This document shows positions 1 through 64,000 of a stretch of DNA of 64,000 nucleotides, in pieces (position 1 is the stretch's first letter; each line of letters begins with the position of its first letter). The position numbers and the translations under genes were made by a program. Location of the stretch: the NCBI RefSeq assembly GCF_903853455.1, contig NZ_CAINTR010000114.1, positions 62,001 to 126,000 of the forward strand, written 5' to 3'. The DNA comes from an uncultured Magnetospirillum sp. (GTDB lineage: Bacteria > Pseudomonadota > Alphaproteobacteria > Rhodospirillales > Magnetospirillaceae). Below the pieces are notes generated by a model. It had not been told where the DNA came from. It did not search any database and saw only the letters and a list, made by a program, of their open reading frames with translations.

Positions 1-1119
1 ACCGTCCACCACACCCTCGAATCCTGTTCGGTGCGCCAGAGCTCGGCCGCGCCGCTGCATGACCGCGCCTTCGGCGTGGTCCACGACAACAGCGTCAGCG
101 CGGGGGCGGTGCAGAAGAAACTGGCGGAGGTGGTCAAGCAGTTCGGCAGCAAGGTCAAGGGCGCCAATCTCAAGATGCATACCGCCACGCTGGAGATGGA
201 CGACAAATCCCTGTCGGCCGAAGATATCGGCAAGGCACTGAATTTCATCGTCAACGGTTTCATCCGCGACGGCAGCCAATTCGCCATCAAGTCGCTGGCC
301 GACGGGGCCAAGGTGGCGGTGGAAGACACCCTGGTGCGGGTGCGCAACTTCCGCAAGATGATCAAGGGCGACCGTCTGGTCTTCCTCTACCAGCCCATGG
401 TCAACATCCACACCGGCGGCGTCATGGCCTACGAGGCGTTCGGCCGCATCTCCCACGACAAGGGCTATTTCAACCCGGCCCAGATCATTCCCTTCGCCAC
501 CGACATGGGCGTAATCGGCGAGTTCGACCTGATCGCCGTCCAGAAGGCGCTGGCGACCATGAAGGCGGCCGCCGACATCTCGTCGTTGGCCAGCATCGCG
601 GTGAACGTCTCGGGCACCTCGCTGGGCAATCCCGCCTTCTACCACGCGCTGCTCAAGATCCTGGAACTGAACAAGCCCATCCTGGCGCGGCTGGTGCTGG
701 AAATCACCGACGCCGCCCGCATCTACAACCTGGACGAGGCCCGGCGGCTGCTGGCGCGGATCAAGCGGCTGGGCGTGCGCCTGTCGCTGGATGATTTCGG
801 CTCCGGCGGCTCGGCCTTCGACATCCTGAAGATCCTGCCGGTGGACTTCGTCAAGATCGACTCCTCCTACGTCTTCGACGCGCGGGAAAAGCGCGGCCGT
901 TCGGTGCTGCGCGCCCTGACCAGCCTGACCCACGACCTCGGCATGACCGCCATCGCCGAATGCGTCGAGGACAGCCACATGATGGCGGTCCTCAAGGATG
1001 TGGGCATCGACTATGCCCAGGGTTATTTCTTCGCTCCGCCGGCCCTCGATGCGGCGCGGCGGATCAAGTATTACAAGGAACACCTCAAGGTCGCCGACGA
1101 AACCGCCGCGGCGGAGTAG
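1..1119 (+). CDS. EAL-domain protein (probable c-di-GMP phosphodiesterase), 5' partial
   Basis: The frame is open from the first base, so the true start probably lies upstream; the first possible internal start is a GTG at 31. The C-terminal 250 residues form an EAL domain, the family that hydrolyses cyclic di-GMP. Visible hallmarks: the EAL position reads YEAF (Glu kept, Leu replaced by Phe), then AVNVSG, LEITD, LDDFGSG, FVKID, IAECVED and YAQGY. The metal- and base-binding acidic residues and the Lys are present, so activity is plausible. The loop after DDFG is GSGGSAF rather than the usual GTGYSS, and EITE has become EITD, so the domain is divergent. The N-terminal part is not recognised; it could be a degenerate GGDEF or sensor region. 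Confidence 0.85.
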   Translation, partial: TVHHTLESCSVRQSSAAPLHDRAFGVVHDNSVSAGAVQKKLAEVVKQFGSKVKGANLKMHTATLEMDDKSLSAEDIGKALNFIVNGFIRDGSQFAIKSLADGAKVAVEDTLVRVRNFRKMIKGDRLVFLYQPMVNIHTGGVMAYEAFGRISHDKGYFNPAQIIPFATDMGVIGEFDLIAVQKALATMKAAADISSLASIAVNVSGTSLGNPAFYHALLKILELNKPILARLVLEITDAARIYNLDEARRLLARIKRLGVRLSLDDFGSGGSAFDILKILPVDFVKIDSSYVFDAREKRGRSVLRALTSLTHDLGMTAIAECVEDSHMMAVLKDVGIDYAQGYFFAPPALDAARRIKYYKEHLKVADETAAAE

Positions 1120-1245
1120 CTTCGCGCCCCATTCCGCTGGACCGGCTCAATGGTTGTGGCTATTTTGCCATCCGTCGTCTTCGATGCGACTTGGTTCGAT
1201 CTGCGCGGGCCAAGTGGTATCGCTTCCTCGTGAGGGCACCCCGCC

Positions 1246-2439
1246 ATGCATGATCCGTTGAACGCTTTCGCCCTCGGTGGCGACGTCTATATCGATGGCG
1301 CCAAGACCGGCCCGCTGGCCGGGCTGACCTTTGCCGCCAAGGACGTCTTCGACGTCGCCGGCTATGTCACCGGTGCCGGCAACCCCGACTGGCGCCGTCT
1401 GGCCGAACCGGCTCCACGCACCGCCTGGGCGGTGGCCAGCTTGCTGGAATCCGGCGCCAGTCTGGTGGGCAAGACCCATACCGACGAGCTGACTCGCGGC
1501 ATCTTCGGCGACAACGCCCATTACGGCACCCCGGAAAATCCGCGCGCTCCCGGTCATGTGCCGGGCGGGTCAAGCAGCGGCTCAGCCTCGGCGGTGGCCG
1601 GCGGACTGTGCAATCTGGCGCTCGGCACCGACACCGCCGGCTCGACCCGCGTGCCGGCGTCGTTCTGCGGCATCTACGGCCTGCGTCCGACCCTGGGCTC
1701 GATCCCCACGGACGGCGTTCTCAGCCAATCCAACACCTTCGACACGGTCGGCATGCTGGCCGACGACCCCGACCTGCTGGGCAAGATGGCCGAAGTGCTG
1801 TTGCGCAAGAAGATCAAGGACGTCCGCCCCGCCAAGGCGGTGGTGCTGGAAGACGCCTTGGAAGCCTCGGACCCCGCCGTTGCCGCCGCCATCGAAGCGA
1901 TTCTGCCCCGCATCCAGGACGCGGTGGCCCCGGTGGTGCGCGGCACACGGATTTCGCCGGTTCCCCTGGTCGATTGGGTCGAACACCAGAACGCCATCCA
2001 GGGCCGCGAGGCCTGGGAGACCTTTGGCGACTGGATCAACCGTTCCAATCCGCGTTTCGGCTTCGAGGTCGCCGACAATTTCCTGCGTGGATCAAAGGTG
2101 TCCAACCGCACCCTGTCAGCGGCCCGTGGATTCCGTCTGCGCGCCAAACGCTGGATTTTCGACGCCCTCGCCGGCAACGCCGTGCTGGTCCTGCCGACCA
2201 CCCCGGTCACCGCGCCGCCGGTTCACAGCCCGCGTTCGGTGATGTGGGAGATTCGCGCCCGCATCATCAGCCTGACCACCCTTGCCGGCATGGCCGGCTG
2301 CCCGCAGATCAGCCTGCCGCTGTGCAAGGTGAGCGGCCTGCCGCTGGGTGTATCGCTGATCGGTCCGCGCGGCGGCGACGCCATGCTGGTGGCCGCCGCC
2401 AAGCGTCTGGGCAAGTTGAATCGCGTCGGGCAGATATAG
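1246..2439 (+). CDS. Amidase signature family hydrolase
   Basis: A 397-residue amidase signature enzyme that would hydrolyse a C-N amide bond through a Ser-cisSer-Lys triad. The Lys lies in AAKDVFDV near residue 28, the glycine/serine loop is GGSSSGSASAV, and the nucleophile region is GTDTAGSTRVPAS. These are the family's standard signatures. The length is a little shorter than GatA (about 480) and fits stand-alone cytoplasmic amidases. No signal peptide is seen. The substrate cannot be told from sequence; neighbours (EAL protein upstream, convergent radical SAM gene) give no pathway. The ATG follows a 126-base gap after the EAL gene in which nothing else is evident. Confidence 0.88.
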   Translation: MHDPLNAFALGGDVYIDGAKTGPLAGLTFAAKDVFDVAGYVTGAGNPDWRRLAEPAPRTAWAVASLLESGASLVGKTHTDELTRGIFGDNAHYGTPENPRAPGHVPGGSSSGSASAVAGGLCNLALGTDTAGSTRVPASFCGIYGLRPTLGSIPTDGVLSQSNTFDTVGMLADDPDLLGKMAEVLLRKKIKDVRPAKAVVLEDALEASDPAVAAAIEAILPRIQDAVAPVVRGTRISPVPLVDWVEHQNAIQGREAWETFGDWINRSNPRFGFEVADNFLRGSKVSNRTLSAARGFRLRAKRWIFDALAGNAVLVLPTTPVTAPPVHSPRSVMWEIRARIISLTTLAGMAGCPQISLPLCKVSGLPLGVSLIGPRGGDAMLVAAAKRLGKLNRVGQI

Positions 2440-2446
2440 AGTTGAG

Positions 2447-3331
2447 TCAAAGCCCCCGGATCCAGCGGGGCCGCAGCCGCACCTGACCGGTCAAGGCCCC
2501 GTCCAGCTGTGCCAGCAGTTTGTCGCGATCCCGCGGCAGGGTGCCGGCCAGCGCCAGGGTGTTGCTGGCATGGTTGGAGCGGAAGATCACCGGATGGGGT
2601 GGATCCAGCCGCTCGACCAGCCGGCGCAGTTCCACCAGCACGCCGTGGTCGTCCTGCCATTCGAAGCCCTCGCCGAACCGCTCGAAGAATCGCGGTGCCA
2701 CCTCGCTCTCCAGCCCCAGTTGCAAGGTGGACAGATAGACCGGCGGCGCCCGGTTGACCAGATCGGCGGTGGCGTCGATGTGCTCCTGCCAGTCGCGCTT
2801 GCCGCCCAGCCCCAGGATCACCGTGGCCGATACCTTGAGCCCGCACTCGCGCGCCCGCGTCAACGCCGCCGCCATCTGCTGGCTGGAGCCCTTGGCGATC
2901 CGCTTGAGCATGACGTCCGAGCCGGACTCGATGCCGAGATAGACCAACCCCAGCCGCTTTGATTTCAGCAGCACGATCTCGTCCGGGCTTTTCTTCAGGA
3001 TGTCGAACGGGGTGGCATAGGCCGATATCCGCTGAAGCTGGGGAAACACCGCGGCAAGACGGTCGCACAAGGCCACCAGCGTCTCGGTGGGCAGGCAATA
3101 GGCGTCACCATCGGCCAGGAACACCCGACGAGCCTCCGGCCAGTCGCGAACCGCTGCGTCAATATCGGCGAAGACCTCGTCCAGCGAGCGCGCCCGATAG
3201 GTCTTGGCCTTGTACATGGAGCAGAAACTGCACTGGTTGTAACGACAACCCAGCGTCGCCTGGATGATCAGGTTGTCGCCTTCCGACGGCGGCCGCCACA
3301 AGGGAAAGTCGTAGTCGATCACCGGTATCAC
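2447..3331 (-). CDS. Radical SAM protein with CX4CX2C motif
   Basis: A 294-residue radical SAM enzyme of the COG1032 type. The cluster-binding cysteines are C29, C34 and C37 in GCRYNQCSFC, a CX4CX2C spacing instead of the usual CX3CX2C. Downstream are a GDAY glycine-rich strand, the GIESGSD strand typical of the SAM-binding barrel, and ATVILGLGG. There is no SPASM or B12-binding extension. The start is a GTG. It converges on the amidase gene with only 7 bases between the stops. The reaction is unknown; similar short proteins are usually annotated only as radical SAM. Confidence 0.85.
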   Translation of the reverse strand: MIPVIDYDFPLWRPPSEGDNLIIQATLGCRYNQCSFCSMYKAKTYRARSLDEVFADIDAAVRDWPEARRVFLADGDAYCLPTETLVALCDRLAAVFPQLQRISAYATPFDILKKSPDEIVLLKSKRLGLVYLGIESGSDVMLKRIAKGSSQQMAAALTRARECGLKVSATVILGLGGKRDWQEHIDATADLVNRAPPVYLSTLQLGLESEVAPRFFERFGEGFEWQDDHGVLVELRRLVERLDPPHPVIFRSNHASNTLALAGTLPRDRDKLLAQLDGALTGQVRLRPRWIRGL

Positions 3332-3541
3332 CGCTTTCAGGCCGCCAGGCCGCTCTGTCCATCCCAGGCCATCATGCCACCGGCAGCCCTCGAAAAGAAA
3401 CTTTGCAAACTAGTGGCATTCTAATCTGAAGATCTATATATAACGTCATAGGACAGGCTTTCAGCCCCTCCCGGACCATCGCAAGGCCGTGCCCACCCCT
3501 CGGCACCAGCACGAGGAACCGAGACACCAAAGGGAATCGCC

Positions 3542-5554
3542 ATGACATTCGCGAACATCAGGATCTCCCACAGAATCAATGCCGGTTTCGGCACCGTGCT
3601 GGCCCTTCTCACTTTCGTCGGAATCATGGGCTTCAACAGCCTCGACAACGCCGACGACAATTTCCAAGCCTATCGCGGCATCGCCCGCGAAACCAACGGT
3701 ATCGGCCGCATTCAGGCCAATACGCTCAAGACCCGGCTGGAAGCCAAGAATTTCCTGATCAGCGGTGCCGATACGGATCGCCAGCAGGTGGAGGAATCCG
3801 GCCACCTCGCCGACGAGATCGTCAAGGATATGCTGAACGAGGTCCACGACCCCGCCCAAAAAGACCGCATCAAATCCATCGACAGCGATCTTGACCATTA
3901 CGTGGAGACGTTCACCAAGGTCGCCGCCTTGCGCCGCAAGGAGGACGATCTCGTCGAAAACCACCTCAACCGGGCCGGGATCGAGATGGAACACGCCCTG
4001 ACCGGCCTGATGGAAATGAGCTACAAGGAGGGCGACGGCGAAACCGCCTTTCGGGCCGGCCTGGTCCTGCGCGACGGACTGATTGCCCGCCTCTATGTCC
4101 AGAAGTTTCTGCTCCTCGGTGCCGAGCCGAATCACCAGCGGGTGACAGCCGAACTGGCCGCCGCCGCCAAGGGTGCCTCGGACCTCGCCGCCCGCGCCGA
4201 CAGCGGCAAGCGCAAGGAATTCCTCGGCCAAGCGCGAGCGAACCTGGACGCTTATGCCGCCACTTACGCCGACCTCCATGCCACCTATGTGGAACGAGCC
4301 CATCTGGTTCACGACGTCCTCGACCAGACCGGCCCCAAGGTCGCCAAGGCGGCGGAGGACTTCAAGTTGCAGTTGAAGGCCCGTCAGGACGAACTGGGGC
4401 CGCGGGCCGCCGCCGAAATCCATTCCGCCAAAATCACCATCGGTCTTGCCGCCACCATGGCGCTGGTCATCGGCATCGCCGGCGCCTGGATCATCGGCCG
4501 CGGCATCACCCTGCCCGTCAACGCCATGACCAAGGCCATGGGCGATCTGGCCGGCGGCGACACCTCCGTCGTCATTCCCGCCACCGAGAACAAGGACGAG
4601 ATCGGCGAAATGGCCAAGGCGGTCACGGTGTTCAAGGACAACGCCATTCGCGTGGGCGCCATGCAGAAGGAGCAGGAGCAAAACCGCATCGCCATGGAGG
4701 CCGAACGCAAGCGCGGCATGCTGGAGATGGCGGACAAGTTCGAAGACGCGGTAATGGGGTTGGTCAAGGGCGTCTCCGCCCAAGCCACCGAAATGCAGGC
4801 GACATCGCAGAGCATGTCCTCCGCCGCCCAGCAATCCCAGGCCCAGGCCACCACCGTGGCCGCCGCCGCAGAGGAGGCCACCACCAACGTCCAGACCGTG
4901 GCCGCCGCCGCAGAGGAACTGACCGCCTCCATCACCGAGATCAGCCGTCAGGTCGCCCAGGCGGCCAAGATTTCACACGCCGCCTCGGAGGAAACCCGGC
5001 GGACCAACGACATGGTCGAAAGCCTGGCTCAGGCCGCTGATCGGATCGGCGCCGTGATCAAGCTGATCAACGACATCGCGTCGCAGACCAATCTGCTGGC
5101 CCTCAACGCCACCATCGAAGCGGCCCGCGCCGGTGACGCCGGCAAGGGCTTCGCCGTGGTGGCGGGAGAGGTCAAGCATCTGGCCAACCAGACCGCCAAG
5201 GCCACCGAAGAGATCGGCGCCCAGGTCGCCTCGGTCCAGGACGAGACCAAGCGCGCGGTCGAAGCCATCCGCAGCATCGCCCAGGTGATCGAGCAAGTCC
5301 GCCAGATTTCCTCGGGCATCGCCTCGGCGGTGGAGGAACAGGGCGCCGCCACCCAGGAGATCGCCCGCAATGTTCAGCAGGCGGCGGAAGGCACCCAATC
5401 GGTGTCATCCAACGTGGTCGGAATCAGCGAATCAGCGTCCATGACCGGTGCCGCCGCCCAGCAGGTGCTGGCGGCGGCGGGCGACCTGGCCCGCAATTCC
5501 GAACATCTGCGCGGCGAGGTCACCAACTTCCTCGACAGCGTCCGCGCCGGCTAG
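3542..5554 (+). CDS. Methyl-accepting chemotaxis protein
   Basis: A 670-residue transmembrane chemoreceptor. A first membrane segment spans roughly residues 14-32, a long helical periplasmic sensor about 32-295 (size and helical character suggest a bimodular four-helix HBM-like domain), a second membrane segment about 297-316, and HAMP about 317-370. The C-terminal signalling domain carries the conserved hairpin IASQTNLLALNATIEAARAG followed by GFAVVAGEV, which binds CheA/CheW. The ligand is not predictable. No che genes lie nearby, so it is an orphan receptor feeding a remote chemotaxis system. The 210 bases upstream hold no gene; an AT-rich patch at about 3433-3450 may be promoter. Confidence 0.95.
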   Translation: MTFANIRISHRINAGFGTVLALLTFVGIMGFNSLDNADDNFQAYRGIARETNGIGRIQANTLKTRLEAKNFLISGADTDRQQVEESGHLADEIVKDMLNEVHDPAQKDRIKSIDSDLDHYVETFTKVAALRRKEDDLVENHLNRAGIEMEHALTGLMEMSYKEGDGETAFRAGLVLRDGLIARLYVQKFLLLGAEPNHQRVTAELAAAAKGASDLAARADSGKRKEFLGQARANLDAYAATYADLHATYVERAHLVHDVLDQTGPKVAKAAEDFKLQLKARQDELGPRAAAEIHSAKITIGLAATMALVIGIAGAWIIGRGITLPVNAMTKAMGDLAGGDTSVVIPATENKDEIGEMAKAVTVFKDNAIRVGAMQKEQEQNRIAMEAERKRGMLEMADKFEDAVMGLVKGVSAQATEMQATSQSMSSAAQQSQAQATTVAAAAEEATTNVQTVAAAAEELTASITEISRQVAQAAKISHAASEETRRTNDMVESLAQAADRIGAVIKLINDIASQTNLLALNATIEAARAGDAGKGFAVVAGEVKHLANQTAKATEEIGAQVASVQDETKRAVEAIRSIAQVIEQVRQISSGIASAVEEQGAATQEIARNVQQAAEGTQSVSSNVVGISESASMTGAAAQQVLAAAGDLARNSEHLRGEVTNFLDSVRAG

Positions 5555-5603
5555 TCGTGACGTCTTTCATCACTTGATTGTCAGCAAAATCCGGGAGAAC
5601 CCC

Positions 5604-6371
5604 ATGTTTCTGAACCACAAATCCCTTTCGGCCCTCGCCATTGCCGCCGGATTGTTCGCCGGCCAAGCCATGGCCGATGACCACGCCCCGCATTGGACCT
5701 ATGAAGGTCATGGCGGTCCGGCCGAATGGGGACGATTGTCCCATGACTTCGAAGCCTGCGAGGTCGGCAAGGACCAGTCGCCGATCGACATCAAGAACGC
5801 CATCCCGGCCAAGCTGTCCACGATCAAGGTGAACTACCAGCCGCAAGCGCTGGCGGTGCTCAACAACGGCCATACCCTCCAGGTCAACGCCAAGCCCGGC
5901 AACACCATCGAATTCGAGGGCGAGACCTACGACTTGCTCCAGTATCACTTCCACATCCCAAGCGAACATGCCGTCAACGGCAAGAAGGCGCCGATGGAGG
6001 TCCATCTGGTGCACAAGGGCCAGACATCGGGGAAACTGACCGTGCTGGGCGTGATGATGGTGCCGGGCGCGGCCAGTTCCCTGGTTCAGTCGGTGTGGGA
6101 CGCCGCCCCCGCCGAGGCCGGTCCGGTCAAGGACATCGCCGATGTCAGCCTCAATCCCGCATCGCTGTTGCCGGCCGGACGCGATTATTTCCGCTATGAG
6201 GGATCGCTGACCACCCCGCCCTGCTCCGAGATTGTCCACTGGGTGACGTTCAAGCAGCCGATCACCGTGTCACAGGCCCAAATCGACGCCTTCGGGAAGC
6301 TGTTTTCCAACAATGCCCGGCCGCTGCAGCCGGGAAACCGCCGCTTCATCCTGGAATCGGAACCGAAGTGA
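5604..6371 (+). CDS. Alpha-type carbonic anhydrase, periplasmic
   Basis: A 255-residue alpha-class carbonic anhydrase that interconverts CO2 and bicarbonate. The N-terminus (residues 1-24, ending GQAMA before DDH) is a Sec signal peptide, so the enzyme acts in the periplasm. Zinc ligands are H115 and H117 in QYHFHIPSEH and H134 in EVHLVH. GKDQSPIDI near 56-64 and LTTPPCSE toward the C-terminus are family signatures. An upstream in-frame extension to 5448 overlaps the chemoreceptor gene and lacks a signal peptide; the ATG at 5604, preceded by GGGAGAA, is preferred. It lies 49 bases after the chemoreceptor and converges with the reductase gene. Confidence 0.95.
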   Translation: MFLNHKSLSALAIAAGLFAGQAMADDHAPHWTYEGHGGPAEWGRLSHDFEACEVGKDQSPIDIKNAIPAKLSTIKVNYQPQALAVLNNGHTLQVNAKPGNTIEFEGETYDLLQYHFHIPSEHAVNGKKAPMEVHLVHKGQTSGKLTVLGVMMVPGAASSLVQSVWDAAPAEAGPVKDIADVSLNPASLLPAGRDYFRYEGSLTTPPCSEIVHWVTFKQPITVSQAQIDAFGKLFSNNARPLQPGNRRFILESEPK

Positions 6372-6380
6372 GGCTGTCGG

Positions 6381-7736
6381 TCAGGCGGGCCTTGGCTCAC
6401 GCATGGTGACCAGTTCCTCGGCGGCGGTGGGATGGATGCCCACCGTCGCGTCGAACTGGGCCTTGGTGGCGCCGCAGGTCAGCGCCACCGCGAAGCCCTG
6501 GAGGATCTCCGGGGCGTCCTGGCCCACCATGTGCACCCCCACCACCCGGTCGCTGGCGCGCTCGACGATCAGTTTCATCATGGTGCGCTCGTCACGCCCG
6601 GCCAGGATGTTGCGCATGGGCTTGAAGCGCGATAGGTAGACGTCAACCTCGCCATGCCGCCGCCGGGCCTCGTCCTCGGTGAGACCGACCGTGCCGATGG
6701 GCGGCTGGCTGAACACCGCCGACGGAATGTTGTCGTAGGCCATGGCGGTGGGAGTCCCCTGGATGGCGGTCTTGACGAAGGCCATGGCCTCGGCGATGGC
6801 CACCGGGGTCAGGTTGACCCGGTCGGTGACGTCGCCCACCGCCCAGATGTTCTCGACGCTGGTGCGGGAATAGGCGTCGACCACGATGGCGCCGTCCCGG
6901 TTGACCGCGACACCGACCCCTTCCAGCCCCAGACCGGCGCTGTTGGGCGAGCGCCCGGTGGCATAGAGGATCAGGTCGGTCTCGATGGTCTCGTCGCCGG
7001 ACAGCCGCAGGCTGTAGCTTCGCCCGCTCCGCTCGATGGAGCGCACCACCGTCTCGCAGCGCAGATCCACCCCCTTGCGGATCATCTCCTCGGCCAGGGC
7101 GGCGCGGACATCCTGATCAAACCCCCGCAACACGGTATCGCCGCGCAGAATCTGGCTGACCTTGACTCCCAGGGCGTTGAAGATGCCGGCGAATTCAACC
7201 GCGATGTAGCCACCGCCGACGATCACCACGCGCTCGGGCAATTGCATCAGGTCCAGCGCCTCGTTGGAGGTGACGGCGTGCTCGATGCCGGGAACATCGG
7301 GCAGCGACGGCCGGCCGCCGGTGGCGATCAGGATGGTCTTGGCGGTATAGGCCTCGCCGCCGACCATGACCGTATGGGAATCGGCCAGCCGGCCGCGTCC
7401 CTCGATCACGGTGACGCCGTTGTCGCGCAGGATGCGGTTGTAGACGCCCTCCAGGCGGTGCAGTTCGGCATTCTTGGCCGCCACCAGCCGGGCCCAGTCG
7501 AAATCGAGCCCCTCGATGTTCCAGCCATAGCCGAGCGAATCGGTCAGGTCCTCGGCGAAGTGGGCGCCATAGACCAGCAGCTTCTTGGGCACGCAGCCGC
7601 GCATGACGCAGGTGCCGCCGACCCGGCTTTCCTCCACCACCGCCACCCGCCACCCGGCCGCTGCCGCGAGGCGGCTGGCCCGCACCCCGCCGGAACCGGC
7701 GCCAAGGGTGATCAGGTCGAAATCATGGGCGGTCAT
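6381..7736 (-). CDS. gor: Glutathione-disulfide reductase-like flavoenzyme
   Basis: A 451-residue pyridine nucleotide-disulfide oxidoreductase. The FAD-binding GAGSGG is at residues 12-17, the redox-active pair C43 and C48 lies in GGTCVMRGCVPKK, an NAD(P)-binding GGGYIAVEF is in the middle, and the C-terminal catalytic HPTAAEE is present. This combination matches glutathione reductase, which reduces GSSG with NADPH in the cytoplasm. Related reductases for other disulfides cannot be excluded. The ATG at 7736 starts directly before the FAD motif; a longer frame to 7775 adds 13 unrelated residues. Confidence 0.9.
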   Translation of the reverse strand: MTAHDFDLITLGAGSGGVRASRLAAAAGWRVAVVEESRVGGTCVMRGCVPKKLLVYGAHFAEDLTDSLGYGWNIEGLDFDWARLVAAKNAELHRLEGVYNRILRDNGVTVIEGRGRLADSHTVMVGGEAYTAKTILIATGGRPSLPDVPGIEHAVTSNEALDLMQLPERVVIVGGGYIAVEFAGIFNALGVKVSQILRGDTVLRGFDQDVRAALAEEMIRKGVDLRCETVVRSIERSGRSYSLRLSGDETIETDLILYATGRSPNSAGLGLEGVGVAVNRDGAIVVDAYSRTSVENIWAVGDVTDRVNLTPVAIAEAMAFVKTAIQGTPTAMAYDNIPSAVFSQPPIGTVGLTEDEARRRHGEVDVYLSRFKPMRNILAGRDERTMMKLIVERASDRVVGVHMVGQDAPEILQGFAVALTCGATKAQFDATVGIHPTAAEELVTMREPRPA

Positions 7737-7862
7737 GGAACATCCTCTCGACGAAACTCCGCGCCAGCCTAGCAAGTGGGAACGGTCCCGAGAAGCTCAA
7801 TGCCGCTTGGCAGGACGACGGGCCCCGTGCAAAGTTTGCGTAAGCCTTCGGGAGGGACTGTT

Positions 7863-9122
7863 TTGTCGAGCCAGCCTACCGCCTCCGGCCTCGCCGGCCG
7901 TCTGCCGTTCCACTACGGCTGGGCGGTGGTCGTCGCCGGCACCGTCGCCATCTTCGCCTGCCTGGGGATGGGGCGCTTCGCCCTCGGCATGCTGCTGCCG
8001 TCCATGGGCCAGTCGCTGTCGCTCAGCCGCAGCGAAATGGGCTGGATATCCACCGGCAATTTCATCGGCTACATGGCGGCGGTCACCATGGGCGGGCGCA
8101 TGGTCGCCCGCTTCGGAGCGCGGCGCACCATCGTCATGGGGCTCTGTCTGGTCGGACTCTCCATGATCCTGGTGTCGCGTGCCCAAGGCGTCTTGCAGGT
8201 GATGATCCTCTACGTGCTGACCGGCTATGGCAGCGGCGCCACCAACGTTCCGGTGCTGGGACTGATCGCCCACTGGTTCGGCCGCCGTCTGCGCGGCCGC
8301 GCCGCCGGCTTCGTGGTCATCGGCTCGGGCTTCGCCATCATGGTCAGCGGCGCCCTGGTCCCGGCGATCAACGCCGCCCATGGCGCCGAGGGCTGGCGGC
8401 TGTCCTGGCTGGTGATCGGGACGATGGTTCTGGTCGCCGCGGTGATCGATCTGGCGGTGCTGCGCAACCATCCCTCCGAGTTGGGGCTGGAACCGGTCAG
8501 CGGTTCGGCTGCCCCACCGGCGGCGGGACCGGTACCGGTCTGCGCCCCCGCCCCGCCCATGGTGAAGCGGCGGATCATCGCCCATCTCGGGGCGCTCTAC
8601 GCCGTGTTCGGCTTCACCTACGTCATCTACGCCACTTTCATCGTCACCACCCTGGTGCAGGAGCGCGGTTTTCCCGAATCCACCGCCGGCTGGTTCTGGT
8701 CGTGGATCGGCCTGTTGTCGCTGGCCTCGGGACCGGTGTTCGGCGGCCTGTCCGACCGCATCGGCCGCGGCAAGGGGCTGATGATCGTGTTCGCCTTCCA
8801 GGCCACCGCCTATCTGCTGGTGGCGCTGCCGCTGCCCGAACCATTCCTTTACCTCTCCATCGGCCTGTTCGGCCTGGTGGTGTGGAGCATCCCCTCCATC
8901 ATGGCGGCGGCGGTGGGAGACTATCTCGGGCCGGAACAGGCGGCCTCGGCCTTCGGCACCATCACCGTCCCTTTCGCCCTGGGACAGATCTCCGGCCCCG
9001 CCCTGGCCGGCCGCATGGCCGATAGCTGGGGCAGCTTCTCCGGCAGCTTCGCCATGGCGGCGGTGGTCGCCGCCGCCGGCATTGTCGGCGCGGCATTGCT
9101 TCCCGCATCAAGGAAGCATTAG
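7863..9122 (+). CDS. MFS transporter (YbfB/YjiJ-like)
   Basis: A 12-helix major facilitator of about 419 residues. The first helix contains FHYGWAVVVAG, followed by GMGRFALGMLLPSM, resembling the YbfB/YjiJ group. An inter-helix loop carries GGRMVARFGARR, the MFS motif A position, and the second half has GGLSDRIGRGKG. The central loop is proline- and alanine-rich. I place the start at the TTG at 7863 because GGGAGGGA lies just upstream at the right distance; a frame back to 7776 lacks a good ribosome site. The stop overlaps the convergent fetB stop by 4 bases. The substrate is unknown. Confidence 0.85.
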   Translation: MSSQPTASGLAGRLPFHYGWAVVVAGTVAIFACLGMGRFALGMLLPSMGQSLSLSRSEMGWISTGNFIGYMAAVTMGGRMVARFGARRTIVMGLCLVGLSMILVSRAQGVLQVMILYVLTGYGSGATNVPVLGLIAHWFGRRLRGRAAGFVVIGSGFAIMVSGALVPAINAAHGAEGWRLSWLVIGTMVLVAAVIDLAVLRNHPSELGLEPVSGSAAPPAAGPVPVCAPAPPMVKRRIIAHLGALYAVFGFTYVIYATFIVTTLVQERGFPESTAGWFWSWIGLLSLASGPVFGGLSDRIGRGKGLMIVFAFQATAYLLVALPLPEPFLYLSIGLFGLVVWSIPSIMAAAVGDYLGPEQAASAFGTITVPFALGQISGPALAGRMADSWGSFSGSFAMAAVVAAAGIVGAALLPASRKH

Positions 9123-9925
9123 TTTTCGCGCTTGGGCCCCAGCCGGTCGAGCCGCAGCCGGTGGCGGTGGTCGCCCAGCCGCCCCACCCCGCCCAGCACC
9201 GCCGCCACCGCCCCGGCGGCGGTGCCGCCGGAAATCAGGAACATGATCAGGATCTGATACTTCACCGCCTCGGCCGGTTCGACGCCGCCGAGAATCTGGC
9301 CGGTCATCATGCCGGGCAGCGACACCAGACCGGTGGTGCCCATGGCGTTGAGGATGGGCAGGGAAGCGCTGCGCAGCGCCTTGCGCACCATCGGCAGCAG
9401 GGCGGTGCGGATGGTTTCGCCCAGTGCCAGACGCGCCTCGATGGCGGCGCGCTGTTCGACCACCTGCGCGGTCAAGGTCTGCAAACCCAGGCTGACGCCG
9501 GTCATGGTATTGCCCAGCACCATGCCCAGCAGCGGGATGGCGTATTGCGGGTGATACCAGGGATCGGGGCGCAGCGCCGTGGTCAAGCCGAACAGGGTGA
9601 CCAGACCGGCGGCAAACAGCATGCTGCCGGTCCCCAGCCCATACGCCCACCAGCCGGAAAAGCGCCGATCCTGCCGCGCCAGGACTTCCTGCCCGGCGAA
9701 CAGCACCATGGCCAGGGCGGCAAGCCCGGTCCACAGCGGCGACACCGCCACGAACAGCAGCTTGAGCACCAACCCTACCAGGGACAACTGCACCACCATG
9801 CGTGCCGCCGCCACCAGGATGCGCCGCTCCAGCCCCAGATGCAGGGTGATGGACAGCGCCGCGTTGGCCACCACCAGCAGGGCGGCATTGGCCAGATCGG
9901 AGTAGCCTAATTGAATATAGTTCAT
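9119..9925 (-). CDS. fetB: FetB-like ABC transporter permease (UPF0014)
   Basis: A 268-residue polytopic membrane protein of the YbbM/FetB family. It has about seven hydrophobic segments; the N-terminus begins MNYIQLGYSDL and a conserved central stretch reads PLLGMVLGNTMTG, with SLPGMMTGQILGG later. In E. coli FetAB exports iron and protects against oxidative stress; that role here is inferred. The ATG at 9925 overlaps the fetA stop as ATGA, so translation is probably coupled. A longer frame to 10009 only reads through fetA. Confidence 0.88.
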   Translation of the reverse strand: MNYIQLGYSDLANAALLVVANAALSITLHLGLERRILVAAARMVVQLSLVGLVLKLLFVAVSPLWTGLAALAMVLFAGQEVLARQDRRFSGWWAYGLGTGSMLFAAGLVTLFGLTTALRPDPWYHPQYAIPLLGMVLGNTMTGVSLGLQTLTAQVVEQRAAIEARLALGETIRTALLPMVRKALRSASLPILNAMGTTGLVSLPGMMTGQILGGVEPAEAVKYQILIMFLISGGTAAGAVAAVLGGVGRLGDHRHRLRLDRLGPKREN

Positions 9926-10515
9926 GCCTCCTCCCGCACCCGTCCCGTCTCGACCACCAGCCGCCGCCGGGCGATGCGGTTGGACTGGGCGGCATCGTGG
10001 GTCACCCATAGCAGGGCGGTTCCGGCGGCCCGGCGCTCCGCCAGCAGGGCCTCGACGGCGTCGCGGGCGGCGGCGTCCAGGGCGGCGGTGGGCTCATCCA
10101 GCAGCAGGACGGACGGACGGCGCTCCAGCGCCCGCAGGATGGCCAGACGCTGGCGCTCGCCGGTGGACAGCCGCGCCACCGGCGCTTCGCCGATGTCGGC
10201 GGGCAGCAGCAGCCGCTCGGCGCCGCTCGCCTGGAGCGTCCAGTCGTCGAAGTGGTCGATCACCCGCTCGGCCCACCAGCCGGGCTCGGCCGCCAGATAG
10301 ACCACCCGCCGGCGCCAATCCGGGCCGGTCATGGCCTCGCGGGAAACGCCGTCGAGACTGACCCGCCCGTGATTGGGATCGAGATCGGCGACGGCGCGCA
10401 ACAGCAGGCTCTTGCCCGCCCCCGATGCTCCCCACACCGCCAGACACTCCCCCGCCGCCACGGCGAAGGTGGCGGGCTCCAGACCCGGCCGGCTCAGCCC
10501 CTCGACCTCAAGCAT
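9922..10515 (-). CDS. fetA: FetA-like ABC transporter ATPase
   Basis: A 197-residue nucleotide-binding subunit. Walker A is GASGAGKS at residues 29-36, the ABC signature is LSTGERQR, and Walker B is VLLLDEPTAALD; a switch histidine follows in WVTHD. It is short, as is usual for FetA/YbbL. It sits between an SBF-like carrier gene (8-base overlap at its start) and fetB (4-base overlap at its end), so the three genes are almost certainly cotranscribed leftward. It supplies ATP-driven energy to FetB at the inner membrane. Confidence 0.88.
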   Translation of the reverse strand: MLEVEGLSRPGLEPATFAVAAGECLAVWGASGAGKSLLLRAVADLDPNHGRVSLDGVSREAMTGPDWRRRVVYLAAEPGWWAERVIDHFDDWTLQASGAERLLLPADIGEAPVARLSTGERQRLAILRALERRPSVLLLDEPTAALDAAARDAVEALLAERRAAGTALLWVTHDAAQSNRIARRRLVVETGRVREEA

Positions 10516-11464
10516 TCTCCTGATACCTCCGGGCGATGATGCTGGCGGCGACCAACTGGATCAGGTGGTACAGAATGATCGGCGCGATCACCAGTCCCAG
10601 CACCGGACTGGCGCCGAACATGATCTTGGCCATGGGCACGCCGGTGGCCAGCGACTTCTTGGTGCCGCAGAACACCCCGGCGATGGCATCCTCGCGCGAA
10701 AAACCAAGCCAGCGGCACACCAGGGTCAGCAGGCCGAACACCGCGAAGAACAGCACCAGGGAACCGCCCGCCACCACCATCAAGGTATCGCCGCCATGCT
10801 CGGCCCAGACGCCCTCGGCGACCGAATCGCTGAACGAGTTGAGGACAATCAGCAAGATGATCACCCGGTCCAGGGTCTTCAGCCAGCGCATCTTGCGGTC
10901 GATCCAGGCGTGCAGCCAGGGCCGCAAGACCTGCCCGACGACGATGGGAAGCAAGACCAGCAGGAGGACCTTGAGCATGACCCGCCCCAGATCCAGCGAA
11001 CCACCACTGGCCGACAGATACCAGTTCACCCAGAGCGGCGTCAGCACCACCCCGATCAGGCTGGACAAGGTGGCGTTGAAGATCGCTCCGGCCACGTTGC
11101 CCCTGGCGATGGCGGTCATGGCGACCGAGGACGAGATGGTCGACGGCAGCGCCGCCAGGAAGAAAAATCCCAGCATCAGATCGGGATTCGCCCGCCCCGC
11201 CATCGTTACGGCGACGCCCCACATCAGGATGGGGAACAGCAGAAAGGTGGAAACCTGCACCAATGTGTGCAGACGCCAGTTCAGCATGCCGGCCTTGAGC
11301 CGTTCCGGCGGCAGGGTCAGCCCGTACAACAGGAACGCCAGCGCCACGCCGTACCCGGTGATCTGCTCCATCTGGAGAACGCCGCCGCTGCGTCCCAGAT
11401 CGGGCACCATCCAGGCCAGCGCCACCATGGACACCAGACCGATCAGAAAGGCATCGATGCCCAT
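10508..11464 (-). CDS. SBF-like bile acid:sodium symporter family protein (YfeH-like)
   Basis: A 318-residue integral membrane protein with about ten helices, matching the SBF-like (YfeH/RCH1) branch of the bile acid:sodium symporter superfamily. Family landmarks include GYGVALAFLLYGLTL near residue 40, SSSVAMTAIARGN in the middle and FCGTKKSLATGVP near the C-terminus. The start is uncertain: ATG 11464 is chosen, TTG 11485 is possible, and the frame runs open to 11635. It is the first gene of the leftward unit with fetA and fetB. The substrate is unknown; the coupling to a metal exporter is a context clue only. Confidence 0.82.
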   Translation of the reverse strand: MGIDAFLIGLVSMVALAWMVPDLGRSGGVLQMEQITGYGVALAFLLYGLTLPPERLKAGMLNWRLHTLVQVSTFLLFPILMWGVAVTMAGRANPDLMLGFFFLAALPSTISSSVAMTAIARGNVAGAIFNATLSSLIGVVLTPLWVNWYLSASGGSLDLGRVMLKVLLLVLLPIVVGQVLRPWLHAWIDRKMRWLKTLDRVIILLIVLNSFSDSVAEGVWAEHGGDTLMVVAGGSLVLFFAVFGLLTLVCRWLGFSREDAIAGVFCGTKKSLATGVPMAKIMFGASPVLGLVIAPIILYHLIQLVAASIIARRYQENA

Positions 11465-11571
11465 GCGCGACAGCAAACGAAACAAGGCGGGACCTCGGCG
11501 TTGTGACGGGCCATAAGCTACCACTCGCGCCGGAAGATGGCACATGAGATCATGGCGGCTCCTCATGCAAG

Positions 11572-12033
11572 GTGATGTCGTTGGTCCTGCGCCTGTGCCT
11601 CCTCGCCGCCCTGATGGCCGCCCCCCTCGCTGCAAGGGCCGAATCGGTGATCGGCCGCCGCATCTTCGTCGAATTCGGGTTCGACACGACCGCCCCCGAG
11701 ATGGCGGCGGCGGAACGCGCCGTGCCCCAATTGTTCGCCAAGGCCAAGGCCGCCGGCCGCCCCGTCACCGCCAAGGTCGCCCGCAGCGAAGCCACCACCT
11801 TGATCAGCCTGGAATCGGTGGCGATCTGCGACCGCGCCAAGGGCTGCCCGCTGCTGGTGTTCCGCGACATCGCCCAAAAGCCGATCCTGGTGAGCGCGTC
11901 GTTTCAGAATCTGATCCTGGATTATCGTGACAAGGCGACCTTTCTGGTCATCCGGGTGTGGGACACCACCACCGAGTGCCGGGTCTCCAACGTTCCCAAA
12001 GCCATCTGCCGCAGAATCCCCGCATCTCGTTAG
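11572..12033 (+). CDS. Small secreted protein of unknown function
   Basis: A protein of about 152 residues beginning GTG (11572) or ATG (11575) after a weak CAAGG site. Residues 1-23 form a clear Sec signal peptide ending AARAE, so the mature protein (about 130 residues) is periplasmic or exported. Four cysteines (in ICDRAKGCP, ECRV and ICRR) suggest two disulfides. It begins with VIGRRIFVEFGFDTT and is mixed alpha/beta in character. I do not recognise a domain. It is followed 74 bases later by the TolC-like lipoprotein, also rightward; whether they are cotranscribed is unclear. Confidence 0.6.
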   Translation: MMSLVLRLCLLAALMAAPLAARAESVIGRRIFVEFGFDTTAPEMAAAERAVPQLFAKAKAAGRPVTAKVARSEATTLISLESVAICDRAKGCPLLVFRDIAQKPILVSASFQNLILDYRDKATFLVIRVWDTTTECRVSNVPKAICRRIPASR

Positions 12034-12107
12034 GACTCTTCCTGCATTCCCACACTTGTGCTAGGAACAACTCCAGGGGCTGCAAGGCTTGCGACCATGG
12101 GAAGCGG

Positions 12108-13649
12108 ATGGCCAAGACAGTAAATCGCGGTTTGACCGGAAGGACGAGACGATGGGCATTGATGGCCGTCGCCATCGCACTTCCGTCCGCCTGTAGCCTG
12201 ACCCCCGATTACCAGCGCCCGCAGCAGGATCTTCCCGGCGCCTATCGCAATCCCATCCCCGACCCGTCACCCGAGATTCCGCGCCCGCTGTCCCAGTGGT
12301 GGAAATCGTTTGGCTCGGCCGAGATGAATGCGCTGGTCGAAGAGGCGCTGACCAACAACCACGACATCAAGGCCGCCACCCAGCGCATCGCCCAGGCCGA
12401 GGCCCAGGCCGGCTCCGCCGCCTCGGCCCTGCTGCCCAGTGTGTCGCTGAGCGCCAAGAGCGACGTCGATTCCCCCAATGGCGGCCAAGGCACCGTTCTC
12501 AGCCAGGGAACCAACCGGACGCATCGCCTGTACTCGGCGGGCTTCTCGGCCAGCTACGAGTTCGACCTGTGGGGCAAGATTCGCGCCTCGGAGGATTCCT
12601 CCCTGGCGACGGCGCTGGCCAATGTTCATGACCGCGAATCCCTGGCCATCACCATGGTCGCCGATCTGGTCACCACCTATATCCAATATCTGGAAAGCCT
12701 CGACCGCGAGGCGGTGGCCCGTCAGAACATCGCCAACATGAAGACCATGCACGCGGCGGTGCGCGAACGGGTCCGCCTCGGCGAGAGTTCGCAACTGGAA
12801 CTGGCGCAGCAACGCAATGTCCTGGCCCAGGGCGAGGCCACCATTCCCCCCATCGTGTTGCAGCGCGAGCGTTCGTTCGACAAGATCGCCGCCCTGCTGG
12901 GACGGGCTCCCGGATCGCTGAACCTGACCGGAAAGTCGCTCAGCGAATTGACACTCCCGGAAGTGGGACCGGGACTGCCATCGGATCTGCTGCTGCGCCG
13001 TCCCGACATCAAGAAGGCCGAGGCCAACCTGATCGCCGCCAACGCCAATATCGGGGTGGCGCGGGCCAAGATGCTGCCGTCGTTCTCGCTGACCGGCGAG
13101 CGCGGCTGGGCCAGCCAGTTGTTCGACAACCTGACGTCGCCCGGCAGCATCTACTACACCCTGGCCGCCTCGGTCGCGGCCACCATCTTCGACGCCGGCA
13201 AGACCGAAGCCGACATCGCCTACAGCAGGGCCAAATACGCCGAGCTGGTCGAAGCCTATCAGCAGACCGTGCTGAACAGCCTGCGCGATGTCGAGGATGC
13301 GCTGGCCTCGGTCCGGCTTGAAGGTGAGTTGGAGGTGGCGCAGCAGGAGGTGATGAAGGCTTCGCTCGACGCCTATCAGCTGAGCTCGGAAGCCTTCCGC
13401 CTGGGCATGGTCGATTATCTCAACGTGCTGGAAACCCAGCGTACCCGGTTCCAGGCCGAAGACACCGGGGTGCAATCGCGCTTCGGGCGCCTGGAAGCGG
13501 TGGTGTCGCTGTACAAGGCGCTGGGAGGCGGAATGGAGCGGCAGGAGGACGTCGCCCCCGCTCCCGCCGGACAGGAACCGCCGAAAGCGACTCAGGAGCG
13601 GCCGACCGCCACCCCGGACGAGGGCGTCACGCCACCGCCGGCAGGGTGA
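12108..13649 (+). CDS. Outer membrane efflux lipoprotein (TolC/NodT family)
   Basis: A 513-residue RND-type outer membrane factor. The signal peptide ends in a lipobox (LPSAC), so the mature protein should be lipid-anchored in the outer membrane. PDYQRPQ after the lipid cysteine and two repeated outer membrane efflux domains (about 60-270 and 280-470), with LPSDLLLRRPDIKKAE between them, match the NodT subgroup. The C-terminal tail is rich in Pro and Ala. The ATG at 12108 is chosen because it gives the signal peptide directly. No RND pump or membrane fusion protein gene is adjacent, so its partner is elsewhere. Its 3' end overlaps the convergent kinase remnant by 23 bases. Confidence 0.92.
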   Translation: MAKTVNRGLTGRTRRWALMAVAIALPSACSLTPDYQRPQQDLPGAYRNPIPDPSPEIPRPLSQWWKSFGSAEMNALVEEALTNNHDIKAATQRIAQAEAQAGSAASALLPSVSLSAKSDVDSPNGGQGTVLSQGTNRTHRLYSAGFSASYEFDLWGKIRASEDSSLATALANVHDRESLAITMVADLVTTYIQYLESLDREAVARQNIANMKTMHAAVRERVRLGESSQLELAQQRNVLAQGEATIPPIVLQRERSFDKIAALLGRAPGSLNLTGKSLSELTLPEVGPGLPSDLLLRRPDIKKAEANLIAANANIGVARAKMLPSFSLTGERGWASQLFDNLTSPGSIYYTLAASVAATIFDAGKTEADIAYSRAKYAELVEAYQQTVLNSLRDVEDALASVRLEGELEVAQQEVMKASLDAYQLSSEAFRLGMVDYLNVLETQRTRFQAEDTGVQSRFGRLEAVVSLYKALGGGMERQEDVAPAPAGQEPPKATQERPTATPDEGVTPPPAG

Positions 13650-15621
13650 ACTTGAAGCAACACCCCTCACCGTCTCCAGCCTCGACCCAGATATGACCGT
13701 CGTTATGCTGTATCAGCTTGCGGCAGATGGCCAGACCGATGCCGGTGCCGCCGTAGGAGCTGCGCGGGTGCAGCCGGGTGAACAGTGAAAAGATCTTCTC
13801 CCGGTATTCCGGTGCGACGCCGATGCCGTTGTCGGCCACCGAGAACGTCCAGACCTAGTCGTCGAGCCGGGCGGAGATCCGGATTCGCGCAATGACGTCG
13901 GGCCGGCGGTATTTGACAGCGTTGCCTATCAGATTCAAAAAGATACGGCCCAGTTCGTGTTCGCGGCAGCGGACCATCGGCAGCGGCTCCACATTCACCA
14001 CCGCCCCGCTTTCGTCGATCACCGTGGCAAGGTCGGACAGAGCCCGCTCGACCACCTTGCGGCTGTCGATGGGCTCGCAGGTCCCCCCTTCCTCCTGAAG
14101 GCGCGAGTAGTCCAGAAGGTCGGTGATCATCTCCTGCATGCGCTTGGCGCCATCGACGGCATATTCGATGAACTCGTCGGCATCATGATCCAACCGGCCG
14201 CGGTAGCGCCGCCCCAGCAATTGAACATAGCTGGCGATATTGCGTAGCGGTTCCTGCAAGTCATGACTGGCAATGTAGGCGAATTGCTGCAGATCCTCGT
14301 TGGAGGTCCGCAGACTCTGGACCAGCCGCTCGCGCTCCGCCGCCGCCCGATGCCGCAAGGTCACGTCGTTGACGACCGACAGGACCGCCGGGCGACCGCC
14401 CAACATCACCCGGGTGGAGACCACGTCCCCGTTGATGACCCGCCCGTCCAAGGTGGTGAAGAGATGCTCGGTCACCGGGGTCACGACACCATCGGCCATG
14501 ACGGTGTCGATACGCTGGCGCGCCAAGGCCTTGCTGTCGGGATGAAGCAGGGTGAGGACACCCATTCCGGCCATCTCCCCGCCCTCGGGCGCGCCCATCA
14601 TGCGATGGGATTCTGAATTGGCGAAGATGATCCGCCCGTCGCGGTGGACACAAACCGCCATGGGGGCCGTCTCCACCAGGGCGCGGTAGCGCTCCTCGCT
14701 TTCGGTGATGCGCTCACGGGCACGCCGCAGCGACGCGGCGTAAAATGCGGTTCCGTACGAGGTGAAGGAAACCAACAACCACAGGAAGCTCCCCAGCAAT
14801 TGGGTCAGCCGCAACTCGCCGTCGGCGACCGCCCAGCCGTCCTTGGGAATGGCCGCCATCCGCCATGTGCCGTCCGGCAGCGTGACGTCCATCTCCACCG
14901 CGTCGCTGGCGAAGACGGTCTTGTCGCCCCAGATCATGGCCCCCGCCGCCCCCAACCCGTCGCGGCCGCGAATGGCCAAGGTCATGGGCAAGACGCCGCT
15001 GCCGATGCCGGCGCCGGCAAAGACGCTGGGAATGTCGATGACGACGCTGATCAACCCGAAGAAGCTGGCCTCTCCCCCCGCCTTGCCGGGCAGGAAGACC
15101 GGAACCCGCCCGATCAGGGCGAAGCCGCCTTGGATCAGCGGGACGGGACCGGCCACCACCGGTCGGCGCGACTGAATCGCCCGCTCCACCGAGTTCCATT
15201 GATCCGCCCGGCTGCGATAATCGACGCCGAGAACGGCGCGATTGGCGGTCACCGGATACACCGACGAGATCACCGTCCCGCGTGCCAGGGTGAAATTGCG
15301 GATATTGGGATAATCCACCGTCAGGATCGCGGCCAGATCGGCGAATTCGGTGTCGGAAATTCCGCCGTGCTGGATGATGTTGGCGACAAGACCGCGGGTC
15401 AACAGGAGCGGGGCGGTCAGCGACCCTTCCAGCCGCGCCCTGACGGCGCCGAGATGGGCGACCACATCGGCGCGCGCCGCTTCCTGACGGCGCCCGACCT
15501 GCAATCGGTAAACCTCGAGCAGAGTGAGGGCGGCAAGCACCATGATCAGAGTCGCCGCGACGAATGGGATCATGGGCCACAGCCGTCGCCCCATCCACGC
15601 TTTCCGTCGCCAAACCGCCAT
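13627..15621 (-). pseudogene. CHASE-PAS histidine kinase interrupted by in-frame TAG
   Basis: A membrane sensor histidine kinase split by one stop codon. From the ATG at 15621: membrane segment, CHASE sensor domain (with PNIRNFTLARG and IGRVPVF), second membrane segment, PAS domain, HisKA with the phospho-acceptor in ASHDLQEPL, and the N box NLIGNAVKYR. A TAG at 13855-13857 then ends the protein after ARLDD. The same frame continues without a shift as VWTFSVADNGIGV (G1 box) and GGTGIGLAICRKL (G2 box) to a stop at 13627. The truncated product lacks the ATP-lid boxes and should be inactive. A single substitution would restore a 664-residue kinase. A sequencing error or recent nonsense mutation are the likely explanations. 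A longer N-terminal frame extends to 15726. Confidence 0.88.
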
Positions 15622-15726
15622 CGACCTGATATCCCGCTTATACGTCCCCGCACGGAATTCTACCTGAGGGAGAACAGCGGCGCAGCAATTGTCTTGAACG
15701 AAATCAATACATAACCAACGCAGCAA

Positions 15727-16884
15727 TCACAATGGCAGGTTGTTGTAGAAATGGACCAGCCCAGGTGCCACCCGATTGCGTTCGGTGTCGGTGCCGCCGA
15801 CCGTCTGCATCAGTTTGCGCAGGAACATGCGGTCGCATTTGGGCAACTCGAAAAACGCCTTGATGGCGACCATGTCGCCGGCCCGCTTGGGCAGTTCGCG
15901 GATACAGCGGACGATGCCGTCGCGCAGGGCGCCCTCGCGGGCCTGCTCGTGCCGGTTCTTGGCGTGGAACTCCTGCTGATAGAGCAGCGTGATCTCGCGC
16001 CAGGCCTCGGTCAGCGATTCGGGCTCCCAGCGGATCACCGAGTGCAGCAGCGGAATATCGGCCAGATGAGGGGGCGTGTAGCCACCGGCGGCGGCGGCCT
16101 CCACGAACACCTGCCAGGGGTCCTCGCCCTTCTTGTGCTTGGCGCCGATCCCTTCCGACCGGTAGGCGGCCCATCGCGCATCCCAGGTGTCGAGGATGGG
16201 GTTCGCGGCCCCGCCGGCCTGGATGACGCCGATCAGGCGATTGCTCCCGCTGGCATCCCAGGTTCGGCTTTTCGCCAGTTCCATGATGCGCTTGGTGGCG
16301 CGAATGTCGGGCAGCACGAATTTGCGCAGCAGCGCTTCATAACAGGCGGCGAAACCGGGGGCGCCGATGAAGGGGACCGGGATATGCGGACGAAGCGTCG
16401 CGTGATTGGGACTGACCACCAGCGACAGCAACGACCGCCGGGTGTAGCGGGCGATGGTCTCGTCGAACAACTGCTTGAAGTTGTTGAACTCGATCGGCGC
16501 GTCCTCGTCCTCGTCCACCTCCACCGGCGGCGTTTCCACCACCACCTCGACCTTCTTGCGCTTGGACAGGTATTTCTTGGCGACGTCGAAGAGCTGCCAA
16601 CGCTCCTTGTCGCGGATCTCCTCGTCGCCGGGCGGCAGCAGAAGGTCGAATTGACGGTCGGCGGCGGCGCCCAGTTCCTCCACCTCGATGGCGGCCACGG
16701 CCCGGTCGAGAATAGTGTCGAACACCACGCCCAACTCCCGGTCGCTGGCCCAGGACTTGGTCTCGGGGTCCGCCATGGTCATGCGCCGCAAGAGGAGAAT
16801 GTGAGTAACCGACAGGCCGGAGGTAACGGCCAGCAACTCGGCAACTTTGCCTTCGAATTTCGCTTTACGTGCTGCGTCGGTCAT
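15727..16884 (-). CDS. Hypothetical protein, 385 residues
   Basis: A well-formed frame with codon use like its neighbours but no domain I recognise. The protein is soluble, with no signal or membrane segment. A Lys-rich stretch (KKYLSKRKKVEVVVE, about residues 107-121) is followed by an acidic linker EVDEDEDAP, then a helical C-terminal two-thirds with FKQLFDETIARYTRR and ELPKCDRMFLRKLMQ. It lies directly upstream of the broken kinase in the same direction, about 105 bases from that kinase's start, so cotranscription is possible. No function is proposed. Confidence 0.65.
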   Translation of the reverse strand: MTDAARKAKFEGKVAELLAVTSGLSVTHILLLRRMTMADPETKSWASDRELGVVFDTILDRAVAAIEVEELGAAADRQFDLLLPPGDEEIRDKERWQLFDVAKKYLSKRKKVEVVVETPPVEVDEDEDAPIEFNNFKQLFDETIARYTRRSLLSLVVSPNHATLRPHIPVPFIGAPGFAACYEALLRKFVLPDIRATKRIMELAKSRTWDASGSNRLIGVIQAGGAANPILDTWDARWAAYRSEGIGAKHKKGEDPWQVFVEAAAAGGYTPPHLADIPLLHSVIRWEPESLTEAWREITLLYQQEFHAKNRHEQAREGALRDGIVRCIRELPKRAGDMVAIKAFFELPKCDRMFLRKLMQTVGGTDTERNRVAPGLVHFYNNLPL

Positions 16885-16954
16885 CGGTTACTTCACACTC
16901 GACAAACTATCTAAGCTTTAATATTGGCATTCTCGACGCTCCTCGGCAAGCCGC

Positions 16955-17743
16955 TCACGAAGCTCTGCCGGGAAGCAGTCGCGACAGCACGAACAAGGCG
17001 ACCGCCGCCACCACGATACTCGGCCCCGAGGGCGTGTCGTAATGCCAGCTTCCCGCCAATCCGGCGACCACCGCCAGAGCGCCCGCCACCGAAGCGGCCA
17101 TGGCCATCTGCTCCGGCGTCCGGGCGACACGCCGGGCGCTGGCGGCGGGAATGACCAGCATGGCGGTGATCAGCATGACGCCGACCACCTTCATGGCCAC
17201 CGCCACCGACAGCGCCACCAACAGCATGAGAACGATGCGGCCACGCCCCACATTGTGGCCTTCCACCCGGGCCAGATCCTCGTCCACCGCCATGGCCACC
17301 AGACAACGCCAGTAGGCCGCCAGCAGAATCAGCACCAGACCGGCGCCCCCCCAGACCAGGATCGCATCGGTCCACGACACCGCCAGGATGTCGCCGAACA
17401 ACCATCCCATCAGGTCGACCCGCACCCGCTCCATGGTGGACAGCAGCACCAGCCCCAGCGCCAGCGCCCCATGGGCGAGGATGCCAAGCAGGCTGTCCGA
17501 GGCCAGCCGCCCGTCGCGCCGCATCCCGGCCAGAAGCAGGGCGACGACCACGCAGACCGCCACCACCCCCACCAACGGCGCGGTCCCCAGCAGCAGCCCG
17601 ACGACGATGCCCAGCAGCGCGGTATGGGCCAGGGCGTCGCCGAAATAGGCCATCCGCCGCCAGACCACGAAACACCCCAACGGCCCCGTCACCGTCGCCA
17701 GCCCCAGCCCCGCCACCATGGCGCGCAACAGGAACTCATCCAT
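16955..17743 (-). CDS. znuB: Zinc ABC transporter permease ZnuB
   Basis: A 262-residue ABC-3 family permease with about eight membrane helices. The N-terminal MDEFLLRAMVAG, the GDALAHTALLG motif and VVGVMLITAMLVIPAA near 185-200 are hallmarks of the ZnuB/ZntB group. It forms the inner-membrane channel for zinc imported by ZnuA. The ATG at 17743 lies 8 bases inside znuC, and the zur-znuC-znuB order plus the shared operator identify zinc rather than manganese as the likely metal. Confidence 0.93.
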   Translation of the reverse strand: MDEFLLRAMVAGLGLATVTGPLGCFVVWRRMAYFGDALAHTALLGIVVGLLLGTAPLVGVVAVCVVVALLLAGMRRDGRLASDSLLGILAHGALALGLVLLSTMERVRVDLMGWLFGDILAVSWTDAILVWGGAGLVLILLAAYWRCLVAMAVDEDLARVEGHNVGRGRIVLMLLVALSVAVAMKVVGVMLITAMLVIPAASARRVARTPEQMAMAASVAGALAVVAGLAGSWHYDTPSGPSIVVAAVALFVLSRLLPGRAS

Positions 17744-18530
17744 GATGGCACTCCGGCCCATGCTGGTGAACGGGATGATCCGGGTCCAGCGGCAGCACGC
17801 TGCCGTCGGCAAGGTGGCCGTGATCATGGGCGTGGGTGTAGATGGCCAAGCTGCCGGCCACCCGAGGACCGAACAGGGCCAGATATTCGGGATGGCGGCT
17901 GACCGTCTCGGGATGGCCGGCGCAGCAGACGTGGTGGTTCAGGCAAACCACCTCGTCGGTGGCCGCCATGACCACATGCAGGTCGTGCGACACCATCAGG
18001 ATGCCGACGCCGTCGCGATGCGCCAGGGCGGCGATGAGGTCGTAGAGTTCGGCCTGCCCGGCCATGTCGACGCCGCCCACCGGCTCGTCCAGCACCAGCA
18101 GGTCCGGCCGTCGCAGCATGGCGCGGGCCAGCAGCACCCGCTGCATCTCGCCGCCCGACAGATCGGCCACCTGCCGCCGCAGCACATGGCCGGCTCCGAC
18201 CAGGGTCAAGGCGTCCTCCAACTGGCTGTGCCCCACCGGGCCGCGGACCGCCATGGCGAGAAAGCGACGCACCGACAGCGGCAGGATACGCTCGATCACC
18301 AGCTTCTGCGGCACATAGCCCACCGTCCTGGCGCCGAACGCCACCCGGCCGCGATCGGGCGGCAACAGCCCCACCGCCACTTTGAGCAAGGTGGATTTGC
18401 CGGCACCGTTAGGCCCGACCAAGGTGACGATACGACCGGGCTCCACCGTCAGGTTGACCCCATCGAGCACGGTATGGCCGCGGAACGCCACCGAAACCTC
18501 GCTGACCCGCACCAGGGGAGTATGGCTCAT
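17736..18530 (-). CDS. znuC: Zinc ABC transporter ATPase ZnuC
   Basis: A 264-residue ABC ATPase. Walker A GPNGAGKST lies near residue 38, the signature LSGGEMQRV and Walker B LLVLDEPVGGVD follow, and the switch His is in MVSHDLH. A His-rich C-terminal tail (HAHDHGH, then HQHGPECHHG) is typical of ZnuC and may bind zinc. It energises uptake through ZnuB. The ATG at 18530 overlaps the zur stop as ATGA, and its end overlaps znuB; the longer frame to 18938 merely reads through zur. Confidence 0.94.
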   Translation of the reverse strand: MSHTPLVRVSEVSVAFRGHTVLDGVNLTVEPGRIVTLVGPNGAGKSTLLKVAVGLLPPDRGRVAFGARTVGYVPQKLVIERILPLSVRRFLAMAVRGPVGHSQLEDALTLVGAGHVLRRQVADLSGGEMQRVLLARAMLRRPDLLVLDEPVGGVDMAGQAELYDLIAALAHRDGVGILMVSHDLHVVMAATDEVVCLNHHVCCAGHPETVSRHPEYLALFGPRVAGSLAIYTHAHDHGHLADGSVLPLDPDHPVHQHGPECHHG

Positions 18531-19009
18531 GGCGAGGCCTCCGTCCTGCGACAAGCCGGGCACAACCCCTCGACCTCGATGGTCTGGCGCGAGACGGAAA
18601 AGCCGAGCCGGCCGGCGGCCTCGTTCACGGCGCGGTCGATGTCTTCGTCCTCCAATTCCGCCGCCGCGCCGCAACCGGCGCAGAGCAGGAATTTGCCGGC
18701 ATGGGGCAGGCCCGGCCGCGAGCAACCGGTGAAAGCGTTCAGCAAGGCGATCCGGTGAACCAGACCATGCAGTTGAAGAAACTCCAGCGCCCGGTAGACG
18801 GTCGGCGGCGCCGCCGACCAGCCTTCCCGCGCCAGCGTCTCCAGCAGGGCATAGGCCCCGACCGGCTGGTGGCTCTCCCACACCAGTTCCAGCACGCGCC
18901 GCCGGATGGGAGTCAGGCGCGCGCCTTGGCGGTGGCACTCCACTTCGGCGGCGTCGAGCGCTCCGTGAACGCAGGCGCGGTGATCATGTTGGGGAACGGG
19001 AAAGGCCAT
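18527..19009 (-). CDS. zur: Zinc uptake regulator Zur (Fur family)
   Basis: A 160-residue Fur-family repressor. The winged helix region contains LTPIRRRVLELVW and APPTVYRALEFL; two CX2C pairs (CAGC and CPAC) form the structural zinc site, and HDHRACVHG lies at the N-terminus. Zn-bound Zur represses zinc uptake. The ATG at 19009 is preferred over that at 19027 because the latter sits against the operator, leaving no room for a leader. The gene heads the zur-znuC-znuB operon and should repress both itself and znuA. Confidence 0.92.
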   Translation of the reverse strand: MAFPVPQHDHRACVHGALDAAEVECHRQGARLTPIRRRVLELVWESHQPVGAYALLETLAREGWSAAPPTVYRALEFLQLHGLVHRIALLNAFTGCSRPGLPHAGKFLLCAGCGAAAELEDEDIDRAVNEAAGRLGFSVSRQTIEVEGLCPACRRTEASP

Positions 19010-19027
19010 GCTTGGAATCCACGACAT

Positions 19028-19040
19028 GTTATATTATAAC
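19028..19040. promoter_or_regulatory. Zur operator (palindrome)
   Basis: The 13-mer GTTATATTATAAC has perfect 6-base arms (GTTATA and TATAAC) around a central T and matches the known Zur box core of proteobacteria. It lies in the 67-base gap between divergent zur and znuA, 18 bases from the zur start and 36 from the znuA start, so one site can control both operons. Confidence 0.88.
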
Positions 19041-19076
19041 GTATCATCACTTCCAATCATCGCACGGAGCAGACCC

Positions 19077-20027
19077 ATGCGGAAGCCCCTCCTCGCCATC
19101 GCCCTCCTCGGTCTGCTGAACGCATCCCCGGCCATGGCCGATTCCGCCCCTTCCATCCAGACTCCCAACGTTCTGGTCAGCATCAAGCCGCTGCATGGGC
19201 TGGTGGCGGCGGTGATGAAGGGAATCGCCGAGCCGGGGCTGATCGTGTCGGGGACCAACTCGCCCCATGGCTACGCCATGAAGCCGTCGGACATGCGCGC
19301 CTTGGAAGCGGCGCAGCTGGTGGTCTGGGTCGGCAAGGATTTCGAGACCTGGCTGGAGCGTCCGGTCGGCAAGGCCAAGGCGACGCTGGCCATGGGCGAG
19401 GTCGCCGGCATCAGAACCCTGCCCACCCGCGAGGGCGGCGTCTGGGAGCCCCATGATCATGGGCATGATGGGCACAGCCACGAGGAGCACGCCAAGGAGG
19501 ACGGCGAAGAGATCGACGGCCATCTTTGGCTCGACCCGGACAATGCCGGCCGGCTGGTGGACGCGGTGGCGACGCGGCTGAAGACGCTCGACCCCGCCCA
19601 TGCCGCCGTCTACGACAGCAACGCCGCCGAGACCCGCCAGAAGCTGGTCGCCCTGGATGCCGAACTGACCGCCAAGCTGGCACCGCTGGCCGGCAAGCCC
19701 TATGTGGTGTTCCATGACGCCCATCAGTATTTCGAGCTGCGCTATGGCCTGACCCCGGCCGGCGCCATCACCATCGACCCGGAGCGTCCGCCCAGTGCCA
19801 AGCGCATGGCCGCACTGCGCGACCGCCTTAAGACCGCCGGAGCCAAGTGCGTGTTCCGCGAGCCCCGCTTCGCCGGCTCCACCGTCCAGGCCCTGGCCGA
19901 GGCGAGCGGAGCGCGGATCGGCCAGCTCGATCCCGAGGGCGCCCTGGTGCAACCCGGCCCCGACGCCTATTTCATTCTGATGCGCGGCCTTGGCGACTCG
20001 CTGTTCGATTGCCTTTCGGGGCATTGA
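19077..20027 (+). CDS. znuA: Zinc ABC transporter substrate-binding protein ZnuA
   Basis: A 316-residue periplasmic binding protein. Residues 1-21 are a Sec signal ending AMAD. The fold contains SIKPLHGLVAAVM with the first zinc His, a His/acid-rich loop (HDHGHDGHSHEEHAKED), DGHLWLDPDN with another ligand, and FHDAHQYFELRYG. The His-rich loop is typical of ZnuA rather than manganese-binding MntA-type proteins. The ATG at 19077 follows GGAGCAG; an upstream extension to 19008 crosses the Zur operator. It delivers zinc to ZnuB/ZnuC encoded divergently. Confidence 0.94.
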   Translation: MRKPLLAIALLGLLNASPAMADSAPSIQTPNVLVSIKPLHGLVAAVMKGIAEPGLIVSGTNSPHGYAMKPSDMRALEAAQLVVWVGKDFETWLERPVGKAKATLAMGEVAGIRTLPTREGGVWEPHDHGHDGHSHEEHAKEDGEEIDGHLWLDPDNAGRLVDAVATRLKTLDPAHAAVYDSNAAETRQKLVALDAELTAKLAPLAGKPYVVFHDAHQYFELRYGLTPAGAITIDPERPPSAKRMAALRDRLKTAGAKCVFREPRFAGSTVQALAEASGARIGQLDPEGALVQPGPDAYFILMRGLGDSLFDCLSGH

Positions 20028-20073
20028 ACGATGGTCTATACCAGGGCGTCACATCCCTGAGGTCGTCATCATC

Positions 20074-20472
20074 ATGTCCGTCATCGATCCAACCGCCATC
20101 CTCGGTCTGCTTAGCTTCAACGCCGACGGTCTGGTGCCGGCCATCGCCCAGCAGCACGACAGCGGCGAAGTCCTGATGATGGCCTGGATGAACCGGGACG
20201 CGGTGATCGAGACGCTGGCCACCGGCCGGGTCTGCTACTGGTCGCGGTCGCGCCAAGGCCTGTGGCGCAAGGGCGAAACCTCGGGCCAGCAGCAACGCCT
20301 GGTCGACTTCCGGATCGATTGCGATGGCGACACCATCCTGCTCAAGGTCGACCAAGACGGCGTCGCCTGCCACACCGGACGGCGCAGTTGCTTCTATACC
20401 GCCGCCCGGCCGGAGGGGCTGGCCGAGGTGGAGAAGGTGCTGATCGCGCCAGAGGAGCTGTACAAGAAGTGA
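20074..20472 (+). CDS. hisI: Phosphoribosyl-AMP cyclohydrolase
   Basis: A 132-residue HisI, which opens the purine ring of PR-AMP in histidine synthesis. WSRSRQGLWRKGETSG, the magnesium-binding DCDGD and the zinc cysteine cluster ACHTGRRSCFY are all conserved. No fused HisE domain is present, as in other alphaproteobacteria. HisI is a zinc enzyme, and here it lies 46 bases after znuA and overlaps the COG0523 gene, not with other his genes. Its position suggests a Zur-controlled copy; whether another hisI exists in the genome cannot be seen. Confidence 0.93.
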   Translation: MSVIDPTAILGLLSFNADGLVPAIAQQHDSGEVLMMAWMNRDAVIETLATGRVCYWSRSRQGLWRKGETSGQQQRLVDFRIDCDGDTILLKVDQDGVACHTGRRSCFYTAARPEGLAEVEKVLIAPEELYKK

Positions 20473-21506
20473 GCCTGATCCCCGTCACCGTCCTCACCGG
20501 CTTTCTCGGCAGCGGCAAGACCACCCTGCTCAATCATTTGCTGGCCCAGCCCGATCTGTCCGACACCGCCGTCCTGATCAATGAATTCGGCGCGGTGGGA
20601 CTGGATCATCTGCTGGTGCGCAAGGTTGCCGAGGACGTGGTGCTGCTGCAGTCGGGCTGCCTGTGCTGCACCGTGCGCGGCGATCTGGTGGAGGGAATGC
20701 GCGACCTGTTCCTGAAGCGGGTCAAGGGCGAGGTGCCGGAATTCGGCCGAGTGGTGATCGAAACCACCGGATTGGCCGATCCCGCCCCCATCATCCACAC
20801 CCTGATGACCGATCCGCTGATTTCCAGCCGCTACAAGCTGGACGGCATCGTCACCACCATCGACGCCGTCAACGGCGACCGCACCCTCGACGCCCAGGTC
20901 GAGGCGGTCAAGCAGGTGGCGGTGGCCGACCGTCTGGTGCTGACCAAGGCCGACATCGCCGACCCGACCCGGGTGGAAATGCTGCGGGCCCGCTTGCGCG
21001 GTCTCAATCCCGCCGCTCCCATCATCCCGGTCGCCATGGGCCGGATCGATCCCGCCGCCATTCTGGACGCCGGGCTGTTCAACAAGGATTCCAAGGTCCC
21101 CGACGTGGCCCGCTGGCTGAACGAGGAAGCCTACGCCGCCCATCAGGCGGCTCAGAACGGGCATCACCATCATCACGACCCCAACCGGCACGACGCCCAT
21201 ATCCAGGCCTTCGTCTTCACCGCCACCGAGCCGGTCTCATGGGCCGCCCTGGGCTTCGCCCTGGAGCTGATGATTTCGTCCAAGGGCGAGAACCTGCTGC
21301 GCATCAAGGGCATCGTCAACGCCCGCGAGTCCGAGCAGCCCCTGGCCATCCACGGTGTCCAGCACGTCTTCCACCCGCCGGCGCCCCTGCCCGGCTGGCC
21401 CGACGACGATCACCGGACACGCATCGTCTTCATCACCCGCGACATCAGCCGTCAGATGGTGGAAGACCTGCTGAAGGGGGTTCTGTCCCTGGAAGCCCTA
21501 AACTGA
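20469..21506 (+). CDS. COG0523 family GTPase (candidate zinc metallochaperone)
   Basis: A 345-residue G3E GTPase of the CobW/COG0523 family. Walker A GFLGSGKTT is near residue 9, the metal-binding GCLCC motif is near 65, and LTKAD is the guanine-specificity element. A run of His (HHHHHDPNRHDAH) in the middle precedes the CobW C-terminal domain. Members in Zur regulons are thought to insert zinc into client enzymes. The GTG start overlaps the hisI stop (GTGA), so HisI is an obvious candidate client. The cobalamin-related CobW role is unlikely here because no cob genes are present. Confidence 0.9.
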   Translation: MSLIPVTVLTGFLGSGKTTLLNHLLAQPDLSDTAVLINEFGAVGLDHLLVRKVAEDVVLLQSGCLCCTVRGDLVEGMRDLFLKRVKGEVPEFGRVVIETTGLADPAPIIHTLMTDPLISSRYKLDGIVTTIDAVNGDRTLDAQVEAVKQVAVADRLVLTKADIADPTRVEMLRARLRGLNPAAPIIPVAMGRIDPAAILDAGLFNKDSKVPDVARWLNEEAYAAHQAAQNGHHHHHDPNRHDAHIQAFVFTATEPVSWAALGFALELMISSKGENLLRIKGIVNARESEQPLAIHGVQHVFHPPAPLPGWPDDDHRTRIVFITRDISRQMVEDLLKGVLSLEALN

Positions 21507-21941
21507 GGGCGCCAGGGCCTTGGCCAGTTCGCACACCTGGGCGCGGAGCAGCGGATCGGTGATGCCGTAATAGGCACGCACCAGCAGCTTGGTCTCGTAG
21601 CGCGCGGTCAGATCCTCGTCGTCGTTGGCCGAAATGTCCGCCATGGCCACGGGCGGTTCGCCGGGGATCTCGTCGAAGAAATACCCGACCGTCACTTGCA
21701 GGGCCCCCGCCAGGTCGAACAGGCGCGAGCTGCTCACCCGATTGATGCCCCGTTCGTATTTCTGAATCTGCTGAAGGGTCAGGCCGATGGCCTTGGCCAA
21801 TTCGGTCTGGGTCATCCCAAGTCGCAGCCTGCGAAGCCGGATGCGCTCACCCACATGCGAATCGATGGGATTGGGCTCGCCATTATCGAGTCGGGCCTTG
21901 GAAGTGCTCTTGCGGGCAACCATGCTGGACTCGGGGATCAT
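21498..21941 (-). CDS. XRE-family transcriptional regulator
   Basis: A 147-residue regulator with a Cro/C1-type helix-turn-helix at about residues 30-85 (RIRLRRLRLGMTQTELAKAI, then LQQIQKYERGINR) and a short helical C-terminal part. AGGAGG sits 6 bases before the ATG at 21941; TTG and GTG starts just upstream are possible. The first 25 residues are basic and probably flexible. Its stop overlaps the convergent COG0523 gene by 9 bases. Similar small XRE proteins are common and multicopy in Magnetospirillum; the target is unknown. Confidence 0.85.
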   Translation of the reverse strand: MIPESSMVARKSTSKARLDNGEPNPIDSHVGERIRLRRLRLGMTQTELAKAIGLTLQQIQKYERGINRVSSSRLFDLAGALQVTVGYFFDEIPGEPPVAMADISANDDEDLTARYETKLLVRAYYGITDPLLRAQVCELAKALAPSV

Positions 21942-22095
21942 CACCAACCTCCTGGAACGACGAGTTGGCGAATCCTAGCACCTGGGCGAACGCATGAAGA
22001 TGCGTAGAAACTACGCATTCAGGCCGACAAACAGTTACAGAGTGATTGGAGTGCGGAATTCCAATAACGGAATTTCGCAAAAAGTCTCACGTCTT

Positions 22096-22116
22096 GAGGT
22101 TACGACTCACAACCTC
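22096..22116. repeat. Short inverted repeat in intergenic gap
   Basis: GAGGTT and AACCTC arms separated by 9 bases, in an AT-richer gap between the XRE gene start and the response regulator stop. It could be an operator, but 6-base arms are weak evidence. Confidence 0.25.
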
Positions 22117-22193
22117 GAAACAAACAGTAGAGACCCCTGCTACATTTTTTAATAGAGCCTCCTTCGGAGTACAACACTTAAATAATCCGTCGC

Positions 22194-22823
22194 TCAGGAG
22201 ACATCAGACAAGGCCCGAAGGTGAAACGCGGCGTGAACGATGTCGTCCAGCCCCCGCGCCCCGAATTTCTCGAACACCCGCCCCCGATGGGTCTCGGCCG
22301 TCCGGGGGCTGATCTCGAGCTTGGCCGCGATTTCCTTGGTGGCGGCCCCCCCCACCAGCAGCCAGTAAACATCGGCCTCCCGGTCGGTCAGACGGGCGAA
22401 TTTCCGCAAGGCGTCGGCGGCCCGACCGTGCTGCCGGCAGATCTCCACATGGCGACGGCAAGCGTTCGCCACCACGCTCAGCAGCTTGTCGTTGTCGATG
22501 GGCTTCTCGATGAAGCCGAAAGCGCCCAACTGGACCGCCCGCACGGCGGTGGGAATGTCGCCATAGGCCGAAATCATGATGGCCGGAGCGTCGTGGCCTT
22601 GGCGCCGCGACGCCTTCAGCACCTCGATCCCGCTGTCGTCACCCAGCCTGAGGTCGATCAAAGAACAGCCGACCGCCGAAAGATGAGGACTTGCAATGAA
22701 CGAAGCGGCATCGGCAAAGCACTGCACCTCATAGCCGGAAGAGGTCAGCAGCCATTGAAGAGCCTCGCGAAAGCCGGAATCATCATCGACCAGCGCTATT
22801 GAAAACTTAGTCTCTGCGAGCAT
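22194..22823 (-). CDS. FixJ/NarL-type response regulator
   Basis: A 209-residue response regulator. The receiver domain (about 1-120) has acidic LVDDD near residue 13, phospho-acceptor D57 in SLIDLRL, and the Lys in FIEKPIDN. The C-terminal LuxR/FixJ helix-turn-helix contains LTDREADVYWLLVGGAATKEIA and ISPRTAETHRGRVFEKF. It starts 9 bases after the stop of the sensor kinase gene, so the two are a cognate pair. Position downstream of the phenylacetate genes suggests control of aromatic catabolism, which is inference. Confidence 0.92.
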   Translation of the reverse strand: MLAETKFSIALVDDDSGFREALQWLLTSSGYEVQCFADAASFIASPHLSAVGCSLIDLRLGDDSGIEVLKASRRQGHDAPAIMISAYGDIPTAVRAVQLGAFGFIEKPIDNDKLLSVVANACRRHVEICRQHGRAADALRKFARLTDREADVYWLLVGGAATKEIAAKLEISPRTAETHRGRVFEKFGARGLDDIVHAAFHLRALSDVS

Positions 22824-22832
22824 TCTCTCGCC

Positions 22833-24308
22833 TCATGCCCTCGGTAGCGAACATGTTACGCGCCCTCCCCCACGTTCGTCATTGGAGATTTCAAGACCTC
22901 CCCCATGGGCGGTAAGGATCGCGGTGGCGATGGGCAACCCAAACCCGCTGCCCATGCGCTTGGTCGAGGCGAACAAGGCGTGGCCGGTCCGAATGATGTC
23001 GGGAGGAAAGCCCGGACCGTTGTCATGGATGCTGACGGCGACCTTGGCCGCTTCCACGCGCACCTCCATGCTCAGCCGCCGCTCGGCCACCGGCCGCGAC
23101 GCCATGGCCTCGCAGGCGTTGCGGACCAGATTCACCAGGACCTGCTGCAGCGCGACGCGGTTGCCGAGAATCAGAACGTCCAGATCCGCCCCTTCCAAAT
23201 GAGCGGCGACGCCGTGGTCGTCGCAAATCTGACGCAACAGCGGCAACACGTCCCGCAACAAGGCGCCCACCGACAGCGGCTCGGGAGCGCCGACGGGGTG
23301 GTCGATGCGCGACTGGCTGACCGCGATGATCTCCCGCACTCTTTGAACCTCGCGCACCATGCGGTCGGCCAGTTGCGGCAATTCCTCGGGGCGGAGCTCC
23401 TCGCGCTGGAGCATGGCTTGCAAACCCTGGGCGTAGGTGGACAGGCAGGCGAGCGGCTGCTTGATCTCGTGGGCCAGCTTGGCGGCGGTCTCGTGGGTGG
23501 TGAAATGGCGATAGGCCCGATCCAGCGCCGCCTCCTGCCGCCGCAACTCCCGCAGGCTGCGCTCGCGGTCGAGAACGCTGCGGGCAAGACTGGACGACAT
23601 GGTGTTCAGGGCCGCCGTCATGTCGTCCAATTCGTCGTTCTCCCGGGGAGGGGCCCGCGACAATTGCAGCGCCGCCGCGCCGCCCCCCAGGGTGTAGCCC
23701 CGCAGAAAACCGCTGATGGCGACCAGATGACGGGTGACCAGACGATGAACGATGAACAAGGTGAAGGCCGACACCAGGAAGGTCTTCACCCCCTGGGTGA
23801 TCAGAATGGTCAGGGCCCGCTCGACCAAGCGGCTATAGACGCCGGTCAAGGTGGCCTCCACATAGAGAACCCCGATGATCTGGGCGGCCTCCCGGTCGCG
23901 GGCGCCGGCATAAAGAATGGGATAACTGTGACTGATGATGGGACCGACGCCGCGCTCACCCACCGAAATCGCCACCTGGCGCTTGCGGGTCGGCCCGAGT
24001 TCGCGCACCTCGAGATATTGCATGTCGGGCAGATGCTTGATGCCGTCGATCAGAAGCTGGATCTGGTCGACGTCCAGGCTCCACAGGCTGCCCCCCAGGC
24101 TGGCCAGATAGCTTTTCTCGATGTCGCGGAAGCGGTCCTGGATGTCTTCGACCTCGCTGCGGTAGTCCATATAGAGCTGAAGCGCGGTCATGACCACGGT
24201 CACCACCGAGCTGAACAGCACGATGGCCAGCAGCAGCCGCCAGCCGATGCCCCTGCGCAGGGATCGGGGCGGGGGACGGAACGCCTCGGTAATGGTGCTT
24301 GGCGACAT
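22833..24308 (-). CDS. Membrane sensor histidine kinase
   Basis: A 491-residue sensor kinase. Membrane segment 1 spans about residues 22-42, a periplasmic sensor of about 120 residues follows, then membrane segment 2 near 165-185 and a HAMP-like linker. The HisKA His lies in KLAHEIKQPLACLS, the N box is LVNLVRNACEA, and G boxes are DNGPGFPPDI and GSGFGLPIA. All catalytic elements are intact. The ATG at 24308 is chosen over an extension to 24383 because the latter runs into the hairpin downstream of the binding-protein gene. The adjacent binding protein could present the ligand, though the sensor domain is not recognised. Confidence 0.9.
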   Translation of the reverse strand: MSPSTITEAFRPPPRSLRRGIGWRLLLAIVLFSSVVTVVMTALQLYMDYRSEVEDIQDRFRDIEKSYLASLGGSLWSLDVDQIQLLIDGIKHLPDMQYLEVRELGPTRKRQVAISVGERGVGPIISHSYPILYAGARDREAAQIIGVLYVEATLTGVYSRLVERALTILITQGVKTFLVSAFTLFIVHRLVTRHLVAISGFLRGYTLGGGAAALQLSRAPPRENDELDDMTAALNTMSSSLARSVLDRERSLRELRRQEAALDRAYRHFTTHETAAKLAHEIKQPLACLSTYAQGLQAMLQREELRPEELPQLADRMVREVQRVREIIAVSQSRIDHPVGAPEPLSVGALLRDVLPLLRQICDDHGVAAHLEGADLDVLILGNRVALQQVLVNLVRNACEAMASRPVAERRLSMEVRVEAAKVAVSIHDNGPGFPPDIIRTGHALFASTKRMGSGFGLPIATAILTAHGGGLEISNDERGGGRVTCSLPRA

Positions 24309-24370
24309 GCCGCCATGGATAACCGGCGCGGCCCGGCGAGGCAAGCACGTCATGCCGTGGCTTGAAGGGG

Positions 24371-24404
24371 CCGACGACGCCAAACTATCGGTTGGCGTCG
24401 TCGG
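24371..24404 (-). terminator. Hairpin downstream of the binding-protein gene
   Basis: Perfect 13-base stem (CCGACGACGCCAA and its complement) with an 8-base loop, 10 bases past the binding-protein stop. There is no clear T-run on the minus strand, so it may attenuate rather than fully stop transcription into the kinase gene. Confidence 0.6.
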
Positions 24405-24413
24405 GATGGGGAA

Positions 24414-25559
24414 TCAGTCAATAAGTGTCCAGTTCCCGCCCTTGACCTCGACCACATGGAAGGCCCGCAACGACAGGCCCAGATGGTCGGCCGGACTCAT
24501 GGAGACCATGCCGCCGGTCCCCACATAGCCGGAGGTCTTTTCGATCTCGTCCCGGACCTTGGCCTTGTCGGTGGTACCGGCCCGGTTGATGGCGGCCAGC
24601 ACGATCTGAAGGGCGTCGTAGGCGTGGCCGGCGAAGGTCGAGGGATCGGACCCGCTCTTGGTCAGATAGGTCTTGCCGAACAGAGTCACCACCGGCTTTT
24701 GCGGATCGGTGGCGTCAAGCTGATCGGCGACCACCAGACCGCTGGCCGGCAGGCGGACCCCTTCGGCCGCGTCGCCGGCCAGGCGGATATACTCCTTGGA
24801 GGCCACCCCGTGGGACTGATAGAGCGGCGCGGTCATGCCGATCTGGCGATAGTTCTTGGTGACGATGGCCGGGCCTTGGCCCAGCCCGAAATTGAACACC
24901 GCCTGGACGCCGGGGGTGTTCTTGATCTTGGTGAGCTGGGCGGTGACGTCGGGATCCTTGGAGGAATAGACCTCGTCGGCGACGATCTCGACGCCGGCAT
25001 CCTTGGCGACCTTCAAGGTCTCGTCGTGACCCGATTTGCCGAAGCCGGCATCCTCGGAAATGATCGCCACCTTGGTGAGGCCGCGCTTTTTCATATCAGC
25101 CAGAACCCTGTCGGCGGCCATGCGGTCGTTGTGCGAGACCTTGAACACCCACTTCTTGACCGGCTCGACCACCACCACCGCGCCGGCCAGCGAGATGAAC
25201 GGCACCTCGGCCCGCTCGATCAGCGGCACCATGGCCATGGTGGTGGCGGTGGTGGTGCCGCCGATCAGCACGTCCACATTGTCGTTCTGGGTCAGGCGCT
25301 TGACATTGGCCACCGCCCGCTCGGCGGCGCCGCTGTCGTCGTAGAGGATCAGTTCGACCTTGCGCCCCAGCAGACCCCCTTCCTTGTTGATCTGCTCCAC
25401 ATACATTTCCAGCACCTTCTTCTCGGGCTCGCCGAGAAACGATGCCGGCCCGGTGGTCGACAGCGGCGCCCCGATCTTGATGGTCTCGGCGGCGAGGACC
25501 GGGGTCGCGGCACTGAACGCCAATGCCGCCGCGAAGATGCACCTCCTGGATATGGACAT
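24414..25559 (-). CDS. Branched-chain amino acid-type ABC substrate-binding protein
   Basis: A 381-residue type I periplasmic binding protein of the LivK/Leu-Ile-Val family. Residues 1-23 are a Sec signal ending VLAAE; the mature protein opens with IKIGAPLSTTGP, and has INKEGGLLGRKVELI plus FAGHAYDALQIVL near the C-terminus. Such proteins in aromatic-degradation operons often bind aromatic acids. No LivHMGF membrane or ATPase genes are nearby. It begins 36 bases after the CoA ligase stop, suggesting cotranscription with the pad genes. Phenylacetate or a related aromatic acid is a reasonable guess for the ligand. Confidence 0.9.
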   Translation of the reverse strand: MSISRRCIFAAALAFSAATPVLAAETIKIGAPLSTTGPASFLGEPEKKVLEMYVEQINKEGGLLGRKVELILYDDSGAAERAVANVKRLTQNDNVDVLIGGTTTATTMAMVPLIERAEVPFISLAGAVVVVEPVKKWVFKVSHNDRMAADRVLADMKKRGLTKVAIISEDAGFGKSGHDETLKVAKDAGVEIVADEVYSSKDPDVTAQLTKIKNTPGVQAVFNFGLGQGPAIVTKNYRQIGMTAPLYQSHGVASKEYIRLAGDAAEGVRLPASGLVVADQLDATDPQKPVVTLFGKTYLTKSGSDPSTFAGHAYDALQIVLAAINRAGTTDKAKVRDEIEKTSGYVGTGGMVSMSPADHLGLSLRAFHVVEVKGGNWTLID

Positions 25560-25594
25560 GATGAAATCTCCCACTCGCTTGTTGGCTTTTCTGG

Positions 25595-26881
25595 TCACTG
25601 CTTTCTGAGGTCCTTGACCCGGACCGCCTTGCCCAGCGACCGAGGAATTCCTCCCGGCGGCTGGAGAATCACGTCGCAGGTGACGCCGATCATGCTCTTG
25701 ATGTGATGGCGGACATCGGCGGCGGTGGAGACATAGACGTCGTCCGCCAGCAGGGGATCAGCCTCCACTTCCACGGTCAGGTGATCCAGCGCGCCTTGGC
25801 GGCTGACCACCAGTTGGTAGTGCGGTTCGATGCCGCTGAACCCAACCAACACCGATTCCACCTGGGACGGATAGACGTTGACGCCCCGGATGATCAGCAT
25901 GTCGTCGGAGCGCCCGGTGATGCGCATCAGGCGCCCGTGCGTACGGCCGCAACGGCACGGCGTCAGGTCGAAGCGGGTGATGTCGCGGGTACGGTAGCGC
26001 ACCATGGGCAGCGCCTGCTTGGTCAGCGTGGTGATGACCAGTTCCCCCGTCTCGCCCGGCGGCAGCGGCTCCAGGGTGGCGGGATCGACGACCTCGAACA
26101 GAAAATGATCCTCCCAGCCGTGCAGCCCGTCGCGTTCGCCGCATTCGGCGGCGACCCCCGGCCCCATGATCTCGGACAGGCCGTAGGTGTCCTGCGCCCG
26201 CAGGCCCAGCCGGCGGTCGATTTCGGCGCGCATGCCCTCGCTCCACGGCTCGGCTCCGAACACCGCCACCCGCAGCAATCCGCCGACCAGATCGACGCCT
26301 TCCTTCTCGGCGACCTCGGCGATGTTCAAGGCATAGGACGGGGTGCAGGCCAGCACCGTCGCCCCCAGGTCCTGGATCACCGATATCTGCTTTTCGGTGT
26401 TGCCGCCCGACATGGGGGTGACGGTGCAGCCCAGCCGCTCGGCGCCATAGTGGAATCCCAGGCCGCCGGTGAACAGGCCGTAGCCGTAGGCGTTGTGGAC
26501 CAGGTCGCCCGGCCGCACCCCCGCCGCCGCCATGGTCCGCGCCGCCAGATCGGCCCAGGTGTCGAGATCGCCCTGGGTATAGCCCACCACGGTGGGCTTG
26601 CCGGTGGTGCCCGACGACGCGTGGATGCGGGTCAGCTGTTCCCGCTTCACCGCCAGCATGCCGTAGGGGTAGTTGTCGCGAAGATCGGTCTTCACGGTGA
26701 AGGGAAAGTGCCGCAGATCCGACAGCTGCCGCAGGTCCTCCGGCCGGACGCCCTTGGCGTCGAAGGCTTTGCGATGATGGGGGACATTGTCGTAGGCCAA
26801 TCGCAGGGTCGCGGCGAGACGCCGCAATTGCACCTGCGTCAGTTCGTCGCGCGACATGGTTTCCTGTGCGGCTTGAAACAT
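25595..26881 (-). CDS. paaK: Phenylacetate-CoA ligase
   Basis: A 428-residue acyl-adenylate-forming ligase. YDNVPHHRKAFD near the N-terminus, the P-loop HASSGTTGKPTVVGYT, GFHYGAERLGCTV, the AMP-binding DTYGLSE, and a C-terminal domain with GRSDDMLIIRGVNVYPSQ closely match PaaK/PadJ. It converts phenylacetate, CoA and ATP to phenylacetyl-CoA. The neighbouring molybdenum enzyme would oxidise that product, so this copy may be the anaerobic (padJ-type) enzyme. CRCGRTHGR holds a Cys pair common in this family. It lies 27 bases downstream of padD in the same direction. Confidence 0.93.
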   Translation of the reverse strand: MFQAAQETMSRDELTQVQLRRLAATLRLAYDNVPHHRKAFDAKGVRPEDLRQLSDLRHFPFTVKTDLRDNYPYGMLAVKREQLTRIHASSGTTGKPTVVGYTQGDLDTWADLAARTMAAAGVRPGDLVHNAYGYGLFTGGLGFHYGAERLGCTVTPMSGGNTEKQISVIQDLGATVLACTPSYALNIAEVAEKEGVDLVGGLLRVAVFGAEPWSEGMRAEIDRRLGLRAQDTYGLSEIMGPGVAAECGERDGLHGWEDHFLFEVVDPATLEPLPPGETGELVITTLTKQALPMVRYRTRDITRFDLTPCRCGRTHGRLMRITGRSDDMLIIRGVNVYPSQVESVLVGFSGIEPHYQLVVSRQGALDHLTVEVEADPLLADDVYVSTAADVRHHIKSMIGVTCDVILQPPGGIPRSLGKAVRVKDLRKQ

Positions 26882-26908
26882 CGGACCTCCCGAGGATTGT
26901 TGTTTTCT

Positions 26909-27760
26909 TTACTCCCAGCCCGGCCGAACCCCCGGACCGCTCGACCCCGCCCCGCGCGACGGCGTGGCGGGAATGGCGAAGCCCTGATTGAAGGCCAGAC
27001 GGGTGATCAGGATGAATTTGAAAACCCAGCCGCCCGCCGCCGCCAGCAGGCCGGCGGCCATCAGCAGCAGCGGCGCGGCGATGCCGACCACCGCCAGCAC
27101 CGCCGGAACGGCATGGCCATAGAGTCCGAAGGGCCGATCCAGCGCGCGGACCGCCACCAGGACCCGCCCCGGCGCTCGTCCCGCCTCCAGCCGAACGACA
27201 TAGCGGCGCCAGCAGACGAAGCGCAGCCCCAACAACCCCAGCAGCAGCCCGCCCAGCCAAGCCGGCTGGGTCAGCGGCAGGATGAGGCCGGCGCCCTCCA
27301 CCGCCGCGCTCGCCAGGATCAGCGGCACCACCCGAGGCTCGCGCCAGGCGGGGATGCCCTGGGCTCCGGTCAGAATGCGGGCCTGACAGCCGACGAACCC
27401 CACCGCCGCCAGCGCCGCCGCTCCCAGCAGGGGGCGGGAATCCAGCGCCGCCGCCCCGAAGCCGCAGCCGAACACAACCAGCGCCACCAGCGCTTCGCGG
27501 GTCATCCAAGAGGTTGCGGGATGGCGGTAGACGTTGAGCGCCCGCAACGGCTTGCCGATCTCCAGCCAGACGCAGAACAGGCCGGCGCCGATCAGACCGC
27601 ATCCCAGCACGGCAACCAGCCAGGGCGAGAGCCCGGTCAGGACCCCGATGACCAGAACACCGGCGCCGCTGCCGCCGCCGATGAAATTGCCGGCCGCCCG
27701 CCAGTCCCAGGTGACTTGGTGCCAAGGGCTGATGCCGGCGAACTGGGTGGTGTCGCTCAT
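26909..27760 (-). CDS. padD: PadD-like membrane subunit (NrfD/DmsC type)
   Basis: A 283-residue integral membrane protein with eight or so hydrophobic helices. The N-terminal PWHQVTWDWRAAGNFIGGGSG and LEIGKPLRALNVYRHPATSWM resemble NrfD/DmsC-type quinone-interacting anchors. Downstream of a four-cluster ferredoxin subunit and a molybdopterin subunit, it fits PadD of phenylacetyl-CoA:acceptor oxidoreductase, passing electrons to the quinone pool. The ATG at 27760 overlaps the padC stop (ATGA). The assignment relies on context as well as family. Confidence 0.82.
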   Translation of the reverse strand: MSDTTQFAGISPWHQVTWDWRAAGNFIGGGSGAGVLVIGVLTGLSPWLVAVLGCGLIGAGLFCVWLEIGKPLRALNVYRHPATSWMTREALVALVVFGCGFGAAALDSRPLLGAAALAAVGFVGCQARILTGAQGIPAWREPRVVPLILASAAVEGAGLILPLTQPAWLGGLLLGLLGLRFVCWRRYVVRLEAGRAPGRVLVAVRALDRPFGLYGHAVPAVLAVVGIAAPLLLMAAGLLAAAGGWVFKFILITRLAFNQGFAIPATPSRGAGSSGPGVRPGWE

Positions 27761-28410
27761 GTGCCGTGATCCCACAGGTAGTGGATGTTGGGACCGGTCC
27801 CCAGATCCTCGTGCATGCGGAACGACGGGGTGCGCGCCAGCAGAACCGAAACGGTGCTGACGGGATCATCCAGGTCGCCGAAGGTCAGGGCGCGGGCGAG
27901 GCAGGCGTTGACGCAGGCGGGGCTCGCCTCCGGGTCCACACCGGGAGTCAGCCCCTGGGCCAGCCCCTCGTCGATACGGTCCACGCAGAAGGTGCATTTC
28001 TGGGCGACGCCGATGGTGCGCGGGTCGAACCGCGCCTCCTCCGAGGCGATGCGGCCGTGTTCGGCATAGGCCGCCACCGGCTCGGCGATCTTGCCGCGCG
28101 CCTGATAGGGGCAGGCCAGGATGCAATAGCCGCAGCCGATGCAGACATCATAGTCCTGGGTGACGATGCCGTCGGCCCGTTTTTTGGTGGCGGTGCTGGG
28201 ACAGGCCTTGGTGCAGGGCGGATCGTCGCAGTGATTGCAGCCCACCGGCACGAAGGCGCGGCGCACATCCGGGTAGTCCCCCGCCTCCATGTCGACCACC
28301 CGCCGCCACATCACGCCGGGGGGCGTGGCGTTGGCGTGGCGGCAGGCCGAGGAACAGGTCTGACAGCCGACGCAGCGGCGCAGATCGGCGACCATGCCCC
28401 AGCGGCTCAT
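27757..28410 (-). CDS. padC: PadC-like iron-sulfur subunit
   Basis: A 217-residue electron-transfer protein of the DmsB/NrfC type. Four cysteine clusters are visible: CVGCQTCSSAC, CNHCDDPPCTKAC, CIGCGYCILAC and a split CTFC plus CVNAC, enough for four [4Fe-4S] centres. It begins MSRWGMVADL with no export signal. Start and stop codons overlap padB and padD as ATGA. It would carry electrons from the molybdenum site to the membrane subunit. A longer frame up to 29718 is only a shadow of padB. Confidence 0.88.
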   Translation of the reverse strand: MSRWGMVADLRRCVGCQTCSSACRHANATPPGVMWRRVVDMEAGDYPDVRRAFVPVGCNHCDDPPCTKACPSTATKKRADGIVTQDYDVCIGCGYCILACPYQARGKIAEPVAAYAEHGRIASEEARFDPRTIGVAQKCTFCVDRIDEGLAQGLTPGVDPEASPACVNACLARALTFGDLDDPVSTVSVLLARTPSFRMHEDLGTGPNIHYLWDHGT

Positions 28411-31139
28411 CGCGGGCCTCCCACCCGGCGGATGCTGACCCGCACCACGTCGGCGCCCGAGCCGGTGGCGTCGGTGAGGTCGAGATCCATGGGGGTCAGC
28501 GAATTCATGCTGGGCGTGTCGAAGTCCTTGGCGAAGGGCGTCTTCCAGTGGCCGAACTGCCCGATCATCAGCAAGGTGTCGGGCCGGATGCCCTGGCGCA
28601 GCACCACCCGTCCCTGCACCTTGTTGATGTGCGAGGCGACCTCGACGGTGTCGCCGTCGGCAATGCCCATGCCCCGCGCCGTCGCCGCGTTCATGATGAC
28701 GCCGTTGTGGCCGGCGATGTTCTCGGCCATCTCGCGGATGATCTGGACGCCCACGTTGCCGCCCCAGGAGTACTGCATGCTGCGGGACGTCAGCAGCCAG
28801 AACGGGAAGTCCTCCGGCCTGTGGCCGTGCTTGACCAGGACCTTCTCCCAGATGCCGGGAAAGTCCTTCCACTTGGGCAGGGCCTGATACTCGGCCAATT
28901 GGGTGTCCCACCAGTCGATGCCGGATTCGTGCAGGCGGTTGCCCAATTGGGTTCCGACCCGGGCCAGCCGCTCCTGATAGGGCAGCTCGAAACGCAGGCC
29001 CTGATCCACCAGGGTGGGGAACAGATACCAATCCAGCCGTGGGAACGAGGTCACCAGGAAGCCGTTCTCCTTGAACCAGCCGAGGTCGCGCGGCTCGCCG
29101 CCGATCTCGGCCGAGGCGGCGCGGCAATTGGCGTCCCAAATCTCCTCCACCGAATGCTCGCGCGTCACGTCCAGGCTGAAGTCGAACGCCTTGCCGACCA
29201 GGCCGATACCGGCGGCGCCCCGGTTGATGGCGGCGTTGTATTTCTCCAGCAGGCCGGTGCGCTTGGCCAGTTGAGTCGAGATCCAGGTGAAGTCGCGAGT
29301 CTCGCCCTTGGGCTCGACCACCGGCTGGCGGAGCGCGAAGCCCTGGTGGTCCCAGAACTGCTCGACGAACTTGGTGCCGCCGATGCGGATCAGCTGCAGC
29401 CCCTCCAGATCGGTGCAATCGGGCAGCAGCACGTCGGCCATGTGGTTGGTTTCGTCCATGGTGTAGGCGAAGCAGGCCACGAACGGAAAGCGCGCCATGG
29501 TGTCGGTGACGGCGGCGGTGTCCCAGAACGAGATGGCGGGATTGGTGCGGTAGACGATCCACACATCGGGCGCGGTGGCCTCGGGCCAGTGTTCCGGTTT
29601 GTCGCGCATGAAGGCCCAGGCCAGATGGGTGGGACCCAGCGCCTGACTCCACGGCGAATTGGCGGCCAGCGGCACCAGCATGCGGTGGCCGTTGCGGCCG
29701 GTGGGACGCGACGTCCATTTCTCGCGATCAGTCTCGTTCCAGGGAAAGGCCATGAAGCCGTCCTCGCCCGGCCGCACGCTGTCCAGCCGGTTGGTCGCCG
29801 GCCGATTGAGGCGCACCGTGGTGCCCAGCATGCCGCCCGGCACCTCCAGCCCGCCGACCAGACAGGCCAGCAGAGTCCGCGCCCAGCAGCATTCATAGCC
29901 GCCCCAGCCGTTGTTGACGCTTTTGCCCAAGGAAATGGAGACCGGACGGAACGGCAGGGTGCGGCCTTCCACCTCCATAGTGTCGCCGACACAGGCATGG
30001 TCGAGGAACTCGTTGGCGACCTTGCGGATCTTGGCGGCCGGCACGTCGCACAGCCCCGCCGCCCAGTCCGGGGTATAGGAACGCACATGCTCGACCAGCA
30101 TGGTGTGGCTGGTCACCCCCACCACATCCGCGTGGCTCCAATGATCGTCGTCGGCACCGACCTCCAGCGCCGCGACGCGGAAGCGCCCTTCCAGCGCCGG
30201 GGCGATGCCGGGTGTGTCGAAGGCCACCGCCTTGTCCTGCCCGGTATCCCACACCAGCGGCTTGCGGCTATGGGGGTCGCGCAGGAAGAAGCCGTTGGGG
30301 CCGACCAGATAGGGCGAGGAGGTGTGGTTCGCCAGGAACGGCGCGTCCAACTCGTCCAGCCGCCGCTCGTGCAGCAGAACGTGGATCATGGCGAACAGGA
30401 AGGCGGCGTCGGTCTGCGGCTTGATGGGAATCCACTCGGCCGAGCACGCCCCGGTCACCGACAGATGGGGCTCGACCTGGACCCGCTTGGCACCACGCCC
30501 CCGCGCCTCGGCATGGCGGTAGACGCCGCAGACGCCGGCCGCCGCCTCGGTGTTGGCGCCGAACGACACCACATAGCGGTTGTTGGGGGTATCGGGGCAG
30601 ACGGTGAAGGCACGGTGCCACAGCTCGCCGTAGAGATGCTCCGAGTGGGTGCACTTGACGCCCTGGCCACTGCCATAGCTGAAGTCGATGGGGCCCCAGG
30701 AGGCGAGAAAGGCCGGCAAGGTGCCCATATAGGACATGGGGGTGCCGCCGCCGCCGAACGAGGCGGCGACGCGGGGAAAGCCGCTGTCGTCCAGCAGCCC
30801 CTTGGCCCGCACCTCCATCAGCTTGGCGGCGATCAGGTCCAGCGCCTCGTCCCACGACACCGGCACGAAGCCGGGATCCTCGCCCTTGCCCTTCTTGGGG
30901 TTGGTGCGCTTCATGGGCGTCAGGATACGATGGGGATTGTAGGTCTTCTGGACCAGCCCGAACGCCTTGACGCAGACCTTGCCCTCGGCGGGATGGATGT
31001 CGGCCGCCTTGAAGTTGGGCTCGACCTCGGTGGCCACCCCGTCCTCTACCTTGACCGTCAGCAGGTCCGGGCCGGCAACACACTGATAACAATAGGTTGG
31101 AACGCGCCGGACATTGGTCACCCTATCCCCCATCATCAT
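28407..31139 (-). CDS. padB: PadB-like molybdopterin catalytic subunit (phenylacetyl-CoA:acceptor oxidoreductase)
   Basis: A 910-residue molybdopterin oxidoreductase of the DMSO reductase family. The N-terminal Fe-S region has C17 and C20 in CYQC and C56 in KVCVKAFG; the usual third Cys (position 24) is Pro. ASFGGGGTPMSYMG, SYGSGQGVKC, and a C-terminal molybdopterin-dinucleotide domain with NAATARGMGIADGDTVEV follow. No Tat signal is seen, so the complex would face the cytoplasm. With PadC, PadD and an adjacent phenylacetate-CoA ligase it fits the enzyme that oxidises phenylacetyl-CoA to phenylglyoxylate in anaerobic degraders such as Thauera. The padEFGHI genes for the next step are absent. 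Other substrates remain possible. Confidence 0.82.
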   Translation of the reverse strand: MMMGDRVTNVRRVPTYCYQCVAGPDLLTVKVEDGVATEVEPNFKAADIHPAEGKVCVKAFGLVQKTYNPHRILTPMKRTNPKKGKGEDPGFVPVSWDEALDLIAAKLMEVRAKGLLDDSGFPRVAASFGGGGTPMSYMGTLPAFLASWGPIDFSYGSGQGVKCTHSEHLYGELWHRAFTVCPDTPNNRYVVSFGANTEAAAGVCGVYRHAEARGRGAKRVQVEPHLSVTGACSAEWIPIKPQTDAAFLFAMIHVLLHERRLDELDAPFLANHTSSPYLVGPNGFFLRDPHSRKPLVWDTGQDKAVAFDTPGIAPALEGRFRVAALEVGADDDHWSHADVVGVTSHTMLVEHVRSYTPDWAAGLCDVPAAKIRKVANEFLDHACVGDTMEVEGRTLPFRPVSISLGKSVNNGWGGYECCWARTLLACLVGGLEVPGGMLGTTVRLNRPATNRLDSVRPGEDGFMAFPWNETDREKWTSRPTGRNGHRMLVPLAANSPWSQALGPTHLAWAFMRDKPEHWPEATAPDVWIVYRTNPAISFWDTAAVTDTMARFPFVACFAYTMDETNHMADVLLPDCTDLEGLQLIRIGGTKFVEQFWDHQGFALRQPVVEPKGETRDFTWISTQLAKRTGLLEKYNAAINRGAAGIGLVGKAFDFSLDVTREHSVEEIWDANCRAASAEIGGEPRDLGWFKENGFLVTSFPRLDWYLFPTLVDQGLRFELPYQERLARVGTQLGNRLHESGIDWWDTQLAEYQALPKWKDFPGIWEKVLVKHGHRPEDFPFWLLTSRSMQYSWGGNVGVQIIREMAENIAGHNGVIMNAATARGMGIADGDTVEVASHINKVQGRVVLRQGIRPDTLLMIGQFGHWKTPFAKDFDTPSMNSLTPMDLDLTDATGSGADVVRVSIRRVGGPR

Positions 31140-31177
31140 CCTGATCCGGGGAAGTGTGGGCGAAGGCCGCCAGCGCT

Positions 31178-31203
31178 GTCTGTCACCCTGCGGGGTGACA
31201 GAC
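31178..31203 (-). terminator. Terminator hairpin after lysE
   Basis: Perfect 11-base stem (GTCTGTCACCC and complement) with a 4-base TGCG loop, 7 bases beyond the lysE stop and 39 bases upstream of padB. It separates the lysE transcript from the pad operon. No T-run follows. Confidence 0.65.
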
Positions 31204-31210
31204 TCTTAAC

Positions 31211-31846
31211 TCACGACCAGACGATCAGCTTGACCCCCAGCGCGATGAACACTCCGCCGGCGACGCGGTCCAGCCATCGCCCCGCCCCCGGCGCCCGGTT
31301 GAGCCCCTGCCCGACCCAGCCGGAGAAATAGCCGATGGCTCCGAACAGGATCACCGCCTGAAGGGTGAACAGCCCGCCCAGCTGGGCTGTCTGCCATGCC
31401 ACGCCACCACGTCCCGCATCGACGAATTGAGGCAGGAAGGCGAGAAAGAACAGCACCACCTTGGGATTGATGGCGTTGGCCACCAGCCCCTTGACGAACA
31501 ATGGCCACAGCCTCCCATCCCCCCCACCGTTCTGGGCCGCGACGGTGACTCCGCCGGTGCTGCGCACCGCCTGAATCCCCAGCCAAACCAGATAGAGCCC
31601 GCCGCAGATCTTGAGGCCGAGGAAGGCCCAGGCCGAGGCGGCGATCAGGGCGCTGATCCCCAACGCCGCCAAGGTGGTGTGACTGAGGCAGCCCAAGGCG
31701 CAGCCCAGGCCGAACACCATGCCCTGGCGCCGGCCGCGCGCGATTCCCAGACTGAGGATCATCAGATTATCGGGACCGGGCGACAGGGTGATCAGCATGG
31801 CCGCCACCAGAAATCCCGCCGCCTGCCATAGTCCGAGAAGCATCAT
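31211..31846 (-). CDS. LysE/RhtB family exporter
   Basis: A 211-residue membrane protein with six hydrophobic segments. The family signature SPGPDNLMILSLGIARGRRQG lies in the first loop (only its start is quoted: SPGPDNL), followed by GCALGCLSHTTLAALG and NPKVVLFFLAFLPQFV. Members export amino acids or related metabolites. The ATG at 31846 is preferred to the frame start at 31876. It diverges from the LuxR gene, which could regulate it; the substrate is unknown. Confidence 0.92.
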   Translation of the reverse strand: MMLLGLWQAAGFLVAAMLITLSPGPDNLMILSLGIARGRRQGMVFGLGCALGCLSHTTLAALGISALIAASAWAFLGLKICGGLYLVWLGIQAVRSTGGVTVAAQNGGGDGRLWPLFVKGLVANAINPKVVLFFLAFLPQFVDAGRGGVAWQTAQLGGLFTLQAVILFGAIGYFSGWVGQGLNRAPGAGRWLDRVAGGVFIALGVKLIVWS

Positions 31847-31940
31847 CTTGTACCTTTTCCAATCAACCGAACACAAAAGCCAATAAACACCGTTACGGAT
31901 GCCGCTATATACCGCAACGCAGCAATAGCGCTGCGATAGG

Positions 31941-32903
31941 ATGAGACGCTTTGCTCGACTGAATCAATCCATCCGTGATACGCTTCTTGCAAGATGGCGC
32001 CAAATCAATGCGCCGCGGGAGGTTGACGCCTTGGATATGCTCACCGGCAGCGCTGCCGCCCCACCGGCATGGCAGGACTGCACCGACATCGTCACGGACA
32101 TGGCGGATGGACGGCTGACGCGTGGCGTCGCCGCCCTGGTCGGCGCCATCGGGCAGCAAACCTTCTCCTGCCGGCTGGTCGAGCTGCTCACCGCCGCCGC
32201 CGCCATCGACCAGTTCAACATGATCACCTTGGACGCATCCGACACGGCCCACTGCGTCTACACTTGGCATCGGGCACGCGCCGACCTCGGCGCCAATCTG
32301 GTCGGCCGCTATGTGGACGGTCGTTTCCACACCCGCGATCCCGCCCTGACCGCCCTGCGCCGGCCGCAATCCGCCCGCCTGCGCATGGGAGTTCTGCTGC
32401 GCGAGCAGATCGAGGACGACTGGTACCGCAGCTTCTTCTTCGACGACGCCAAGCTGGGCGGCAAGCTGTCGATCCTGGAACAGGGCGCGCCGCTCGGCAT
32501 CTATCAGAACTTCTACAGCGCCGCCGGAGCGTCCAGCTTCTCGCCGCGCGAGATGGAGAATCTGGCCCGGCTGTCCGAAGTGGTCTCCCAATGCGTCATC
32601 CGCCACCGCGAACTGACGGCGCCGCACGTTGACAGCCGGCGGCGGCCGTCCAAGGACGAGGTCTCGCACCTGCTGGCCGAGCGGGCGCCTACCCTGGCGG
32701 CGCGCGAGTTGGAGGTCTGTTCGCGCATCGTCACCGGCTACACCACCGAGGCCATCGCACTGGACCTCGGCATCGCCCAGAACTCGGTCGCCACCTACCG
32801 CAAGCGCGCCTATGCCAAACTGAGGATCTGCAGCCAGCACGAGCTGTTCCTGCTGTGCCTGGGCGGCCGGATCACACCCCCGCCTTCGGGGCCTTGCCTT
32901 TAA
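31941..32903 (+). CDS. LuxR-family transcriptional regulator
   Basis: A 320-residue protein with a C-terminal LuxR helix-turn-helix (about 250-310: LAARELEVCSRIVTGYTTEA, then AQNSVATYRKRAYAKL). The N-terminal 240 residues are not a receiver domain and lack an obvious autoinducer-binding signature; a predicted GAF- or PAS-like ligand-binding fold is a guess. It diverges from lysE across a 94-base gap, which probably contains both promoters. It is 0.8 kb from the start of the pad operon, another possible target. Confidence 0.85.
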   Translation: MRRFARLNQSIRDTLLARWRQINAPREVDALDMLTGSAAAPPAWQDCTDIVTDMADGRLTRGVAALVGAIGQQTFSCRLVELLTAAAAIDQFNMITLDASDTAHCVYTWHRARADLGANLVGRYVDGRFHTRDPALTALRRPQSARLRMGVLLREQIEDDWYRSFFFDDAKLGGKLSILEQGAPLGIYQNFYSAAGASSFSPREMENLARLSEVVSQCVIRHRELTAPHVDSRRRPSKDEVSHLLAERAPTLAARELEVCSRIVTGYTTEAIALDLGIAQNSVATYRKRAYAKLRICSQHELFLLCLGGRITPPPSGPCL

Positions 32904-33325
32904 ACCGCCCTTTGGGATCGGTGGCATCGGCCGCCGCCGGGTGATGGAAAGCCCGGCCTGCGAGCTTGTCTTCACGAGAATCTCTCCGTGTTGCCGTCCC
33001 ACACTCTGCCAGAGGCCGCCGCCGCCGTCTGTCATCCCCGAGAGGGACAAAGACCGTCGCGGAGCTTGGCTTATCCCTGGATGGGATTCTCCTCCGAGGC
33101 TTCACCGCACGTCCAGGACTCGAATGCCATGAGCGCCACTCATTCCCAGAATCAGACGGGACGAAGGTGAACTTACCGACGTCTGTCCGACATAGGATTA
33201 TCCTTCGGCACGGTCACGAAACAACATTAGCGCCGCCGGGGACGACAGGGCAATTTCCCTGCTGACAACGGCCTTGCCAGAGGAATAAGCTTTCCTGGTC
33301 ACCCACCCAAGAGGGAGGACCCTAA
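32904..33325. other. Intergenic region without a supported gene
   Basis: Frames here (for example a 99-residue one at 32966-33265) are arginine- and proline-rich, lack ribosome sites and look like chance. The final 20 bases contain GAGGGAGGA, the ribosome binding site of the small YdcH-type gene. I see no clear promoter or repeat. Confidence 0.5.
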
Positions 33326-33499
33326 ATGAGCCTTCATGACCGTATCGAGTCTTTGAAAGCCAAGCATGCCGATCTGGAAACGGCCCTCGAGTCGCAGACC
33401 CGCAGCCTCAATCCAGACAATTCCCAGATCAAGGATCTGAAACGCAGAAAGCTGCGGATCAAGGACGAGTTGTCGACTATCGGCGCCTCCGCGCACTGA
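33326..33499 (+). CDS. YdcH/DUF465 family small protein
   Basis: A 57-residue helical protein beginning MSLHDRIESLKAKHADLE and containing LKRRKLRIKDELS near the C-terminus. This helix-turn-helix hairpin with a conserved K/R-rich second half is the YdcH (DUF465) pattern, common in proteobacteria and of unknown function. A strong GGGAGGA lies 9 bases upstream of the ATG. A second member is at 37486. A hairpin 22 bases past the stop suggests a monocistronic transcript. Confidence 0.85.
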   Translation: MSLHDRIESLKAKHADLETALESQTRSLNPDNSQIKDLKRRKLRIKDELSTIGASAH

Positions 33500-33815
33500 C
33501 CCCATCCACGAGCTAGGGTTCCCGACCCCGTTGGTCGGGTTGTCGTCGTGCCGACCGAGGCCGGGAACCCGTTCGCCGTGAGGCCATGTTCCGCCCACTC
33601 TCCCCACCCGTTGGGATGGGGCCGGGCCTGTAACCACATTCGCCGGACCGGCATGCGGAGGGCGTATCTGCTCGGTTCCGGCCGATCCAAACGGCCTTTG
33701 CAATATTTGCTGTTTTGCGGCATCCTCCCCACTCGCATGGAGGGGCGGCCCACTCGCTTTTTGGCGTGTCCAACGCCCCCCACCGGGAGCGGCAAAGCAG
33801 AGGAACCTGTCCGAC
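33500..33815. other. Intergenic region between ydcH-type gene and prpE
   Basis: Apart from the hairpin at 33521-33539 I see no gene. A longer pairing, GGGTTCCCG (33516-33524) with CGGGAACCC (about 33562-33570), encloses that hairpin. The prpE ribosome site AGAGGAA is at about 33800. No promoter consensus stands out; an AT-rich patch near 33700-33712 (GCAATATTTGC) may contribute. Confidence 0.5.
33521..33539 (+). terminator. Hairpin after the ydcH-type gene
   Basis: Stem CCCGACC/GGTCGGG with a 5-base loop, followed by TTGTCGTCGT, 21 bases after the stop codon. The T-content after the stem is modest. Confidence 0.5.
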
Positions 33816-35732
33816 ATGACCAATGCATACCAGCAAGCCTATGACAAATCGCTGAAAGACCCCGAGGGATTCTGGGGGGACGCGGCCCAGCTCGTCGACT
33901 GGTCCAAGCCCTGGGACAAGGTCCTGGACAGTTCCAACAAGCCGTTCTACCGCTGGTTCGTCGGCGCCGAGACCAACACCTGCTTCAACGCCATCGACCG
34001 CCATGTCAGGGACGGGCGCGGCAAGCAGGCCGCCATCATCTATGACAGCCCGGTCACCAACACCAACCGGACCATCAGCTATGACGAGCTGCTCGACCAG
34101 GTGTCCCGCCTGGCCGGCGCCATGGCGGCACTGGGCGTCGCCAAGGGCGACCGCGTCCTGCTCTACATGCCCATGGTTCCCGAGGCCCTGTTCGGCATGC
34201 TGGCGGTTGCCCGCCTGGGCGCCATCCACTCGGTGGTGTTCGGCGGCTTCGCCCCCAGCGAATTGGCGACCCGCATCAACGACGCCAAGCCCAAGGTGAT
34301 CCTGTCGGCCTCCTGCGGCATCGAAGGGTCCAAGGTCCTGGCCTACAAGCCCATGCTGGATCAGGCCATCGAACTGTCCGACCACAAGCCGTCCAACGTC
34401 ATCATGCTCCAGCGCCCGCAGGCCAAGGCCGAGCTGATCGCCGGACGCGACCTCGACTGGACCGAGGCGGTCGCCGCCGCCAAGCCGCATGACTGCGTGC
34501 CGGTGAAGGCCACCGATCCGCTCTACATCCTCTACACCTCCGGCACCACCGGCCAGCCCAAGGGCGTCGTTCGCGACAATGGCGGCCACATGGTGGCGCT
34601 GATGTGGTCCATGAAGTACATCTACAACATCAAGCCGGGCGAGGTGTTCTGGTCGGCCTCCGACGTGGGTTGGGTGGTCGGTCACTCCTATATCTGCTAT
34701 GCCCCCCTGCTCAACGGCAGCACCACCCTGGTCTACGAGGGCAAGCCGGTCGGAACTCCCGATGCCGGCGCCTTCTGGCGGGTGATCAGCCAGCACAAGG
34801 TGGCGTCGCTGTTCACCGCGCCCACCGCTTTCCGCGCCATCAAGCGCGAGGACCCCAATGCCGAGTTGCTGAAGAAGTACGATCTGTCGTGCTTCCGCGC
34901 CCTGTTCCTGGCGGGCGAGCGGTCCGATCCCGACACCATCAACTGGGCGGTGAACAACCTGAAGGTTCCGGTTGTCGATCATTGGTGGCAGACCGAGACC
35001 GGCTGGGCCATCGCCTCCAACTGCCTGGGCCTGCACGAATTCCCCATCAAGCCGGGTTCGCCGACCAAGCCGGTGCCGGGCTGGGGCCTGGAAGTGCTGG
35101 ACGAGGGGCATCAGCCCTGCGAAGCCGGCAAGGTGGGATCGCTGGTGGTGCGCCTGCCGCTGCCGCCCGGCGCGCTGCTGACCCTGTGGAACGCCGACCA
35201 GCGCTGCATCGACAGCTACTACGCCGAGTTCCCCGGCTGCTACAAGACCGCCGACGCCGGCATGATCGACGAAGACGGCTATGCTTATGTCATGTCGCGC
35301 ACCGACGACATCATCAATGTCGCCGGCCACCGCCTGTCCACCGGCGGCATGGAAGAAGTGCTGGCCAGCCACCCGGATGTGGCTGAATGCGCTGTGATCG
35401 GCGTCGCCGACCAATTGAAGGGGCAGTTGCCGCTGGGCTTCATCTGCCTCAAGGCCGGCGTGACCAAAAGCGACGAACAGGTCGTCGCCGAAGTGGTGCG
35501 GCTGGTGCGCGAGAAGATCGGCCCCGTCGCCGCCTTCAAGACTTGCACCGTCGTCAAGCGTCTGCCCAAGACCCGCTCGGGCAAGATCCTGCGCGGCACC
35601 ATGCAGAAGATCGCCGACAACCAGGACTTCAAGATGCCGGCGACCATCGACGATCCCTCCATTCTGGAGGAAATCGAAGAATCGCTGGAAGGCGTCGGCT
35701 ACGCCAAGGCCCGCAAGGAATCCGCCGAGTAA
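33816..35732 (+). CDS. prpE: Propionyl-CoA synthetase
   Basis: A 638-residue acyl-CoA synthetase that activates propionate with ATP and CoA. The N-terminal ACAS_N region includes DPEGFWGDAA; the AMP-binding P-loop is YTSGTTGQPKG, followed by SASDVGWVVGHSYI and the HWWQTETGWAI motif; the catalytic Lys is in KTRSGKILRG. The tryptophan-containing DVGWVVGHSYI and overall length match PrpE rather than acetyl-CoA synthetase, though overlap in specificity is known. No prpBCD genes are adjacent. A strong terminator follows 25 bases after the stop. Confidence 0.92.
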   Translation: MTNAYQQAYDKSLKDPEGFWGDAAQLVDWSKPWDKVLDSSNKPFYRWFVGAETNTCFNAIDRHVRDGRGKQAAIIYDSPVTNTNRTISYDELLDQVSRLAGAMAALGVAKGDRVLLYMPMVPEALFGMLAVARLGAIHSVVFGGFAPSELATRINDAKPKVILSASCGIEGSKVLAYKPMLDQAIELSDHKPSNVIMLQRPQAKAELIAGRDLDWTEAVAAAKPHDCVPVKATDPLYILYTSGTTGQPKGVVRDNGGHMVALMWSMKYIYNIKPGEVFWSASDVGWVVGHSYICYAPLLNGSTTLVYEGKPVGTPDAGAFWRVISQHKVASLFTAPTAFRAIKREDPNAELLKKYDLSCFRALFLAGERSDPDTINWAVNNLKVPVVDHWWQTETGWAIASNCLGLHEFPIKPGSPTKPVPGWGLEVLDEGHQPCEAGKVGSLVVRLPLPPGALLTLWNADQRCIDSYYAEFPGCYKTADAGMIDEDGYAYVMSRTDDIINVAGHRLSTGGMEEVLASHPDVAECAVIGVADQLKGQLPLGFICLKAGVTKSDEQVVAEVVRLVREKIGPVAAFKTCTVVKRLPKTRSGKILRGTMQKIADNQDFKMPATIDDPSILEEIEESLEGVGYAKARKESAE

Positions 35733-35757
35733 TCCACGGATTCAGCGATGGAAAGAC

Positions 35758-35794
35758 GACGCCCCCCGGAGCAATCCGGGGGGCGTCGGTGTTT
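35758..35794 (+). terminator. Rho-independent terminator of prpE
   Basis: Perfect 13-base GC-rich stem (GACGCCCCCCGGA at 35758-35770 and complement at 35775-35787), GCAA tetraloop, then GGTGTTTT. A strong intrinsic terminator for rightward transcription. Confidence 0.88.
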
Positions 35795-36024
35795 TAGCGG
35801 ATGTGAGGGTGGCTCATGAGCGCTAGCGGGAGGTGTTCCAGCAGCGACTCGATGGCGCGAAGGCGTTCGGAACACTCGATCTGCGACGGGCAGTCGTGAC
35901 GCTGGCTGCATCCCAATGCCACGGCGGCGGTGCAACGCGCCACCTCCGGGTCCGAGCCCAGCCCGACCCATTTCAGGGCCAGATCAAGGCCGGCGATGCA
36001 TGTTGGGCTTCCCTGCGTTCCCAT
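35794..36024 (-). CDS. Possible small cysteine-containing protein
   Basis: A 76-residue frame starting MGTQGSPTCIAGLD with five cysteines, including CSQRHDCPSQIEC, and a helical end (LRAIESLLEHLPLAL). The composition is unlike chance frames in this GC-rich DNA, and it fills the gap between two terminators. The upstream AAAAGAAGA could serve as a weak ribosome site. The Cys spacing hints at metal binding or disulfides. I do not recognise the family and cannot exclude that it is non-coding. Confidence 0.45.
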   Translation of the reverse strand: MGTQGSPTCIAGLDLALKWVGLGSDPEVARCTAAVALGCSQRHDCPSQIECSERLRAIESLLEHLPLALMSHPHIR

Positions 36025-36155
36025 GGACGTCTTCTTTTAAATCATTCGATAAAAAAAGAATAGGGCGTCCCGACACCATCTTCAACCTAAACTCATTACT
36101 TCCTCGGGATAGCTACGCGCGCAATAGGACTTATCCTAAAGGCACGAAACCGCAC

Positions 36156-36184
36156 AAAAAAAACCGCCTACGGGAGTAGGCGGT
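36156..36184 (-). terminator. Rho-independent terminator of pfkA
   Basis: Stem ACCGCCTAC/GTAGGCGGT (9 bases, GGGA loop on the plus strand) adjoining a 7-base A-run on the plus strand, which is a T-run after the hairpin on the minus strand. It lies about 120 bases beyond the pfkA stop. Confidence 0.85.
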
Positions 36185-36302
36185 CTGAAGAGTTGCTTAG
36201 AGAGGGAGGCTGACCTCGGGGGAGGCCAACATCTGGAATAACTCTAACAATCACTCTAATGGGCGTCAACCCCTTTTGTTGCGCCGCAGCGATTTTTGCG
36301 TT

Positions 36303-37394
36303 TCAGTTCCCCATCTCGCCGATATAGATGCCGAGACCGCGAGCGGTCTGGGCCAGGGTGCCATAGGGGTCGATGGCACGAGTGATGCCGGCCACGTCGG
36401 TGATCGGCACATCGACCACCTGGCCGTGCTGCCACGCCACCATGCGGCCCAGCTTGCCCTGGGAGATCAGGTCCACGGCGTAGACGCCGAAGGCCGAGGC
36501 AATGACGCGGTCCCGCATGGACGGGGTGCCGCCGCGCTGCACATGCCCCAGCACGGTGACGCGGGTTTCGGCATCCACCAGCGGGGCGAGGTGAGCGGCG
36601 AGGTACTGGCCGATGCCACCATACCGATTCTCGCCGCCGCTCTGGATGGTGGTGACCACCTCCCCCTTCTCGGTCTTGCAGCCTTCCGCCACCACCAGCA
36701 GGGCGTGATTGCGGCCCTCGGCGCGAACTTCGGCGATCTTCTTGGCAATCCCTTCGAAGGAATAGGGAATCTCCGGGATCAGAACCACGTCGGCGCCGCC
36801 GGCGATGCCGGCATTGATGGCGATGTGCCCGACATCGCGCCCCATCACTTCCAGGATCATGACGCGGTGATGGCTGGCGGCGGTGGGAGCCAGACGGTCG
36901 ATCGCCTCGCCGGCGACGTTGAGCGCGGTGGCGAAGCCGATGGCGTAATCCGTATGGGCGACATCGTTGTCGATGGTCTTGGGAATGCCGACCATGGGAA
37001 TGCCGCCCTTGCGGCAAAGATCGTTGAGAATGCGCATGGAGCCGTCGCCACCGATCACGATCAGCGCCTCGATCCCCAACTCACGGTAGCCATCGACGAA
37101 CTCCTGCGACCGATCCTTGAGGCTACCGTCGGGCATGGGATAGGCGAAGGGATCGCCCTTGTTGATGGTCCCCAGGATGGTGCCGCCCATGCGCAGCATG
37201 TCGCCGGTGACCAGCGACAGATCGAACTCGACGTAATTAAGCGGCCGCTCCATCAGGCCAAGGCTGCCGTCGCGGATGCCGAACACCCGCCAACCATAGT
37301 TCCGGATGGCACGGTGAACCACAGCCCGCAAGGCTGCGTTGAGCCCAGCGCAGTCGCCACCGCTGGTCAGAATACCGATACGCTTCTCAGCCAT
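36303..37394 (-). CDS. pfkA: 6-phosphofructokinase
   Basis: A 363-residue phosphofructokinase, longer than E. coli PfkA (320) and closer to the group III enzymes. ILTSGGDCAGLNA is at the N-terminus, GGDGSM replaces the GGDD of pyrophosphate enzymes, and the catalytic site reads PKTIDND, with Lys where E. coli has Gly. VEVMGRD appears as LEVMGRDVGHIA, and HVQRGGTPSMRDR is conserved. The GGDG Gly argues for ATP while PKTIDND is typical of pyrophosphate users, so the phosphoryl donor is uncertain. The ATG at 37394 has GGGAGATGAAG upstream. It diverges from the small DUF465 gene and folK. Confidence 0.93.
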   Translation of the reverse strand: MAEKRIGILTSGGDCAGLNAALRAVVHRAIRNYGWRVFGIRDGSLGLMERPLNYVEFDLSLVTGDMLRMGGTILGTINKGDPFAYPMPDGSLKDRSQEFVDGYRELGIEALIVIGGDGSMRILNDLCRKGGIPMVGIPKTIDNDVAHTDYAIGFATALNVAGEAIDRLAPTAASHHRVMILEVMGRDVGHIAINAGIAGGADVVLIPEIPYSFEGIAKKIAEVRAEGRNHALLVVAEGCKTEKGEVVTTIQSGGENRYGGIGQYLAAHLAPLVDAETRVTVLGHVQRGGTPSMRDRVIASAFGVYAVDLISQGKLGRMVAWQHGQVVDVPITDVAGITRAIDPYGTLAQTARGLGIYIGEMGN

Positions 37395-37485
37395 GTCTTC
37401 ATCTCCCGACTTCCCTACCTTATCCATACCGTTTCCCGCTGAGTTCTGCTACCGTCATGCCTGGATTTCAGGTTCCCATTCCGCC

Positions 37486-37692
37486 ATGATCGATGACAAT
37501 CTCGAAGATGTCCGCCGCCAGCTCTCCGAACTGAAGACAGAGCACCGCGATCTGGACGATGTAATCTCCCGCGTGTCGGACGAGCTTCCCTTTGATCAGC
37601 TCCGCCTGCAACGGCTGAAGAAGCGTAAGCTGGCCTTGAAGGACGACATCGCTCGTCTGGAAAACATGCTGATTCCAGACATTATCGCCTGA
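37486..37692 (+). CDS. YdcH/DUF465 family small protein (second copy)
   Basis: A 68-residue helical protein starting MIDDNLEDVRRQLSELKTEH and carrying LQRLKKRKLALKDDIARLE, the same pattern as the protein at 33326. An in-frame extension to 37339 covers the pfkA start and is unlikely. It lies 6 bases before folK, so the two are probably cotranscribed. The function of the family is unknown. Confidence 0.82.
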   Translation: MIDDNLEDVRRQLSELKTEHRDLDDVISRVSDELPFDQLRLQRLKKRKLALKDDIARLENMLIPDIIA

Positions 37693-37698
37693 CCGGGG

Positions 37699-38184
37699 AT
37701 GGCACGGGCTTTCCTCGGTCTCGGCACCAATCTGGGCGACCGCCTCGCCAACCTGCGCGCCGCCATCGCCGCGCTGAATCGCGTCGCCACCGTCGAGACG
37801 GTGTCGGGAGTGTGGGAAACGGCGCCGCTTTACGTGGTCGATCAACCCGCCTTTCTCAACATGGCCGTCGGCATCGTCACCACTCTGCCGCCGCTGGAGC
37901 TGCTGAACCGGCTGAAAGCCCTGGAGAACGACCTGGGCCGCGTGGCGTCGATCCGCTTCGGACCTCGACTGATCGACCTCGACATCCTGTTCTACGGCGA
38001 CGTGGTGATGGAGAGCGAGACGCTCACCCTGCCCCATCCCCGCCTGCCCGAGCGCCGCTTCGCGCTGGTGCCGCTAGCCGAGATCGCGGGCGATTTGGTG
38101 CACCCCGTCGCCGGCCGGACCGTGGCCTCGCTACTGGCCGATCTGCCCGAAGAAGACGACATCCGCCCGGTGGGAACGCTATAG
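37699..38184 (+). CDS. folK: Hydroxymethyldihydropterin pyrophosphokinase
   Basis: A 161-residue HPPK, transferring pyrophosphate from ATP to 6-hydroxymethyl-dihydropterin in folate synthesis. [15 protein letters not shown] at the N-terminus, [13 protein letters not shown], and the signature [15 protein letters not shown] followed by [13 protein letters not shown] are all present. It is followed 70 bases later by folB, which catalyses an earlier step of the same pathway. No folP is in the window. Confidence 0.94.
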
Positions 38185-38254
38185 CACTTGCGCCGGACTC
38201 GACCGCCGCGCTATGACGCTGCCTTCCCCCCTCACGGAGGGGTTCACAAGGACC

Positions 38255-38674
38255 ATGGCCATCGTGTTCGTGCAGCGCAAGCAAGTCGAGACCCATCCGG
38301 ACGCCGCCAACGCCCAGCGTATTTACCGTATCCTGGTGCGCGATCTGGTGTTGAAATGCTCCATCGGCATCCACGCCCACGAGCTGCTGGCGCCGCAGCG
38401 CGTCCGCATCAACGTGGACATGACCGTGCTGGAGCAGGCGGGACCACTGTGCGACGACATCGCCAATGTGGTGTCCTACGAGGACGTCATCGAGGGCATC
38501 AAGACGCTGCTGGCCGACGGCCACATCAATCTGGTGGAAACCCTGGCGGAGAAGATCGCCGAGTTGTGTCTCGGCGACGGCCGGGTCGAAACCGCCCGCA
38601 TCCGGGTCGAGAAGCTGGACGTCTACGCCGAGGCGGCCTCGGTCGGCATCGAGATCGAGCGCGGCCGGGGGTAA
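38255..38674 (+). CDS. folB: Dihydroneopterin aldolase
   Basis: A 139-residue FolB, producing 6-hydroxymethyl-dihydropterin for FolK. CSIGIHAHELLAPQRVRINVD, DIANVVSYEDV and HINLVETLAEKIAELCL match the family; the catalytic Glu and Lys positions are within LVETLAEKIA and VEKLDV. The ATG at 38255 follows GAGGGG and is preferred to an upstream frame at 38213. It has a slightly long N-terminal extension of about 20 residues relative to E. coli FolB. Confidence 0.92.
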   Translation: MAIVFVQRKQVETHPDAANAQRIYRILVRDLVLKCSIGIHAHELLAPQRVRINVDMTVLEQAGPLCDDIANVVSYEDVIEGIKTLLADGHINLVETLAEKIAELCLGDGRVETARIRVEKLDVYAEAASVGIEIERGRG

Positions 38675-38714
38675 GAGACGCCCCCCGGCAGGTGGCCGAA
38701 AATGCCCTTATCTT

Positions 38715-38801
38715 TCGTCACCCCCGCGAAGGGGGCCAAGCACGATGCCCGCGCTGTCGTACCGGCGGCACCATGGACTCCCGCTTTCGCGGGAGTAACG
38801 A
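38715..38801. repeat. Palindromic intergenic repeat element
   Basis: An 87-base element with imperfect terminal inverted repeats (TCGTCACCCCCGCGAA and TTCGCGGGAGTAACGA, 14 of 16 paired). Its right end also folds alone as ACTCCCGC-TTTC-GCGGGAGT and its left end as CCCCC-GCGAA-GGGGG. This resembles the short REP-like repeats scattered between genes in many alphaproteobacteria. It sits between convergent folB and gapR and may act as a bidirectional terminator. Confidence 0.75.
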
Positions 38802-38817
38802 TGGGAAAGGTGACCGG

Positions 38818-39081
38818 CTACGCCTCGCCGAGGGCGGCGAGGTAGAGTTCGAGGATCTGCTCTTCTTCCTCGCGCTCCTGGCGGTCCTTCTTGCGCAGGG
38901 ACACGATCTTGCGAATGATCTTGGTGTCGAAGCCCTGGCTCTTGCACTGGGAATAGACATCCTTGATGTCGGCCGACAGCGCCTTCTTCTCTTCCTCCAG
39001 CCGCTCGATCCGCTCGATGAACTGGCGAAGCGCGTCGGCGGCGATTCCACCGATCTGGCTGGTCTTTTGTTCGTCGCTCAT
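38818..39081 (-). CDS. gapR: GapR family DNA-binding protein (DUF2312)
   Basis: An 87-residue coiled-coil protein. [13 protein letters not shown]-like helices (here [17 protein letters not shown]), [20 protein letters not shown] and [22 protein letters not shown] align with Caulobacter GapR (DUF2312/UPF0335), which clamps overtwisted DNA ahead of forks and RNA polymerase. The length matches the family exactly. A GAAACGGGC-type leader precedes it; it lies 58 bases downstream of the amidohydrolase gene. Confidence 0.92.
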
Positions 39082-39138
39082 GGAAACGGGCCTCTCTGTC
39101 GGTTCGGGCCCCGACCATAACCAAGGGCCGGCCGAGGT

Positions 39139-39930
39139 TCAATACACCTCTGCGCGATAGAGCCCCTTATCGGCCAGCACCGGTTCCAGCGCCTCGGCCA
39201 GGATATCGGCCCAGCGCTCGCATCCCGCCGCGTCCGCCACCAGATCCTGCCGGATCTCGAACGACACGTTGGGCAGACCGGCCGCCCCGGCATGGGTGTC
39301 CAGGGTGTAGTTGATCTCGCGTCCCGAATAAGGCTGATTGTCCCCCACCACCAGCCCGGGACGCGCCGACAGCCAATCCAGCACCGGCCGGGCCATGCGC
39401 GGATCGCGGTTCCACAGCACCCCCACATGCCAAGGGCGCTCCTCGCCACTCCGGATGCAAGGGGTGAAGCTGTGAACGCCCACCACCGCCGGGGCATGGC
39501 CATGACGCCACAACTGGCCGATCCGATTGCCGATCTCGGTATGATAGGGCCAGAACCAATGATCGGCGCGACGCAGCGCCTCGGCCTCGTCCACCCCGCG
39601 ATTCCCCGGCACCTCGATGCCGCAGGACATGGCCGGAATGGAGGACGGATCGCCGGGTTGCCGGTTGCAGTCGATCACCAGCCGGCTGATCCCGGTCAGA
39701 ACCGCCGGGCAGTCCAGCCGCCGCGCCAACCGCCGCGCCACCTCGGCCGCGCCGATGTCCCAAGCAACGTGGCAGAACCGGTCGGCGGCGGCGAGGCCGA
39801 GGTCGCCCAGGTCCGGCGGCAAGACCGAAGAGGCGTGGTCGCAGACCACCAGCACCGAAGCCTCGCCATGGGATTCGACGGTTTCGAAGGCAGGCGGCGC
39901 GGGAGGGGAATCGGGAAGAAAGGTGAGCAT
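39139..39930 (-). CDS. N-formylglutamate amidohydrolase
   Basis: A 263-residue member of the N-formylglutamate amidohydrolase family (PF05013), the last step of one histidine-degradation route. VVCDHASSVLPP, HVAWDIGAAEVARRLA, VIDCNRQPGDPSSIP and VGVHSFTP carry the conserved acidic and His residues. No hut genes lie nearby, so a different formyl or acyl substrate is possible. Starts at 39930 and 39936 are both feasible. It diverges from rpmJ. Confidence 0.9.
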   Translation of the reverse strand: MLTFLPDSPPAPPAFETVESHGEASVLVVCDHASSVLPPDLGDLGLAAADRFCHVAWDIGAAEVARRLARRLDCPAVLTGISRLVIDCNRQPGDPSSIPAMSCGIEVPGNRGVDEAEALRRADHWFWPYHTEIGNRIGQLWRHGHAPAVVGVHSFTPCIRSGEERPWHVGVLWNRDPRMARPVLDWLSARPGLVVGDNQPYSGREINYTLDTHAGAAGLPNVSFEIRQDLVADAAGCERWADILAEALEPVLADKGLYRAEVY

Positions 39931-40018
39931 GGCCATACTATAACGTGACAGCAGGAGCATTTTCGAGGCTATCGGCACAAAATATATGCCTCAATGGAAA
40001 ATATGGCGCATGGGGCTG

Positions 40019-40047
40019 TTGACAGCCCCCCCCGCTTTCCGTATTTT
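40019..40047 (+). promoter_or_regulatory. Sigma-70 type promoter for rpmJ
   Basis: A perfect -35 TTGACA (40019-40024) and a -10-like TATTTT (40042-40047) with a 17-base spacer, about 65 bases upstream of the rpmJ start codon. Confidence 0.7.
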
Positions 40048-40113
40048 CCCGCCTCCGGTCGTGCACCCCGGTGAGGCCGTTTTGAGCGACCAATATCTTT
40101 AGGAAGTCGGACC

Positions 40114-40239
40114 ATGAAGATTCGCAACTCGCTGAAGTCGGCTAAACTGCGCGACAAGAACTGCCGTATCGTTCGCCGCAAGGGCCGGGTTTACGTCATC
40201 AACAAGACCAACCCGCGCTTCAAGGCTCGCCAGGGCTAA
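40114..40239 (+). CDS. rpmJ: 50S ribosomal protein L36
   Basis: A 41-residue ribosomal protein beginning [16 protein letters not shown] and ending [12 protein letters not shown]. It has one cysteine only, so it is the zinc-free (C-minus) form of L36, the usual single form in alphaproteobacteria. AGGAAG lies 10 bases upstream. The gene has its own promoter and terminator, as expected for a highly expressed single gene. Confidence 0.97.
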
Positions 40240-40281
40240 GTCCCGGACGCCTGATCGGCCGTTCTCGGCACAGATCGAAGC

Positions 40282-40309
40282 AAGCCGCGCCTCACCCAGG
40301 CGCGGCTTT
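40282..40309 (+). terminator. Rho-independent terminator of rpmJ
   Basis: Perfect 11-base stem AAGCCGCGCCT/AGGCGCGGCTT with a 5-base loop, followed by TCGTCGTT. It also lies just past the stop of the convergent hybrid kinase, so it may serve both. Confidence 0.8.
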
Positions 40310-40323
40310 CGTCGTTGGTGTGG

Positions 40324-43300
40324 TTATACTGCCGCCACCGCCGCGCTGACCTCGACAAAGGCGCAGCGCACCGGCTCCAGCAGGGTTGCCGCCGTTTCCA
40401 GGTCTTCCTGGACGCAGGCGAGTTCCGCCTCCGCGCACAGTCGGGCGAAACGGAAAGCGCCCGCGCTATTGCCGGCGCCCTTGGCGGAGTGAGCCGCCTC
40501 GCGCGCCGCCACGACGTCACCGGCGGCCACGGCGTCGCTCAAGCCCTCGACCAGGGGCTGAGTGGTATCGATGAACAACTGCAACAACTCGCGAACCTCG
40601 TCCCCGATCTCGCCGAAGATCTGACGCATGGGGGCGAGATCGAGAATGGGAAGAGCCGGCTCGACAACGGCCGGCACCGCCGCCGGCCCGGACACCGCGG
40701 CCACACTCCCCTCCCCCCGTCCCGCGACTCCACGACGGCGACGCAGCGGGACCGCGTCCGGCAACAGCCGGCGAATGGTGGCGTCCAGTTGAACCAAATC
40801 GATAGGCTTGGCCAGGAATCCATCCATGCCGCAGTCCTGGCACCGTCGCGCCGTTCCCGACAGCGCGTCGGCGGTCAGGGCGACGATAGGCATATGGTGC
40901 CCGTTTCCGGTCTCCATCTCCATCTCGCGCACCCGCTGGGTCAGCTCGTAGCCGTCCATTTCCGGCATATGGCAATCGGTGAGCAGCAGGCCGTAATCCC
41001 GGATACGCATGCTCTCCCAGGCCTCGGCACCGTTGGCCACCACCTCGATGGCATAGCCCAGCCGCTCCATCAGATGGCGGATCACCACCTTGTTGGTGGG
41101 ATTGTCCTCGGCCACCAGGATCAGGGTCCCGGCGGCGGCGGCTTCCTCGATGGACGGCGGCGCCAAGGCTTCGTCGAGGCCGCCGGCCGCTCGCTCCTCC
41201 ACCTCAATGGCGCCGCGGCCGGCGGCGGCGGCCACGGTGCGCCACAAACTGCGCCGCCGCACCGGCTTGGGCAGCACCGCGAACAGGCCGCCGGTCTGGA
41301 TCTCGGCGGATGCCGCCGGGTAGATGTCATGGGAGGCGATCAGCACCACCCGCATCTGCGCATCGACTCCAGCGGCGGAGGTCAGGGCACCGGCCACTCC
41401 CAACCGGGTGCGGTAGTCCTGGCTGGCATCCATCAGCGCCACGTCGTAGCTCCACCCCGCCAAGGCCGCCGCCCGCGCCGCCGCCAGGGCGCCGTCGGCG
41501 GAAGCCACCACCGCCACCTGAGCGCCGAAATGGCCGAGATACTGGCGGATGCACTCCGCCGCCACCGGTCCTTCGGCCAGGACCAGCACGGCGATGCCCG
41601 ACAGGTCCGGCCCCGCTTCCGGTCCCGCCTCCTGCCCGTCCGCCATCGCCACCGCCAGAGGAACGGTGAACCAGAAACTCGAGCCAGCGCCCACATTGCT
41701 GGTAACGCCGATATCGCCATTCATGATCGCCACCAGACGGCGACAGATGGACAGGCCCAGGCCGGTACCGCCATAGCGCCGGGAAATGGTGATGTCGGCC
41801 TGCATGAAAGGCTCGAACAGGCGCGCCTGCTGCTCGGAATCCAGGCCGATACCGGTGTCGGTCACCGAGACTTGCAGCCGTAGCGGCCGTTCGCGGGCAT
41901 CCACCGCCTTGACGCTGATCCGCACATAGCCCTTGTCGGTGAACTTGATGGCGTTGCCGGCAAGGTTGGTGATGATCTGGCGCAACCGGACCGGATCGCC
42001 CCGCAACCGGTCGGGCAGGCTGGGGTCCACATAGGTGATGAGGCCGATTCCCTTTTCCTGGGCACGCAGCGTCAGCAATTCCGCCACGCTTTCGACCACT
42101 TCCACCACCGACAAATCGACGACCTCGAGTTCCAACTTGCCCGCCTCGATTTTCGAGAAGTCGAGAATGTCGTTGATGATCGTCAGCAGCGAGGTGGCCG
42201 AGTCGCGGATGACGCGGGCCATTTCCCGCTGCTCGGCCGGCAGCGGCATGTCTTCCAGCAGATGCGCCATGGTCAGCACCCCGTTCATGGGGGTGCGGAT
42301 TTCGTGGCTCATGGTGGCCAGGAACAGGGACTTGGCCTGACTGGCATCCTCGGCCATGCGCTTGGCCTCGGCCAGGGCCGCCTCCTCCTCCTTGTGGCGG
42401 GTGATGTCGGTGGACGACACGATCACCGCCGGCTCGCCGTCCATCTCGATCTGGGCCGCCGACAGCATGGCCCAGAATTCGTGGCCGTTGCTGGCCCGCA
42501 TCCGGCATTCGAAGCCGGGAACGAAGCCGCGCTGCCGCACCAGTTCCACCAGACGGGTTCGATTCTGGGGATCGGCGTAGCACGAGGACACCTTGGCGCC
42601 GATGGCCTCGGCCTCGGGCACCAGATACAGCTCCGACCAGCGGGGATTGACCGAGATGAGGACGCTGTCCGACACCCGCGAAATGGCCAGGGCCAGCGGC
42701 GAAGTGTCGAGGATGCGGCGCAGCCGCTCCTCGCTGGCCATCAGGGCTCGGCTGGATTCCTGCACCTTGGCCATGGCGTCGCGAAACACCACCAACTCGG
42801 CGGCCATGTCGGCGATCTCGTCGTTTCCCGACCGGACGATGGGGGCCTGGAAGTCGCCCCCGACAATGCGATGCATGGACTCCGCCAACCCGGTCAGGCG
42901 CGACACCAGGTTGCGTCCGAGGTACAGCCAGACGAACAGCAGCGGACCGAAGAAGGTCAGCATCGCCACCACCAGCAGGGTGTAGCGGCCGATGGAGACG
43001 GCCGCCTCGGTGCGGCGCTCGTTCTCGGCGGCGTCGGCCTCGGCGGCGGAGACCAGACGGCCCACCGCCGAAGAGGTGCGCGCCACCAGATCGCGCCCTT
43101 CGTCATTGGCGGCGGCCAGACGGACGATGGTCAGCATTTGCAGGCTGCGCAGTTCGAAGACGTTCTCCGGGCCGGTGCCCAGCGCCAGCACCCGGCGGGT
43201 CAACTCGCGCGCCCGCACCGCGCGGGGTCCGTCGCCGGCGGCATCGATCAGCATGGGCAGACGGCGCACCTGTTCCTCATAGGCGCTGCGCAACTCGCCG

Positions 43301-43926
43301 ACCTTCTCCAGGTCGGGGGCGACCACCGCTTCCCGCAGATAGTTGGAGGCCAGCACCACCACCGCCAGGGTCTGGTCGGTGGCCAGTCCCTCGGTGGAGC
43401 GGTGGATCTCCAGGTCGAGGCCGGTGATGGTCTCGGCCAGCGAACGGCCGCGCTCCGACAGTTGCAGCCGCTTGTCCACCAGGATGTTGCGGTCGACCAC
43501 ATTGTCGCCGAAGGCGGCGATCATGGAGCGGAGTTCCTCCACCCGGCCGGTGTCGGTGGCGGTGTCGGCCAACTGGTCGATCAGGGCCAGCAGACGCTCG
43601 GTCTGCTGTTGCAAGGCGACGAAATTGCTCTGGCGCTGGAACTGCGACTGCGACCCGTCCAGGGCCGGTGCCGCCGCCGCCAGCCGCGCCGTCGCTTCCG
43701 ACAGCTTCAGGGCATTGGACACGCTGGCCAGGTTGGTGCGGGTCACCGCCGCCAACAGGCGTTCGATCTCGGAATAGCTGAACCAGGTCATAATACCGGC
43801 GACCAGAATCATCCCCGCCACGGTTCCCACCGCCACCACCAGCTTGGCGCGAATGCCGAACCGCCAGCGGCCCGCCGCCCCCTTGTCAGCCAAAGCACTC
43901 CCCCCGATCATTCCCTCGGCACACAT
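40324..43926 (-). CDS. Hybrid sensor histidine kinase/response regulator with HPt
   Basis: A 1200-residue phosphorelay protein. Two membrane segments (about 28-50 and 316-340) flank a helical periplasmic sensor; HAMP (about 340-395), a PAS domain (about 405-520), HisKA with the His near 539 in MSHEIRTPMNG, HATPase with DTGIGLDS and GGTGLGLSICRRL follow. The first receiver-like region (about 770-890) has lost the usual acidic pocket. The second (about 925-1045) has Asp near 983 in LLLTDCHMPEMDG and Lys in FLAKPID. The C-terminal HPt carries His near 1145 in EAAHSAKGAGNS. The ligand and output are unknown. An alternative start is the ATG at 43911. It diverges from the TPR-radical SAM genes. Confidence 0.93.
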   Translation of the reverse strand: MCAEGMIGGSALADKGAAGRWRFGIRAKLVVAVGTVAGMILVAGIMTWFSYSEIERLLAAVTRTNLASVSNALKLSEATARLAAAAPALDGSQSQFQRQSNFVALQQQTERLLALIDQLADTATDTGRVEELRSMIAAFGDNVVDRNILVDKRLQLSERGRSLAETITGLDLEIHRSTEGLATDQTLAVVVLASNYLREAVVAPDLEKVGELRSAYEEQVRRLPMLIDAAGDGPRAVRARELTRRVLALGTGPENVFELRSLQMLTIVRLAAANDEGRDLVARTSSAVGRLVSAAEADAAENERRTEAAVSIGRYTLLVVAMLTFFGPLLFVWLYLGRNLVSRLTGLAESMHRIVGGDFQAPIVRSGNDEIADMAAELVVFRDAMAKVQESSRALMASEERLRRILDTSPLALAISRVSDSVLISVNPRWSELYLVPEAEAIGAKVSSCYADPQNRTRLVELVRQRGFVPGFECRMRASNGHEFWAMLSAAQIEMDGEPAVIVSSTDITRHKEEEAALAEAKRMAEDASQAKSLFLATMSHEIRTPMNGVLTMAHLLEDMPLPAEQREMARVIRDSATSLLTIINDILDFSKIEAGKLELEVVDLSVVEVVESVAELLTLRAQEKGIGLITYVDPSLPDRLRGDPVRLRQIITNLAGNAIKFTDKGYVRISVKAVDARERPLRLQVSVTDTGIGLDSEQQARLFEPFMQADITISRRYGGTGLGLSICRRLVAIMNGDIGVTSNVGAGSSFWFTVPLAVAMADGQEAGPEAGPDLSGIAVLVLAEGPVAAECIRQYLGHFGAQVAVVASADGALAAARAAALAGWSYDVALMDASQDYRTRLGVAGALTSAAGVDAQMRVVLIASHDIYPAASAEIQTGGLFAVLPKPVRRRSLWRTVAAAAGRGAIEVEERAAGGLDEALAPPSIEEAAAAGTLILVAEDNPTNKVVIRHLMERLGYAIEVVANGAEAWESMRIRDYGLLLTDCHMPEMDGYELTQRVREMEMETGNGHHMPIVALTADALSGTARRCQDCGMDGFLAKPIDLVQLDATIRRLLPDAVPLRRRRGVAGRGEGSVAAVSGPAAVPAVVEPALPILDLAPMRQIFGEIGDEVRELLQLFIDTTQPLVEGLSDAVAAGDVVAAREAAHSAKGAGNSAGAFRFARLCAEAELACVQEDLETAATLLEPVRCAFVEVSAAVAAV

Positions 43927-43987
43927 AATGCCTCAGCCGATCTCGTCATGGAAGTTAGACGGAATGCAGTGGTAGAATGCCGCCGTC

Positions 43988-45583
43988 ATGATGCCGCAAG
44001 CCGCCGTTTCCTCGCTTCTCACCGATGCCCTGGCGCACGAGCAAGCCGGTCGGCTGGCCGAGATGGAGCGTTGCGTGCGCGCCGCCTTGGCACAAGCCCC
44101 CGACCATCCCGGCGCGTTGTTCGCCCTGGCGCGGCTGGCCTTGCGGTCGGGCCGCTTCTCCGTCGCCCTGGATCTGACCGAGCGCGCCCTCGCCGCCGCC
44201 CCCCAAGCCCCCGAGTTGCATCGGACCAAGGGGCTGGCGCTGGCCAATATGGGACGCATCGAGGAGGGCTGCGCCGCCCTGTCCCACGCCCTGTCGCTGG
44301 CGCCGGACTGGGTGGATGCCGCCTGCGATCTCGGCCGCCTGCTGTTCCAGGCCGAGCGGCTGGACGAGATGCTGAGTCTGCTGGTTCCCTTCGACGCGCC
44401 GGCGGCGCATGTCCTGCGTGGTCAGGCCTTGATGGTGCTGGGCCGGTTGGACGAGGCGGCGGCAGGCTATGGCCGCGCCCTGGAATTGGCGCCCGGCCAG
44501 GACGACGCCATCTTCGGCCTGGCCTCGGTCCATATCGAGCGCGACCAGCCCCAGCCGGTGCTGGACCTGATCGAGCCGCGTATCGCCGCCGCCGGAGAGC
44601 GGAACCGCCTGCTTTACCTGCGGGCGGTGGCCAACGGCATGCTGGGCCGCGAAGCCGAGGCCGAAGCCGACACCAACACTCTGCGCGACGGTATGCTGGC
44701 TCAACTGGCGCGGCGCGGCAACCTGCCGGCGGAAGTGTTCGTCCAGCTCAGCCGCCGCTGCAACCTGCGCTGCACCATGTGCGGCCACGCGGTGTGGAAG
44801 GATCTGTCGGGCTTCATGTCCGACGAGGTCTTCGCCCGCGTTCTGTCGGAATGCGAAGCCGCCGGCATCCGCACCATGACCATCCTGGCGGCCCAGGGCG
44901 AGCCCTTCCTGCATCCCCGCGCCTTCGAGATGATGGAGGAGGCCGTCGCCAAGGGAATGGCGGTGACGGTGGTCACCAACGGCACCCCCTTCACCCCGGA
45001 GCGGATCGAGCGGCTGGCCGGCCTCGGTCTGGCCTGCCTGCAATTCTCCTTCGCCGGCTGGGACGCTCCCAGCTACGAAAGCGTCTATGTGGGCGCCAAG
45101 TTCGACCGGGCGGTAAAGACGCTGAAGGCCATCAACGCGGCGCTGAAACCCACCAACACCTCCTTCGTGGTCAAGGCGGTGGCGCCGGACAATTCCGAGG
45201 ATTACGTCACCCGCACCCGCGCCTTCCTCAATGGATTGGGCATCGACCGGGTCAACACCGTCGCTCCCAACAATTTCGGCGGCACCGTCCAATTGGGCCG
45301 CTTGTGGGAAAAGACCGGAATCTGGAGCTACCGCAATCTCGACAAGCATCGCCGCACCGTCTGTCGGGTGCTGATGCGCGCGGTCGGCGTCTATGTGGAC
45401 GGCTCGGTCACCGCCTGCGGCTGCTACGATTCCAACGCGGCGCTCCGCATCGGCGACATCATGAGCGAAAGCCTGTCCGAGATCCGCAACGGCCCCCGCT
45501 TCACCACCATCCTCGACGCCTTCCGGCACGGCGACGTCTCGGAAGTGCCGCTGTGCTCCAAATGCGACGACCCTTTCGGCTGA
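43988..45583 (+). CDS. TPR-radical SAM-SPASM protein A
   Basis: A 531-residue fusion. Residues about 10-230 are TPR-like helical repeats (for example ALFALARLALRSGRFSVALD and HRTKGLALANMGR). A radical SAM domain follows with C258, C262 and C265 in CNLRCTMC, ILAAQGEPFLHP and VVTNGTPF. The C-terminal SPASM region has Cys in CRVL, ACGCYDSN and CSKCDDPFG, enough to bind auxiliary clusters. Such proteins modify peptides or small molecules; the TPR part could dock a protein substrate. The next gene is a close paralogue 4 bases away. No precursor-peptide gene is adjacent. ATG at 43991 is an equally good start. Confidence 0.9.
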   Translation: MMPQAAVSSLLTDALAHEQAGRLAEMERCVRAALAQAPDHPGALFALARLALRSGRFSVALDLTERALAAAPQAPELHRTKGLALANMGRIEEGCAALSHALSLAPDWVDAACDLGRLLFQAERLDEMLSLLVPFDAPAAHVLRGQALMVLGRLDEAAAGYGRALELAPGQDDAIFGLASVHIERDQPQPVLDLIEPRIAAAGERNRLLYLRAVANGMLGREAEAEADTNTLRDGMLAQLARRGNLPAEVFVQLSRRCNLRCTMCGHAVWKDLSGFMSDEVFARVLSECEAAGIRTMTILAAQGEPFLHPRAFEMMEEAVAKGMAVTVVTNGTPFTPERIERLAGLGLACLQFSFAGWDAPSYESVYVGAKFDRAVKTLKAINAALKPTNTSFVVKAVAPDNSEDYVTRTRAFLNGLGIDRVNTVAPNNFGGTVQLGRLWEKTGIWSYRNLDKHRRTVCRVLMRAVGVYVDGSVTACGCYDSNAALRIGDIMSESLSEIRNGPRFTTILDAFRHGDVSEVPLCSKCDDPFG

Positions 45584-45587
45584 GGCC

Positions 45588-46892
45588 ATGAAACAGAAAA
45601 CAGCCAAACGCCCCGATCCCGCCGCCGTGATGGCCGAAGCCCAGCGCCTGATGGATTCCCAGATGCTGGCCGAAGCCATCGACGTCCTGGAGAGTCTGGC
45701 CGGCAATCCCGACGCCGACTACCGCCGGGCCGGGCTGCTGCTGGTGCTGAACCGTCCGGCCGAGGCGGAAACGCTCTACCGCTCCATTCTCGCCGTCGCG
45801 CCGGGCCACCTGGACACCATGGTCGGGCTGGCCGGCAGTCTGGTCGCCCAAAGCCGGCCCGAGGAGGCGCTGCCGCTGCTGGAACCGGCGGTGCGGGCCC
45901 AACCGAACTCGGGCCGTATCGCCTATCTGGCCGGAATCGCCCTCGACGAAGCCGGCCACGCCGCCGCCGCGGCCGCCCAACTGGCCAAGGCCCGCGCCCT
46001 GGTGATCGCGCCCTTGGAACGCCGCAAGCTGGTCCCCTACGAGATCTACGTCCAACTCAGCCGCCGCTGCAATCTCCACTGCACCATGTGCGGCTGGGAG
46101 ATCTGGAGGGACAATTCCGGCTTCATGGACACCCCGGTGTTCGAGCGGGTGATCGCCGAGGCCAAGGCCTGCGGCATCAAGCCCATGCACATCCTGGCCG
46201 GCCAGGGCGAGCCGTTCCTGCACCCCCAGATCTTCGAGATGCTGGAACGCGCCGTGGCCGAGGGCTTCGACGTGGGCATCGTCACCAACGGCACCCCGTT
46301 CACCCCCGAGCGGATCGAGCGTCTCGCCGGAATCGGCCTGGCCTATCTTCAGTTCTCCTTCGCCGGCTGGGACGCCCAAAGCTATGAAAGCGTCTATGTG
46401 GGCGCCAAGTTCGACCGCACCCTGGCCAACCTCAAGGCGGTGCACAAGGCGCTCAAGGGAACCAAAACCCGCTTCGCGGTCAAGGCGGTGGCGCTGGGCG
46501 ACTGGCAGGAGAACCTGCGCAAGACCAAGACCTTCCTCGCCGGCCACGGCATCGACGACGTGTGGACGGTGCCGGCCAACAATTTCGGCGGATCGGTCCA
46601 GGCCGGCAGCTTCCACGAAAAACACGGAATCTGGTCGCTGAAGGATGTCGACCACCACCGCCTGATGCCGTGCCGCCTGTTCCTCAAGGCCGTCGGCGTG
46701 TTCTGCGACGGGACCGTCACCGCTTGCGGCTGTTACGATTCCAACGCCCAGCTTCGCCTCGGCAACATCATGGAACAGGGACTGGCCGAGATTCGCGACG
46801 GCGAGACCTACCGCCGCATCCTCGACGGCTTTCGCCACGGCGACGTCAAGGACGTGCCCATGTGCGGCAAGTGCGACGACCCGTTCGGGTAA
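45588..46892 (+). CDS. TPR-radical SAM-SPASM protein B
   Basis: A 434-residue paralogue of the preceding protein. Its TPR region is shorter (about 15-140). Radical SAM cysteines are C161, C165 and C168 in CNLHCTMC; ILAGQGEPFLHP, VTNGTPFTPERIERLAG and QFSFAGWD are shared almost word for word with protein A. The SPASM part again has CRLF, ACGCYDSN and CGKCDDPFG at the very end. The pair arose by tandem duplication and is probably cotranslated. Both keep all cluster cysteines, so both should be active, possibly on different substrates or as a heteromer. It converges on a sensor kinase gene with no gap. Confidence 0.9.
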   Translation: MKQKTAKRPDPAAVMAEAQRLMDSQMLAEAIDVLESLAGNPDADYRRAGLLLVLNRPAEAETLYRSILAVAPGHLDTMVGLAGSLVAQSRPEEALPLLEPAVRAQPNSGRIAYLAGIALDEAGHAAAAAAQLAKARALVIAPLERRKLVPYEIYVQLSRRCNLHCTMCGWEIWRDNSGFMDTPVFERVIAEAKACGIKPMHILAGQGEPFLHPQIFEMLERAVAEGFDVGIVTNGTPFTPERIERLAGIGLAYLQFSFAGWDAQSYESVYVGAKFDRTLANLKAVHKALKGTKTRFAVKAVALGDWQENLRKTKTFLAGHGIDDVWTVPANNFGGSVQAGSFHEKHGIWSLKDVDHHRLMPCRLFLKAVGVFCDGTVTACGCYDSNAQLRLGNIMEQGLAEIRDGETYRRILDGFRHGDVKDVPMCGKCDDPFG

Positions 46893-49022
46893 CTACTCCA
46901 CCCTGGGCAGGGTGAAGCGGAAGGTCGAACCGCCGACGCCATCGGACTCGACCCAGATCCGCCCCCGCGCCGCCTCGACGATGCGGCGCGCCACCGCCAG
47001 GCCGATGCCGGTGCCGGAGTGGTCCGAATGCTTCTTCAGCCGTTCCAGCGGAATGAAAATTCGCTCGAAATTGCTGGAATCGATGCCGATGCCGTTGTCG
47101 GCGAAACGGAACAGCCAGAACTTGCCCTCGGCCTCCACCGTCACCTTCAGGCCGAGCGGCCGCTCCGGGTGGCGGAATTGGACCGCGTTCTCCACCAGAA
47201 TCTTGAACAGGTCGTCGAGATGCTGCTGGGTGACGCCGACCTTCGGCAGGTCATCCTTGTCCATCCGCGAAATGGCTCCGGGAGCACGCATCTTGTATCG
47301 CTCCACCGCGCCGTTCAAAGCCCGGTTGGTCGATCCCGGCGGTCCCTCGGCCGGCCGGCGCTCGACCGCCAGATAGGTTTGGACATCGCGCAGCAATCCG
47401 ATCAGACGGGCGGAGGCCTCGACGATCCGCTCCGACGGCTCGCGGTCGGCGGATGCCGTACCGTCGCCCTGGCGCTGGAGCAGGATCTGGGCCTGCAACC
47501 GCATCTGCCGCGCCGGCTCCTGAAGATGGTGGGCCAGCACGAAGGAAAAGCGCTCCAGGTCGGCGCTGTAATGGGCCACGTCCGCATAGGCGGCGGTCAG
47601 CGCGGCGCGGGCTTCTTCCTCCTGGGTGATGTCGCGCTGGACGCCGACCCAGTGGGTGATCGCCCCCCCCCCATTCCGCACCGGAGTGAGGGAGACCTGA
47701 TTCCAGAACGGGGCCCCGTCGGCCCGCATGTTCCGCAGCTTGACCGTGACCGCAGTCCCCTCGGTCAAGGCGTCGCGGACGGCGTTCAACTCGTCCTGAC
47801 CGGGATCGTCCACGTGCAGGAAACGGGCGTTGCGCCCAATCGCCTGACGGGCGCTGTAGCCGGTGATGCGCTCGAAAGCGGGATTGACGTAGAGCAGCGG
47901 CAAATCGGGGAGACTGGCGTCGGCGATGGTGACACCGTTGGAGACGTTGGCCAGGACCAGATCGCTGAGACGCAGCCGCGCCTCGTCGCGCGCCCGTTTG
48001 GCCAAGGTGCGCACCAGCACCACCGTCAACCCCAGCACCGCCAGGATCACCAGCGCCACCGGCCAACCGATCTGCTCGGCATTGCTGCGCCAGTTGGCCA
48101 AGGCCTTGTCGATGGGAAGGCCGACGCTGATCACCAGCGGCCACGACAAGGTGGCGCGATAACTGGTGATCCGTCGGACGCCATCGTCGTCCAGGTCGAT
48201 GAAGGTCCCCATCTCCGCCGTCTTGAGATGACGCGCGAACAGCGGCAGATCGACGGTGTTGGTTCCGGGAGCCGCCGAGGAGGATCGCGCCCCCGCCAGC
48301 AGAACCCCGTCGAACCGCCAGAGATGGACCTGCGCCCCGGTTTCGGCCTCGATGGCGTCGAAACCGCCGTTGAAATGCTCCGGGTTGATGGCCGCCACCA
48401 CCAACGCGGCGACGGATCCATCGGCATTGGTCACGGCGCGGCTGACCGGGATCAGGCTTTGCCCCGCCGCCTTGCCCATGCTGCCCATGTATCGCCCCTC
48501 GACCGGCAGGCCGAACAGCAGGGGGCGTGGCAGGCGGCGATGCTCGTCGATCAGCCCGGCCACATCCATGCGACCGCCGGCGACGATTCCGGCACTGTCA
48601 AACAGCACCCGCCCATCGGCCGCCACCACCAGAACCTGCCGCAGATGGGGCGTGAACACCAGACGCTGGGTCACCGCGTCGGCCAGGTCGATCTCGCCGT
48701 GATCCAGTCCGGCCTTGCGGGCCAAGTCGGCCACCGAGGCCAATGTCACGTCGATGGAATTGATGGAGCGCGCCACCGCGTCGGTCAGCGGCCGGGCCAG
48801 ACTGCCGGTGACGTTCTGGGCGGCGATGATCGCCTCCTGCCGGCCGGCCCACAGCGCCGCTCCGGTGGCGACGGCCACCGCCAGGGCGACGCCGACGCCA
48901 AACACCGCCACCAGCCGCACCAGGGCGGTGGAGTAAAGCGGCTGCACCGGTACGTTGCCCAAAACAGGGGGATCGACCAGCCTCGCCCGCGACGGGGCGT
49001 CTGTATTCTGCCTTCCAAGCAT
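46893..49022 (-). CDS. Sensor histidine kinase with LOV-like PAS domain
   Basis: A 709-residue kinase. A membrane segment near residues 35-55, a periplasmic dCache-like sensor (about 60-320) and a second membrane segment near 330-350 precede a PAS domain. That PAS has GRNARFLHVDDPGQ, the LOV signature position, but Ala replaces the photoactive Cys of NCRFLQ. The HisKA-like helix has His in LAHHLQEPARQ, a bacteriophytochrome-type HWE/HisKA_3 arrangement is not evident, and the HATPase has NAVQFRH, DNGIGI and GTGIGLAVARRI. The ATG at 49022 avoids overlap with the divergent binding-protein gene; a longer frame reaches 49082. Confidence 0.9.
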   Translation of the reverse strand: MLGRQNTDAPSRARLVDPPVLGNVPVQPLYSTALVRLVAVFGVGVALAVAVATGAALWAGRQEAIIAAQNVTGSLARPLTDAVARSINSIDVTLASVADLARKAGLDHGEIDLADAVTQRLVFTPHLRQVLVVAADGRVLFDSAGIVAGGRMDVAGLIDEHRRLPRPLLFGLPVEGRYMGSMGKAAGQSLIPVSRAVTNADGSVAALVVAAINPEHFNGGFDAIEAETGAQVHLWRFDGVLLAGARSSSAAPGTNTVDLPLFARHLKTAEMGTFIDLDDDGVRRITSYRATLSWPLVISVGLPIDKALANWRSNAEQIGWPVALVILAVLGLTVVLVRTLAKRARDEARLRLSDLVLANVSNGVTIADASLPDLPLLYVNPAFERITGYSARQAIGRNARFLHVDDPGQDELNAVRDALTEGTAVTVKLRNMRADGAPFWNQVSLTPVRNGGGAITHWVGVQRDITQEEEARAALTAAYADVAHYSADLERFSFVLAHHLQEPARQMRLQAQILLQRQGDGTASADREPSERIVEASARLIGLLRDVQTYLAVERRPAEGPPGSTNRALNGAVERYKMRAPGAISRMDKDDLPKVGVTQQHLDDLFKILVENAVQFRHPERPLGLKVTVEAEGKFWLFRFADNGIGIDSSNFERIFIPLERLKKHSDHSGTGIGLAVARRIVEAARGRIWVESDGVGGSTFRFTLPRVE

Positions 49023-49066
49023 GACCCAGATGCAATAGCATATTACCTCCGTATTGGGAGGGAAAT

Positions 49067-49861
49067 ATGAAGCGGATCGCAACCGTCGCCGTTATTTTGC
49101 TGGCGATCTCCACCGCCGCCATGGCCCAGCCCGGCCCAGGCCGATTGGAGCGGGTCCGCAAGGCCGGAGAAGTCCGCGTCTGCATCTGGCCCGACTACTA
49201 CTCGATCTCGTACCGCAATACCCGCACCGGGCAATTGGAAGGCGTCGATATTGACCTGGCGCGGGAATTGGCCAAGGACCTGGGGGTTCAGGTCCGCTTC
49301 GTCGACAGTTCGTTCAAGACCATGATCGACGACCTGCTGACCGACCGCTGCGACGTGTCCATGCATGGTGTCGCCGTCACGCCGGCGCGGCAAGAAAAGC
49401 TGGTCTTCACCCATCCCCATCTGCGCAGCGGCATCTACGCCATCACCACCAAGACTCATCCCACCGTCAAGGATTGGGACGACATCGACCGGGACGGCGT
49501 CGTGGTCGCCGCCGCCAGCGGCACCTACATGGTCGACGTCATGAAAGCCGAACTGAAGCACGCCAAGCTGGCGGAAGTGGCGACCCCCGAGGCGCGCGAG
49601 CAGGAGGTCATGAGCGGTCGCGCCGACCTGTTCGTCACCGACTACCCCTACAGCCGCAAGATGCTGGCCCGTCACGACTGGGCCAAACTGCTGGCGCCGC
49701 CGACCCCGCTGGCCCCCAACGCCTATGCCTATGCCATGGCGCCGGGCGACGCCGAGTGGCTGCGCGTCATGGATGCCTTCGTCGCCCGCGCCAAGAACGA
49801 CGGGCGTCTGCTTGCCGCCGCCCAGGCCAACGGGCTGGAGGCCATCGTCGAGTTGAAGTGA
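49067..49861 (+). CDS. Periplasmic amino acid-type solute-binding protein
   Basis: A 264-residue family 3 solute-binding protein. Residues 1-20 are a Sec signal ending AMAQ; the mature part has VCIWPDYYSISYRN, EGVDIDLARELAKDLG, and DVSMHGVAVTPARQEK, which place it in the polar amino acid binding group. It lacks neighbouring permease or ATPase genes. Similar stand-alone proteins can feed sensor kinases; the kinase encoded divergently 45 bases away has a periplasmic domain, so a sensory role is possible but unproven. Confidence 0.88.
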   Translation: MKRIATVAVILLAISTAAMAQPGPGRLERVRKAGEVRVCIWPDYYSISYRNTRTGQLEGVDIDLARELAKDLGVQVRFVDSSFKTMIDDLLTDRCDVSMHGVAVTPARQEKLVFTHPHLRSGIYAITTKTHPTVKDWDDIDRDGVVVAAASGTYMVDVMKAELKHAKLAEVATPEAREQEVMSGRADLFVTDYPYSRKMLARHDWAKLLAPPTPLAPNAYAYAMAPGDAEWLRVMDAFVARAKNDGRLLAAAQANGLEAIVELK

Positions 49862-49862
49862 G

Positions 49863-50765
49863 TTACGCCGCCACCCCGGCGGCCTGAAGGCGGCCGACCA
49901 GTTCGGCATCCTTGCCGACGGGCAGGTCCGTCAGCGGCGGCCGCACTCGCCGCCAGCAGTCGTCCCCCAACCGCCGGGCGGTGATCGCCTTCAACGCCGC
50001 GATCAGCGGCACCCCTTCCATCACGGCGCGGAAGCCCTCCAGCCCCTTCTGCAAGGCCTCGGCCTCCGGCTGCCGCCAGCGCCGCACCAGATCCAGCATG
50101 GCGGCGCCGTGAATATTGGCGTTGGCGCTGATGCAGCCCGCCCCGCCCGCCCGCATCACCGGTAGGATCAGGCGCTCGGTGCCGGCGAACACCTTGAAGC
50201 CGGGAAAGCGCCGGCACATGGCCTCCATATTGGCCAAATCGCCCGAGGAATCCTTGACGCCGACGACGATGCCGGGATAGGCGGCGAGCAGGCGTTCGAT
50301 CAGGTCGAGGGTGATGGGGATCTGGCTCTGCTGCGGGAAATGGTAGAGATAGACCCGCAGGCGGGAATCGCCCACCCGCTCGATGGTCTCGGCGAAGGAG
50401 CGGAACAGCCCATCCTCGGACACCGTCTTGTAGTAGAAGGGCGGCAGCATCAGCACGCCGCCGCAGCCGCGCTTGACCGCCTGGGCCGACAGCCGCACCG
50501 AATCCGACAGGGCGCAACAGCCGGTCCCCGGCATCATGCGGCCGGGGTCCAGCCCGGCCTCCACCAGGGCGTCGAGCAGCACGATCTTCTCATCGACCCC
50601 CAGGGAATTGCCTTCGCTGGTGGTGCCGAACGGCGCCAGCCCCAGCCCCTGATCCATCAAGATCCGCGCCAGGGCCACGAACCGCACCGGGTCGGGCGTC
50701 AGATCGTCACGGAATGGCGTGAGGATCGGCGCCAGCACGCCGTCGAGACCGGATTGCGAGGTCAT
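49863..50765 (-). CDS. Dihydrodipicolinate synthase/N-acetylneuraminate lyase family protein
   Basis: A 300-residue class I aldolase family member. GVLAPILTPF at the start, GTTSEGNSL, the Tyr in VYLYHFPQQ, and the Schiff-base Lys in VGVKDSSGD are the family's signature and active-site elements. GTTSEGNS rather than GTTGE marks it as a catabolic paralogue instead of biosynthetic DapA. The reaction is an aldol cleavage or dehydration of a keto acid; the substrate is unknown. The ATG at 50765 is chosen; the frame beyond it overlaps the divergent AEC gene. Confidence 0.88.
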   Translation of the reverse strand: MTSQSGLDGVLAPILTPFRDDLTPDPVRFVALARILMDQGLGLAPFGTTSEGNSLGVDEKIVLLDALVEAGLDPGRMMPGTGCCALSDSVRLSAQAVKRGCGGVLMLPPFYYKTVSEDGLFRSFAETIERVGDSRLRVYLYHFPQQSQIPITLDLIERLLAAYPGIVVGVKDSSGDLANMEAMCRRFPGFKVFAGTERLILPVMRAGGAGCISANANIHGAAMLDLVRRWRQPEAEALQKGLEGFRAVMEGVPLIAALKAITARRLGDDCWRRVRPPLTDLPVGKDAELVGRLQAAGVAA

Positions 50766-50837
50766 GCCAAATTTGCCCTTTCGCCGGGGGTGGTGCCGCG
50801 TCACTCTACACATGATAACCCATGCCGAGGTGGCGGA

Positions 50838-51764
50838 GTGACAGGTTTGCCGTTCGATACCACCCTGGCGGTCAAGTTGGTGCCGCTGTACCTGCTGGTC
50901 GCCATCGGCTTCGCGCTGGGACGGCTGTTCGACGTGAAGGGCCAGGACCTGGGCAAGCTGGCGCTGTATGTGCTGTCGCCGGCCGTGGTCTTCAAGGGCT
51001 TCGTCACCGCCAGCCTGCACGGCGCGCTGCTGGTGCTGCCCTTCGCGGTATTCGGGCTGTGCAGCCTGGTGGCGCTGGGTATGCAGCCGGTGGCCGGGCG
51101 GTTCTGGCACGACGGCCGCGAACGCATCGCCAGCTTCGCCTCGGGGACCGGCAATACCGGCTTTTTCGGCATTCCGGCCTGCCTGTCGCTGATCGGGCCG
51201 GAGGCCTTGCCCTTCGTGGTGATGGTGTCGTTTGGAGCCACCTTCTATGAGAATTCGGTGGGGTTCTTCACCGTCGCCCGCTCGGAGGCCTCGGTGGGCG
51301 GCGCCCTGCTCCGGGTACTGAAATATCCCGGACTGCATGCCTGCTGGCTGGGGGCCTTGCTCAATCTCACCGGCACCGCGGTGCCACCGCCGGTCATGCA
51401 GACGGTGGAGATCGTCAGCGGCGGCTTCGTGCCGGTGGGAATGATGATCGTCGGCCTGGGACTGTCCCAGATCCACCGCCTTCGCCTCGACCTGGGCTTC
51501 ATCGCCTTCACCTTCCTGGCCAAGTTCGCGGTGTGGCCGGCACTGGCGCTCGCCTTCATCTGGGTCGATACGACCGGGCTGCACGCCTTCGGCCGCGTCG
51601 CCCATCAGGTGATGCTGATCGAATCGCTGACGCCCATGGCGGCGGTGACGGTGGTTCACGCCACCCTGCGCAACATCCATCCCGATCGCGCCGCCATCGC
51701 GGTGGCGCTCAGCACCCTGTTCGCCCTGATCTGGCTACCATTCGTTTTTACCCTCGCCTCATGA
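50838..51764 (+). CDS. AEC family transporter (auxin efflux carrier-like)
   Basis: A 308-residue membrane protein with about ten helices. FGLG-type region here reads GNTGFFGIPACLSLIG, and VPVGMMIVGLGLS near 200 is the second inverted-repeat marker of the AEC family. Members move malonate, malate or other organic acids. It starts with a GTG at 50838. It diverges from the DapA-like gene, so it could carry a related keto acid, which is only an inference from position. Confidence 0.85.
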   Translation: MTGLPFDTTLAVKLVPLYLLVAIGFALGRLFDVKGQDLGKLALYVLSPAVVFKGFVTASLHGALLVLPFAVFGLCSLVALGMQPVAGRFWHDGRERIASFASGTGNTGFFGIPACLSLIGPEALPFVVMVSFGATFYENSVGFFTVARSEASVGGALLRVLKYPGLHACWLGALLNLTGTAVPPPVMQTVEIVSGGFVPVGMMIVGLGLSQIHRLRLDLGFIAFTFLAKFAVWPALALAFIWVDTTGLHAFGRVAHQVMLIESLTPMAAVTVVHATLRNIHPDRAAIAVALSTLFALIWLPFVFTLAS

Positions 51765-51775
51765 CTTTCGTTTGG

Positions 51776-51803
51776 TTGCGATAACCCCATTTGATGTTAT
51801 ACT
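51776..51803 (+). promoter_or_regulatory. Possible promoter before the CoA-transferase gene
   Basis: TTGCGA and TATACT separated by 16 bases, in an AT-rich gap 50 bases upstream of the start codon. No operator is recognised. Confidence 0.4.
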
Positions 51804-51852
51804 CTTAATTAATATCACCTTTTAATTGCCAATTTATGACGGGCGGGGAATC

Positions 51853-53313
51853 ATGAGCCAGTCCATCTACCGCGATTTGCTGGCCCGTTTGGGCCTTGAA
51901 CACCTGCCCACCGCCGACGATGTCGAACTGAGCGGCAGCGACCCTTATGTGGATTCCGTCTTTCGCATCGGCGAGTGCGCCAGCGCCGCCCTCGGCGTCC
52001 AGGCCGCCCTGGTGGCGGAAATCTGGCGCCAGCGCACCGGCCAGCGCCAGCGCATCCAGTTGGAGGCCGCCGCCGCCGCCCTGGCCACCTTCAGCGTCAA
52101 CTACCAGTCCCAGCACGGCTACGCCATCCCGCAGCCGGAGCCCAGCTATCCCCTGGTCCAATTCTATCCCACCCGGGACGGTCGCTGGTTTTTCCTGCAC
52201 GGCGCCTACCCGCTGTTGCGCGACGGCCTGCTCGACCTTCTCGGCTGCTCCATGGAGACGGCGTCCATCGCCAACGCCGTGGCGGGCTGGAACGCCTTCG
52301 AGCTTGAGGAGGCCATCGCGGCCAAAGGGCTGTGCGGCGCCGTCGCCCGCTCGCGCGAGGAATGGCTGACCCATCCCCAGGGCAAGGCCGTCGCGGCGAC
52401 GCCGCTGGTGGAGATCATCCGCATCGGCGACGCGCCGCCCGAACCGTTCAACCCCGCCCCCCGGCCGCTATCGGGGCTGAAGGTCCTCGACCTGACCCAT
52501 GTCATCGCCGGCCCCACCTGCGGCAAGAGTCTGGCCGAACAGGGCGCGACGGTGATGCGCGTCACCACGCCCACCCGCCCCCGCCTGCCGCCCTTCGACT
52601 ACGACACCGGCCACGGCAAGCTGTCGGCCCTGCTGACCCTGACCAATGCCGCCGACAAGGCCACCCTCCAGAGCCTGTGCCGCGGCGCCGACGTCTTCGC
52701 CGAAAGCTACCGTCCCGGCGGCCTCGCCAAGTTGGGCTTTTCCCCCGAGGCGGTGGCCGAGCTGCGGCCGGGCATCGTCTATCTGTCGGTGAACTGCTAC
52801 GGCTGGGCCGGACCGTGGCAGTACCGCCCCGGCTGGGAGCAGTTGGCCCAGGTCGCCACCGGCATGACCTTCGCCCAGGGAACCCCCGATTGTCCGGCGT
52901 CCCAGCCCACCTATCCCAACGACTACAGCACCGGCTTCCTGGCCGCCGCCGGCGTGCTGACCGCCCTGCTCCGCCGCGCCCAGGAGGGTGGGAGCTGGAT
53001 GGTGCGGGTCTCGCTGTGCCGCACCGCCATGTGGATTCAGGACCAGGGCAAGGTCGATTCCACCAAGCTGCCCCCGCCGCCGGTCTCGCCGGCCTATATC
53101 GCCCGCTACATGCAGGCCCACGATTCGGCCCTGGGGCCGCTCGCCTATCTGGGGCCGGTTCTCCACTACGACAAGACGCCGTCATTCTGGGCGCGCGAGA
53201 CGGTTCCCCTGGGAGCCAGCCTGCCGGTCTGGCCCGAGACCGAGCCCACGCCGGTCAGCACCCGAACCGGCCGGGTGCCGGTCCATCCGAGGGAACCGGA
53301 CACGCTGCTCTGA
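51853..53313 (+). CDS. Class III CoA-transferase family (CaiB/BaiF) protein
   Basis: A 486-residue protein of the CaiB/BaiF family, which moves CoA between carboxylic acids or racemises acyl-CoAs. The C-terminal half has LSGLKVLDLTHVIAGPTCGK, FAESYRPGGLAKLG and IVYLSVNCYGWAGPW. The N-terminal half appears to be a second, degenerate copy of the domain (with QRQRIQLEAAAAAL and FYPTRDGRWFFLHGAY). The expected Asp of the formyl-CoA transferase active site is not clearly placed, so activity is uncertain. The ATG at 53853 minus 2 kb, that is 51853, follows CGGGGAA. Confidence 0.85.
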   Translation: MSQSIYRDLLARLGLEHLPTADDVELSGSDPYVDSVFRIGECASAALGVQAALVAEIWRQRTGQRQRIQLEAAAAALATFSVNYQSQHGYAIPQPEPSYPLVQFYPTRDGRWFFLHGAYPLLRDGLLDLLGCSMETASIANAVAGWNAFELEEAIAAKGLCGAVARSREEWLTHPQGKAVAATPLVEIIRIGDAPPEPFNPAPRPLSGLKVLDLTHVIAGPTCGKSLAEQGATVMRVTTPTRPRLPPFDYDTGHGKLSALLTLTNAADKATLQSLCRGADVFAESYRPGGLAKLGFSPEAVAELRPGIVYLSVNCYGWAGPWQYRPGWEQLAQVATGMTFAQGTPDCPASQPTYPNDYSTGFLAAAGVLTALLRRAQEGGSWMVRVSLCRTAMWIQDQGKVDSTKLPPPPVSPAYIARYMQAHDSALGPLAYLGPVLHYDKTPSFWARETVPLGASLPVWPETEPTPVSTRTGRVPVHPREPDTLL

Positions 53314-53328
53314 CGGCGGGTCCCGCAT

Positions 53329-53362
53329 GATCGAGCGGGGGAAGGATCACCCCCGCTCGATC
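53329..53362. terminator. Bidirectional terminator hairpin
   Basis: Perfect 13-base stem GATCGAGCGGGGG/CCCCCGCTCGATC with an 8-base loop, between convergent genes. The last codons and stop of the metallo-hydrolase gene lie inside it. No T-run on either side. Confidence 0.7.
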
Positions 53363-54138
53363 ACCATCTTACGGCCATGGACCGGCGGGCGGTACTTGTC
53401 GCGCATGCCCTTGACGGTGAGCGAGGCCTCGAACATGTGCGGCGAGCAGGAATTGTCGGCGAACATATCCCAGTGGCAGGGAATGGCCACGGCCGGATCC
53501 ACCCGGCGCACCAGTTCCGCCGCCTCCCAATGGGACAGATTGGCATAGCCGCCGTTGATGGGCAGGCAGATGGCGTCGGGGAGATGCTTCAAGCCGGCCT
53601 CGGCCAACAGGTCGCACCAGGCGGTGTCGCCGGTGATCCACAACTTGGGGCCGCTTTCGGCCTGGATCATAAACCCCATATGGGTCAGGTCGCCGGCATC
53701 GGTGGGCAGGGCGAAGGTGCCGGTCAGGGACAGGTCATCCACTTCCGTCACCAGATTGGGCCATGTGACCTCCCGATCGGCTTCGGCGATGCCGGCATCC
53801 TCGAACACCACTTGGGTGTCGCCCGGCCCCAGGAAGCGTTTGATCCGCCCCGACCGGGCGCAATGGCACAGGGTCTCGGGGTCGGCATGGTCCTTGTGGG
53901 AATGGGTGCAGGCCAGCAGATCGGCCTCCAACACCTCGGGGGTCATGGGCAGCGGGACCTGACGGGCCATGTTGAGTCCCCGCCGGGACGGATTGCAGGA
54001 ATCCGACAGATACGGATCGACGGCGACGATGGTGCCGCCGGGCGACTTCACCATCCAGCCGTTCTGTCCCAGGAACCACAGCGCCAGCGTCCCCGTGGTC
54101 ACCCGAGTGCCGCGGATCTCATTCATCAACGCTTCCAT
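53347..54138 (-). CDS. MBL-fold metal-dependent hydrolase (UlaG-like)
   Basis: A 263-residue metallo-beta-lactamase-fold protein. The metal-binding motif THSHKDHAD (HXHXDH) lies near residue 81, WITGDTAW provides a later Asp ligand, and PCHWDMF the last His. The pattern resembles UlaG (L-ascorbate-6-phosphate lactonase) and related UPF0173 proteins. The ATG at 54138 has GGAGGAA upstream; the frame continues to 54399 across the divergent activator gene. The substrate is unknown. Confidence 0.85.
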   Translation of the reverse strand: MEALMNEIRGTRVTTGTLALWFLGQNGWMVKSPGGTIVAVDPYLSDSCNPSRRGLNMARQVPLPMTPEVLEADLLACTHSHKDHADPETLCHCARSGRIKRFLGPGDTQVVFEDAGIAEADREVTWPNLVTEVDDLSLTGTFALPTDAGDLTHMGFMIQAESGPKLWITGDTAWCDLLAEAGLKHLPDAICLPINGGYANLSHWEAAELVRRVDPAVAIPCHWDMFADNSCSPHMFEASLTVKGMRDKYRPPVHGRKMVIERG

Positions 54139-54247
54139 GGTTCCTCCGTCACCGCCCCCCGCCTCACTATCCGGCGGATCGCAGCCGGTGCCAAGCGCGG
54201 CGATGGTGGTTATTGACCCGATGACCGATACCGCAAACAATGCAGCC

Positions 54248-55679
<1,432 letters not shown>

Positions 55680-55687
<8 letters not shown>

Positions 55688-57021
55688 GATGGCGACCTAC
55701 GCCGATCCCCGCCCCTCCTCGGCCTACGACTTCGCCGGCGGCAGCGAAACCGATGCCGGCAGCGCCCAGGAAACCGCCTGGATCGAGGTCATTCGCAAGA
55801 TGGAGGAGGTCTATTCCGACCTCATCCAATACGAAGTCGAATTGGAAGAAAAGAACACCGCCCTGGAAGAAGCTCAGCGCTTCATCAATTCGGTGCTGTC
55901 GGCGGTGTCGGACATTCTTATCGTCTGCGACCAGCGGGGGCATATCCAGCAGGTCAATCTGGCCTTCCTTCAACTGACCGGCTTTGCCGAGGCCGACCTG
56001 CTCAACCTCGCCCTGGAAGAACTGCTGTCCGACGACGCCCCCGAGCTGCGGCTGTACAGCTGGATCGACGCCGGAGCCGGCGGTGATCGCGAGGTGCGGT
56101 TCCGCTCCGCCGAGGGTGGCCTCACCGATCCGGTGGCGCTCAATTGCGCCACCCGGCTCGACCATCGCGGCCTGCCCGCCGGCATCGTCCTGACCGGGCG
56201 GCCGGTCGGCGAGTTGCGCCGCGCCTACGAGGCGCTGAAGCAGGCGCAGGCGCAACTGGTGCAGCAGGAGAAGATGGCGTCGCTGGGCCGCCTGATCGCC
56301 GGGGTCGCCCACGAGCTGAACAATCCCATCAGCTTCGTCTATGGCAACGTCCACGCCCTGTCCAAATACTCGGAACGGATCGGCGCCTATCTCGACGCTA
56401 TCCATGGCGGCTGCGGCGAGGCCGAGCGGGAGGAACTGCGCCGGTCCTTGCGCATCGACGAAACCCTGTCCGATCTGCCGCCCCTGATCGACGGCACCGC
56501 CGAGGGCGCCCAACGGGTCGCCGACATCGTCCGCAGCCTCAAGCGTCTATCGTTTTCCAGCTCGGGCGGTCCCGAGATCTTCGATCTGGCCGAGGTGGTG
56601 AGCAAGGCGGTGCAGTGGTCGGCCTCGGGCAGTCGCGGCGGCGCGGCCGTGGGAGTCGAACTCGCGGACAAACTGCCGGTCCGCGGCAATGCCGGCCAAT
56701 TGCACCAAGTCGTCGTCAACCTGGTGCAGAACGCCCTGGACGCCGTCGCCGGCCGTGCCGGTGCCCATGTCTCCATCACCGGCACCGTCTTTGCCGGCGA
56801 AGTGGTCGTCACCGTCGAGGATAACGGCCCCGGCATTTCCGACGCCATCCTGACCAAGGTGTTCGACCCGTTCTTCACCACCAAGCCGGTGGGCAAGGGG
56901 TACCGGCCTCGGCCTGTGGATCTCCTACGGCATCGTCCGCGACCACGGCGGCGCGCTGGATGCCGCCAACCGCCCGAGCGGCGGCGCCCGCTTCACCATG
57001 AGGCTCCCCGCCGCCGCCTAA
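55680..57021 (+). pseudogene. HoxJ/HupT-like PAS histidine kinase with +1 frameshift
   Basis: A soluble kinase of about 446 residues if repaired. A helical N-terminus, PAS domain (about 65-175), HisKA with the His in GVAHELNNPISFVYGN (a HoxJ/HupT hallmark), N box NLVQNALDA and G1 box DNGPGISDA are intact. At 56897-56900 the run AAGGGG has one G too many: removing it restores [19 protein letters not shown] and a stop at 57019-57021. As given, the frame leaves the G2 box and runs antisense through cysA to 58184. The G2 box and last 45 residues are lost, so the product should not bind ATP properly. Homopolymer error or a real mutation are both possible. Confidence 0.88.
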
Positions 57022-58061
57022 GCCACGTCTCCCACGAACACCCGCGCCTTCCTGAGGAAGACCGAGACCTCCAGCCCACGGCGGAGGTTCAACCGGTCGC
57101 GCTGGTCGCGCGTCACCTCGGCCTCCAGCACCGTGCCGTCGGACAACGCCAGTTCGGCCCGCACCAGCGGCCCCAGCACCGTCACCTGACGGATGGTGGC
57201 CTGCGGCAAGTCGGGCGACAGTTCCAGCAATTCCACGTCGTGGGGACGCACGAAGGCGACGCCGCCGCCATCGACGGTGCCACCCCCCACATGCAACCCG
57301 CCCACCACGGCGCTGCCGCCGCTGACCGAGCAGGGCACCGCGTTGACGTTGCCCAGGAAGCGGTAGACGAACGGCGTCGCCGGGCTGTCGTAGATCTCCG
57401 ACGGCGAGCCGATCTGCTCGATCCGCCCCTTGTTCATCACCACCACCTCGTCGGCCACTTCCAGCGCCTCTTCCTGGTCATGGGTAACGAAGACGCCGGT
57501 AAGACCCATTTCGTCGTGCAGATGCCGCAGCCAACGGCGCAGGTCCTTGCGCACCTGGGCGTCGAGGGCGCCGAACGGTTCGTCCAGCAGCAGCAGCCGG
57601 GGCTCCACCGCCAGGGCGCGGGCCAAGGCGACGCGCTGGCGCTGGCCGCCCGACAGCTGGCTGGGGTAACGGCCGGCCAAGCCGCCCAACTGAACCAGAT
57701 CGAGCAGGGTCTCGACCCGCTCGGTGATGACGGCCTTGCTGGGACGGTGGGGACCCTTGCGCACCTTGAGGCCGAAGGCGATGTTCTCGGCAACGCTCAT
57801 ATGGCGGAACAGGGCATAGTGCTGAAATACGAAGCCGACCCGGCGATCACGGGTTCCCAACCCGGTGGCATCGACGCCATCCAGACGGATACGGCCGCTG
57901 TCGGGCTGTTCCAGTCCGGCCAGGATGCGCAACAACGTCGTCTTGCCGGACCCGGACGGCCCCAGCAACGCCACCAGCTTTCCCTTGTTCACCCGCAGCG
58001 AGACCCGATCAAGGGCCGCGAAGGTGCCGAAATGCTTGGAGACGTCCTCAACCTCGATCAT
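57018..58061 (-). CDS. cysA: Sulfate/thiosulfate ABC transporter ATPase (CysA-like)
   Basis: A 347-residue ABC ATPase. Walker [10 protein letters not shown] near residue 36, QYALF-type Q-loop (here [10 protein letters not shown]), signature LSGGQRQRV, Walker [13 protein letters not shown] and FVTHDQEEA are followed by a TOBE-like C-terminal domain. [12 protein letters not shown] and KRWLR-type features ([11 protein letters not shown]) match CysA more than PotA or ModC. No CysT, CysW or binding protein is adjacent. The ATG at 58061 is chosen; it converges on the kinase pseudogene with a 4-base overlap. Confidence 0.87.
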
Positions 58062-58104
58062 CCCGCTCTCCCGACCCGCACGGGTCCTTGGTGTGACGGA
58101 AACA

Positions 58105-58132
58105 AACCTAGCAGAGTCCAATTCCACGTCAA
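58105..58132 (-). promoter_or_regulatory. Possible promoter for cysA
   Basis: On the minus strand TTGACG and TAGGTT with a 16-base spacer, about 45 bases upstream of the cysA start. The adjacent AT-rich stretch 58131-58160 may hold the opposite promoter for the DUF1800 gene. Confidence 0.35.
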
Positions 58133-58242
58133 TCTATATCTCTATATAATGAATAGACTGTTGCTGCCGAATTGCGTGCCATAATGTTGTCTGGATTGGG
58201 GTTCACCGTGATACTTGAACCCCGACCACGGAAGGGCTTGGC

Positions 58243-59823
58243 ATGGTTACCCCCATCGATCCGACAGTCATGGTCTCGGCCCTGTCCCGGGCCGGCTATG
58301 GTCCCCGACCCGGAGAGGCCGCCGAAATCGCTGTTCGGGGCTTCGGCGCCTGGGTCGAGCAGCAGTTGTACCCCAAGGACGACCCCGAGGTGGAAACCCG
58401 GCTGACTGCCCTGCGGTTGCGCATCAAATACGGCGCCGCGCCGGATGGAGCCTGGGCGGCGGTGGACGAGGCGCGGCCGCTGGACCTGCTGGATCGGCCC
58501 ATGGAGGCCCTGTGGCCGTTGGCCGATGGCAAGACCAAGATGAACGGTGCCGAGCGCCACCGGCCGCGCGACGAGGTCGTCGCCGCCACCCTGGTGCGGG
58601 CGGTGCATTCGCGCTGGCAGTTGCGCGAGGTTCTGGCCGGCTTCTGGCACGACCATTTCAACGTCGATTTCTTCCAGTCCGATACCCTGGCGACGACCCT
58701 GCCGGTCTATGACCGCGCGGTGATCCGCCCCCATTGCCTGGGCAATTTCCGCAAGATGCTGGAGGCGGTGGCCACCAGCACCGCCATGCTGCTCTATCTG
58801 TCCAACCGTTCGTCGCGGGCCGGTGCCGCCAACGAGAATTACGGCCGCGAGCTGTTCGAACTGCACACGCTCGGGCGCGACGCCTATCTCAACGACCGTT
58901 ACGACCGCTGGCGCGACGTGCCCGGCGCCAAGGACGGCAAGCCCCAGGGCTATATCGACCAGGACGTCTACGAGGCGGCGCGGGCCTTCACCGGCTGGAC
59001 CATCGAGGACGGCGCCGGCGTGGACGGCAAGCGCCGGCTGCCCGAGACCGGACGCTTCACCTATGTGGAATCCTGGCACGACGGCTATCAGAAGCGGGTG
59101 CTGGCCACCGAGTTCGCCCCCTTCGCCGCTCCCCAGGCCGATGGCCGTCAGGTGCTGGATCTGGTGGCGGCCCACCCTGCCACCGCCCGCCATCTCTCGG
59201 CTAAGCTGGTCCACCGTCTGGTGGGCGAGCAACCGGACAAGCTGGTCGCTGCCGCCACCGCCGAGTGGCGCAAATCCGCCGACGCCCCCGACCAGATCGC
59301 CCGGGTGGTGCGGCTGATCCTGCTGTCGCCCGACTTCATGGCCGCCAAGGGCCGCCGGCTGCGCCGCCCCCTGGCCCTGGCCGCCGCCTTCGCCCGCGCC
59401 ACCGGCATCGATCTCGCCCCCAGCGAGGGGCTGGTCAACGCCATCGCCGCCTGCGGCCAGCGGCTGTTCGGCTGGCCCACCCCCACCGGCCTGCCCGACG
59501 AGGATGCCGCCTTTCTCGGCACCCAGGCCATGCGCGGCCGCTGGGCCTTGCTGCTGGGGCTGGCGGAGAACTGGTGGGGCACCGGCCTGCCCGCCGCGCC
59601 CGCCGCCCTGCGCGGCACGCCGCCCACTCCTCACACCGCCGTGGCGGTCTGGCTGGAGGCGCTGGGCATGGCCGACCGTCCCGACGTGGCCATGGCGGTG
59701 CTGACCGGCCTGGGCTGGCCACCCGATCAGGTGCTGGGACTCCCCGCCGCGCCCGACACCGAACGCAAGCTCGCCCGGATCGCCGCCCTGTGCGCCATGG
59801 CGCCCGCCTTCCAGGGGGCCTGA
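58243..59823 (+). CDS. DUF1800 family protein
   Basis: A 526-residue protein of the DUF1800 family. LSRAGYGPRPGEA near the start, FWHDHFNVD, NENYGRELFELHTLG and ARAFTGWTI are the family's conserved motifs. Family members are nearly always encoded next to a DUF1501 protein, as here (2-base gap). No signal peptide is visible, although many relatives are exported. Function is unknown; a link to cell-surface or extracellular processes has been suggested from context in other bacteria. Confidence 0.92.
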   Translation: MVTPIDPTVMVSALSRAGYGPRPGEAAEIAVRGFGAWVEQQLYPKDDPEVETRLTALRLRIKYGAAPDGAWAAVDEARPLDLLDRPMEALWPLADGKTKMNGAERHRPRDEVVAATLVRAVHSRWQLREVLAGFWHDHFNVDFFQSDTLATTLPVYDRAVIRPHCLGNFRKMLEAVATSTAMLLYLSNRSSRAGAANENYGRELFELHTLGRDAYLNDRYDRWRDVPGAKDGKPQGYIDQDVYEAARAFTGWTIEDGAGVDGKRRLPETGRFTYVESWHDGYQKRVLATEFAPFAAPQADGRQVLDLVAAHPATARHLSAKLVHRLVGEQPDKLVAAATAEWRKSADAPDQIARVVRLILLSPDFMAAKGRRLRRPLALAAAFARATGIDLAPSEGLVNAIAACGQRLFGWPTPTGLPDEDAAFLGTQAMRGRWALLLGLAENWWGTGLPAAPAALRGTPPTPHTAVAVWLEALGMADRPDVAMAVLTGLGWPPDQVLGLPAAPDTERKLARIAALCAMAPAFQGA

Positions 59824-59825
59824 TC

Positions 59826-61070
59826 ATGATGACCTTCAACCGCCGTGACGCCCTTCGCCTCGGCCTCGCCAGCCTCGCCCTGCCCGGCCTGTCGGGATTG
59901 GCCTTCGCCGGAACCGGCGCCGAGCCGCCCCTGCTGCTTGTGCTGCTCCATCTTCGCGGCGGCTGCGACGGCCTCAATCTGGTCTCGCCCGCCACCGATC
60001 CCGACTTTGTCGCGGCGCGAGCCTCGGATCTGCGGGTGGGCGAGGACGGCTTCGCCCTGGCCAACGGCGCCGCCCCCGGCATCGAGTTCCGCCTGCATGC
60101 CGCCGCTCCCGCCCTGGCCGAGCTCTATGCCGCCCGGCAGTTGGCGGTGGTCCACGCCGCCGGCCTCACCGCCGGCAACCGCAGCCATTTCGTCGCCATC
60201 GATATGATGGATCGCGGCATCGCCGATACCGCCGCCCTGCTGCGGACCGAGACCGGCTGGCTGGCCCGTTGCGGCCGCGCCCAGGCGGGCGGAGCGGTGG
60301 CCAATGTCTCGGCCGCCGCCACCCCCGGCGGCGAATTTCACGGTCTTGCCTCGGCGCTGGCGCTGCCCGACCTGTCGGGCGGAGCGATGCCGGCGGGCGG
60401 ACCGCAGGCGGCTTTGGTGCTGGCCAATCTTTACGGCGCCGGCACCGGCGCGGTGGCCGATGCCGGGCGGGAGGCGCTGGCGGCGCTGACCATCATCGAC
60501 CGCAAACTGACCCGCGACGGGGCGGGCAAGGTAGTGGCCTATGCCCCCGAGGGTAAGGCCAATTACGCCGCCGCCGGCGAACTGGCCCGGCCGCTTCAGG
60601 TGCTGGCCCAACTGGTCAAGATGGAAGTGGGACTGACCACCGCCACCCTGGATCTCGGCGGCTGGGACACCCACGAGAACCAGCCGGGACGGCTGCGGGG
60701 ACAGGTGGCCAAGCTGTCGGCCGGATTGGGCGCCCTGTGGGAGGACCTCTCCCGCTGGCAGGGCCGCATGGCGGTGGTGGTGACGAGCGAATTCGGCCGC
60801 CGCCTGCGTTCCAACAAGAGCAACGGCACCGATCACGGCCGGGGCGGCATCGCCCTGGTGCTGGGCGGAACCGTCCAAGGCGGCCGCATGGCCGGAGGCT
60901 GGCCCGGCCTCGCCACCGACCAACTGGACGAGCATGTGGATCTGGCGGTGGTCAACGACTATCGCCAGATCATGACCGAGGTTCTGACCGCCGCCGATGG
61001 CCGCGCGCCGGCCGCGTCGGTGTTCCCCGGCTTTACCCCCAGGGCGCCGCTCGGCCTGTTCCGCGGTTGA
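59826..61070 (+). CDS. DUF1501 family protein with Tat signal
   Basis: A 414-residue DUF1501 protein. Residues 3-30 form a twin-arginine signal (FNRRDALRLGLASLALPG), so the protein should be exported folded. LVLLHLRGGCDGLN, HAAGLTAGNRSHF and TSEFGRRLRSN-type motifs, plus a His in GTDHGRGG, resemble the alkaline phosphatase/sulfatase fold. Metal-dependent hydrolase activity is an inference from that fold. It is translationally linked to the DUF1800 gene. No other gene appears to belong to the operon. Confidence 0.92.
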   Translation: MMTFNRRDALRLGLASLALPGLSGLAFAGTGAEPPLLLVLLHLRGGCDGLNLVSPATDPDFVAARASDLRVGEDGFALANGAAPGIEFRLHAAAPALAELYAARQLAVVHAAGLTAGNRSHFVAIDMMDRGIADTAALLRTETGWLARCGRAQAGGAVANVSAAATPGGEFHGLASALALPDLSGGAMPAGGPQAALVLANLYGAGTGAVADAGREALAALTIIDRKLTRDGAGKVVAYAPEGKANYAAAGELARPLQVLAQLVKMEVGLTTATLDLGGWDTHENQPGRLRGQVAKLSAGLGALWEDLSRWQGRMAVVVTSEFGRRLRSNKSNGTDHGRGGIALVLGGTVQGGRMAGGWPGLATDQLDEHVDLAVVNDYRQIMTEVLTAADGRAPAASVFPGFTPRAPLGLFRG

Positions 61071-61122
61071 GGGAACCAGCCCAAGCACTGGACTGTTGCA
61101 ATTATCATCGCGCCGTTTTTGA

Positions 61123-61142
61123 TCCAGCCTGAAGAGGCTGGA
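61123..61142 (+). terminator. Weak hairpin after the DUF1501 gene
   Basis: TCCAGCCT/AGGCTGGA with GAAG loop, 52 bases after the stop. It lacks a following T-run, so termination is tentative. Confidence 0.4.
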
Positions 61143-61179
61143 CCGGCAATTATTGGATTATCCCTGTAGTCAATAAATA

Positions 61180-61236
61180 AACAAGGCAGAGCATTCCGAA
61201 GACGACACCCGGAAACGGCCTTGTTGATTTCGGAAT
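61180..61236. repeat. Interleaved inverted repeats before the recombinase gene
   Basis: Two perfect 8-base inverted pairs overlap in the order a-b-a'-b': AACAAGGC (61180) with GCCTTGTT (61218), and ATTCCGAA (61193) with TTCGGAAT (61229). They end 5 bases before the recombinase GTG. This could be a recombination site, a pseudoknot-forming leader or regulator sites. Confidence 0.45.
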
Positions 61237-61241
61237 AAGCG

Positions 61242-61938
61242 GTGAATAAGGCGGGGGGAAATAATTCAAGTGATGAAATGACTCTGTCCCTTGCCTGTGT
61301 GATCGAGCGTTTTCTCGACCACTGCCGAATCGCCAAGCGTCTGTCCGCCAATACCCGGCGACTGCGAGCTTACGAAACCGATCTGGCCGATTTCCTTTCC
61401 CATATGGGCAAGGAGACGGTCGTCACGGCCATCGACCGGGACCGCCTGCGGCACTATGCCCGCACCCTCTTCGATGGGAAGGGCCTGAAGGAGACCACGG
61501 TGAAGCGGCGCATGGCGGCGCTGAAGGTCATGTTCCGCTGGCTGGAGCGGGACGAGGTCATCGACCTCAGTCCGTTCCATCGCCTCGACCTGTCCATCCG
61601 CCTGCCCCGCCGCCTGCCCCGCGCCCTCAGCATGGACGAGATGCGCCGCCTGCTGCATGCCGCCGAGCGGGACATGGCCCTTGGCCATGACAACCTGCTG
61701 ATGCATTTCGCCATCGTCTGCCTGTTCGTCACCGGCCTGCGGGTGGGCGAGTTGACCGGTGTCGGCCTGGCGGAGGTCGATCCGATGGAAGCCTCCATCC
61801 TGGTGCGCGGCAAGGGTAACCGGGAACGCCGGGTCTTCCTGACCGGTCAGGATGCCGTCCTGACCCTGAAGGCCTATCTTGCCGCGCGGACCGGAACCAG
61901 GACCGCCTCCGACCGCTTTCTGATCTCCGGCAACGGCG
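61242..61938 (+). pseudogene. Truncated tyrosine recombinase
   Basis: The N-terminal two-thirds of a XerC/D-like tyrosine recombinase (start GTG 61242 or ATG 61278). The core-binding domain covers about residues 15-110 (SANTRRLRAYETDLADFLSH, TVKRRMAALKVMFRWLERD). The catalytic domain begins with LSMDEMRRLLH and has the first Arg in TGLRVGELTG and the Lys in GKGNRERRV. At about 61935-61942 homology stops and the sequence becomes the reverse complement of a LysR gene. The HXLRH box and nucleophilic Tyr are lost, so it cannot recombine DNA. The open frame continues to 62105 only as antisense of lysR. Confidence 0.85.
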
Positions 61939-62122
61939 ACGCGGTCAGGCGCAGCGTGCGGGTGGTGCGGTCGAACAGGCGAACGCCCAGCACCGCCTCC
62001 AATTGCTTGATCAGCACGCTGACGGCGGACTGGGTGACGTGCATGCGCTCGGCCGCCCGCGTCAGGCTGCCCAGTTGGGCGGTCAGCAGAAAGGCCTGCA
62101 CCTGACGCAGCGTCACATTCAT
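61938..62122 (-). pseudogene. Truncated LysR-type regulator
   Basis: The first 61 residues are a LysR winged helix: MNVTLRQVQAFL, LGSLTRAAERMHVTQSAVSV and LGVRLFDRTTRTLRLTA. After RLTA, where linker helix and effector domain should follow, the frame enters recombinase sequence and ends at 61874. About 240 residues are missing. The remaining start faces the amidohydrolase gene, the standard divergent arrangement for a LysR regulator and its target. The fragment might still bind DNA but could not sense an effector. Confidence 0.87.
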
Positions 62123-62133
62123 TCTAGAATCTC

Positions 62134-62156
62134 ATGAATCGATAATATTTATTCAT
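62134..62156. promoter_or_regulatory. LysR-type operator (T-N11-A palindrome)
   Basis: ATGAAT and ATTCAT arms separated by exactly 11 bases, giving the T-N11-A core of LysR boxes, 12 bases from the truncated lysR start and 92 bases before the amidohydrolase start. The surrounding AT-rich DNA likely holds both promoters. Confidence 0.6.
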
Positions 62157-62247
62157 TTTACGAATATCCCTTGGCGTTCCTAAGATCAAGCAATGGTGCC
62201 GTCCACCCATGCCTGACGGCGAAAAGCCAATCACGGGAGGAATGCCG

Positions 62248-63234
62248 ATGAGTGCCGTAATCGACGTGCATACCCACATGCTGAACAAGACCTGGCTGTC
62301 GCTGCTGCGTCAGCACGGCGGACCGCGCTACAGCGTCGAGCCGGTGGGCGCCCTTGCCGATGTCATCCACATGGACGGCGCGCCGTTCATGACGCCGTTG
62401 CCCGAGATGTTCGACTACGACCTGCGCATCAAGAACATGAACAAGGCCAAGGTGGACATGGCCATCATCTCGCTCACCTGTCCCAACGTCTATTGGGGCG
62501 GCGCCGAGGTCAGCCTGGAAGCCGCCAAGATCATGAACGACGATCTGGCGGCCGCCCAATGCACCTATCCCGACCGCATCCGCTGGTTCGCCTCGCTGCC
62601 TTGGCAATACCCAGTCGTGGCGATCGCCGAACTGGCGCGGGCCCAGGCGGCGGGGGCGGCCGGCGTGGTGGTGCTGGGCAACATCGCCGGCAAGTCGTTG
62701 ACCGATCCCGACTTCGCCACGATCTGGCAGGCCATCGATGAAAGCGGACTGCCGGTGTTCGTGCATCCGACCGCACCGCCCGGTGTCAGCCAGATGGATG
62801 CCGCCACCCACAATCTGGTGCCGCCGGTGGGATTCCTGTTCGACACCTCCATGGCGATCGCGCGCTGCATCTATGACGGCTTTTTCGACCGTTACCCCAA
62901 CATCAAGATGATCGCCGGCCATGGCGGCGGCGCCTTGCCCTTCATCGTCGGCCGCCTCGACATCTGCCACGAGCGCATCCCCAGCTGCGGCGCCCACACC
63001 AAGGACCGCCCCAGCAATTACATGCGCCGCATCTACGTCGATTCGGTGGTGTTCCGCCAGGACGCCTTGCAGATGTGCGTCGATGTCTGCGGTCCCGAAA
63101 ACGTGTTGTACGGGTCCGATTATCCCCACAATATCGGCGACATGATCGGCTGCCTGGGCCGCGTCGACGCCTTGGGCGGCGAGACCCGGCATCTGGTGCG
63201 TGGCCGCAACGCGGAGCGCATCTTCAAGCTGTAG
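62248..63234 (+). CDS. Amidohydrolase 2 family protein (ACMSD-like)
   Basis: A 328-residue metal-dependent hydrolase or decarboxylase of PF04909. The N-terminal IDVHTHM carries the HXH metal pair; VFVHPTAPPG, KMIAGHGGGALPF and YGSDYPHNIGD supply later His and Asp ligands. The pattern resembles aminocarboxymuconate-semialdehyde decarboxylase and gamma-resorcylate decarboxylase relatives. ATG 62248 lies 7 bases after GGGAGG; ATGs at 62242 and 62209 are less well placed. It is followed by an ACS-family transporter, so uptake and breakdown of an organic acid is a reasonable joint role. Confidence 0.88.
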   Translation: MSAVIDVHTHMLNKTWLSLLRQHGGPRYSVEPVGALADVIHMDGAPFMTPLPEMFDYDLRIKNMNKAKVDMAIISLTCPNVYWGGAEVSLEAAKIMNDDLAAAQCTYPDRIRWFASLPWQYPVVAIAELARAQAAGAAGVVVLGNIAGKSLTDPDFATIWQAIDESGLPVFVHPTAPPGVSQMDAATHNLVPPVGFLFDTSMAIARCIYDGFFDRYPNIKMIAGHGGGALPFIVGRLDICHERIPSCGAHTKDRPSNYMRRIYVDSVVFRQDALQMCVDVCGPENVLYGSDYPHNIGDMIGCLGRVDALGGETRHLVRGRNAERIFKL

Positions 63235-63254
63235 AACAAGAAGACCGAGACCAA

Positions 63255-63277
63255 GCCCTCCCGAAAAAGAGGAGGGC
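63255..63277 (+). other. Intra-operon hairpin
   Basis: GCCCTCC/GGAGGGC arms with a 9-base A-rich loop between the amidohydrolase and transporter genes. It may stabilise the upstream message; no T-run follows. Confidence 0.4.
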
Positions 63278-63313
63278 GTCTCACGGGAAGCGCGTCCTCG
63301 GGAGGGAAACGTC

Positions 63314-64000
63314 ATGACTGTCATGCTGCGCGATTCGCCGGCCGCCACTCCGGCCGATGAGGAGCGGGTGGTCCGGAAGGTCTTCCGGCGCCTGATCTGG
63401 TTCCTGTTCGTCCTTTACATCATCTCCTATCTCGATCGCATCAATATCGGCTTCGCCGCCTTGTCCATGAACAAGGACCTCGGCCTGTCGGCCACCATGT
63501 TCGGCGTCGCCAACACGGTGTTCTATCTCGGCTATGTGCTGTGCGAAGTCCCCAGCAACATGCTGATGGCGAAATTCGGGGCGCGGGTCTGGATCCCCCG
63601 CATCATGGTCACCTGGGGCATCGCCTCCATGGCGACCATGTTCGCCGAGGGGCCGAACAGCCTCTACGGCCTCCGATTGCTGGTCGGCATCGCCGAGGCG
63701 GGGTTCCTGCCCGGTGTGCTGCTGTATCTGACCTATTGGTTCCCGCCGTCGTACCGCGCCCGCGCCACCGCGGTCTTCATGGTCGCGCAACCGGTCACAC
63801 TGATGTTCGGCTCGACCATCTCCGGCCTGATCCTCGACATGAACGGGCTATGGGGTATCGCCGGCTGGCGCTGGCTGTTCCTGATCGAGGGCGTGCCGGC
63901 GGTGCTGCTGGGAGTGGTCGCCTATTTCTACCTTGCCGACCGCCCGGAATCGGTAAAATGGCTGAACGATTCCGAACGCAGCCTGCTGAAGGCCCGCATC
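63314..64000 (+). CDS. MFS transporter, anion:cation symporter (ACS) family, 3' partial
   Basis: The first 229 residues of a major facilitator; the gene runs off the window. IISYLDRINIGFAALSMNKDLG in the first helix, SNMLMAKFGARVWIPRIMVTWG (MFS motif A) and GIAEAGFLPGVLLYLTYWFP are classic ACS-family features (tartrate, phthalate or glucarate transporters; only parts of these are exact signatures). The ATG at 63314 has GGGAGGGA upstream. It is cotranscribed with the amidohydrolase and probably imports its organic-acid substrate. Confidence 0.92.
   Translation, partial: MTVMLRDSPAATPADEERVVRKVFRRLIWFLFVLYIISYLDRINIGFAALSMNKDLGLSATMFGVANTVFYLGYVLCEVPSNMLMAKFGARVWIPRIMVTWGIASMATMFAEGPNSLYGLRLLVGIAEAGFLPGVLLYLTYWFPPSYRARATAVFMVAQPVTLMFGSTISGLILDMNGLWGIAGWRWLFLIEGVPAVLLGVVAYFYLADRPESVKWLNDSERSLLKARI

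Follow-up and report, generated by a model that had tools for sequence, protein, structure and literature searches.

What do two adjacent genes that fuse TPR repeats to a radical SAM core modify, and with which partner do they work? Most twitch- and SPASM-type radical SAM enzymes have no assigned substrate, and their gene neighbours are the main clue. We analysed such a pair, genes A and B, in a 64,000-nucleotide stretch of DNA from an uncultured Magnetospirillum sp. (hereafter the window). The clue here is a sensor kinase that several genera of one family retain next to the enzyme. The features of the locus are as follows.

40324-43926, minus strand: hybrid histidine kinase with a TorS-like sensor, 1200 aa, divergent from A and B (Pfam and NCBIfam)
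43927-43987, no strand assigned: 61-bp intergenic region between the divergent start codons (alignment; read from sequence)
43988-45583, plus strand: gene A, ORF of 531 aa with about 7 TPR repeats (residues 1-242), radical SAM core and twitch-type SPASM-family domain
45588-46892, plus strand: gene B, ORF of 434 aa with 4 TPR repeats (residues 11-145), radical SAM core and twitch-type SPASM-family domain
46893-49022, minus strand: second sensor kinase (dCache-like, PAS, HATPase), convergent with B (Pfam and neighbourhood table)

A and B encode TPR-fused radical SAM proteins with invariant cluster cysteines

A and B lie head to tail with a 4-base gap, and both ORFs are present as the original prediction had placed them. 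Pfam detected TPR, Radical_SAM and SPASM domains in both proteins, all above the curated cut-offs (59 and 64 bits for PF04055, Radical_SAM, against a cut-off of 29.5). The motifs CNLRCTMC/CNLHCTMC, ACGCYDSN and CSKCDDPFG/CGKCDDPFG read as that prediction had quoted them. With CxxxCxxC located within the Radical_SAM domain, A and B can be assigned by sequence to the radical SAM superfamily. In AlphaFold2 models, B (mean pLDDT 82.5, pTM 0.80) has 8 N-terminal TPR helices, i.e. 4 repeats, up to residue 145, and A (mean pLDDT 82.3) has 14, i.e. 7 repeats, up to residue 242, in agreement with the different TPR lengths first noticed (about 220 versus 125 residues).

The cluster cysteines, already described as intact in both proteins, proved invariant among relatives: C161/C165/C168 of the radical cluster and C362/C380/C382/C426/C429 of the C-terminal domain (B numbering) were Cys in 19 of 19 aligned homologues. 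None of these 19 homologues showed the cysteine loss that the original prediction had named as counting against it. The GQGEP-type and other core motifs were also conserved in the aligned relatives. Since the cysteines and the core are invariant, both A and B are expected to be active. Mean conservation among the aligned relatives was 0.69 for the TPR part versus 0.78-0.82 for the core, and because the TPR residues are less conserved than the core, a fixed docking surface is not obvious.

The C-terminal domain resembles a twitch domain

A SPASM motif has seven cysteines, CX9-15GX4C-gap-CX2CX5CX3C-gap-C (as quoted in PMC6231123), and two auxiliary clusters, whereas twitch is its truncated form with one cluster (PMC6231123, PMC9012708), which in BtrN is Cys4-ligated (PMC9012708). 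The C-terminal cysteines of A and B comprise CX12GX4C, an extra C two residues on (C382 in B) and CX2C, followed by the C-terminus, with five cysteines conserved. The CX5CX3C-gap-C part is absent, and on this cysteine count we rejected a strict SPASM domain with two auxiliary clusters, although the Pfam SPASM model (PF13186) nonetheless matches both proteins. The TPR-radical SAM-SPASM architecture initially proposed therefore stands for its three Pfam domains but not for a strict SPASM domain with two clusters. C382 together with the four motif cysteines, and a fold like that of BtrN and SkfB, fit a twitch type, that is, a truncated SPASM domain with cysteines for a single auxiliary cluster; one such cluster is expected in A and B since the rest of the SPASM-motif cysteines are missing.

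Fold neighbours of the B core were BlsE, SuiB, BtrN, anSME, SkfB and CteB, all below 20% identity, a level that does not decide the chemistry. BlsE, a cytosylglucuronate decarboxylase, was the top match both in Foldseek and among PDB sequences (residues 152-285 of B), but it lacks TPR, belongs to an antibiotic pathway and shares only about 19% identity over the structural alignment. The twitch enzymes BtrN, MoaA and SkfB resemble A and B in combining a radical SAM core with a C-terminal domain that has too few cysteines for a second auxiliary cluster, with BtrN among the top folds for B (Z 16.6, rmsd 3.3, 226 residues); they differ in being about 15-18% identical, without TPR and in other gene contexts. 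The SPASM maturases SuiB, CteB, anSME and PqqE share the Pfam SPASM match above cut-off and the same core fold (Z 16-17.6), and SuiB and CteB, like A and B, have an extra N-terminal domain. In contrast to these maturases, A and B miss the seven-cysteine motif, their N-terminal domain is TPR and no precursor peptide is found nearby. Because twitch and SPASM enzymes take small molecules as well as peptides, the domain alone does not indicate a peptide substrate. The earlier argument that known SPASM enzymes modify peptides or proteins does not carry over here, as enzymes acting on small molecules (BtrN, MoaA, BlsE) are found both within the twitch type and among the closest solved structures.

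None of the NCBIfam radical SAM models came near its cut-off for A or B. The best match for both was TIGR04317 (tungsten-cofactor oxidoreductase radical SAM maturase), whose membership we rejected at 79.7 and 93.1 bits against a cut-off of 380, in keeping with enzymes of no named family. For the anti-phage viperin family (pVip), matches were limited to about 90-150 residues within the radical SAM core and scored 38-47 bits, a level that many radical SAM proteins would reach. Literature searches returned no paper on the TPR-twitch family of A and B. The parts (radical SAM, twitch, TPR, TorS-like kinase) are already known. For a twitch enzyme that is fused to TPR and combined with a kept divergent hybrid kinase, this analysis gave no match to a named family.

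A and B are mostly found singly within one bacterial family

A or B was found in 31 of the 55 genomes of the window's family (family alignment), B in 27 of these 31 and A in 6. Both occur together only in the window's genome (G000) and in G001, and we therefore rejected the two-enzyme unit as the conserved state; this does not support the idea that the tandem pair as such is the system. In the unrooted tree, A and B form two separate clades with full support; an outgroup-rooted tree, built for the order of the A/B duplication, was affected by long branches. In G011, the sequence upstream of B closely matches the one that precedes A in the window, as would follow from either a clean loss or an insertion of A. 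The genomes with A only, B only, both or neither provide a ready comparison set.

Beyond the family, the order sample added one strong member, G463, whose gene groups with A on a long branch, as well as two TPR-radical SAM matches that were weak and distant. Among the 385 genomes of the class sample (E limit 1e-40), only the window's own genome matched; the 398 genomes of the phylum sample (E limit 1e-30) yielded no more than three weak matches in which the TPR part was not covered, and no plasmid-borne relatives were found at E 1e-15. The closest TPR-less relatives examined (27-32% identity) are surrounded by genes that read as surface-polysaccharide and sugar genes, roles that were read by eye from sequence, not by HMM.

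A separate TPR plus radical SAM family, about 29% identical in the core, occurs in another family of the order (L161, 7048-8946, and L162, 3446-5443); in L162 the gene stands beside a second TPR protein. TPR fusion is thus not unique to A and B, since these distant radical SAM proteins carry it too. One locus from a record titled 'Stygiobacter sp.' (L048) groups tightly with Magnetospirillum sulfuroxidans in the tree, and the organism name of that record looks wrong.

The divergent TorS-like kinase is the most conserved partner

The left-hand kinase has the Pfam order TorS_sensor_domain-HAMP-PAS-HisKA-HATPase-receiver-Hpt, and its sensor domain scores above the PF21689 cut-off (44.7 versus 27). 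TorS is its best NCBIfam match, but at 523.7 bits it stays below the TIGR02956 cut-off of 676.5 and was rejected as TorS proper; it also differs from TorS systems by its PAS domain and by the fact that no torT or torR was recognised adjacent to it.

A full-length orthologue of this kinase (in G023 one whose sensor part is shortened) was present in each of the 31 family genomes that have A or B, versus 2 of the 24 without (Fisher test, 2e-13, which ignores shared descent within this one bacterial family). In 25 of the 27 genomes with B it directly adjoins B or A-B in divergent orientation. The two exceptions are G025, where the kinase lies on the contig of B at a distance of about 15 kb, and G023, where two genes intervene, one for an iron-containing alcohol dehydrogenase and one for a product reading as PAS-GGDEF-EAL. 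The four A-only genomes have the kinase unlinked, G448 and G455 carry an intact kinase without A or B, and G463, outside the family, has an A-like gene but no full-length orthologue of the kinase. We therefore regard the link as strong for B and weaker for A, and as obligatory in neither direction: it is confined to one family, the kinase stands alone in G448 and G455, and G463 is without a full-length one. Genes beyond the kinase (FGase, GapR, FolB, HPPK, phosphofructokinase) vary between genera and are not kept in the sister genus.

Together, the listing of neighbours across genomes that the original prediction had proposed makes the left-hand kinase the most conserved partner of A and B. 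That prediction had noted the large flanking sensor kinases and set them aside; they are indeed there, but the left one is not incidental. No response regulator or substrate gene was directly linked to the A/B-kinase locus.

Two deviating kinases were also seen. The G023 orthologue (L143, 8534-11440) has lost most of its periplasmic sensor domain and kept HAMP, PAS, kinase, receiver and Hpt. In G020, which is without A and B, a partial match (L134, 6831-9935) is 59% identical over the kinase half and 39% in the N-terminal part, with a gap around PAS.

Other neighbours are not kept at all loci

On the other side of the pair, the dCache-like PAS kinase and a divergent SBP_bac_3 solute-binding protein (46893-49861) form one unit that adjoins B only in the window's genus. 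This second kinase is therefore not a core part of the system, and we rejected it and the solute-binding protein as partners. Further on, the minus strand carries a 605-aa ORF (49863-51680) whose residues 313-596 match PF00701. It probably represents a DHDPS-family gene of about 300 aa, the upstream half of the ORF lying antisense to a plus-strand gene that is hydrophobic and permease-like; in relatives these are two separate divergent genes. The DHDPS-family gene is a frequent neighbour, yet it was rejected as a partner, being missing from several loci that keep the kinase. Also rejected were a flagellar rod-like gene beside A, seen only in G004, G006 and G015, and MCP/PilZ neighbours, seen in one genome (G025). 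In the latter (L047, 6858-13531), B sits between two methyl-accepting chemotaxis proteins with PilZ domains, one of which has a hemerythrin domain.

We compared the small ORFs found within about 4 kb at loci of the window's genus with those at loci of other genera. Outside known genes, 7 had cross-genus matches and only two of them matched more than one locus, both around the 5' end of the kinase gene. No short ORF outside known genes that could be a RiPP precursor was shared broadly across genera within this distance, in keeping with the initial remark that no precursor peptide, protease or exporter is adjacent. The co-occurring short genes or flagellin/glycan genes that had been suggested as a lead were not recognised as conserved neighbours in the loci examined.

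Possible functions of A and B

From the co-occurrence, which is confounded by descent, and the divergent arrangement, we infer a functional link between A/B and the left-hand kinase. Our preferred reading, which we hold tentatively, is that A and B are twitch-type radical enzymes that dock a protein via TPR and work in the pathway of the divergent TorS-like kinase. Each would combine a radical SAM core with one Cys4-type auxiliary cluster, the radical chemistry and cluster content being deduced from sequence, and its N-terminal TPR superhelix would take the place of the leader-binding domain of peptide-modifying relatives. The TPR part would dock a protein, most likely a component of the kinase pathway or its target. 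A 5'-deoxyadenosyl radical would then abstract a hydrogen atom, either from the docked protein or from a small molecule that is bound, and the second electron would pass to the auxiliary cluster. The resulting product, oxidised or cross-linked, might tune signalling or be the output of the pathway. As to direction, the enzyme may act on the pathway, or its own activity may be under the pathway's control. If the link is functional, radical SAM chemistry would be tied to two-component signalling, including in cultured spirilla such as Paramagnetospirillum. That the enzyme covalently modifies the hybrid kinase itself or makes the ligand it senses, with TPR as the docking part, seems improbable; were it so, radical chemistry would be a step of bacterial signal transduction. 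In the kinase we found neither a conserved cysteine cluster without explanation nor an added domain by which it would stand out as a substrate.

Modification of a protein or of a glycan by A and B, as first proposed, may each be envisaged. It is rather unlikely, but worth weighing, that they are sugar or nucleotide-sugar enzymes acting on a sugar or glycan, e.g. of flagellin or surface polysaccharide. A glycosyltransferase or glycoprotein would then be docked by TPR, and the kinase would only time expression. The BlsE matches point this way, as do the polysaccharide and sugar genes around the nearest non-TPR relatives examined and the TPR superhelices, which in Foldseek also match OGT and SPINDLY. 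However, a core identity of about 30% does not fix the chemistry, the roles of those polysaccharide genes were assigned by eye, and at the loci examined we recognised no glycosyltransferase, sugar-nucleotide or flagellin gene among the conserved neighbours of A or B. We consider it unlikely that A and B are RiPP-type peptide or protein maturases whose substrate is encoded elsewhere in the genome, the kinase being only old synteny. Although G463 carries the enzyme without the kinase, no short ORF is broadly conserved near the gene across genera, and the kinase is kept with A even when unlinked while other flanking genes are not.

The kinase link and the TPR domain would also suit a non-catalytic regulator or scaffold, an Fe-S- or SAM-responsive partner of the kinase. 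This we regard as very improbable, as conservation extends to all SAM-cluster cysteines and to the core motifs, including the GQGEP type; the conservation of the core (0.78 and 0.82), higher than that of TPR as for an enzyme, favours catalysis.

Promoter-like elements between the kinase gene and A

On the minus strand of the intergenic region, in the direction of the kinase, TTCCAT and CATTAT are spaced by 17 bp as -35/-10-like boxes, and both are invariant in 10 aligned genomes of the window's genus. They came from the alignment, and a simple promoter scan did not list them. A TAGAAT-like -10 element can be read from the sequence in the direction of A.
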